Made by a program: the position numbers and the translations under genes | The notes under the pieces: generated by a model | The model's database searches: none | What the model was told of the DNA's origin: nothing | What the model saw: the letters and a program-made list of their open reading frames with translations, nothing else | Assembly (NCBI GenBank): GCA_016871255.1 | Contig: VFZH01000029.1 | Coordinates: 1-32,556 of the forward strand | DNA: 32,556 nucleotides | DNA from: Acidimicrobiia bacterium | Lineage (GTDB): Bacteria > Acidobacteriota > Vicinamibacteria > Vicinamibacterales > UBA2999 | Direction of reading: 5' to 3' | Part shown: one piece after another, positions 1 to 32,556 of the stretch | Position numbering within the stretch: the stretch's first letter is position 1 | How the letters are laid out: each line of letters opens with the position of its first letter

Positions 1-96
1 GGCGCACGCGTCCGCTGGATGTTTGGCATCGAGCAAGCCCGCGTCAAGCTTGGTCACGCGTACCCGGCTGTTGCCGGCAGGGAGGCCGCCGCGTGA
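1..96 (+). pseudogene. 3' end of a CDS cut by the window edge (possibly transposase C-terminus)
   Basis: Frame 1 is open from the first base to a TGA at 94-96 and gives 31 residues, including WMFGIEQARVKLGHAYP. The pattern of aromatic residues, then IEQARVKL, then HAYP is reminiscent of the extreme C-termini of IS630-type DDE transposases (FT.DDAR.KL...YP), but the stretch is too short to be decisive. It could equally be the end of another gene. No start is visible, so whether the gene is intact cannot be judged. Confidence 0.35.
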
Positions 97-236
97 ATCA
101 GTCAAAATCCCTGCGATGAGGTACTAGGTCAGGGCCGGCTTCCGCATTCGTTCCCTCCGTTGACCGGCCAGGCGCGAAAGGCCCGGTCGTGCTGGAGCCT
201 GTGCGATCCAGGCCCATGTGTGCCAGGCAGACTGTG

Positions 237-256
237 CCAGAATCGCACGATTCTGG
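237..256. promoter_or_regulatory. 9-2-9 perfect dyad upstream of the first subtilase
   Basis: CCAGAATCG and CGATTCTGG are perfect 9-base inverted arms separated by CA. The centre lies about 65 bp upstream of the TATGTT box at 312. The symmetry and lack of a T-run suggest an operator rather than a terminator. A dyad of identical geometry but different sequence sits at 2313-2332 in front of the paralogous gene. Apart from this and the promoter-like box, I see nothing coding in 97-338. Confidence 0.4.
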
Positions 257-311
257 GCATTCGATCGCGGATTCGTTGAGCTTCTTCGACGTTGCTCGCA
301 GTTCGCGCGGG

Positions 312-326
312 TATGTTCCTTGCGTA
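312..326 (+). promoter_or_regulatory. Promoter-like box TATGTTCCTTGCGTA of subtilase 1
   Basis: TATGTTCCTTGCGT lies 27 bp before the chosen ATG at 339. Nearly the same string, TATGCTCCTTGCGT, lies 29 bp before the start of the paralogue, while most other upstream sequence has diverged. TATGTT fits a -10 hexamer and would give a very short leader. No convincing -35 is visible at 16-18 bp. The related TATGCT(atat)TTGCGT occurs before mreB at 13966. Confidence 0.45.
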
Positions 327-338
327 CGCGGTCCGAGC

Positions 339-2276
339 ATGCGGGTGCCTGGTCTGCCAGGGCTTGTTGGAGGGCTGCTCCTCACGTGGGGCATCCTCGC
401 GCCACCTCCGCCGCCGGCGTGGGTGGGCAAGCTCGACCGGTTCGTCCTCCGGGTTGCCGAGCAGGGAGCGGAGGACCGTGTCCGGGCACTGATTCAGACG
501 CGCGAGGGCACCCGGGATCAGGTGGTGGCGCGGGCGGCTGCGGATCCAGCCGTCGAGCTGCGGGCCTCGGGCGCTGCTGACCTGCTCGTTGCCGAGTTGC
601 CGGTGGCGGCGCTCTCGCGGATCGGCGGCGATCCCGACGTGGCGCGGGTCTCGAGTGACGCCCGTGTGGAGAGCCTGCTGGATCGCGCAGCGTTCTTCAG
701 AGCCTTCTTCGAGAACGATCTCGACGACAACACGCTGCTGGCCACGCTTGGCCTGGAGCATCCGCCTGTCACGGGCCGCGGCGTCGGCCTGGCCATCGTG
801 GACTCAGGGTTCCGCCCGGCGGCGGTGAACGACTTCCGCCCCACCTCGGTCAGGTTCTTCGATTTCACGAACTTCGATCGCAGCACGCCCGCCCGCTGGG
901 CGGACGGCTACGGTCACGGCACGCAGGTGTCCGGCCTCGCTCTGAGCAACGGGATCGCCAGCCTTGGTGAATACCGTGGCGTGGCGCCGGGTGTGAAACT
1001 GATCGTGTTGAAGGCGCTCGACTCCGAAGGGGTCGGGTATACGAGCGACGTGATCGACGCGATCGACTTCGCGATTGCCAATCGGGCCACCCTTGGAATC
1101 GACATTCTCAACCTGTCGCTGGGTCATCCGGTGTACGAGCCGGCGGCGACCGATCCGCTCGTGCAGGCGGTCGAGCGGGCGGTGCGCGCCGGCATCGTGG
1201 TGGTCGTCTCGGCCGGCAACCACGGTGGCGATCCCGAGACCCGTCAAGTGGGATACGGGGGCATCAACTCGCCGGGGAACGCGCCGTCCGGACTCACCGT
1301 GGGTGCCTTCGACATGGCTGGCACCGCGGGCCGCGACGACGACTCCATCCCGTGGTACAGCTCGCGCGGTCCCACGTGGTACGACGCGTTCCAGAAACCC
1401 GATCTCGTGGCGCCCGGACACCGGCTCGTTTCGGACATCGATCGGTTCGGCACGCTGTACTCCGAGTATCCCGAGCTGGTCGTGACCCATCACGGGCGCG
1501 TCGGCAACTTCATGCGCCTCAGCGGCACCAGCATGGCGGCCGGGGTGACGAGCGGGGTCGTTGCGCTGATGATCGAGACCAGCCGCCGGATCTTCGGCGT
1601 GTCGTTGACGCCGAACGCCATCAAGGCGGTTCTCCAGTACACGGCGATCCCGATGGACGGCTACGACCCGCTGACCCAGGGTGCGGGTGCGCTGAACGGC
1701 GCGGGCGCCCTGGCGCTGACCGAGACGCTCAACCCGGAGGCGCGGAGCGGCAACTGGTGGCAGACCGTCGGGGTGACGCCGTTCACGACGATTGCGGACA
1801 CCAGCCATGCGTGGGCCCAGCGCGTCATCTGGGGCGACCGTGTCATCTGGGGTGACCTGGTCTACTACAACGACCCGATCTGGGGCCTCCGGGTGATCTG
1901 GGGCGATCGGGTCATCTGGGGTGATCGCGTGATCTGGGGTGATCGCGTGATCTGGGGTGACCGGGTCATCTGGGGCGATCGCGTGATTTGGGGCGACCGG
2001 GTCATCTGGGGCGACAGCACGGTCTGGGACCCGGCGGCGCGGGATGTGTGGGCGCGGCGCGTCATCTGGGGCGACAGCCTGCTCGGTTACGTCGAGGGGG
2101 ATGCGGCGGCGACACGCGTGATCTGGGGCGATGTGACCCGCGCCGCAACGGGCCATCCAATGCGGATTGCCTGGGGTGACCTCACGACGTCGCAGACGGC
2201 CTCACTGAACACGCCCGGCGATCGGTACGGATTCAGCAGGCTCGACGACGCGGTGGGCGCGGTCGAGGGCCCTTGA
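339..2276 (+). CDS. Secreted S8 subtilisin-like serine protease with RVIWGD repeats (paralogue 1)
   Basis: A subtilase of 645 residues. The ATG at 339 was chosen because it opens a hydrophobic signal peptide (MRVPGLPGLVGGLLL) that aligns with the paralogue start at 2423; the frame is open further upstream from 189. An inhibitor-like N-terminal region (residues about 30-135) precedes the peptidase domain. The catalytic triad is visible: Asp155 (AIVDSGF), His193 (GHGTQVSG) and Ser398 (SGTSMAAG), with the oxyanion Asn in SAGNHGG. The last 150 residues are dominated by RVIWGD hexapeptides: two, a YYNDPIWGL interruption, seven in perfect tandem, then dispersed copies. The hexapeptide tail is familiar from acidobacterial S8 peptidases; its function is unknown to me. 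It probably degrades extracellular protein; the tail may be a surface or multimerisation module (inference). Confidence 0.92.
   Translation: MRVPGLPGLVGGLLLTWGILAPPPPPAWVGKLDRFVLRVAEQGAEDRVRALIQTREGTRDQVVARAAADPAVELRASGAADLLVAELPVAALSRIGGDPDVARVSSDARVESLLDRAAFFRAFFENDLDDNTLLATLGLEHPPVTGRGVGLAIVDSGFRPAAVNDFRPTSVRFFDFTNFDRSTPARWADGYGHGTQVSGLALSNGIASLGEYRGVAPGVKLIVLKALDSEGVGYTSDVIDAIDFAIANRATLGIDILNLSLGHPVYEPAATDPLVQAVERAVRAGIVVVVSAGNHGGDPETRQVGYGGINSPGNAPSGLTVGAFDMAGTAGRDDDSIPWYSSRGPTWYDAFQKPDLVAPGHRLVSDIDRFGTLYSEYPELVVTHHGRVGNFMRLSGTSMAAGVTSGVVALMIETSRRIFGVSLTPNAIKAVLQYTAIPMDGYDPLTQGAGALNGAGALALTETLNPEARSGNWWQTVGVTPFTTIADTSHAWAQRVIWGDRVIWGDLVYYNDPIWGLRVIWGDRVIWGDRVIWGDRVIWGDRVIWGDRVIWGDRVIWGDSTVWDPAARDVWARRVIWGDSLLGYVEGDAAATRVIWGDVTRAATGHPMRIAWGDLTTSQTASLNTPGDRYGFSRLDDAVGAVEGP
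1821..2180 (+). repeat. 18-bp RVIWGD-coding repeat region of subtilase 1
   Basis: An in-frame 18-bp unit (CGBGTSATYTGGGGYGAY) encodes RVIWGD. The uninterrupted core at 1890-2015 holds seven units. Single or paired copies flank it from 1821 to a degenerate RIAWGD ending at 2180. Synonymous third positions differ between units, so the peptide is conserved more than the DNA. Confidence 0.9.
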
Positions 2277-2312
2277 CCCCGTCAGGACGCCCAGCGTGCG
2301 GGGGTGCCGCCG

Positions 2313-2332
2313 TGTCACACATCTGTGTGACA
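2313..2332. promoter_or_regulatory. 9-2-9 perfect dyad upstream of the second subtilase
   Basis: TGTCACACA and TGTGTGACA are perfect 9-base arms around a TC loop. The dyad lies between the two subtilase genes, about 70 bp before the TATGCT box at 2394. It could also serve as a hairpin after gene 1, but there is no T-run. Its half-sites read TCACA...TGTGA, the inverse of the CRP arrangement. Confidence 0.4.
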
Positions 2333-2393
2333 GAGCCGCACGGAGCGGAGGGGGATGTCAGGAATCCTCGCGGAATCCAAGGTGTCCGAGAGG

Positions 2394-2408
2394 TATGCTC
2401 CTTGCGTT
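2394..2408 (+). promoter_or_regulatory. Promoter-like box TATGCTCCTTGCGTT of subtilase 2
   Basis: TATGCTCCTTGCGT matches the box in front of the first subtilase in 13 of 14 positions and at almost the same distance from the start codon (29 versus 27 bp). It is read as a -10 region plus initiation region. The sequence between it and the ATG contains TTTAGGAG, an acceptable ribosome-binding site. Confidence 0.45.
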
Positions 2409-2422
2409 TAGGAGCATCTGTC

Positions 2423-4306
2423 ATGCGCGTCCGCACACTCCCCGCGTTTCTCGCCGGCCTGCTCCTTGCGCCGGGAATCGTCGTCTCTCCCCCCGCGCCG
2501 ACGTGGGTGGGGAAGCTCGACTGGGCGCTCCAGGCACAGGTCGCAGGAGCAGAAAGCGGTTCCGTGCGCACGCTCGTGCGGGCCCGGCCACGGGCGGGCG
2601 AGCAGCTGGCCGCGCGCTTGGGGGCAGGGTGGACGGGTGCGGTTCGGCAGCTGCACACACCAGACCTGCTGACGGCAACGATCCAGCGGTCGGACATCCC
2701 GCGGCTGGCCTCGGATCCCGACGTGGTCCGCGTGTCCCTCGACGCGCCGGTTCGTGATCTCTCGTCGGGGCAGGGGCAGTTCAAGGATCTCAGCAGCGCC
2801 CTGCTGCTCAGCACGCTGGGACTCGACAGTCGTGACGTCTCGGGCAAGGGCGTCGGAATCGCCGTCCTCGATTCGGGGTTCGATCCGGCCGCGCTGTCCC
2901 AGGACTTCGATCAGAAGAACCTGAAGTTCTTCGACTTCACGGAGCAGGGGACCGCCAAGGCTGCCAAGGCGAGCGACGGTTTCGGTCACGGCACGCAGGT
3001 GGCCGGCCTCATTGGCAGTCGCGGCTCTGCCAGCAAGGGGTTGTACCAGGGCGTTGCGCCGGACGCCAACCTGGTCCCATTGAAGGTCCTGGACGCCCAG
3101 GGCGTCGGCTTCACGAGCGACGTCATCAACGCGCTGGACTTCGTGGTGCAGAACCGGGCCGCGCTCGGGATCGATGTGATCAACATGTCGCTCGGGCATC
3201 CCGTGTACGAGCCCGCGGAGAGCGATCCCCTGGTCCAGGCCGTGGAGCGCGCCGTCGCCGCCGGCATCGTGGTGGTCGTGTCGGCGGGCAACAACGGCGG
3301 GGACCCGGTCACTCGCGAGATCGGCTACGGTGGCATCAGCTCGCCAGGCAATGCGCCTTCCGCGATTACGGTGGGCGGCGTCGATACGGCCGGCACGGCG
3401 GGGCGTGACGATGACACGATCCCCTGGTACAGCTCCCGCGGCCCGACGTGGTACGACGCGTTTCAGAAGCCTGACCTGGTGGCACCGGGACACCGGATGG
3501 TGTCGGACGGCGAGAAGAAGAGCACATTGGCGGCCAGCTATCCCGAACTCCTCGTGAGCTACTCGGGAAGCTCGAGCAAGTTCATGCGCCTGAGCGGCAC
3601 CAGCATGGCGGCCGCAACGGTGAGCGGCGCGGTGGCGCTGGTGATCGACGCCAGTCGCACCAGCTTCGGCGTGTCGTTGACGCCCAACGCCATCAAAGCC
3701 GTGCTGCAGTTCACTGCCCTTCCGATGAACGGTTACGACGCCTTGACGCAGGGGGCGGGTGCGCTCAACGCCGCTGGCGCCGTCGCGCTTGCGCGGTCGC
3801 TCGACCCGCGCCTCCCGCCGGGATCCTGGTGGCAGACGGTCGGCGTGACACCGTTCACGACGATCGCGGGGACCAGCCATGCCTGGGCCCAGCGTGTGAT
3901 CTGGGGCGATCGTGTGATCTGGGGCGACCTGGTCTACTACAACGATCCGATCTGGGGGCTCCGGGTGATCTGGGGTGACCGCGTCATCTGGGGCGACCGG
4001 GTCATCTGGGGCGACCGGGTGATTTGGGGTGATCGGGTCATCTGGGGTGATCGGGTCATCTGGGGTGACAGCACCGTCTGGGATCCTGCGGCCCGGGACC
4101 TCTGGGCCAGGCGTGTCATCTGGGGCGACTCGCTGATCGGCTACGTCGATGGCGACCCGTCGGCCGCACGTGTCATCTGGGGTGATGTCGCGCGGGTGGC
4201 CACCGGTGATCCAGCCGGGATCGTCTTCGGTGATCCGACCCGATCGAATCTGGCTTCGTTGAGTTCGCCGGGCGATCCGTTCGGATTCGGGAAGCTCGAC
4301 AAGTAG
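2423..4306 (+). CDS. Secreted S8 subtilisin-like serine protease with RVIWGD repeats (paralogue 2)
   Basis: A tandem duplicate of the preceding gene, 627 residues. The ATG at 2423 follows AGGAG and opens a signal peptide (MRVRTLPAFLAGLLL); the open frame begins at 2273 but that part is not conserved with the paralogue. The triad is Asp150 (AVLDSGF), His189 (GHGTQVAG) and Ser394 (SGTSMAAA). The peptidase domain and the C-terminal tail are strongly conserved with gene 1, whereas the N-terminal third is more diverged. The tail has six rather than seven tandem RVIWGD units in its core. It has its own promoter-like box, so the two copies may be regulated separately. Role: extracellular proteolysis (family knowledge); the substrate cannot be told. 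Confidence 0.92.
   Translation: MRVRTLPAFLAGLLLAPGIVVSPPAPTWVGKLDWALQAQVAGAESGSVRTLVRARPRAGEQLAARLGAGWTGAVRQLHTPDLLTATIQRSDIPRLASDPDVVRVSLDAPVRDLSSGQGQFKDLSSALLLSTLGLDSRDVSGKGVGIAVLDSGFDPAALSQDFDQKNLKFFDFTEQGTAKAAKASDGFGHGTQVAGLIGSRGSASKGLYQGVAPDANLVPLKVLDAQGVGFTSDVINALDFVVQNRAALGIDVINMSLGHPVYEPAESDPLVQAVERAVAAGIVVVVSAGNNGGDPVTREIGYGGISSPGNAPSAITVGGVDTAGTAGRDDDTIPWYSSRGPTWYDAFQKPDLVAPGHRMVSDGEKKSTLAASYPELLVSYSGSSSKFMRLSGTSMAAATVSGAVALVIDASRTSFGVSLTPNAIKAVLQFTALPMNGYDALTQGAGALNAAGAVALARSLDPRLPPGSWWQTVGVTPFTTIAGTSHAWAQRVIWGDRVIWGDLVYYNDPIWGLRVIWGDRVIWGDRVIWGDRVIWGDRVIWGDRVIWGDSTVWDPAARDLWARRVIWGDSLIGYVDGDPSAARVIWGDVARVATGDPAGIVFGDPTRSNLASLSSPGDPFGFGKLDK
3893..4234 (+). repeat. 18-bp RVIWGD-coding repeat region of subtilase 2
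   Basis: Same architecture as in subtilase 1. The core at 3962-4069 holds six perfect hexapeptide units. Flanking copies run from 3893 to a degenerate GIVFGD ending at 4234. One unit fewer than in the paralogue indicates expansion or contraction after duplication. Confidence 0.9.
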
Positions 4307-4361
4307 GCCACCCGCGAGGGGCGGGCGGCAGGGGCGGAACAAGCCAAGGAGGAGGCGCCGT

Positions 4362-5030
4362 TTGAGTATGACGCTGGCACGGCGGACAGCATTCGAGCAG
4401 CCCGGCGGTTCCGGCTGGCTCACTGGCGAAGCGGGGGCGCAGCCGAGCCGGCACGTCGTCTGGCGCTCGGCGCTGCCCGTCCTTGCCAGCGAGCGCGTGA
4501 CGCTGCGGGGGCTGCGCGTCTCCGATGCACCCTCGCTCCTGGCGTCCATGAACGCCAGTCCCGTTCTCCAGTACATCGCTCCGTCGCCCGACTCGGTCGA
4601 GGGCTTCCGGCACTTCATCCGATGGACGCTGCGGCGTCAGCGCCTCGGTCTCCACGTGTGCTTCGGCATCGTGCCCTCAGGCGAACAGTCTGCGGCGGGG
4701 CTGGTCCAGCTGTGGGGGATCACCGGCGACCTGTCCACCGCCGAGTGGGGCTTCGCCCTGGATCACCGCCATTGGGGAACCGGGCTGTTCATGGAGACGG
4801 CAGGGCTCTTTCTCGACTTCGCCTTCGGTCGGCTCGACGTTCAGCGCCTGGAAGCCCGGACGCTCGAGGCCAACCTGCGTGGCGTCGGGGTGCTCCGGAA
4901 ACTCGGAGCCCAGCCCGAGGGCAGGCTGCGCCGCAGCTTCCGGCGCGGCTCCTACACCGCAGACCACGTGATGTGGTCGCTGCTCGCCGAGGACTGGTAT
5001 CGCGCGCGGATGACCAGCGTCGACGAGTGA
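4362..5030 (+). CDS. GNAT-family N-acetyltransferase (RimJ/RimL type)
   Basis: A protein of 222 residues. Residues about 40-205 match the GNAT fold of the RimJ/RimL group: SERVTLRGLRVSDAPSL at the first strand, a central GFALDHRHWGTGLFMEA-like strand-helix (acetyl-CoA binding region), then RLEARTLEANLRGVGVLRKLG, the family's ExR..N..S..vleK.G signature. It would transfer acetyl from acetyl-CoA to an amine of a protein or small molecule; the substrate is unknown. AAGGAGGAGG at 4346-4355 lies 6 nt from a TTG at 4362 and 12 nt from an ATG at 4368, so the TTG is slightly favoured. It starts 55 bp after the subtilase and its stop overlaps the next start (GTGA), suggesting co-translation with the HD-GYP gene. 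Confidence 0.85.
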   Translation: MSMTLARRTAFEQPGGSGWLTGEAGAQPSRHVVWRSALPVLASERVTLRGLRVSDAPSLLASMNASPVLQYIAPSPDSVEGFRHFIRWTLRRQRLGLHVCFGIVPSGEQSAAGLVQLWGITGDLSTAEWGFALDHRHWGTGLFMETAGLFLDFAFGRLDVQRLEARTLEANLRGVGVLRKLGAQPEGRLRRSFRRGSYTADHVMWSLLAEDWYRARMTSVDE

Positions 5031-7015
5031 GTACTCCACACGAGATGTCCCCGCCGGTGCACGCGACCCCGGAGCCGGGGCCAGAGGGCCAGCCCAATCC
5101 GCTGGGACTGCACGCCCTCGTGTCGGTCGTGGTGTCGTGCGGCGCCGGCGTCATCCTGCATGCCGGCAGCCAGGTGCCGCAGATCGCCTTCGACTGGTTC
5201 CTGCCGCCGCTGATCCTGCTGACGCTCTTCAGTACCCGGTATCGGGTCAAGGTGCCGGGCCGCCCGGCCTCCGTCTCCGTCTCGGAAGCCTTCGTGTTCC
5301 TGCTCGTTCTGCGCTACGGCCCGGCACCCGCCGTGCTGACCGTCGCACTGGACGGGCTGATCGTCTCGGCGCTGCAGGGGGATCGACGGTGGTATCGGGC
5401 CCTCTTCAACGTCGCCGAGCCGGCGCTGTCCACCTTTGCCGCGGCTCTCGTGTTCCGGTCTCTGACCGACGCCGGAACGACCGGGTCATGGGCGCTGACG
5501 CCAGGCCTGCTGGCGGCGACCATGGCGATGTCGCTGACCTACTTCGCCCTGAACAGCTGGCTCACGGCACTGGCGGTGGCGCTCGAAAACGGCGGGTCGC
5601 CGTATCGCTTGTGGACGCGGCACGCGCTGTACCTGGCCGTCAACGACTGCGCCGCGGCGGGGCTGGCGGTGCTCGTGGTGACGAGCGGCGGCACGGCGAG
5701 CCTCGTGCTCGGCGGTCTGGTGCTGCCGGTGCTGGTGCTGTCGTACCTGACATACAAGACCGCCGCCGACCGGGTCGACGACGCCACGAGGCACGCCCGG
5801 GAAGTGGAGCAGATGTATCGGGCTACCGTGGAGACGCTGGCCATCGCGGTGGACGCCAAGGACCAGGTGACGCACGGCCACATCCGGCGCGTGCAGCGCC
5901 ACACAGTCGCCCTGGCCAGGGCCCTCGGTGTCACGGCCGAGCACGATCTCAAGGCGCTCGAAGCCGCGTCCCTGCTGCACGACGTAGGCAAGCTCGCCGT
6001 ACCCGACTACGTGCTGAACAAGCCGGGGGCGCTGAGCGAAGCGGAGTTCGAGCAGGTCAAGCGCCACGCGACGAAGGGCGCCGAGATCCTGTCGGCGGTC
6101 ACGTTTCCGTACCCCGTGGTCCCGATCGTGCGCCATCATCACGAGCAGTGGTGCGGACGGGGCTATCCCGACGGGCTTGCAGGCGAGCAGATCCCGCTCG
6201 GGGCCCGCATCCTGGCCGTCGTGGACTGTTTCGACGCCGTGACGTCCGATCGCCCCTACCGCCGGAGGTTGACGGACGAGGAGGCGGCGGCGATTCTCCT
6301 GGACCGCAGCGGCACGATGTACGACCCTGCCGTGGTGGAGGCGTTCATCCGCCTCGTGCCGGAGCTGCGCCGCGTCGATGCGGTCATCGATGCCCGGTCT
6401 GCCGGAGAGGCGGCCTCCTTCGCCGAGCCCGTGCTGCCGGTGCAGGCAACCGGCGCCGACGCCGACACGGTGTCTCCGCTGGTGATGACCCTGCTCGAAG
6501 CAGCCGGGCCGGTCGCGGAGGCCGATCTGCGGCGGGCGCTGCCGGGTTCCGCAGTGGCGCTGTTCGCGCGGGCGCCGGCCAGAGATCTGCTCGTGACCGC
6601 ATTCGTGTCGTCCGACCTGGGTCAGTCCGCCCACGGCTCCCCGTTCCCGATTGGAGCGGGGCTGTCCGGATGGGTGGCGGCGCACCGCCACACGATCGTG
6701 AACTCCTCGGCCGATCTCGACCTTGGAGAAGCCGCGCTGGCCCGCGGGTTCCGCGCCTGTGTGAGCACGCCGGTCTTCGTCCTCGGCGATCTGGCCGGTG
6801 TGCTCACGGTCTACCGGAAGGGCGAAGGTGCCTTCACCCGTGACGAGGTACGGCTGATCGGGGCCCTGGCGCAGCGCGTGGGCATGAACCTCGCGCAGGC
6901 GGAAGATCCGGCGGGGGTGTCGGGGCGCATGCTCCGGCTTCCATCCGGATGGGGACGGGGGGCGCGCGCCGAAGGGGCGGGGAGCCGCCCGTCGTCACGC
7001 GGCTCGACCTGGTAG
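5027..7015 (+). CDS. Membrane HD-GYP domain protein with C-terminal GAF-like domain
   Basis: About 662 residues. The N-terminal 250 residues form a membrane sensor with several hydrophobic helices (LHALVSVVVSCGAGVIL, WFLPPLILLTLF and others). The HD-GYP domain follows: HD at 318-319 within LLHDVGKLAVPD, then HHHEQWCGRGYPDG with GYP at 379-381, and DCFDAVTSDRPYR. These residues mark metal-dependent cyclic-di-GMP phosphodiesterases. The last 170 residues resemble a GAF domain (PFPIGAGLSGWVAAHRHTIV, then VLGDLAGVLTVYR). It probably lowers c-di-GMP in response to a membrane or ligand signal. The start is uncertain: GTG at 5027 overlaps the upstream stop by 4 bp, ATG at 5045 is in the same frame, and neither has a good ribosome site. 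It converges on the O-antigen ligase gene 25 bp away. Confidence 0.88.
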   Translation: MSTPHEMSPPVHATPEPGPEGQPNPLGLHALVSVVVSCGAGVILHAGSQVPQIAFDWFLPPLILLTLFSTRYRVKVPGRPASVSVSEAFVFLLVLRYGPAPAVLTVALDGLIVSALQGDRRWYRALFNVAEPALSTFAAALVFRSLTDAGTTGSWALTPGLLAATMAMSLTYFALNSWLTALAVALENGGSPYRLWTRHALYLAVNDCAAAGLAVLVVTSGGTASLVLGGLVLPVLVLSYLTYKTAADRVDDATRHAREVEQMYRATVETLAIAVDAKDQVTHGHIRRVQRHTVALARALGVTAEHDLKALEAASLLHDVGKLAVPDYVLNKPGALSEAEFEQVKRHATKGAEILSAVTFPYPVVPIVRHHHEQWCGRGYPDGLAGEQIPLGARILAVVDCFDAVTSDRPYRRRLTDEEAAAILLDRSGTMYDPAVVEAFIRLVPELRRVDAVIDARSAGEAASFAEPVLPVQATGADADTVSPLVMTLLEAAGPVAEADLRRALPGSAVALFARAPARDLLVTAFVSSDLGQSAHGSPFPIGAGLSGWVAAHRHTIVNSSADLDLGEAALARGFRACVSTPVFVLGDLAGVLTVYRKGEGAFTRDEVRLIGALAQRVGMNLAQAEDPAGVSGRMLRLPSGWGRGARAEGAGSRPSSRGSTW

Positions 7016-7040
7016 TCCGGCGTCCCCGTCGATCGCCCTC

Positions 7041-8420
7041 TCACCCCGACTGCGCCAGGCCCCGTTCGCGCGACCGCGACGACGTGCGCCCGGTGCGATG
7101 GCAGATCAGCGCCACGAGCAGTGCGAACAGCATGGCGTTGGCCGGCATCCGCAGCGCGGAATCGGACAGGCACTGTACGGCGACCCCGGCGACCGCGGAC
7201 AGCGCGGCCACCCGGATCCAGACGATCTGCGACAGGTCGGACTGCAGGCGGACCAGGGCGAGCCGGCCGGCGGCGACCATGGCCAGCAGGGCCGGCACCA
7301 CGAGCAGCAGTCCTCCTTCCGCCGCCAGCTGCACGTATTCGCTGTGGGCTTCGTTGAAGAGCACCCGCCGTTCGGCACGCTGGTATCGGAGCATCGCGTG
7401 CGCGTAGGTGCCGGCGCCGGTGCCGGTCAGCGGGAAGTCACGCAGGATCGGGACGGTGTCGTGCCACACGGCCGATCGCGCAAGGGCTCCGCTGCCCGGA
7501 GTGAAACGATCGACGAGCGCCCCCACGTTGGCCCACACGCCGGCGGCGAGCAGGGCCGCCAGGAAGAGGAGTGACAGGCGAAGGCCGCGCCCCGAGCGGG
7601 CGCGCGGCTTCGACAGCATGACCCATGCCGCGGCGGTGACCATCAGCCCGAGGATGGCGCCGCGCGACGTGGACGCGATCAGCGTCAGCCAGATGAGGCC
7701 CGCGGCGCCGGCCAGGAAGATGCCGGTGCCGTCGGCCAGCAGGTCGCGCACCCGGTAGCGGAGGGCACGGCGCTCGATCACGCGGTGGACCGCAAAGTGC
7801 GCAACGGCGGCTCCCGCCACCACCGCTCCCGCCATCAGCAGCCACATCGCGAAGTGATTGCGGTTCACGAAGGGACCGAAGGGGCGGCCGCCCGGGTCGA
7901 TCGGCTCCCAGATCCAGAGAAGCAGGTTCGGCGCCGTGGCGCGCTGCGCCAGGCCGACGAGTGCGCCGATCAGGCCACTCCACGCGAGCACGCGCGTGGT
8001 CAGCCGCACGCCGCCGTGGCGGGTGAAGACGGCGCTCGCCGCCCAGTACAGGAAGACGACGGATGCGGCCGACCCGAAGGTCTCACGGGACGCGGCCGGG
8101 TGGATGCTCAGCGTCCGCCACGCGCTCCCCGCGTCCAGGCTCAGCGCGGCCTGGAGGACGGCGGACCCGGGCGAGAGGGCGGCGACCAGTGTCGCGGGGA
8201 GCGGCACGATCTGGAGCGCCATGGCGCAGAGAAACGCGACGAGCGCGACGTCGAGCCGCCGGGCGTCGCCTCGCGCGCCGATCCGCGCACCGCTCAGCAG
8301 CAACGCGGCGGACGAGGCGGCCAGCAGCGGCAGCACGGACGAGGAGTAGGCGCCACCCAGCGCGGCGAACGCGCCGACCGGGACGGCGACCACCACGAGC
8401 GGCAGCAGACGATCGCGCAT
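7041..8420 (-). CDS. O-antigen ligase / polymerase family membrane protein
   Basis: 459 residues with about ten to twelve predicted membrane helices starting at residue 5. The Wzy_C-type core LTLIASTSRGAILGLMVTA holds the conserved SRG motif. A periplasmic loop before the late helices contains GTGAGTYAHAMLRYQ and NEAHSEYVQLAAEGGLLL, typical of O-antigen ligase/Wzy proteins (PF04932). These proteins join or polymerise undecaprenyl-linked glycans on the periplasmic side of the inner membrane. Downstream of a Wzc-like kinase, a role in exopolysaccharide polymerisation or attachment is likely; ligase and polymerase cannot be told apart by sequence. The ATG at 8420 lies 263 bp after the kinase stop, and an inverted-repeat element lies between them. 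Confidence 0.85.
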   Translation of the reverse strand: MRDRLLPLVVVAVPVGAFAALGGAYSSSVLPLLAASSAALLLSGARIGARGDARRLDVALVAFLCAMALQIVPLPATLVAALSPGSAVLQAALSLDAGSAWRTLSIHPAASRETFGSAASVVFLYWAASAVFTRHGGVRLTTRVLAWSGLIGALVGLAQRATAPNLLLWIWEPIDPGGRPFGPFVNRNHFAMWLLMAGAVVAGAAVAHFAVHRVIERRALRYRVRDLLADGTGIFLAGAAGLIWLTLIASTSRGAILGLMVTAAAWVMLSKPRARSGRGLRLSLLFLAALLAAGVWANVGALVDRFTPGSGALARSAVWHDTVPILRDFPLTGTGAGTYAHAMLRYQRAERRVLFNEAHSEYVQLAAEGGLLLVVPALLAMVAAGRLALVRLQSDLSQIVWIRVAALSAVAGVAVQCLSDSALRMPANAMLFALLVALICHRTGRTSSRSRERGLAQSG

Positions 8421-8526
8421 CCCGCTACCGGGGCATCGCGTCTGACGGGGCTGCCTGCACTGCTGTCGGGTCCGTGGTGCCGCCGCCGGGGCTGGTGCCG
8501 TCCTCGGGATTCACCGGCGGACTAAG

Positions 8527-8682
8527 GGCCCTGGCCGGAATAAGGTTGCCGACTCCCGGGCGGCGAGGCGCCCGGATCGCCAGGCGCGAGGCGGGAGCAG
8601 GCCGGGTGCCTGTGACCGACGAGCAACGCCGCGAGGCGGGATGCATCGTCGGGCGAGATGGCAACCTTATTCCGGCCAGGGC
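8527..8682. repeat. Inverted-repeat element between kinase and ligase genes
   Basis: Arms at about 8528-8550 and 8660-8682 are perfect inverted copies for 23 bp around the core CCTTATTCCGGCC, with further partial matching outside. They enclose about 109 bp of GC-rich sequence with no convincing ORF. One arm begins 1 nt from the kinase stop codon. The gene-free stretch 8421-8683 is otherwise empty. It may be a small non-autonomous element or a long-stem RNA structure that separates expression of the two genes. It is a single copy in this window. Confidence 0.7.
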
Positions 8683-8683
8683 G

Positions 8684-11011
8684 CTAACTGGCCGCCTGCG
8701 AGTCTGCGTAGTAGCTGCGGAAGTGCTGGCCGTAGTAGCGGGAGTAGTAGTAGCGGTTCGAATCCGTGTCCACCCGGTTCAGGATCGCGCTCACGGACCT
8801 GGGCCGGCCCGCCTGCAGGGTGTCGATCGCCCGCTCCGCGAGCCGCCAGCGGGTCATCTCGGCGCCGAGCACGAAGGTGACGCCCGCGACGGATGGGGCG
8901 AGGATCACCGCGTCGGTGACGGCCAGCACGGGCGGCGTGTCGATGATGATCCAGGCGAAGGGACCCGTCTCGAGCTGCCTCAGGAACCGCTTCATCGTGT
9001 CCGAGGCCAGCAGCTCGGACGGGTTCGGCGGCGTCGCGCCGCCGGTGATCACGAGCAGGTTCTGGTCGGGCGAGTTGCGGACGACGTCGCGCATCTTCGC
9101 CTGCCCCGACAGCAGGTGCGACAGCCCCTTGTCGTTGGTGAGATTGAACTGCTTGTGCACGCTGGGACGCCGCATGTCGGCGTCGATCAGCAGGACCCGC
9201 GAGCCGCCGATTGCCAGCGCCAGCGCCACGTTCACCGCCGTCGTCGTCTTGCCCTCGAGCGGTTGGGCGCTGGTGAACACCTGGATGTGTGCGTGCTGCC
9301 CGGCGTGGCTCAGCACCAGCGCCGTGCGCAGGGCGCGGAACGCTTCGCCGAAGTCGTGCGGGACCGGTCCCGACAGCATCGGATTGCGTCCCCCGCGCAC
9401 CTTCGGCACCAGACCCAGGTAGTTGAGCTTGAGGCGCCACGTGATGTCTTCGGGCGTCTTGACCGTGTCGTCCAGGTAGTCGATCGCGAACGCGGCGCCA
9501 ATGCCAAGGCCCAGGCCGAGCATCAGCGCCATCATCCAGGCGCGCCGCGTATCCGGTGTGAAGGGCCCTCCCGGTACCCGCGCGCGATCGAGGAGACGGA
9601 CGTTGTTCGCCCGGCTGTTGCCGACCACGCGAAGCTCCTGCAGCCGGGCCAGCAGCGAGTCGTAGATCTGGCGATCGCTCTCGGCCTGCCGCAGCAGCAC
9701 CGAGTAGTCGACGCTCTTGCGTCCCAGGTCCTCCACGGCGCCCTTCTGCTGATCGAGGTCGCGGGTGAGCGACCGCTCCTCGGCGAGCGCCGCTTCGTAG
9801 TCGTTCCGGATGGCATCGACCGTGCGATCCACCTCGGCGTCGATCTGGCGCTCGGTGTCGGCGATCTGGCTGTCCACGCGCAGGATCTCCGGGTGCATCT
9901 CGCCGTAGCGCTCGGAGAGCCGGGCCTTGTCGCGTCGCAGCTCCGCCAGCCGCGCCCGCAGGTTCTGGATCAGCGGGTTCTGGACGATCGCGGTCAACGA
10001 CTCGCGATCCCGCGCGTTGGCCACCTGGTTGTACATCGTCTCGCGCTGGATGCGCGTCGTCCGCGCCAGCGTGACCGCGTCGTTCAACTGGTTCAGACGG
10101 GACACGACGATGTTCTGTCGATCGTCGAGCGACACCGCGTCGCGCGTCTCGCGGTAATCGGCGAGCAGGCGCTCGCTCTCCTGCACCTTCGCCTGCTGGC
10201 GCGCGACCTCCTGCTCGAGGAAGTCGAGATCCTTGTTGGTATTCTGCAGGCGGAAGTCGAGGTTCTGCGCGACGTACTCCTCGGCCAGCACGTTCGCCGC
10301 GCGGGCCGCGAATTCGGGGTCCGCGGACACGAACGAGACGTCCACCAGCCGGCTGCTGGGCACCGGCTCGACGTCCACGCGGGCGAGAAACGCATCGACC
10401 AGACCGCTCGTGTCGTCGTCTTCGGGCGCCGTGTCCTCGCCGGGGGCGGACTCGGGCTCCGGATCGAGGGCGAGTTCGGCTTCCTCGTCACCGGGGTCCT
10501 CGCCGCCAGTGAACGGGGCCAGGAGCGCCGCCTTGATCGCGCCGGTGATCTGCGACAGCTTCGTCGGCGTGGCGCCCGTGCCGTTGAACTCGGGCACGGC
10601 GGCCAGACTGAGGCGCTTGACCGCGCGCCGCCCCAGATCGCGTCCCTGCAAAATGCGGTACTGGGTGTTGTAATACGCGTCCGGATCCTGCGCGTAGTAC
10701 GACTCCCGCAGGTTCGCCACGTCGGCGGTGTACTCCTCTTCGATGTGAAGCCGCGCAGACGCCTGGTACATCGGCGTCGTCGTGTAGGTCTGGTACATCA
10801 TCCCCGACACGACCAGCACGAAGATGATGAGTACGATCTTGTGGTACTTGAGAACGACGGCGAGGCGGTCGAAGAGGTGCACCTGGCGGGATGGGCCGGA
10901 AAGGGGCCGTCCCGGCGCAGGTGCCGGTGCGCCGGTCCGGGCGGCCTCCAGATGCGTCGACGTCTCCGGCGACACGCTACCTGCGGGGTGAGAGTGTGGC
11001 GGCTGGTTCAT
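8684..11011 (-). CDS. Polysaccharide biosynthesis tyrosine autokinase (Wzc-like, chain-length determinant fused to BY-kinase)
   Basis: 775 residues. Domain order: a cytoplasmic Pro-rich N-terminus; TM1 (IVLIIFVLVVSGMMY, about 56-70) leading into a Wzz domain; a long coiled coil (about 260-440); a GNVR-type region (SRANNVRLLDRARVP) and TM2 (MMALMLGLGLGIGAAFAI); then the CpsD/CapB ATPase domain. Walker A is LEGKTTTA with Lys588, Walker A' is LLIDADMRRP, and IIIDTPPVL follows. The C-terminus carries a Tyr cluster (YYYSRYYGQHFRSYY) expected to be autophosphorylated. It would control export and chain length of an exopolysaccharide. An Asp/Glu-rich insert (PEPESAPGEDTAPEDDD) sits in the periplasmic loop. 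The start overlaps the end of the upstream gene by 35 bp, so the two are probably co-transcribed. Confidence 0.93.
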   Translation of the reverse strand: MNQPPHSHPAGSVSPETSTHLEAARTGAPAPAPGRPLSGPSRQVHLFDRLAVVLKYHKIVLIIFVLVVSGMMYQTYTTTPMYQASARLHIEEEYTADVANLRESYYAQDPDAYYNTQYRILQGRDLGRRAVKRLSLAAVPEFNGTGATPTKLSQITGAIKAALLAPFTGGEDPGDEEAELALDPEPESAPGEDTAPEDDDTSGLVDAFLARVDVEPVPSSRLVDVSFVSADPEFAARAANVLAEEYVAQNLDFRLQNTNKDLDFLEQEVARQQAKVQESERLLADYRETRDAVSLDDRQNIVVSRLNQLNDAVTLARTTRIQRETMYNQVANARDRESLTAIVQNPLIQNLRARLAELRRDKARLSERYGEMHPEILRVDSQIADTERQIDAEVDRTVDAIRNDYEAALAEERSLTRDLDQQKGAVEDLGRKSVDYSVLLRQAESDRQIYDSLLARLQELRVVGNSRANNVRLLDRARVPGGPFTPDTRRAWMMALMLGLGLGIGAAFAIDYLDDTVKTPEDITWRLKLNYLGLVPKVRGGRNPMLSGPVPHDFGEAFRALRTALVLSHAGQHAHIQVFTSAQPLEGKTTTAVNVALALAIGGSRVLLIDADMRRPSVHKQFNLTNDKGLSHLLSGQAKMRDVVRNSPDQNLLVITGGATPPNPSELLASDTMKRFLRQLETGPFAWIIIDTPPVLAVTDAVILAPSVAGVTFVLGAEMTRWRLAERAIDTLQAGRPRSVSAILNRVDTDSNRYYYSRYYGQHFRSYYADSQAAS

Positions 11012-11735
11012 CCACCCTGAGTATGTTGGCGTCCACCGCGGCCCGGAGGGTCTGCTGCGCCGTGGCGGCCACGACGTTGCCGAACACGGCGGTCACGGTG
11101 CCGCTGGATGCGACCAGCAGGGTCGCCTGACGAGCGGGCACGCCGGCCAGCACTGCGGACGCCGTCGCCGGCTCCGCTGTCGCGGTCGTGGTGGCCAGTA
11201 CCCGGCTGCCGTCCGCGGACAGGAGTTCCAGAAGGAATCGGCGCGGGGCGATGCCGCGGAAGACGAAGTGACCGAACTGGTCCGCCGCGGCGCGATCGAC
11301 AACCCGCCCGGTGGCCGGATCCCGCAAGACCACCTGCGCGAACGGCACCGGCACGTTCGACGTGGTCCGCGCCTGACCGACGATCGACGCGTTCCGGAGT
11401 TCGTGGGTGGGGTGCTCCGAACTGGCCGCTGTCGGGGAGACGGATCCTGTCCCGTTCCACAGAGAGGACGTTGAGGACGTATGCCCCGCACTGCCGGAGC
11501 GGGCAGTGCGTCGGCGCGCGGACGTGTCGGACGACGTGCCGGACGGGTCGGGCGCGGCCTGCGCGCTCAGGAAGCGCGAATCCCCGGAGACATCGCGCGA
11601 CTGAGCCAGCGGTCCCTCTGCGCGCCACACACGCCGCATCTCCGCCCGCGCGGCCGGCCGCAACTCGGGCTGGTTGACCAGGGCGATGGCGGCCACTATC
11701 AGGACCGACTGGAGTGGAAGGTATCCCAGCTTCAT
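10977..11735 (-). CDS. Secreted/periplasmic protein with carboxypeptidase-regulatory-like beta-sandwich domain
   Basis: 252 residues. An N-terminal hydrophobic stretch (MKLGYLPLQSVLIVAAIALV) looks like a signal peptide. A low-complexity Ser/Thr-rich linker (about 60-115) follows, then a beta-sandwich repeat (residues 118-215: IVGQARTTSNVPVPFAQVVL, DQFGHFVFRGIAPRRF) of the carboxypeptidase-regulatory/SpaA-like type seen in acidobacterial envelope proteins. No catalytic residues were recognised. The ATG at 11735 has AGGTGG 6 nt upstream and a good promoter at 11757-11786, which supports it as the first gene of the operon. The end overlaps the kinase start. Role inferred: an envelope accessory factor of the exopolysaccharide system. 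Confidence 0.7.
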   Translation of the reverse strand: MKLGYLPLQSVLIVAAIALVNQPELRPAARAEMRRVWRAEGPLAQSRDVSGDSRFLSAQAAPDPSGTSSDTSARRRTARSGSAGHTSSTSSLWNGTGSVSPTAASSEHPTHELRNASIVGQARTTSNVPVPFAQVVLRDPATGRVVDRAAADQFGHFVFRGIAPRRFLLELLSADGSRVLATTTATAEPATASAVLAGVPARQATLLVASSGTVTAVFGNVVAATAQQTLRAAVDANILRVDEPAATLSPRR

Positions 11736-11756
11736 ACGTCACCACCTGATTGCCTG

Positions 11757-11786
11757 ATTGTACGCGCAAGAACCCCGAATGCGCAA
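11757..11786 (-). promoter_or_regulatory. Sigma-70-like promoter of the exopolysaccharide operon
   Basis: On the minus strand TTGCGC (11786-11781) and TACAAT (11762-11757) are separated by 18 bp. Transcription would start about 15 nt before the ATG at 11735, leaving room for the AGGTGG ribosome site at 11747-11742. This is one of the clearest promoters in the window. Confidence 0.6.
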
Positions 11787-11915
11787 AATCTACGCCAGAT
11801 TGTCGCAACTTCGGTCAGCAGCCCGATATGGGCGTTTGCGTCCCTCCAAAGTGGGATGGCGCCCAGGCAGGAACGGCCGGAAGCGCGGCGGGCCGTGGTG
11901 ACTGATCGGGCAGGG

Positions 11916-13871
11916 CTACTGCGAGTCCACGACGCGCTGCAGCACGTCTTCGCGGACGCTGATGCGCTGGTCGGCCCTGACCCTCGCCACGTACGCGCTG
12001 AAGAACTCGCCGCGCCGTTCGTTTTCCAGCTCCCGGCGGAACGCCGCCAAGGCACCCAGAAGCTCAGCCGGCGTGACATCGTCCCGTTCCACCACCCGGA
12101 CGATCGCCGTACCGGCAGCCGTCTCGATCGGGTCGCTGACGGCGCCCGCCGGCAGGTCGAACGCGACGGCATCGACTCCTTCGCTGATGCCGATGTCGGG
12201 GATCGGCGCCTCGCGGGCAATCAGCTCGGTCTCGCGCGCCTCGAAGCCCGCCGCTTTGGCAGCGGCGCCGAAGTCGCTGGCACCCTGCAGGCGGGCCGCG
12301 AGCTCCCCTGCCCGCTGCCGGCTGGCGTCGGCGGCCCGTTCGGCGATGAGATCCTCCCGGACGGCATCCGTCACCTCGTCGAAGGGGGGCACGTACGGCT
12401 CCTCTTTTCCCGTCACGGTGATGAAGACCGGCCCGCGCGGGGACACCAGGGCGTCGCTCACCTCGGCGTCGCCCATGCGGAAGGCTTCCTGCGCCACCTG
12501 CGGCGCGCCGCCGAGGCCGGGCACCGGTTCGTCGCGCGTGAAGAACCCGGATTCGGTGACTGCCAGCCCGGCTTCGGCGGCGACGCGGTCCAGATCGGCC
12601 GGCGTGACGATCTCCTCGTCGAAGGCGCGCGCCTGAGCGGCGATGGCGCGCTGGGCGAGCTGGAAGCGGAGCTGCTCGGTGATTTCGGCGCGCACCTCGT
12701 CGAGCGGGCGGACGTTGGCGTCCTTGCGATCGACGAGCTTGATGATGTGGATGCCGTACGGGGTCTTGACCAGGTCGCTGATGTCGCCCGGCTGCAGGTT
12801 GAACGCGACGTTCTCGAACTCGGGCACCATGCGGCCGCGCTGGAAGTAGTCGAGATCGCCGCCCAGAGCCTTCGTGCCCTCGTCTTCGGAGTGCTTCGTG
12901 GCGAGGGCGGCGAAGTCCGCGCCGGCCCGCAGCTCTTCGAGCACCGCCGCCGCCCGCGTCTCCACGGCGGCATCGTTCGTGCCGTCGGTCCGGAACAGGA
13001 TGTGGCTCGCGCGGATCTCGTCCGGTGACGAATACTGTTCGATCCCATCGTCGTAGAAGCGGCGGATGTCCGCTTCCGGCACCTGCGTCTGGCTGCGTGC
13101 CTGCTCGAGGTCCAGCACGAGGAACTTCACCTTGCGCCGCTCGCCGACGCGGTAGTCCTCCTTCCGGGCGTCGTACCGCGCCTGCACGTCCGCGTCTGTC
13201 ACCGTGACGCCGGCACGGAAGGGCGCGGCCGCGACGAGGACGACCTGCAGCCGGACCTTCTCGTTGCGCTGCCGGTACTCGCGCTCGGCCTCCGCGTCGG
13301 ACAGCGTGAGCCACTCGGTCACCGCGGCGCGCAGGCGATCGATCATCAGCCCCTCACGCACGCTCGCTTCGAACTGCGCCTTCGTCACCGGTGGCCGCTG
13401 GCTGCGGAGGACCTGCTCGTAGCGTTGTTCGCCGATGAACCGGCCGTTCTCCTGGAAGGCGGGAATCGTCAGGATCTGACGGGCGACCTCCTCGTCGCTC
13501 ACGGTGATGCCCTGGCGCTCCGCCTCGGCCAGGGCCGCCTGCTCGTCGATCATCTGCTGCAGGATCTGGCGGTCGAGTCCCAGGTTCCTGAGCAACTGCG
13601 GGTTCATGGCGTCGCCGTAGGCGCCCTGATACGTCTGGAGCTGGATCTGGTACCGGCGGCGGAATTCGCCCGCGGTGATCTCGTGCTCCTCGATGGAGGC
13701 GATCACGTCCGCGTCGGTGCCCGTGCCGGCCGCCGTCGGGTCGCTCAGGAAGTCCGGGATGTAGAAGACGACGAACGCCAGCACGACCAGGGCGAGGCTC
13801 CACTTGAGCCATCCCTTGTGCCGCCGCATCCGATCGAGCATGGTCATGACGAAGGTCCTCGCGGACGCCAT
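11916..13871 (-). CDS. Membrane-anchored peptidyl-prolyl cis-trans isomerase (PpiD/SurA-like)
   Basis: 651 residues. One transmembrane helix at about 23-40 (LKWSLALVVLAFVVFYI) with positive residues before it, then a SurA_N-type chaperone region (residues 55-190: ITAGEFRRRYQIQLQTY, LRNLGLDRQILQQMIDEQA). A parvulin (PPIC) domain lies at about 275-380 (RASHILF, FAALATKHSEDEGT, GGDLDYFQRGRMVPEFE, PYGIHIIKL), followed by a second, degenerate parvulin-like part. This is the PpiD architecture: a periplasmic foldase anchored at the Sec translocon (family knowledge). The 13871 ATG is used; Met9 or Met11 could also start a protein keeping the helix. It is divergent from mreB and has a good promoter of its own. 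Confidence 0.88.
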   Translation of the reverse strand: MASARTFVMTMLDRMRRHKGWLKWSLALVVLAFVVFYIPDFLSDPTAAGTGTDADVIASIEEHEITAGEFRRRYQIQLQTYQGAYGDAMNPQLLRNLGLDRQILQQMIDEQAALAEAERQGITVSDEEVARQILTIPAFQENGRFIGEQRYEQVLRSQRPPVTKAQFEASVREGLMIDRLRAAVTEWLTLSDAEAEREYRQRNEKVRLQVVLVAAAPFRAGVTVTDADVQARYDARKEDYRVGERRKVKFLVLDLEQARSQTQVPEADIRRFYDDGIEQYSSPDEIRASHILFRTDGTNDAAVETRAAAVLEELRAGADFAALATKHSEDEGTKALGGDLDYFQRGRMVPEFENVAFNLQPGDISDLVKTPYGIHIIKLVDRKDANVRPLDEVRAEITEQLRFQLAQRAIAAQARAFDEEIVTPADLDRVAAEAGLAVTESGFFTRDEPVPGLGGAPQVAQEAFRMGDAEVSDALVSPRGPVFITVTGKEEPYVPPFDEVTDAVREDLIAERAADASRQRAGELAARLQGASDFGAAAKAAGFEARETELIAREAPIPDIGISEGVDAVAFDLPAGAVSDPIETAAGTAIVRVVERDDVTPAELLGALAAFRRELENERRGEFFSAYVARVRADQRISVREDVLQRVVDSQ

Positions 13872-13902
13872 GGGGCGTCTCGTCTTGGGCGCTGAACAGC
13901 GA

Positions 13903-13931
13903 ATCGTACGCTACCGCCGCGGCGCCCGCAA
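13903..13931 (-). promoter_or_regulatory. Sigma-70-like promoter of the PpiD gene
   Basis: On the minus strand TTGCGG (13931-13926) and TACGAT (13908-13903) are separated by 17 bp, 32 bp before the ATG at 13871. It lies in the 366-bp divergent gap to mreB (13872-14237). That gap otherwise holds the mre promoter candidates and no ORF that I can support. Confidence 0.55.
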
Positions 13932-13965
13932 CCCGGCACCGGCTCCCGAAGGCCGGAAGCCTCAG

Positions 13966-13976
13966 TATGCTATATT
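13966..13976 (+). promoter_or_regulatory. Extended -10 promoter candidate for the mre operon
   Basis: TATGCTATATT contains TGC-TATATT, an extended -10, with no clear -35. It is followed by TTGCGT, so it resembles the boxes before both subtilases. It would give a leader of about 260 nt before mreB. A perfect TTGACA at 14028-14033 is closer to the gene but lacks a convincing -10 at 16-18 bp. Confidence 0.4.
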
Positions 13977-14147
13977 TGCGTGGTAAACAAGCACTTAGCG
14001 GCGTTCATTGCTCTGATTCCCGCCCACTTGACAGCGCGTTCAGGTTCGCTCCGGTTCTGTTCCCGTCGCCGTGCGGTTCCCCGCTCCGTGCCCTGGTGCG
14101 CGCCGGGATCCGGCAGGGCGCAGGTTTTTCGCGTCAGGCCCTACTGA

Positions 14148-15263
<1,116 letters not shown>

Positions 15264-15293
15264 CGTCCCCCATCTGGGCCGCGTCTCAGCTCC

Positions 15294-16136
15294 ATGTCGC
15301 TGCTCGATCTCCGCCAGCGCGCCGGCACCCTCTTCGGAGGCCTCACGATCCTGCACGTGATCGTGATCTCGGCCCAGGTGACGACGCGCCAGGGCGTGCC
15401 GCTGCTCGAACAGGCCGTGCTCGGCCTCTTCGCCGAGGTGCAGCGCGGCGCGAGCGCGGCGTTCGACGGCCTCGGGCACGCCTGGGACCGGTACGTGGCG
15501 CTGACCAACGTGGGGGAGGAGAACGAGGTGCTCCGGCGGCAGGTCGGTGCCCTGCAGGTGCAACTCCAGCAGCAGGAGGCGCTCGCGGCCCGCGCGCGGA
15601 CGCTGCAGGAGCTGCTGGATCTCCGCGACAGCACGCCGCTCGAGACCGTGGCGGCCACGCTGATCGGCAGCGGCGCCAGTCCCGAGTTCCGGACCGTGAC
15701 CATCGACAAGGGAACCGACCAGGGGCTGCGGTCGGAGATGGCGGTCATCGCGCCCTCGGGCGTGGTGGGCCGTGTCATCGTGCCTGGCGCGCGTGCCGCG
15801 CGGGTCCAGCTGCTGATCGATCGCAACGCCGCCGCCGGCGTGCTGGTCGAGCGTTCCCGGGTGCAGGGGGTCGTCGTCGGCACCGGCGAGGACCGGCTGC
15901 GGCTCGAATACCTGCCCGGCCGGCCCGACGTGCGCGTCGGCGATCGGGTGGTGACGTCTGGTATTGACGGCATCTACCCTAAGGGCTTTGTCGTAGGTCA
16001 GATAGAATCACTCGAAGGGACCGCCGGTGGTTTCCGGGACATCACCATCCGTCCGGCGGTGGACTTCTCGAGACTGGAAGATGTCCTCGTCGTGCTGACA
16101 CCCCCCGCCGGGGCGGACGCTGCGGGCGACGAGTGA
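15294..16136 (+). CDS. mreC: Rod shape-determining protein MreC
   Basis: 280 residues. A short cytoplasmic N-terminus, one transmembrane helix (about 17-35, GGLTILHVIVISAQV), a coiled coil (about 70-110, EENEVLRRQVGALQVQLQQQ) and the periplasmic MreC beta-domain (VIAPSGVVGRVIVPGARAAR, then GIYPKGFVVGQI). MreC links MreB to PBP2 and RodA and activates them. It starts 30 bp after mreB, and its stop overlaps the mreD start (GTGA), indicating translational coupling. Confidence 0.95.
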   Translation: MSLLDLRQRAGTLFGGLTILHVIVISAQVTTRQGVPLLEQAVLGLFAEVQRGASAAFDGLGHAWDRYVALTNVGEENEVLRRQVGALQVQLQQQEALAARARTLQELLDLRDSTPLETVAATLIGSGASPEFRTVTIDKGTDQGLRSEMAVIAPSGVVGRVIVPGARAARVQLLIDRNAAAGVLVERSRVQGVVVGTGEDRLRLEYLPGRPDVRVGDRVVTSGIDGIYPKGFVVGQIESLEGTAGGFRDITIRPAVDFSRLEDVLVVLTPPAGADAAGDE

Positions 16137-16642
16137 GAAGTGCAGGCGTCCTGGCGGCAATCGTCGCGGCGCTCGTGCTGCAGACCACGCTGGCCTCGTC
16201 GGCGATCGGGGGGCTCGCGGCACCGGATCTGGTCGTCGTCGTCGTCGTGTCCGTGGCGCTGGTGCTGGGGCCTGTCGCCGGCATGTTTGCCGGCAGCGCC
16301 GCGGGATTGATGCAGGACGCCCTGTCGTCCGGTGTGGTCGGCGTCGGGGGGCTCGCGAAGTCGATCGTCGGGTTTCTGGCGGGTGTGATCGGGCAGCAGT
16401 TCATCGTGACGGCCCTGCTGCCGCGGTTCGTGATGTTCGTGGGGGCCACAGCGCTGCACGCGCTGGTGTTCCTCGGTACCTATGCCGTGCTGGGATTGCG
16501 CACCTTCGACGCGCCGTATGCCGCGCTGGGCACGCAGGCGCTGGGCAACGCCGTGATCGGCGTGACGGCGTTCGCGCTGGCCGAGTCGCTGCCCGGCGCG
16601 CTGGAACGCCGCCGTGCGTCACGCCGATCGAAACGGAGATGA
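16133..16642 (+). CDS. mreD: Rod shape-determining protein MreD
   Basis: 169 residues, almost wholly hydrophobic with about five membrane helices (LAAIVAALVLQTTLA, DLVVVVVVSVALVLG, GPVAGMFAGSAAGLMQDALS). The last motif, GxxAGLxQD, is typical of MreD. It is a membrane partner of MreC in the elongasome. The GTG start at 16133 overlaps the mreC stop. The C-terminus is basic (ERRRASRRSKRR). The 51-bp gap to the PBP2 gene is filled by a heptanucleotide repeat. Confidence 0.9.
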   Translation: MRSAGVLAAIVAALVLQTTLASSAIGGLAAPDLVVVVVVSVALVLGPVAGMFAGSAAGLMQDALSSGVVGVGGLAKSIVGFLAGVIGQQFIVTALLPRFVMFVGATALHALVFLGTYAVLGLRTFDAPYAALGTQALGNAVIGVTAFALAESLPGALERRRASRRSKRR

Positions 16643-16650
16643 GCGACCCC

Positions 16651-16693
16651 CAATCCCCAATCCCTAATCCCTAATCCCTAATCTTCAATCTCC
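16651..16693 (+). repeat. Heptanucleotide tandem repeat in the PBP2 leader
   Basis: Six period-7 units, CAATCCC x2, TAATCCC x2, TAATCTT, CAATCTC, then C and the PBP2 ATG at 16694. The tract occupies the place of the ribosome-binding site, and no purine-rich Shine-Dalgarno sequence is present. The same repeat family, in the same sense relative to the gene, precedes the MGMT gene at 26579-26639. Confidence 0.9.
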
Positions 16694-18610
16694 ATGTCCC
16701 TTCCCAGCGAGTCCCGCCAGCGGATCACCGGACGCCTCCTGCTGCTGCAGGGCGCCATCGTCGCGGTCTTCCTCTCGCTTGCCGTGGGGTTCTGGTATTT
16801 CCAGGTCGTGGAGCACGCGCGCTTCGCCGAGATGGCGGAGCACAACCACCAGCGGACGCTCGCCCTCCGCGCGCCGCGCGGCGTGCTGCTCGACCGGCAC
16901 GGGAGGGTGCTTGTCGAGAACCGCGAGTCGTTCACCATCGCGATCGTGCGCGAGCACACGACCGATCTGGCGCGCACCGTGCGCCTGCTGGCGGCGGCGG
17001 TCGGCGTGGACGAGGCGCGCGTGCAGGCGATCGTCGACCGGCACCGCGGGGAGCCGTCGTACCGGCCGATCGTGATCCTCGAGGACGCCACGCTGGCGCA
17101 GGTGGCGGCGGTGACGGCGCGGCGGCTCGACTTCGAGCTGCCCGACGTGCTGGTCCAGCGCGTGCCGACGAGGCGTTATCCGGCCGAGGCGATGGCCGCG
17201 CACCTGTTCGGCTACGTCGGAGAGGCGAACGAAGCGCAGATGGCTGCCGAGAAGGTGTCGCTCGGCGCCATCGTCGGCCAGTCGGGCATCGAGCGGACCT
17301 ACAACCACGTGCTGATGGGCGAGGACGGCGCGCGGCTCGTCGTCGTCAACAGCGTCGGGCGCGAGATCCGGACGATCGAGGAGGTCCCTCCGGTCGAGGG
17401 GCGGCGCATCCAGCTGACGGTGGACGCCGACATGCAGCGCGCCGCGGAGGAGGCGTTCAGGGTGCTCGGCTACAACGGCGCGGCCGTTGTCCTCGATCCG
17501 CGCAACGGCGAGGTCCTGACGCTGACCAGTCTGCCGTCGTACGATTCCAACGACTTCGCATCGGGGGGCGTGAGCCGCGCCACCTGGGCGGCGCTCAGCA
17601 CCGACGCGCTGCGGCCGCTGCAGAACCGCGCGCTGCAGGGCCGCTACTCGCCGGGCTCGACCTTCAAGCTGGTCGTGGCGGCGGCGGCGCTGCAGGAGGT
17701 GGTCATCACGCCGGAACACACGGTGATGTGCCGCGGAGGGGCGCGGCTGTTCGGCAACTTCTTCCAGTGCTGGAAGCGCGGCGGGCACGGGCCGATGGAC
17801 CTGCGCCACGCGATCGAGCAGTCGTGCAACACCTACTTCTACAACGTCGGCAACATGGTCGGGATCGACGCGATCCACCGGTGGGCCGCGGCGCTCGGCC
17901 TGGCGCAGAAGAGCGGCATCGACCTGCCCAACGAAGTCGAGAGCCTCGTCCCGTCGACGAAATGGAAGCAGGAGACGACCGGCGAGAAGTGGTATCCCGG
18001 TGAGACGATCTCCGTGTCGATCGGTCAGGGGCAGGTGTCGGTCACGCCGGTGTCCATGGCGGTGATGACCGCGGCGATCGCCAACGGCGGCACGCGGGTC
18101 ACCCCGCACCTCGTCAAGGCGATCGACCATGGCAGCGGCTGGGAGCCGGTGGATGCGCCGCCGCCACGCACCGAGCGCGCGCTCGCGCCCGAGGCGGTCC
18201 AGGCGATTCACGACGGGCTGTGGATGGTCGTCAACCAGCGCGGGACGGGACGCAACGCGCGGATCGAGGGGCGTGACGTCGCCGGCAAGACCGGCACGGC
18301 GCAGGTCATCTCGCTCGACGCGGCGCGGGCCCTGGCGGGCCGCACGGATCGGGACCTGCGCGACCACGGCTGGTTCGTCTTCTTCGCCCCGCGCGACAAC
18401 CCCGAGATCGCCGGGGCGGTGTTCGCCGAACACGGCGAACACGGGTCCACGGCCGCGCTCATCGCCCGTCACGTGCTGGAAACCTATTACGCCAGGGCGG
18501 AGGGGCGTCCGCTGCCGGTGTTTGCGCCGCCGGGCACCCCGCCGGTGCCCGCGCCCCCCGAGGAGCCGCGGCTGGTGGCGATCACCGCTCCCGGCCCGGA
18601 AGCCCGGTAG
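16694..18610 (+). CDS. mrdA: Penicillin-binding protein 2 (peptidoglycan DD-transpeptidase of the elongasome)
   Basis: 638 residues. An N-terminal membrane helix (LLLLQGAIVAVFLSLAVGF), the class B PBP dimerisation/pedestal domain (LRAPRGVLLDRHGRVLVEN, and IVGQSGIERTYN), then the transpeptidase domain with all three motifs: SxxK at Ser322 (GSTFK), SxN at Ser377 (SCN) and KTG at Lys532 (GKTGTAQ). It cross-links new lateral-wall peptidoglycan together with RodA. The Pro-rich C-terminal tail (PPGTPPVPAPPEEP) is probably disordered. It stands between mreD and rodA in the canonical order. Its leader is a heptad repeat instead of a visible ribosome site. Confidence 0.96.
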   Translation: MSLPSESRQRITGRLLLLQGAIVAVFLSLAVGFWYFQVVEHARFAEMAEHNHQRTLALRAPRGVLLDRHGRVLVENRESFTIAIVREHTTDLARTVRLLAAAVGVDEARVQAIVDRHRGEPSYRPIVILEDATLAQVAAVTARRLDFELPDVLVQRVPTRRYPAEAMAAHLFGYVGEANEAQMAAEKVSLGAIVGQSGIERTYNHVLMGEDGARLVVVNSVGREIRTIEEVPPVEGRRIQLTVDADMQRAAEEAFRVLGYNGAAVVLDPRNGEVLTLTSLPSYDSNDFASGGVSRATWAALSTDALRPLQNRALQGRYSPGSTFKLVVAAAALQEVVITPEHTVMCRGGARLFGNFFQCWKRGGHGPMDLRHAIEQSCNTYFYNVGNMVGIDAIHRWAAALGLAQKSGIDLPNEVESLVPSTKWKQETTGEKWYPGETISVSIGQGQVSVTPVSMAVMTAAIANGGTRVTPHLVKAIDHGSGWEPVDAPPPRTERALAPEAVQAIHDGLWMVVNQRGTGRNARIEGRDVAGKTGTAQVISLDAARALAGRTDRDLRDHGWFVFFAPRDNPEIAGAVFAEHGEHGSTAALIARHVLETYYARAEGRPLPVFAPPGTPPVPAPPEEPRLVAITAPGPEAR

Positions 18611-18612
18611 CC

Positions 18613-19698
18613 GTGTTCGAGCGCCGCCTCTACCATCACATCGACTGGGCGCTGGTGGGCGCCATCCTCGCCCTCTGCCTCATGGGTCTTGCGATGGTGT
18701 ACAGCACGACGGGCGGGCCGACCGGCGCCTACGTCACGCAGATCTACGGTCTGCTCATCGGGATCGTGGCGTGCGCCGTGTGCCTGTCGATCGACTACCG
18801 CACGCTGGCGGATCGATCGCTGTGGATCTACGGGGCGCTCATCGCCGTCCTCGTCTACGTGCTCGTGTTCGGCGCCGTGCGGGGCGGGGCGCGGCGGTGG
18901 ATCGACCTGTACGCGTTCAACCTGCAGCCGTCCGAGTTCGCCAGGCTGGCTGCCGCCCTCGTGCTGGCGAAGTTCTTCGGCGAGGGGAAGCGCGGTGGGC
19001 TCACGCGCGCCGATCTGCTGGTCGGCGGGCTGCTGACGGCGGTGCCCGTGCTCCTGATCGCGCGCCAGCCGGACCTGGGCACGGCCGCCACGCTGCTGCC
19101 GGTGCTGCTCGCCATCGCGTTCGTGGCGGGTCTTCCCCTGCGACTGCTCGGCATCATCGCCCTCATCGGGCTGCTCGCGGCGCCGGTCGTGTGGCGCTAC
19201 GGGTTGCAGGACTACCAGAAGGAGCGGTTGTCCACGTTCGTCAACCCGGAGCAGGATGCGCAGGGCGCGGGGTACCAGCAGATCCAGGCGCGCATCACGG
19301 TGGGCTCGGGGGGACTGTGGGGCAAGGGGTTCATGAACGGCACGCAGGGCCAGTTGCGGTTCCTGCCGGTGGCGCACAACGACTTCATCTTCTCGGTGCT
19401 GGCCGAGGAGCAGGGCTTCGTGGGAGTGCTGGTGGCCCTGGGGCTGTACCTGTTCGTGATTCTCAGGGCACTGGAGGCGGCCAGGCTGGCCAAGGATCGG
19501 CTGGGCGCCTACCTCGTGCTCGGCGTCCTGGCGGGTTTTGCCTTCCAGGTGATGTACAACGTGACGATGTCGGCCGGCCTCGCGCCGGTCAAGGGTTTGA
19601 CGCTTCCGCTCATGAGCTACGGCGGCTCCTCCATGATCGCCACCCTGGCGGGGTTCGGCCTGATTCTCAACGTGCGGATGCGGAGGTTCACCAACTAG
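18613..19698 (+). CDS. mrdB: Rod shape-determining protein RodA (SEDS glycosyltransferase)
   Basis: 361 residues with about ten membrane helices. SEDS motifs are visible: RGGARRWIDLYAFNLQPSEFARLA, RQPDLGTAATLLPV (with the catalytic Asp of the family), FLPVAHNDFIFSVLAEEQGFVG and GLTLPLMSYGGSSM. RodA polymerises lipid II into glycan strands as the partner of PBP2. The start is a GTG at 18613, 2 bp after the PBP2 stop, so the two are translationally linked. Confidence 0.96.
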   Translation: MFERRLYHHIDWALVGAILALCLMGLAMVYSTTGGPTGAYVTQIYGLLIGIVACAVCLSIDYRTLADRSLWIYGALIAVLVYVLVFGAVRGGARRWIDLYAFNLQPSEFARLAAALVLAKFFGEGKRGGLTRADLLVGGLLTAVPVLLIARQPDLGTAATLLPVLLAIAFVAGLPLRLLGIIALIGLLAAPVVWRYGLQDYQKERLSTFVNPEQDAQGAGYQQIQARITVGSGGLWGKGFMNGTQGQLRFLPVAHNDFIFSVLAEEQGFVGVLVALGLYLFVILRALEAARLAKDRLGAYLVLGVLAGFAFQVMYNVTMSAGLAPVKGLTLPLMSYGGSSMIATLAGFGLILNVRMRRFTN

Positions 19699-19854
19699 TC
19701 TGACCCGGTCCACACGCCATGCTGCTGACCGACGACCTGCCGCGCCGCCCCCTGTCCGGGCCTGGCGAGCGCCGCCGGACCGCCCCGCGCCGGGACGGCC
19801 TGCGGCCTGGCCGCGTCGTGTCCGCGACGGCGTGGAGCCGACGGAGCTGTCCGC

Positions 19855-21426
19855 ATGACGAAGGAGATGATCATCTCATCGAGCGCCCACGAGACGCGTG
19901 TGGCCATCCTCGAGGACGATCAGGTCGCCGAGGTCTTCATCGAGCGCGAACGCCAGCGTGGCGTCGCGGGCAACGTCTACAAGGGCCGGGTCTCGAAGGT
20001 GCTGCCCGGCATGCAGTCCGCCTTCGTTGACATCGGCCTCGAACGGGCCGGCTTCCTGTACGTGTCGGACGTGATCGACACGATGGAGGAGTTCGATCGC
20101 CTCGAGACCGACGAGGAGGACGCCGGGGCGCCCCTGGCGGGCAATGGCACCCTCAGGCCGCCCGCCGGGCGCGGGCCGCGGCGCGACCGCCAGAGCGCGC
20201 CCGAGGTCAAGATCGAGGACCTGCTGAAGGAAGGGCAGGAAATCCTGGTGCAGGTCGCCAAGGAGCCGATCGGCACGAAGGGCGCGCGGCTGACGTCGCA
20301 CGTGACGATGCCCGGGCGGTTCCTCGTCTTCATGCCTACGGTGAACCACGTGGGCGTGTCGCGGAAGGTGGACACGCGCGAGGAACGGGGCCGGCTGCGC
20401 GGCATCGTCCGGGAGTTCCGCGAGCAGCACGGCTTCACCGGCGGCGTCATCATCCGCACCGCGGCTTCCGGCCGTCCGAAGGAGGACATCGTCGCGGATC
20501 TCAGCTACTTCCACCGCATCTGGACGGACATCCGGCAGAAGACCGAAGGCGGCCGGGCGCCGGTGGTGGTGTACCAGGAGCCGAGCCTCGTCGCGAAGCT
20601 GCTGCGCGACCTCCTCACCGACGAATATTCGGCCATCCGCATCGACACCGAGCAGGAGCACCGGCGGATTCTCGACCTGGTCGAGCGGATCATGCCTGCG
20701 CTCGCCTCCCGCGTGAAGCTCTACGCGAAGGAGTTCCCCCTCTTCGAGGAGTACGGCGTCCAGGCGGAGATCGACAAGGCGCTGCGCAGCAAGGTGTGGC
20801 TGAAGTCCGGCGGGTCGATCGTGATCAACCAGACGGAGGCGCTGGTGGCGATCGACGTCAACACCGGGCGCTACGTGGGCAAGAAGACCGCCGGCCGGCT
20901 CGAGGACACGATCCTGAAGACGAACCTCGAGGCGGTGAAGGAGATCGTGCGGCAGATCCGCCTGCGCGACCTCGGCGGCATCATCGTGCTCGACTTCATC
21001 GACATGGACGAGAAGCGCAACCGCCAGAAGGTCTTCCAGGCCGTGGAGCAGGAGCTGCGCAAGGACCGGTCGCCGTCGAAGGCGCTCCAGGTGTCGGACT
21101 TCGGCCTGGTCATCGTCACCCGGAAGCGCGTGAAGCAGAGCCTCGAACGCGTCCTGACGGATCCCTGTCCGTACTGCGCCGGGAGCTCGGTCATCAAGTC
21201 CAGCTCCACCATCTGCTACGAGATCCTCTCGGAGATCCGGAAGCTGAGCGTCGACCTGAACGGACAGGGCCTGGTGCTGCGGGTGAACCCCGACATCGCG
21301 CGGGCGCTCCGTGAAGAGGAGCGCGGGGTGCTGAAGGAGCTGAAGCAGGTCGTCGGCCGCGACCTGGCCGTCCGCGGCGACGCGCTGCTGCACCATGAGC
21401 AGTTCGACCTGATGGCGATCGGCTAG
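19855..21426 (+). CDS. rng: Rne/Rng family ribonuclease (RNase G-like)
   Basis: 523 residues, the size of RNase G and lacking the long C-terminal scaffold of RNase E. An S1-like RNA-binding domain (about 35-130) carries a charged insert (FDRLETDEEDAGAP, RGPRRDR). The catalytic region has Asp334 (VAIDVNTGRYVG) and Asp380 (IIVLDFIDMDEKRNR), the metal-binding pair of the family, and the zinc-link CPYC at Cys438/Cys441. It cleaves 5'-monophosphorylated single-stranded RNA in mRNA decay and rRNA maturation. ATG 19855 has GGAG about 8 nt upstream. An in-frame ATG at 19867 directly follows AAGGAG, too close to be preferred. It lies 156 bp after rodA. Confidence 0.93.
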   Translation: MTKEMIISSSAHETRVAILEDDQVAEVFIERERQRGVAGNVYKGRVSKVLPGMQSAFVDIGLERAGFLYVSDVIDTMEEFDRLETDEEDAGAPLAGNGTLRPPAGRGPRRDRQSAPEVKIEDLLKEGQEILVQVAKEPIGTKGARLTSHVTMPGRFLVFMPTVNHVGVSRKVDTREERGRLRGIVREFREQHGFTGGVIIRTAASGRPKEDIVADLSYFHRIWTDIRQKTEGGRAPVVVYQEPSLVAKLLRDLLTDEYSAIRIDTEQEHRRILDLVERIMPALASRVKLYAKEFPLFEEYGVQAEIDKALRSKVWLKSGGSIVINQTEALVAIDVNTGRYVGKKTAGRLEDTILKTNLEAVKEIVRQIRLRDLGGIIVLDFIDMDEKRNRQKVFQAVEQELRKDRSPSKALQVSDFGLVIVTRKRVKQSLERVLTDPCPYCAGSSVIKSSSTICYEILSEIRKLSVDLNGQGLVLRVNPDIARALREEERGVLKELKQVVGRDLAVRGDALLHHEQFDLMAIG

Positions 21427-21472
21427 AGCGGTACCGCCCTCAACATGACCGTAGCGGGTCCTGTCGCCGGGT

Positions 21473-21550
21473 CTCCCCACCCCGTGCCCGGCGCCGGAAG
21501 CACCCTCACGGGAGAGGCGCCTGCGGCGCGGGGTGGGGAGGCCTCTCCCG
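21473..21550. repeat. Nested inverted repeats between the RNase gene and murI
   Basis: CTCCCCACCCCGTGC (21473-21487) pairs with GCGCGGGGTGGGGAG (21526-21540) at 14 of 15 positions. CGGGAGAGGC (21509-21518) pairs with GCCTCTCCCG (21541-21550). The two pairings compete, so the RNA could switch between stems. There is no T-run for a standard terminator. It could be an intergenic palindromic repeat of REP type, or an attenuator. Confidence 0.5.
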
Positions 21551-21587
21551 GCGCCACCCGCGTGAGACCTGGATTGCCGGAAGCGCG

Positions 21588-22382
21588 ATGACTGCGGCGG
21601 ATCCGATCGGCGTGTTCGACTCCGGCGTGGGCGGCATCTCGGTGCTGCGGGAGATCCGGCGCGCGCTGCCGGCCGAGGATCTGATCTACTTCGCCGACTC
21701 CGGCCATGCGCCGTACGGCGATCGGCCCGAGTCGTTCATCGGTGATCGGGCGGCTGCGGTCGTGGACTTCCTGGTCAGAGGCGGCGCCAAGGCGATCGTC
21801 GTCGCCTGCAACACGGTCACCGGCGTGGCCGTGGAGACGCTGAGGGCCCGGTTCGCGCTCCCGATCGTGGCGATGGAGCCGGCCGTGAAGCCGGCGGCCG
21901 CGATGACGAAACGCGGCGTCATCGGCGTCCTCGCCACGAGCCGGACGCTGGCGGGGGAGCGGTTCGCGCGGCTGCTGTCCAAGCACGCCGCCGGCGTGGA
22001 CGTGGTGCTCCAGTCCTGCGCCGGCCTGGTGGAGCAGGTCGAGCGGGGCGACTTCGACGGTCCGGAGACCCGCCGCCTCGTGGAGCGCTTCGTCTCCCCA
22101 CTGCGCGATCGGGGTGCCGACGTCATCGTGCTCGGCTGCACGCACTATCCCTTCGTGTCGGCGCTGATTGCCGAGGTCGCCGGTCCGGGCGTGACGATCG
22201 TGGACCCCGCCGAGGCGGTCGCGCGCGAGTTGACGCGGCGGCTGCGTGTCGAAGGCCTGACGCGCGGCGGGACGGCTCCGGGGCGGGAACGCTTCGTGAC
22301 GAGCGGATCGATCGAGGATGTGCGGATCCTGCTCGGCCGGTTGTGGGAGGATGGGGTCCAGGTGGAGGCGGGTGCGGCATGA
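21588..22382 (+). CDS. murI: Glutamate racemase
   Basis: 264 residues, the usual length. The N-terminal catalytic segment has Asp11 (GVFDSGVGG). The two catalytic cysteines are Cys74 (VACNTVTG) and Cys184 (LGCTHYPF), both in conserved motifs. YFADSGHAPYG corresponds to the substrate loop. It interconverts L- and D-glutamate in the cytoplasm, supplying D-Glu for muramyl-peptide synthesis, which fits its place next to the elongasome genes. Its stop overlaps the next start (ATGA). Confidence 0.95.
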   Translation: MTAADPIGVFDSGVGGISVLREIRRALPAEDLIYFADSGHAPYGDRPESFIGDRAAAVVDFLVRGGAKAIVVACNTVTGVAVETLRARFALPIVAMEPAVKPAAAMTKRGVIGVLATSRTLAGERFARLLSKHAAGVDVVLQSCAGLVEQVERGDFDGPETRRLVERFVSPLRDRGADVIVLGCTHYPFVSALIAEVAGPGVTIVDPAEAVARELTRRLRVEGLTRGGTAPGRERFVTSGSIEDVRILLGRLWEDGVQVEAGAA

Positions 22383-22855
22383 GACAGGGTTCCGTCGTGG
22401 CGATCAACGTTTCGGACGGTGGCGTGCCGAAGAAGGCCGTCGCGTCCGCGCGGGTGCGGACGTCCGGAGTCGACGGTGACCGCCAGCGGGACCTCCGTGT
22501 TCACGGCGGGCCCGAGCGCGCGGTGTGCCTCTTCTCGAGCGAGCTGATCCGCGCCCTCCAGGCCGAAGGGCATCCGATCGCTCCAGGCGAGATCGGCGAG
22601 AATCTGACGCTGATGGGCATCCGGTGGGCCGACGTCACCGAAGGGCGGATTCTGGACGTCGGCGAGGTGCGGCTGCAGGTGACCGAGCCCGTGGACCCGT
22701 GCCGGAACATCGCGTACGCGTTCCTGGGCGGCGATTTCATGCGCGTGTCGCCGAAGGCCCATCCCGGGTGGAACCGCATGTACGCCCGGGTGCTGACGGA
22801 AGGTGTGGTGCGCGTCGGCGATCCCGTGTCGATCCGCGGAGCGGATTCACGATGA
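22379..22855 (+). CDS. MOSC domain-containing protein
   Basis: 158 residues, a single MOSC domain: VAINVSDGGVPKKAV at the start, VDGDRQRDLRVHGGPERAVCLFS, then GEIGENLTLMGI and VTEPVDPCRNI with the conserved Cys108. MOSC proteins bind molybdenum cofactor or carry sulfur via this Cys; the YiiM group is linked to detoxification of N-hydroxylated compounds. The ATG at 22379 overlaps the murI stop and its own stop overlaps the next ATG, so three genes are translationally linked. No molybdoenzyme is nearby, so the partner is unknown. Confidence 0.87.
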   Translation: MRQGSVVAINVSDGGVPKKAVASARVRTSGVDGDRQRDLRVHGGPERAVCLFSSELIRALQAEGHPIAPGEIGENLTLMGIRWADVTEGRILDVGEVRLQVTEPVDPCRNIAYAFLGGDFMRVSPKAHPGWNRMYARVLTEGVVRVGDPVSIRGADSR

Positions 22856-24342
22856 CGCGCACGGTGTGGGCCCGGCGCGCCGGCCTCCTGGTCGCGGCCG
22901 CTGTCGTGTCGTCAGGGCCGGCGTGGGCCCGCCCGGCCACGCCGGCGCCGCCCCTGCCGGCACCCACCAACACCGTCGTCCGCGTCAGCACCGAACGGCA
23001 GTTGCAGCGGGCGGTCCAGGACGTCGGGTCCGACACGACCATCCTGATCGCCCCCGGCACGTACCGTCTCACGAGCACCCTGTACTTCAACCGCGCGATT
23101 CGCGACGTCACACTCCGCGGTGCGACCGACGATCGGGACGACGTCGTCCTGCTCGGGCCCGGGATGCGTCAGCCGAGCAGCAGCACGCCGTTCGGCGTCT
23201 GGACCGGTGGCGGCGTCGTGCGTCTGACCATCGCCAACCTCACGCTGCGCGATTTCCCGGAGCACCCCATCATCCTGAATCCGGGTACCGAGAGTCCGCG
23301 CGTGTACAACGTGCGGCTGGTGGACGCGGGCGACCAGTTCATCAAGAGCAACCCGGCAGGCAACGGCACGGGCGTCAACGGCGGCATCGTGGAGTACTCG
23401 GTCATCGAGTACACGACCGTGGCGGGGGACAGCTACACGAACGGCGTTGACGTGCACACTGGGATTGGCTGGATCATCCGCCACAACCTGTTCCGGAACA
23501 TCGTGGCGCCCGGCGATCTGGCCGGCCCGGCCGTGCTGATGTGGAACCACTCGGCGGGCACCGTCACCGAGGGCAACGTGTTCATCAACTGCGCGCGTGC
23601 GATCAGCTATGGGCTGATCAACCGGCCCGGCGGCGACCACACGGGCGGCGTCATCCGCAACAACGTGATCTTCCGCGCGGCGTCGGTCGCCGGTGACGTG
23701 GGCATCCACCTGGCCGCGTCGGCGAACACGCAGGTCCTCAACAACACGGTGTACCTGTCCGGTACCTACCCGACGCCGATCGAATACCGCTACGCGCAGA
23801 CCAGCGGTGTCGTGATCGCGAACAACCTGGTCGACGGCGTGATCCGGGCGAGGGACGGCGCGACCGGACGCCTGGTCACCAACGTCGAAGGCGTGCAGGG
23901 GGATCTGTTCGTGGATGCCGCGGCGGGCGATCTCCACCTGGCGCCCACCGCGGCCAGCGCCATCGATCGCGGCACGGTCACGAGCGAGGTCACCGAAGAC
24001 ATGGACGGCGAAGCCAGGCCGGCCGGCGGAGGCTACGACATCGGCGCCGACGAGCGCGGCGGCTCGACGACGGCGTACCAGCTCGGCGGCCGCATCATCG
24101 ACATGGCCCTCGGCGCCGCGATGCCCAGCGTGACCGTGACGCTGACAGGCGCGCGGTATCACGTGACGTCGACCGACGCGCTGGGACGCTTCCTGTTTCC
24201 CGGACTCGCTGCGGGGGTGCACTACGTCGTGACGCCCGGCCGGAGCGGGTTCCGGTTCACGCCAGGGGATGCGTTCTTTCCGGGGCTGTCCGGGAGCGAC
24301 CTGTCCGTGGACTTCGAGGGCTGGGCGTCCGGGGCGCCGTGA
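22852..24342 (+). CDS. Secreted right-handed beta-helix protein with C-terminal beta-sandwich
   Basis: 496 residues. A signal peptide (about 1-26, ending SSGPAWA) is followed by parallel beta-helix repeats rich in N and I/V (residues 60-370; for example VIRNNVIFRAASVAGDVGI, TQVLNNTVYL, GVVIANNLV). The segment DLHLAPTAASAIDRG with YDIGADE resembles the choice-of-anchor Q region that closes such helices. A carboxypeptidase-regulatory-like domain (about 405-490, GGRIIDMALGAAMPSVTVTL) ends the protein. The fold is common in polysaccharide lyases and surface adhesins; no lyase catalytic triad can be assigned here. It starts by ATGA overlap with the MOSC gene. Confidence 0.8.
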   Translation: MTRTVWARRAGLLVAAAVVSSGPAWARPATPAPPLPAPTNTVVRVSTERQLQRAVQDVGSDTTILIAPGTYRLTSTLYFNRAIRDVTLRGATDDRDDVVLLGPGMRQPSSSTPFGVWTGGGVVRLTIANLTLRDFPEHPIILNPGTESPRVYNVRLVDAGDQFIKSNPAGNGTGVNGGIVEYSVIEYTTVAGDSYTNGVDVHTGIGWIIRHNLFRNIVAPGDLAGPAVLMWNHSAGTVTEGNVFINCARAISYGLINRPGGDHTGGVIRNNVIFRAASVAGDVGIHLAASANTQVLNNTVYLSGTYPTPIEYRYAQTSGVVIANNLVDGVIRARDGATGRLVTNVEGVQGDLFVDAAAGDLHLAPTAASAIDRGTVTSEVTEDMDGEARPAGGGYDIGADERGGSTTAYQLGGRIIDMALGAAMPSVTVTLTGARYHVTSTDALGRFLFPGLAAGVHYVVTPGRSGFRFTPGDAFFPGLSGSDLSVDFEGWASGAP

Positions 24343-24349
24343 TCGCGCC

Positions 24350-26176
24350 ATGACGGGTCCCTCCCGCCTCGTGTGTCTCGCTGTCGTCGCCGGCATTGGC
24401 GCGGGCCACCTGTCCGCGAGCGCCCGGCCACAGTCGCAGGAGCAGGACGCCGCGCCGGTCTTCCGGACCGGCGTGGACGTGGTGCGTGTGGACGTGTCGG
24501 TGTCCGGCCGTGACGGCCAGGCGGTGGCCGACCTGCAGGCCCCGGACTTCGAGCTGCGCGAAGAGGGCGTGATCCAGCGGATTCAGTCGGCGCAGTTCAT
24601 CCGCCTCGACGGCGTCCGCCGGTCGGATCGGACCGACTCGATGACGATCCGGTCGGCCGAACACGCGGCACGCGAGGCCCGGCGGGACGACGTCCGCGCG
24701 TTCGCGATCTTTCTCGACGACTACCACGTCGACAAGCACCCGCAGATCACAATCCGCGCCCGCGAGGCGATGAAGGCGTTCGTGCGACAGTTCGGTCCCA
24801 ACGACATCGTGGCGGTCATGGATCCGCTGACGCCGCTCAGCCACCTCCGCTTCACGCGGGATCTCGATGAGGTGGCGCAGCGGATGGCGGAGTTCGAAGG
24901 ACGGCGTTTCCAGGCACACCCGGTCCGCAGTGCGATCGAAGAAGCGCAGCTCATGCGGCGTGACATCTGGGAGGTACGCGGCGAGGTGTCGCTGTCGGCG
25001 CTGGAAGCGCTGGTCACGTATCTCGGCGGCCTCGGCGACGGGCGCAAGTCGGTGCTGTTCGTGAGCCAGGGGCCGACGGTCGGCCGCTTCAGGGCCGAGA
25101 GCGATCAGCGGATCGAGGCGGTGCTCCGGGCTGCCAATCGCGGCAACGTGACGATTCACGCTTTCGATCCCAGGCCGCTCGGCCGCGCGCCGTTCGGCGG
25201 AGCGACCACGCTGGCGCGGCTGGCCGCCGAGACGGGAGGCCGCCGGATCGTGAACGTGAACGAGCCGGATCGGCTGCTCGCGCAAACCGTCGCCGACGCC
25301 AGCGCCTACTACCTCCTCGGCTACGAGCCGGAACGGCCGGTCGAAGACGGCGGGTTCCGGCGGATCGACGTGCGCGTGAAGCGCCGGGGGCTGGACGTGC
25401 GGTCTCGACGAGGCTACTGGGCGGACCGGCCCGCGCCCGCTCCCGCGCCGGTGGTCCCCGCCGAGCCCGGTCTGTCCGAGGCGCTGTCCGCGCTGGCGAC
25501 GCCGGAGGGTGGCCGCGCGGCTGGCGTCTGGATCGGGGCGTCGCGCCTGACGGGTGCGCTGACCCGCCTCACCCTGGTGTGGGAGGCGGCTGGCGCGCAG
25601 GGCGGGGCGGACGTCGATCGGCTGGACGTGGAGGTGCAGCAGGGTGCCCTCGCAGCCGATGGTACGGACACCGTCGTGACGATGAGCGCGTCGACACCGG
25701 CCGTGTTCGGTGTCGCGGCGGGCGCGCCGACCACGCTGCTGTTCACGGCCCGGGATATTGAAGGCGACGTGCTCGATCGCTGGACGCGCGTGGTCGATGT
25801 CCCTGCCTTCGCGCCTGGTGTGCCGGCGCTGGCAACGCCGCGCGTGCTGCGGGCGCAGTCCGCGTTCGAGGCGCGGCGGCTGCGCGAGGACCCCGACCCG
25901 GTGCCCACGGCGACGCGCCGGTTCCGGCGTTCGGACGTGGTGCTGGTGGACGTGGACGCCTACGCGCCGGACGCGTCCCCGTCGAGCCTGCAGGCCAGCC
26001 TGCTCAACGCGGAAGGCACGCGGCTCGTCGATCTCGACGGCACCAGCCTCGGGGACGGTCGCACCCGGTTCACGCTCCCACTGGCCAGCCTGGCGCCGGC
26101 TGTCTACGTCCTGCGTATCGTCGGCCCGGCCGAAGGCTCCGGCCGCGAGCTGATCGCCTTCTCCGTCGGACTCTAG
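24350..26176 (+). CDS. VWFA-related secreted protein of acidobacterial type
   Basis: 608 residues from the ATG at 24350, which begins a signal peptide (MTGPSRLVCLAVVAGIGAG). The segment FRTGVDVVRVDVSVSGRDG...VADLQAPDFELREEG marks the VWFA-related acidobacterial domain. The vWA fold follows (VRAFAIFLDDYHVDKH, LGDGRKSVLFVSQGPTV, VTIHAFDPR). The first MIDAS loop reads DDYHV instead of DxSxS, so metal binding may be altered. SAYYLLGYEPE then links to a C-terminal beta-rich region (450-608). Probably an exported protein of unknown function. It begins 7 bp after the beta-helix gene and ends the plus-strand run. Confidence 0.82.
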   Translation: MTGPSRLVCLAVVAGIGAGHLSASARPQSQEQDAAPVFRTGVDVVRVDVSVSGRDGQAVADLQAPDFELREEGVIQRIQSAQFIRLDGVRRSDRTDSMTIRSAEHAAREARRDDVRAFAIFLDDYHVDKHPQITIRAREAMKAFVRQFGPNDIVAVMDPLTPLSHLRFTRDLDEVAQRMAEFEGRRFQAHPVRSAIEEAQLMRRDIWEVRGEVSLSALEALVTYLGGLGDGRKSVLFVSQGPTVGRFRAESDQRIEAVLRAANRGNVTIHAFDPRPLGRAPFGGATTLARLAAETGGRRIVNVNEPDRLLAQTVADASAYYLLGYEPERPVEDGGFRRIDVRVKRRGLDVRSRRGYWADRPAPAPAPVVPAEPGLSEALSALATPEGGRAAGVWIGASRLTGALTRLTLVWEAAGAQGGADVDRLDVEVQQGALAADGTDTVVTMSASTPAVFGVAAGAPTTLLFTARDIEGDVLDRWTRVVDVPAFAPGVPALATPRVLRAQSAFEARRLREDPDPVPTATRRFRRSDVVLVDVDAYAPDASPSSLQASLLNAEGTRLVDLDGTSLGDGRTRFTLPLASLAPAVYVLRIVGPAEGSGRELIAFSVGL

Positions 26177-26213
26177 AGGTACCGGTCGGCGCCAGGAGTC
26201 CGGCCAGCTTCCG

Positions 26214-26234
26214 CCGCCGCTGAAGCTTCGGCGG
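26214..26234. terminator. Hairpin between convergent VWA and MGMT genes
   Basis: CCGCCG and CGGCGG flank CTGAAGCTT, whose centre is itself palindromic (GAAGCTTC). It lies in the 84-bp convergent gap. It lacks a T-run on both strands, so termination is only inferred from position. Confidence 0.3.
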
Positions 26235-26260
26235 ACTCGCCGCAGCCAAGGCGAAGGCGG

Positions 26261-26578
26261 TCAGCTGGTCCGAGCGCCGGGTCGCCACCGCACTTCCTCG
26301 AACCGGCGCACCCGCGTCGCCGTCACCTCCAGCCCTTCCGCTCGCAGCAGCTCCCGCTTCACCTGCAGCAGTCCGCCGTAGCCGCCGAGCGCGCCGGCCG
26401 CGGCGATGACCCGGTGACACGGCGTTCCCGGGTCGCGGCACTCGCGCAGGATCGTGCCGACAGCCCTGTGTGCGCGCGGGCTGCCCGCCAGCGCCGCGAT
26501 GTCGCCGTAGGTGGCCACGCGCCCGGTGGGAATCCGCCGGACGGCGGAAAGGACGCGGGACCGGAAGGACGAGGGCAT
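26261..26578 (-). CDS. MGMT-family alkyltransferase-like protein (DNA-binding domain only)
   Basis: 105 residues corresponding to the C-terminal DNA-binding domain of O6-methylguanine-DNA methyltransferase: TGRVATYGDIAALAGSPRAHRAVG (helix-turn-helix and arginine finger region), then PCHRVI with acceptor Cys54, then GALGGYGG. The acceptor Cys is present, unlike in ATL proteins, which carry Trp in the same motif. The N-terminal domain of Ada/Ogt is missing, so it is either a minimal alkyltransferase or a damage sensor. The ATG at 26578 matches the family start. The frame is also open upstream for 80 codons, through a heptanucleotide repeat that sits exactly where the ribosome site should be. 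Confidence 0.85.
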   Translation of the reverse strand: MPSSFRSRVLSAVRRIPTGRVATYGDIAALAGSPRAHRAVGTILRECRDPGTPCHRVIAAAGALGGYGGLLQVKRELLRAEGLEVTATRVRRFEEVRWRPGARTS

Positions 26579-26639
26579 TGGTGATTGGTGATTGGTGAAT
26601 GGTGATTGGCGATTGGCGATTGGTGATTGGCGATTGGGG
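26579..26639 (-). repeat. Heptanucleotide tandem repeat in the MGMT leader
   Basis: Read on the minus strand, eight period-7 units (CAATCGC, CAATCAC, CAATCGC, CAATCGC, CAATCAC, CATTCAC, CAATCAC, CAATCAC) run into CAATGCC, whose ATG is the MGMT start. It is the same repeat family and the same sense relative to the gene as the tract before PBP2 at 16651. The tract is in frame with MGMT and free of stops. Confidence 0.9.
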
Positions 26640-26830
26640 CCGGCGCCGGCAGCGATCACGTCATCGGGAGCCGGATGCGGCCGAGTGCCGGCGCGATCGT
26701 CCGCTGAACACGACGAACGGAACGACCAGGCTGGCCACGATCCAGGCGACCGGGAAGCAGCCTCGCGCTCGCCTCGAAGAGCGCGAACACGCTCGCGAGG
26801 CCGATCGAGAACCGCCACCAGGCGCCAGCT
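26640..26830 (-). pseudogene. Possible decayed membrane-protein fragment
   Basis: On the minus strand one frame gives GAWWRFSIGLASVFALFEASARL and, after a single shift near 26755, another gives FPVAWIVASLVVPFVVFSG. Together they look like two consecutive membrane helices broken by a frameshift. The family is not recognised, and an intact gene is ruled out by stops on both sides. It is part of the 605-bp gene-free stretch 26579-27183, which also holds the heptad repeat, a VOC fragment and a promoter candidate. Confidence 0.3.
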
Positions 26831-26921
26831 ACGTCACTGGCCACTGGAAGCAGAAGCGGACCGACGTCGGCATGTCGAAGACCTGCAGGAACGTATAGAC
26901 GCCGCGCACGTCGATGCTCAT
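26829..26921 (-). pseudogene. 5' fragment of a VOC/glyoxalase-family gene
   Basis: An ATG at 26921 on the minus strand opens MSIDVRGVYTFLQVFDMPTS followed by VRFCF and stops after 30 codons at 26829. VFDMP.SVRFY is the usual first strand and helix of VOC (glyoxalase/bleomycin-resistance) domains, which normally run about 130 residues. The rest of the domain is absent. It is preceded by a plausible promoter, so this is the start of a once functional gene cut by a deletion or join. Confidence 0.5.
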
Positions 26922-26984
26922 GTGAGTCGGTCCATGCTGCGCGCCGACCGGTGTGGAGGGGACGTCCGGTCCAGAGGCGCGGCC

Positions 26985-27013
26985 ATCATGTCACTGCGCC
27001 ACGGCCGTGCCAA
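26985..27013 (-). promoter_or_regulatory. Promoter candidate upstream of the VOC fragment
   Basis: TTGGCA (27013-27008) and CATGAT (26990-26985) on the minus strand are 17 bp apart, about 60 bp before the ATG of the VOC remnant. Confidence 0.4.
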
Positions 27014-27182
27014 GCCTGATGATCGGGCCGGCCTCCGCGACTGTCGTTCAGGCACGTGCCGTCAGGTGCCTGGCGAGCCGCGCTTCGATGCGATCGCGGC
27101 CGACGCCGTAGATGTCGGCCAGGCTGGCGACGCGCTCCGCGTCGGCCATGGCCATGGCCCGGCGCAGGGGGCCGGATCGCGT

Positions 27183-27189
27183 GTTAGAC
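27183..27189 (-). other. Lone integron-type core (GTCTAAC / GTTAGAC) at the left end of the cassette region
   Basis: On the minus strand GTCTAAC contains the stop codon of the nitrilase ORF, the usual position of an attC R'' core. No partner GTTRRRY or paired arm is found in the next 250 bp, so the attC of this cassette is either degenerate or deleted. It marks the junction between ordinary chromosome with debris and the cassette region. Confidence 0.45.
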
Positions 27190-27420
27190 GTCGCGGCTCG
27201 TGACGGGGCGCACGGCGACCAAGTCGTTGTCCCCAACCGCGCGGACCGCCGAGGGCGGCAACGTCACGAGTGCCTGGGTCCGACCGGAGGCGGTGACGAA
27301 TTCCACCTCGACGGCGTCGGGGCCGTACACCTCGACGACGGTGCCCAAGTCGCCTTGCTTCAGTCCCTGCGACGACAGGTCGTCCCGCAGCACCACGACA
27401 TCGAGATTCCGCAGCGTCAT
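27184..27420 (-). other. DUF4926 segment with its own possible start
   Basis: Within the nitrilase frame, an ATG at 27420 begins exactly where known DUF4926 proteins begin (MTLRNLDVVVL) and has CAGGGGG 6 nt upstream as a ribosome site. It could therefore be made as a free 78-residue protein as well as the C-terminal domain of the fusion. DUF4926 proteins often occur in toxin-antitoxin-like pairs with another small protein; that partner is not seen here. Confidence 0.5.
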
Positions 27421-28230
27421 GGACGGCCCCCTGGATACGCCGTGACGAATCGCGGCACGGTCTCGCCGGGACGGACGAACCAGATACTCACGACGACGGC
27501 GGACGTCGATGGCCCCGATCAATAGATCTGGTTCGAACTGTCTGGCGACCTGCCGGACGGTTCCGTCGGACCCAGTGATCGCGGAGGACCCGTAGGACTC
27601 GAGACCGTTGATGCGTCCAGTGACGTCGGCCCGAACTACCCAGATGCCGCATTCGGTTGCTCGCTGCACGTCCGTCTGGCGCGCTTGTGCTACGACATCG
27701 GCCCCGCCCTTCGCTGGAGCCAGTGCATTATTGGTCGGCACGAACACGGCACTCGCCCCGCGAGCGGCCATGCCCTGCACCAACTCGGCAAAGGTCGAGT
27801 CTCGACAGATCGCGATGCCGAACACCAGGCCGCCAACCTTGAACAGGTCCGCAGCGGCTCCAGGCGTGTAGACGGATCGGTTGATAGCCGGATGCATCTT
27901 CCGATACACACCGACGACCTTGTTGCGAGAGAAGACGGCGGCGGAGTTGAACCAGCGGCCGTCGGCTCCGGCCTCGGTGAAACCGACAATTGTGGTGACG
28001 GAGTCACTGGCCAGAGGACTCAGGAGAGTACGCAGCTGCCCGCTCTCAACGTCGATTGCGAAGTGGTCTGGATCGTCGCTGTCGTCGGCGAGCCCGCCGA
28101 TTACCGCTTCCGGACAGCAGAGGATCTCGACGCCGGCCGCCTCGCAGACCTTGACCTGCTCCGCGATGAGCCCAATCGCCTCCACGGATCCGCTGGGCAG
28201 CAGAGGCGCCTGGTATCCAGCCACTCTCAT
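27184..28230 (-). CDS. Carbon-nitrogen hydrolase (nitrilase superfamily) fused to DUF4926
   Basis: 348 residues. Residues 1-255 form a nitrilase fold with the whole catalytic triad: Glu41 (CCPEAVIGG), Lys111 (VYRKMHPAI) and Cys142 (AICRDSTF). The family hydrolyses nitriles or amides; the substrate is unknown. Residues 271-348 are a DUF4926 domain (LDVVVL, LKQGDLGTVVEVYG, VEVEFVTASG, ALVTLPPSAVRAV), which normally occurs as a separate 75-residue protein. The ATG at 28230 lies 28 bp after an attC core, and the stop lies in another core, so the gene fills one minus-oriented cassette. The fusion could be a recent in-frame join; see the internal start at 27420. Confidence 0.82.
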   Translation of the reverse strand: MRVAGYQAPLLPSGSVEAIGLIAEQVKVCEAAGVEILCCPEAVIGGLADDSDDPDHFAIDVESGQLRTLLSPLASDSVTTIVGFTEAGADGRWFNSAAVFSRNKVVGVYRKMHPAINRSVYTPGAAADLFKVGGLVFGIAICRDSTFAELVQGMAARGASAVFVPTNNALAPAKGGADVVAQARQTDVQRATECGIWVVRADVTGRINGLESYGSSAITGSDGTVRQVARQFEPDLLIGAIDVRRRREYLVRPSRRDRAAIRHGVSRGPSMTLRNLDVVVLRDDLSSQGLKQGDLGTVVEVYGPDAVEVEFVTASGRTQALVTLPPSAVRAVGDNDLVAVRPVTSRDV

Positions 28231-28256
28231 CGTGGTTGAGGATCGTCTTGAATTCG

Positions 28257-28342
28257 GTCTAACGCCTGCGGCTCAGCCGCGGCGGCGTGATGCATTCTTG
28301 GCAACCCGGCGCGCCGCCGTCGGCTGCAGCCGCTTGTAAGCC
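28257..28342 (-). other. attC-like recombination site 1 (minus orientation)
   Basis: On the minus strand it begins GGCTTAC (R'', one mismatch to CTAAC) and ends GTTAGAC (R'). The left arm GCGGCTGCAGCCGACGGCGG pairs with the reverse complement of the right arm if one G and one A on the left arm are left unpaired. These extrahelical bases give the site its minus orientation. The DUF2442 ORF reads through most of it, giving the peptide KRLQPTAA often seen at cassette ORF ends. Confidence 0.7.
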
Positions 28343-28620
28343 GGCCGTATCGCTTTGCGGGTGCCCTTCGGGCGAGGTGCTGGCGTACCGTTGAGCATGC
28401 CTTCGGCGCTGATGTCCTCGTCGATGTCCGGCCAGTGGACGCCGTAGCCGTCACCAATCAGTTTCCAGTTGGCGCGTTGGGCTGGCGTGGCGTCCGACAG
28501 GCGCCAGGACCACGCGAGCGGAACACTGATGACTCGACCGTCGGCCAGATGGGCCGTGATCGTTTCGTCGGTGACTTCAACGCTCCGAATCGTCGCTTCC
28601 GTCAGGACCACAGTGCTCAT
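28273..28620 (-). CDS. DUF2442 domain-containing protein
   Basis: 115 residues. The ATG at 28620 was chosen because MSTVVLTEATIRSVEVTDE matches the start of DUF2442 proteins; an upstream in-frame start at 28656 exists. The conserved core includes LADGRVISVPLAWSWRL and NWKLIGDGYGVHWPDIDEDISAEGML. The C-terminus (RLQPTAARR...) is translated from the attC site and is probably not functional. Function is unknown, but DUF2442 usually follows DUF4160, as here, and the pair is regarded as a candidate toxin-antitoxin module. It overlaps the DUF4160 gene by 44 bp. Confidence 0.85.
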   Translation of the reverse strand: MSTVVLTEATIRSVEVTDETITAHLADGRVISVPLAWSWRLSDATPAQRANWKLIGDGYGVHWPDIDEDISAEGMLNGTPAPRPKGTRKAIRPAYKRLQPTAARRVAKNASRRRG

Positions 28621-28840
28621 GCCATGCCTCGCTGATGCGAGCCTCGTACTCAACAATTATGCGCCGAATCTCGTTCAGTTCCCGTGCGCCGAAACCTCGA
28701 TTCCACGCCAGAACCACGGGATCGAGCCAGAACTTGGCCTGATTCCGTTCACGTTGGACGTGGACGTGCATCGGCTCGGCGCAGTCGAAACTGTAGAAAT
28801 AGAACCGGTATGGTCCCGGAATGTCCCCAACTCTCGGCAC
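28577..28840 (-). CDS. DUF4160 domain-containing protein
   Basis: 87 residues with the DUF4160 hallmarks: GPYRFYFYSFDCAEPMHVHVQRE, AKFWLDPVVLAWNRGF, then ELNEIRRIIVEYEARISEAWHEHC. The start is the GTG at 28840; a stop codon lies three codons upstream, so no longer form is possible. No clear ribosome site is seen. It is the first gene of a two-gene cassette with DUF2442. The upstream boundary of the cassette is missing because an insertion sequence begins about 50 bp away. It could be the toxin-like partner of a stabilisation pair (inference). Confidence 0.82.
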   Translation of the reverse strand: MPRVGDIPGPYRFYFYSFDCAEPMHVHVQRERNQAKFWLDPVVLAWNRGFGARELNEIRRIIVEYEARISEAWHEHCGPDGSDDSER

Positions 28841-28889
28841 GATGTTCTACGTGATGATCTCATCGTCGTCGTGCCCGCGCCAAGTCCGG

Positions 28890-30194
28890 CTAAGGAGTCC
28901 GATCGAAATTAGATGATCAAGTTGATCGAGGGCGGAGTTCATAGTTCCAGTCGCCGTGGAACGCATGGCGATGAAGCGCCAGCTGGCGCATCTCGGCGGC
29001 GGTGACCACCACGCCGGTCTTGTAGCGTCGTTTATCGAGCTTGGCCTTGACGCGCAAGCCAGCGGCTGTGCGCGTGTGCCCGATCAACTCGACGACGGTC
29101 TCGAAGGTCCGGAGCGGGCGACCGCGCCAGTTCTGCGTGATGTGGCAGAACAGACGATGCTCGACCTTGTTCCACTTGCTCGTGCCGGGAGGGAAATGCG
29201 AGACGTGGATGGTGATCCGCAGGTCGTCCGCGAGGCGCTGAAGTGCCAGCTTCCAGCCGCGCGCCCGGTAGCCGTGACTGCCGCCCGCATCCGCGGTGAT
29301 GGAGAGGGCCTCGGCCGTCGGATACGCGCGACGGCCCATCATCGTCCACCATTGACGAATCGAGGCGACCGCAAACGCCGGCGTGTCGTGGTCGCGCCCG
29401 ACGCTGACCCACGCTTCGTTCCGCGCCATGTCGTAGACACCGTACGGCATGGCTTTACCCACCGCGTCGCCGGGGAAATCATGCACGCGCACCCGCTCGG
29501 GCGCGCCGGTGGGCTGCCACTCGCGGCCGCCGATTGTGAAATCGCCGACCAATGCCTTCTTCTTCGTGTCGACCGAGATGACCGGTTGTCCGGCGGCCAT
29601 GAATGCCGTCGCCGTCGCATTGATGTGCGCGAATTGCGCATGGCGGTCCGGGTGCGCGGCGCCTTCGCGCGCCTTCTCCAACGCATGCATCCGGTAGCCC
29701 AAGTCGCGCAGCAGCCGACCCACGGTTGTCGCGCTCACGCGAAAGCCCTGCGTCGTCAACGCGCTCGCCAGCTTCGCGGTGCTCTTGCACGTCCACCGCA
29801 ACGGCGACTCCGGATCGCCGCGCAGCAAGGGCTCGACGAGCCGATCGAGTGCTTCGGCGATGCCGGGCTGGGTGAGGTCGATGCCCGGCCGCCCCGCGCC
29901 GGCGCGACGAATCCGGTGCGATGCGGTCACCCCCGCCGCCAACTCCGCTCGTCCCGATCGGATGGTCGCACGCGCGAGGCCCGTCGCCGCCGACACCACC
30001 GAATCGCCGCCGTCACCCACCGCCACCGACTCGGCGGCCGCCCACAAGCGGCGCCCGCGCTCATCGAGCACAGCGCCCATCGTGGCCCACTTGGCCACGA
30101 GCGTCGCCTCGATCTCCGTGTCGCGCCTCACGCCACACGTGTTAGATCACAAACCGCCCCTTCTTGGCAAACTAATTTACGCGGGACGCCTTAG
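28890..30194 (-). mobile_element. Complete ISAzo13-type insertion sequence, 1305 bp
   Basis: The ends are imperfect inverted repeats of about 32 bp. The left end reads CTAAGGAGTCC, five unpaired bases, AAATTAG; the right end (minus strand) reads CTAAGGCGTCC, five bases, AAATTAG, with CAAG matching further in. GG flanks both ends and may be a 2-bp target duplication or chance. It encodes one full-length transposase on the minus strand. The right end cuts an IS110-family transposase gene. Confidence 0.8.
28917..30131 (-). CDS. ISAzo13-family DDE transposase
   Basis: 404 residues, full length. The N-terminus contains a helix-turn-helix region (ATGLARATIRSG; VSATTVGRLLRDLGYR). The catalytic residues of the DDE fold are visible: Asp188 (VISVDTKKK), Asp281 (ITADAGGSHG) and Glu324 (GTSKWNKVEHRLF). 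The start is a GTG at 30131 just inside the right terminal repeat. With both ends present and no frameshift, the element looks capable of transposition. Confidence 0.92.
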   Translation of the reverse strand: MRRDTEIEATLVAKWATMGAVLDERGRRLWAAAESVAVGDGGDSVVSAATGLARATIRSGRAELAAGVTASHRIRRAGAGRPGIDLTQPGIAEALDRLVEPLLRGDPESPLRWTCKSTAKLASALTTQGFRVSATTVGRLLRDLGYRMHALEKAREGAAHPDRHAQFAHINATATAFMAAGQPVISVDTKKKALVGDFTIGGREWQPTGAPERVRVHDFPGDAVGKAMPYGVYDMARNEAWVSVGRDHDTPAFAVASIRQWWTMMGRRAYPTAEALSITADAGGSHGYRARGWKLALQRLADDLRITIHVSHFPPGTSKWNKVEHRLFCHITQNWRGRPLRTFETVVELIGHTRTAAGLRVKAKLDKRRYKTGVVVTAAEMRQLALHRHAFHGDWNYELRPRST

Positions 30195-30465
30195 GGATGA
30201 GCGACGGCGCCACGACCTGGCAGTCGCAGCCCTGACCGGTCAGGTCGCGATACAGGCCGTAGCCGCACGGCCCGGCTTCATAGGTAAACACCAGCGTGGG
30301 CGTTTTCGCCCGGAGCCGCCGAATCAGTTTCGAGAGATCCGCCTGGCGGGTACCGATTGTGCCGACGTACACGGGCGGATCGGCGCTCTGGCCCAAGGCG
30401 TGGGCGACCGCGATCGAATCTTTGTGGACATCCAGACCGACGAACAGCGGAGTAGACTGGGCCAT
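30172..30465 (-). pseudogene. IS110-family transposase, 3'-truncated
   Basis: 97 codons. The N-terminal RuvC-like DEDD domain is present: FVGLDVHKDSIAVA with the first Asp, VFTYEAGPCGYGLYRDL with the Glu, and CDCQVVAPSLIP. Homology stops at SLIP, exactly where the ISAzo13 end begins at 30194, and the last residues are read from that element. The second half, including the last acidic residues and the Tnp20 Ser domain, is missing and is not found on the other side of ISAzo13. It cannot be catalytic. Confidence 0.85.
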
Positions 30466-30556
30466 GGCTGACCTCCGGGAACACGACGCCGCGGACCATG
30501 CGGCGTGGCGGCTCTGGCCGTTCAGGCTAACCCGCGATGACCACCGGAGGTCAGCC
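30466..30556. other. IS110 5' non-coding end with 13-bp inverted repeat
   Basis: GGCTGACCTCCGG (30466-30478) and CCGGAGGTCAGCC (30544-30556) are perfect inverted arms directly before the truncated IS110 ATG. In IS110-group elements the non-coding end carries the bridge RNA. This retained end may still contain that sequence, although no transposase partner survives here. Confidence 0.4.
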
Positions 30557-30601
30557 TGTTCGTAGTGCCGAAGTCATTCTGTCTAGCCCGCCAATCGTGA
30601 T

Positions 30602-30631
30602 TTGCTAGGTCTGTATATACAGGTGTATACT
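30602..30631 (+). promoter_or_regulatory. Promoter and operator-like dyad of brnTA
   Basis: TTGCTA (30602-30607) and TATACT (30626-30631) are 18 bp apart, 8 bp before the brnT GTG. The dyads TGTATATACA (30612-30621) and GTATA...TATAC lie between and over the -10, as expected for autorepression by the ribbon-helix-helix BrnA or the BrnTA complex (family knowledge). The low GC stands out from its surroundings. Confidence 0.6.
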
Positions 30632-30638
30632 CACGTGA

Positions 30639-30932
30639 GTGCGCTTCAGCTGGGATGCTCGCAAGAGCGATCGAAACCTCCGCGAGCGTGGATTTGATTT
30701 CGAGTTCGCCACGCAGGTCTTCGAGAGCGCGACGCTGGAGCAGGTAGATTCTCGCCGCAACTATGGTGAGCGCCGGGTAGTCGCCCTGGGTGCGGCTCAG
30801 GGCATTGCGCTGACTGTGGTGTACACCGATCGGGCCGACAAGGGCGGGGAGATCAATCGACGAATCATTTCGGCCCGGAAGAGTAACCGTCGTGAGCGCG
30901 AAGCCTACAAGCAGGCGACCAGCGCGGAGTAG
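30639..30932 (+). CDS. brnT: BrnT family toxin
   Basis: 97 residues, typical BrnT length. MRFSWDARKSDRNLRERGFDFEFATQVFES, read from a GTG at 30639, matches the family start (FxWDxxKxxxNxxKHGxxFexA); GERRVVALGAAQGIALTVVYTD and RRIISARKSNRREREAY complete the RelE-like fold. BrnT is a ribonuclease toxin that halts translation and is neutralised by BrnA. The leader is very short, with no clear ribosome site. It overlaps brnA by 41 bp. It forms a plus-oriented cassette with brnA, whose left boundary was lost next to the IS110 remnant. Confidence 0.92.
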   Translation: MRFSWDARKSDRNLRERGFDFEFATQVFESATLEQVDSRRNYGERRVVALGAAQGIALTVVYTDRADKGGEINRRIISARKSNRREREAYKQATSAE

Positions 30933-31215
30933 CCCAGTCCGACGCGGCCGGGCTGATCTGTCGCGACTGCGGCGCATGTCGGAGCGAGAGATCCAAGCGA
31001 CGTCTCCATCAGAATTGGCGGACTTGCCGGACGATTTCTGGAAGGATGCGACCGTGGTGGCGCCGCCGGTCAAGCAGCCGATTTCCCTTCGGGTCGATTC
31101 GGATGTCTTGGAATGGTTCAAGACGCAGGGGCCGCGGTACCAGTCCCGGATCAACGCCGTGCTTCGCTCCTACATGAGCCAACGGCGGCAGGGGTCGAAG
31201 CGAAGGGCGGGCTAA
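30892..31215 (+). CDS. brnA: BrnA family antitoxin
   Basis: 107 residues from the GTG at 30892; an ATG at 30976 is a shorter alternative, but the RADLSRLRRMSEREI part is also usual in the family. The C-terminal ribbon-helix-helix is clear: KQPISLRVDSDVLEWFKTQGPRYQSRINAVLRSYM. BrnA binds BrnT and represses the operon promoter. The stop codon TAA lies inside the attC R'' core GGCTAAC at 31210-31216, the standard position for a cassette gene. Confidence 0.92.
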   Translation: MSAKPTSRRPARSSPVRRGRADLSRLRRMSEREIQATSPSELADLPDDFWKDATVVAPPVKQPISLRVDSDVLEWFKTQGPRYQSRINAVLRSYMSQRRQGSKRRAG

Positions 31216-31290
31216 CAAGGCGATGGACCAGACACCGCGTCGGGCCGCTCTCGCGTCCCTCCCGGCGCTGGTCATCGCCGGACGTTAGGC
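31210..31290 (+). other. attC recombination site 2 (plus orientation)
   Basis: 81 bp from GGCTAAC (R'') to GTTAGGC (R'). The left arm GGCGATGGACCAG pairs with the right arm CTGGTCATCGCC apart from one extra G on the left, the extrahelical base that sets orientation. The centre is variable. It lies right after brnA, and the next ORF begins 10 bp after the G/TT crossover point. Confidence 0.88.
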
Positions 31291-31294
31291 GGCC

Positions 31295-31903
31295 ATGGAG
31301 GCAGCATCTCGCGTGACTGAAGAAGAGCGAATCGCCATCATCGATCTGGCCGACGATCTGCAGGTCCGTAAGCAGCGGATATTCAAGATCCTGCCACGCC
31401 TGGGCATTCTCCCGACGCAGCGCCGCGAGGCAAGTCGCGGTAACCAGAACGTTGCCACGGTGAGCCAAGCTGAGGCGGCGCCTATCCGCTCTGAGATCGA
31501 GAGGTCTTCCGAGTCACCGAGCGGCGGTGCCAGGCCAGGTACTCTTGCGGCATTCTCTTCCGATGACGTCGGCTTCTTCTACCTGATCCAGCTTGAGCCT
31601 GAGCATGACACTGGTCGGTTCAAGGTGGGCTTCACGATGGACCTCGACGGCCGCCTCCAAAAGCACCGGTGCTCCGCGCCGTTCGCTCGGTACGTCTCGT
31701 CATGGCCCTGCCGGCGCGTCTGGGAACGGGCGGCAATCGACTGCGTCACGACCGGGTGCGACCAGCTGCACACGGAGGTCTTTCGAGCCGCGTCAATGGA
31801 CCAAGTCTCTTCGCGCGCGCAGGCCTTCTTCACGATGATGCCGGGGCTGGAAGCCGAGGTGGCGGATGACGAACAAGCCGAATCTGAGAACGCGGCCGGC
31901 TAA
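31295..31903 (+). CDS. GIY-YIG-like (T5orf172/MUG113-type) nuclease domain protein
   Basis: 202 residues. The N-terminal 45 residues look like a helix-turn-helix (LADDLQVRKQRIFKILPRLGIL), followed by a disordered linker (50-88). Residues 92-180 resemble the T5orf172 branch of GIY-YIG proteins: GFFYLIQLEPE, then GRFKVGFTMDLDGRLQKHR with the conserved Arg, then a WERAAID helix and HTEVFR. A DNA-cleaving or DNA-binding role is likely but unproven. It is a textbook cassette gene: ATG 10 bp after attC 2 and stop inside the R'' of attC 3. Confidence 0.75.
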   Translation: MEAASRVTEEERIAIIDLADDLQVRKQRIFKILPRLGILPTQRREASRGNQNVATVSQAEAAPIRSEIERSSESPSGGARPGTLAAFSSDDVGFFYLIQLEPEHDTGRFKVGFTMDLDGRLQKHRCSAPFARYVSSWPCRRVWERAAIDCVTTGCDQLHTEVFRAASMDQVSSRAQAFFTMMPGLEAEVADDEQAESENAAG

Positions 31904-31958
31904 CGCTCAGCATGCAGCGGACGGCGCTCCGCGCTGCCGCTGATGCTGAGCGTTAGAC
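31898..31958 (+). other. attC recombination site 3 (plus orientation)
   Basis: 61 bp from GGCTAAC to GTTAGAC. The left arm GCTCAGCATGCAGCGG pairs with the right arm CCGCTGATGCTGAGC except for one unpaired G on the left arm, the orientation-setting extrahelical base. The inner stem is GGCGCTCCGCGCTGCC-like. It holds the stop of the GIY-YIG ORF. Confidence 0.9.
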
Positions 31959-31965
31959 AGCGGTA

Positions 31966-32160
31966 CTAGCCGGATCCTGGCAGGGAAATTCCGAGATTAC
32001 GACAGATCTTGTTGGCGAGGACGTTGGGGATCTCGGTGTGGCGGGGCACTGCCTCTACCGCGCCTGTCGTGGGGTTCGACCACAGGGAGTGCGCGCCGCC
32101 TTCGCGCTTGAGCACGCACCCGTGCTGACGCAGGTGGCGCAGCAGCGAGCTGCGTTTCAC
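31966..32160 (-). CDS. hicA: HicA family toxin
   Basis: 64 residues, the normal size. MKRSSLLRHLRQHGCVLKRE is the first helix and strand of the dsRBD-like fold. GGAHSLW carries the conserved catalytic His24, and PRHTEIPNVLANKICRNLGI is the typical end. HicA is an mRNA interferase. It starts at a GTG overlapping the hicB stop by 4 bp, so the antitoxin is made first. It is transcribed against the orientation of the neighbouring attC sites, and its stop lies 8 bp from attC 3. Confidence 0.9.
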   Translation of the reverse strand: MKRSSLLRHLRQHGCVLKREGGAHSLWSNPTTGAVEAVPRHTEIPNVLANKICRNLGISLPGSG

Positions 32161-32372
32161 CGCACCGTAACCGTGTCGCGTTCCGCGTCGGCAGGAACCC
32201 CGCGAAGGCCGTCTTCGCGCCGATCCTCGAGAATCAAGGCGATGGCTTCAGCCAGGCTCGCCCGGGCCTCGTCTTTGGTGCGCCCTTGCCCGTTGGCGCC
32301 GGGGATTTCCGGGCAATAGGCGATGACCCATTCGCCGTCCCGTTCGAATACCGCCGTAAACTCGTTGTGCAT
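32157..32372 (-). CDS. hicB: HicB family antitoxin
   Basis: 71 residues. The partial RNase H fold of HicB is visible: FTAVFERDGEWVIAYCPEIPGANGQGRTKDEARASLAEAIALIL. The usual C-terminal DNA-binding part (HTH or RHH) is absent, so autoregulation by this protein alone is doubtful. It neutralises HicA. GAGGTCG precedes the ATG. The order hicB-hicA is the reverse of the E. coli order but common elsewhere. Confidence 0.9.
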   Translation of the reverse strand: MHNEFTAVFERDGEWVIAYCPEIPGANGQGRTKDEARASLAEAIALILEDRREDGLRGVPADAERDTVTVR

Positions 32373-32411
32373 GGCGACCTCGACCTACCATACCGTCGTC
32401 GGGGGCCCGCT

Positions 32412-32418
32412 GTCTAAC
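32412..32418. other. Lone integron-type core GTCTAAC / GTTAGAC upstream of hicB
   Basis: The 7-bp core lies 40 bp before hicB. It could be the R'' of a plus-oriented attC closing the hicBA cassette, or a cassette start on the minus strand. No paired arm is found in the 138 bp left before the window edge, so the call rests on the heptamer and position only. Confidence 0.35.
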
Positions 32419-32556
32419 CCCTATCAGCCCTTCCCCCGTCAAGTGGGTAGATCTTCTCCGTCCGGTCGTCGATCCAAGAAGACGCGCGACCGTAAGCGAT
32501 AAACGACCGAATCACGGCAGTCCCGTTCAGAGCCGTCTTCGTTTCCAGCGCAGGCT
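32414..32556 (-). CDS. 3' end of an unidentified minus-strand gene, cut by the window edge
   Basis: On the minus strand, a frame open from the window edge gives 46 residues, including LNGTAVIRSFIAYGRASSWID and DRTEKIYPLDGGRADRG, and stops in the core GTTAGAC. The composition is protein-like and hydrophilic, without low complexity. I do not recognise the family. If the core is real, this is another cassette gene. Confidence 0.35.
   Translation of the reverse strand, partial: PALETKTALNGTAVIRSFIAYGRASSWIDDRTEKIYPLDGGRADRG

Follow-up and report, generated by a model that had tools for sequence, protein, structure and literature searches.

The window, i.e., the whole 32,556-nucleotide stretch of DNA that was analysed, raises the question of what a 23-bp perfect inverted repeat is doing between the co-directional genes of a Wzc-type polysaccharide tyrosine autokinase (GNVR, AAA_31; 8684-11011, minus strand) and an O-antigen ligase-type protein (Wzy_C; 7041-8420, minus strand). 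A sequence-only reading had placed its arms around 109 bp and 1 nt from the kinase stop codon, which is indeed where they are: at 8528-8550 (plus strand, within the terminal inverted repeat GGGCCCTGGCCGGAATAAGGTTGCC) and 8660-8682 (minus strand), with the kinase TAG at 8684-8686. The inverted arms as a whole (8525-8555 and 8655-8685) are 31 nt long and 90% complementary. Chance is excluded as their origin, because only about 1e-7 perfect 23-bp inverted repeats within 200 bp are expected in 32 kb of random sequence (about 32,556 x 150 x 4^-23), and because about 50 copies are present in the same genome.

Copies, insertion sites and empty sites

The element, with class A ends, spans 8526-8684 (159 bp; the plus strand is the one on which its conserved core folds best), so that the interval first proposed (8527-8682) captured a real element but fell one to two bases short at its ends. 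Comparison of identical 3-bp flanks across copies places target-site duplications (TAA, without strand) at 8523-8525 and 8685-8687, which bring the total to 165 bp, and the kinase stop straddles the edge of the element and the right duplication.

The genome from which the window comes (the “own genome” below; 3.9 Mb, 243 contigs) holds about 50 copies, of which 43 are near-complete and alignable (most 94-98% identical), in addition to about nine cut by contig ends and two interrupted by another repeat. The search gave 40 scored matches over most of the element at 93-98% identity, a count that may or may not include the window's own copy, and about 100 arm sites. Copies at L066:1090-1440 and L072:1050-1265 are broken by a few hundred bp of a repeat family (GAGAGCTGATCACGTCCCCAGAGGTGGCGACCC...). 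In 19 of 41 own copies the two flanks agree for 3 bp and no further (TAA/TAA in 12, TTA/TTA in six, CAA/CAA in one), and in none of the 41 do they agree over 4 bp or more, i.e., no longer direct repeat was found. In the remaining copies the two 3-bp flanks were unequal, mostly by one base, and are apparently decayed target duplications.

With genes called from GC3, one edge of the element lies at a stop codon in about 20 of 40 own copies, and 13 copies stand between convergent genes vs. one between divergent genes. Among background CTWAG sites outside elements (taken from 183 kb of the own genome), 4 of 23 are at stop codons and 5 of 23 in coding sequence. As about half of the copies abut a stop codon, the position 1 nt from the kinase stop corresponds to a general habit of this element family.

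The orthologous junctions are empty. In the close orthologues of the kinase with a readable 3′ end, to which the comparison was restricted (L390, L392 and L393, 74-78% identity), the protein ends in ...AAS-stop and the element is missing, and a covariance model of the core (R1, see below) found none in 11 of 11 orthologous loci. The relatives' stop codon is thus at the same place, and since the TAG is present with or without the insertion, the kinase protein is unchanged.

The element is shorter than 500 bp, non-coding and bounded by terminal inverted repeats and a target duplication, with dispersed copies in high number and empty orthologous sites, and its genome also carries an autonomous IS whose ends nearly match. 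These are all features by which prokaryotic MITEs are recognized, and on the strength of these sequence features we regard it as a non-autonomous transposable element (MITE), a well-supported identification of an ordinary kind. This bears out an earlier suggestion, for which further copies and empty sites had been the proposed check.

Candidate transposase and end classes

One intact 1.3-kb ISAzo13-family IS, identified by a DNA pattern search with the class A end, lies on contig C112 of the own genome (G000:C112), with ends CTAA-GGGCCCTGGCAGAAATTAGTTGC on one side and CAATTTCGATCGGGGCCC-TTAG on the other. These nearly match the MITE ends over about 24 nt, a good but imperfect agreement, and both share GGGCCCTGGC.G.AAT.AG.TTGC in CTAA / TTAG surroundings. 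The window carries an IS of the same family (28894-30190, minus strand; transposase 28917-30131, 404 aa), flanked by TAA/TTA (CTAA ... CTTAG), on which the family name rests (match to NF033519 at 541.6 bits); its ends are more diverged than those of the C112 copy and resemble the MITE ends only loosely. Compared with this family (NCBIfam NF033519, Pfam PF07592), the MITE thus has the end motif and surroundings of an intact own-genome copy but no transposase, the IS copies have no hairpin core inside them, and the other arm classes do not match ISAzo13. Judging from the ends, an ISAzo13-family transposase acting in trans is most likely the mobiliser of the class A MITE (i.e., the best candidate), and the TWA target duplications, together with the inverted ends, suggest DDE-type cut-and-paste movement.

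An IS5/IS427-type transposase fragment at C34, suggested as parent by an adjoining class A end, was rejected: its two other copies begin at GAGCCGATCC, so that at C34 this IS must have inserted into a copy of the element. At this contig end (L346) the IS5-type IS sits in the arm of that copy; further copies of the IS occur at C45 and C1, the latter apparently broken.

At least six end classes were distinguished, of which A and B both occur in the own genome, and more than one class is also present within other single genomes. Classes B-F have other ends, none of them ISAzo13-like, and no complete IS with such ends was found in the fetched loci; for class D, the commonest, there was only a truncated IS in G101 (ORF start MAMGTREAEQPPLWIAT), too short to name. 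ISAzo13 transposases were seen in 4 of 14 host genomes (three above the curated cut-off) and in none of the other 10, so the other end classes would need other transposases. The own genome includes a second MITE subfamily with the same core and ends CTAGTCCTCTGGAAACGTGAT (L064:1194-1358, L223, L224 and L225). At G123:C37:74622-74667, class D ends stand face to face about 10 nt apart as apparently coreless arms, which are rare relative to core-bearing copies.

The same hairpin core between differing ends

When the whole element was used for a family search, the matches fell mostly in its interior, and in the alignment of relatives it is this interior that is conserved; the outer arms are of other sequence, yet nearly always inverted repeats in CTAG or CTWAG-like surroundings. 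Identity between elements is 73% for the core vs. 55% for the left arm (47% for a shuffled arm), and left and right arms match at 72% within an element vs. 51% across elements. Own copies deviate from their consensus by 1.6% in the core vs. about 3.4% in the arms. The sequence-only reading had staked itself on further copies and on conserved arms, and it stands: copies are numerous, and the arms are conserved within the own genome, though between genomes it is the enclosed core that is conserved instead. Likewise, the 109 bp described as lacking a gene have no gene assigned (nor does the rest of the 159 bp) but contain the most conserved part of the element.

This 96-nt core (8557-8652, plus strand; 96 bits with model R1) is one long imperfect hairpin with three tandem G.A motifs, which are spaced by one and two covarying Watson-Crick pairs (C/G, G/C and A/U; CC/GG, GG/CC and GC/GC). 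The consensus reads GGCGAGGCGCCCGG.TGGC.AGGCGCGA N GA NN GA on the 5′ side, then a hairpin, and GA NN GA N GAGCAACGC.GCCAG.CGGGATGC on the 3′ side. Several genomes have a GC-rich hairpin of about 50 nt (GGGGnCCCC.CGCGC...GCGCGGTGGGGTGG) within the 3′ half of the core (L229, L253, L259, L264, L315 and L329; L144 and L151 in G031); this insertion may be another very small element that always targets the same site, or else an arm of variable form.

Across 34 cores, 92.5% of pair cells were paired, compensatory cells (i.e., changed on both sides) numbered 106 vs. 35.4 in shuffled alignments (0 of 500), and covariation was 0.321 vs. 0.123. For 112 elements of several phyla, these values were 90.3% paired, 593 vs. 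175 compensatory cells, and covariation of 0.493 vs. 0.143 (slid controls ≤0.062), in an alignment that was fitted to the model and whose loci were picked by a pattern fixing the central motifs; most compensatory changes lie in the outer helices, which this pattern left free. Kinship among the sequences inflates the counts of compensatory cells in tree-free statistics of this kind. That the core occurs in at least four phyla between differing ends suggests natural selection for its fold.

With RNA parameters, 114 of 133 distinct cores fold better on the plus strand; with DNA parameters, 119 of 133 do. Two helix positions are mostly G.U (69 of 108 and 79 of 108) and never A.C, and outside these fixed positions the wider set contained 88 G.T vs. 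65 A.C cells, a modest asymmetry; among own copies the strand asymmetry is absent. These fold predictions indicate that one strand is folded, and fit RNA or DNA alike.

Model R1 (E ≤ 1e-4) matched 88 of 162 genomes within the window's order, Vicinamibacterales, and, in an even sample of 396 genomes from its phylum, taken to be Acidobacteriota, 57. An exact pattern was found at 118 or more loci in GTDB contigs, and the matches listed were mostly Acidobacteria, with Elusimicrobia, Myxococcales and Thermodesulfobacteriota/Deltaproteobacteria, as well as single MAGs labelled Gemmatimonadetes, PVC, Lewinella and Alphaproteobacteria, which may be binning errors. Contamination is argued against for the Elusimicrobia and Thermodesulfobacteriota copies by their distinctive arms and composition, and the core is present in at least four bacterial phyla. 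Three Elusimicrobia elements (L232:31-239, L310:4186-4393 and L341:5551-5758) each contain two inverted cores, hit by the model on opposite strands 10-15 nt apart. As for other carriers, no exact match was found in IMG/VR viruses, and plasmids gave no more than a 38-nt match within a Burkholderia gene, which we attribute to chance.

No Rfam 15 family matched at or above its gathering score in the window, in 15 relatives' loci or in short stretches of Thermodesulfobacteriota and Elusimicrobia loci, which led us to reject a known RNA family as the identity of the core. The string GGAGCAACGCCGC, found in papers matched by words from the core, is presumably 16S rRNA sequence. Nothing relevant on MITEs with covarying RNA structure came from the literature searched, whose coverage leaves out most subscription papers.

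The element is like the IS-moved MITEs Chunjie, Correia elements and RUP (PMC10969869) in being short and gene-free, with terminal inverted repeats, target duplications, tens of intergenic copies and a stable hairpin (stable hairpins being described in that review of prokaryotic MITEs), and unlike them in that its interior is conserved across several phyla and its ends exchanged. Chunjie of Geobacter uraniireducens, for which operon insertion is given in a title cited there, is likened to it by description only, both being reported inside an operon. The review includes no comparable conserved core and no mention of Acidobacteria or ISAzo13 (PMC10969869).

Possible roles of the core

We give a probability of roughly 0.8 to the overall reading of the element as a MITE with a selected core. 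The MITE would have been inserted at the kinase stop codon by an ISAzo13-family transposase acting in trans on ends GGGCCCTGGC...GAATAAG.TTGC, with the target C-TWA-G duplicated to TWA...TWA; the TAG survives this insertion, leaving the kinase C-terminus intact and the element as an untranslated spacer before the ligase. The core would be a separate module, i.e., an imperfect hairpin of about 96 nt with stacked tandem G.A motifs, selected on one strand and kept while the outer arms were replaced several times, presumably with each transposase switch. We infer that its most probable mode of action is that of a folded single strand, RNA in preference to single-stranded DNA, to which a conserved host factor binds. 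The benefit may go to the element itself, e.g., through a processed or stabilized hairpin rendering insertions behind stop codons harmless.

For a role of the core at the RNA level alone, we would put the chances somewhat short of even, and the lack of a clear orientation bias relative to flanking genes speaks against a simple cis RNA role. It is also tempting to see in the core a new class of selfish structured nucleic acid, riding several unrelated transposases in at least four phyla by changing its ends and kept through binding of the folded strand to a widely conserved host factor, a proposal that we make tentatively and with more doubt than confidence.

An unlikely but serious alternative, which departs from this explanation solely in the role of the core, is that the latter forms a hairpin of single-stranded DNA in the course of replication or transposition, and that a transposase or a replication protein recognizes this structure. 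Strand specificity with DNA parameters too, the stability of tandem G.A pairs in DNA and the shared orientation of several copies on the same contig all fit this; however, orientation relative to the replication strand by GC skew gave only a trend (p-value 0.08 for named loci, 0.02 for own copies), and the cut-and-paste route indicated by the duplicated TWA targets and inverted ends speaks against it. The same RNA-or-ssDNA question was discussed for the STAXI motif, and the candidate structured RNAs of Weinberg et al. (2010; PMC2864571), which include Acido-1 and Acido-Lenti-1, were likewise recognized by covariation and come partly from Acidobacteria, but the present element differs from them as a mobile high-copy repeat.

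It is improbable that the element is an ordinary MITE with a functionless interior, in which the core is an old passenger that seems conserved through recent spread between lineages. The copies in any one genome are young, and IS and MITEs often spread horizontally, but recent transfer would bring the arms too, conservation is higher in the core than in the arms, which a transposase must read, and between lineages the helices are preserved by compensatory changes that far exceed those in shuffled and slid controls. Moreover, the AT-rich Thermodesulfobacteriota copies retain AAGGCGCGANGANNGAG / GANNGANGAGCAACG with nearly all else changed, although the search pattern itself required both motifs. 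A cis-acting RNA regulator of the kinase–ligase operon (such as the stem tuning the ratio of the two products that the sequence-only reading had envisaged) or an intrinsic terminator is very improbable, for all the stability of the consensus fold (about -120 kcal/mol) and the position between two co-directional genes, given that orthologous junctions are without the element, that about 50 copies occupy unrelated sites, many of them gene ends, in both orientations, that the conserved folding strand is antisense to this operon, and that the window sequence has no U-tract 3′ of the hairpin. A secondary polar or stabilizing effect of the element on the ligase is possible.

Returning to the MITE with a selected core, what is new is a conserved, strand-specific hairpin core common to elements with different ends in several phyla; its function we infer. 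In the usual picture of a MITE, dispensable sequence fills the space between two ends that bind the transposase; in this family it is the interior that is conserved and the ends that can be replaced, a pattern pointing to a testable function of the interior. With the covariance model, this large family of hairpin elements, which Rfam does not annotate, can be searched for in Acidobacteriota and in other phyla, and the stop-codon habit offers a simple explanation for many of the inverted repeats found immediately behind stop codons in these genomes.
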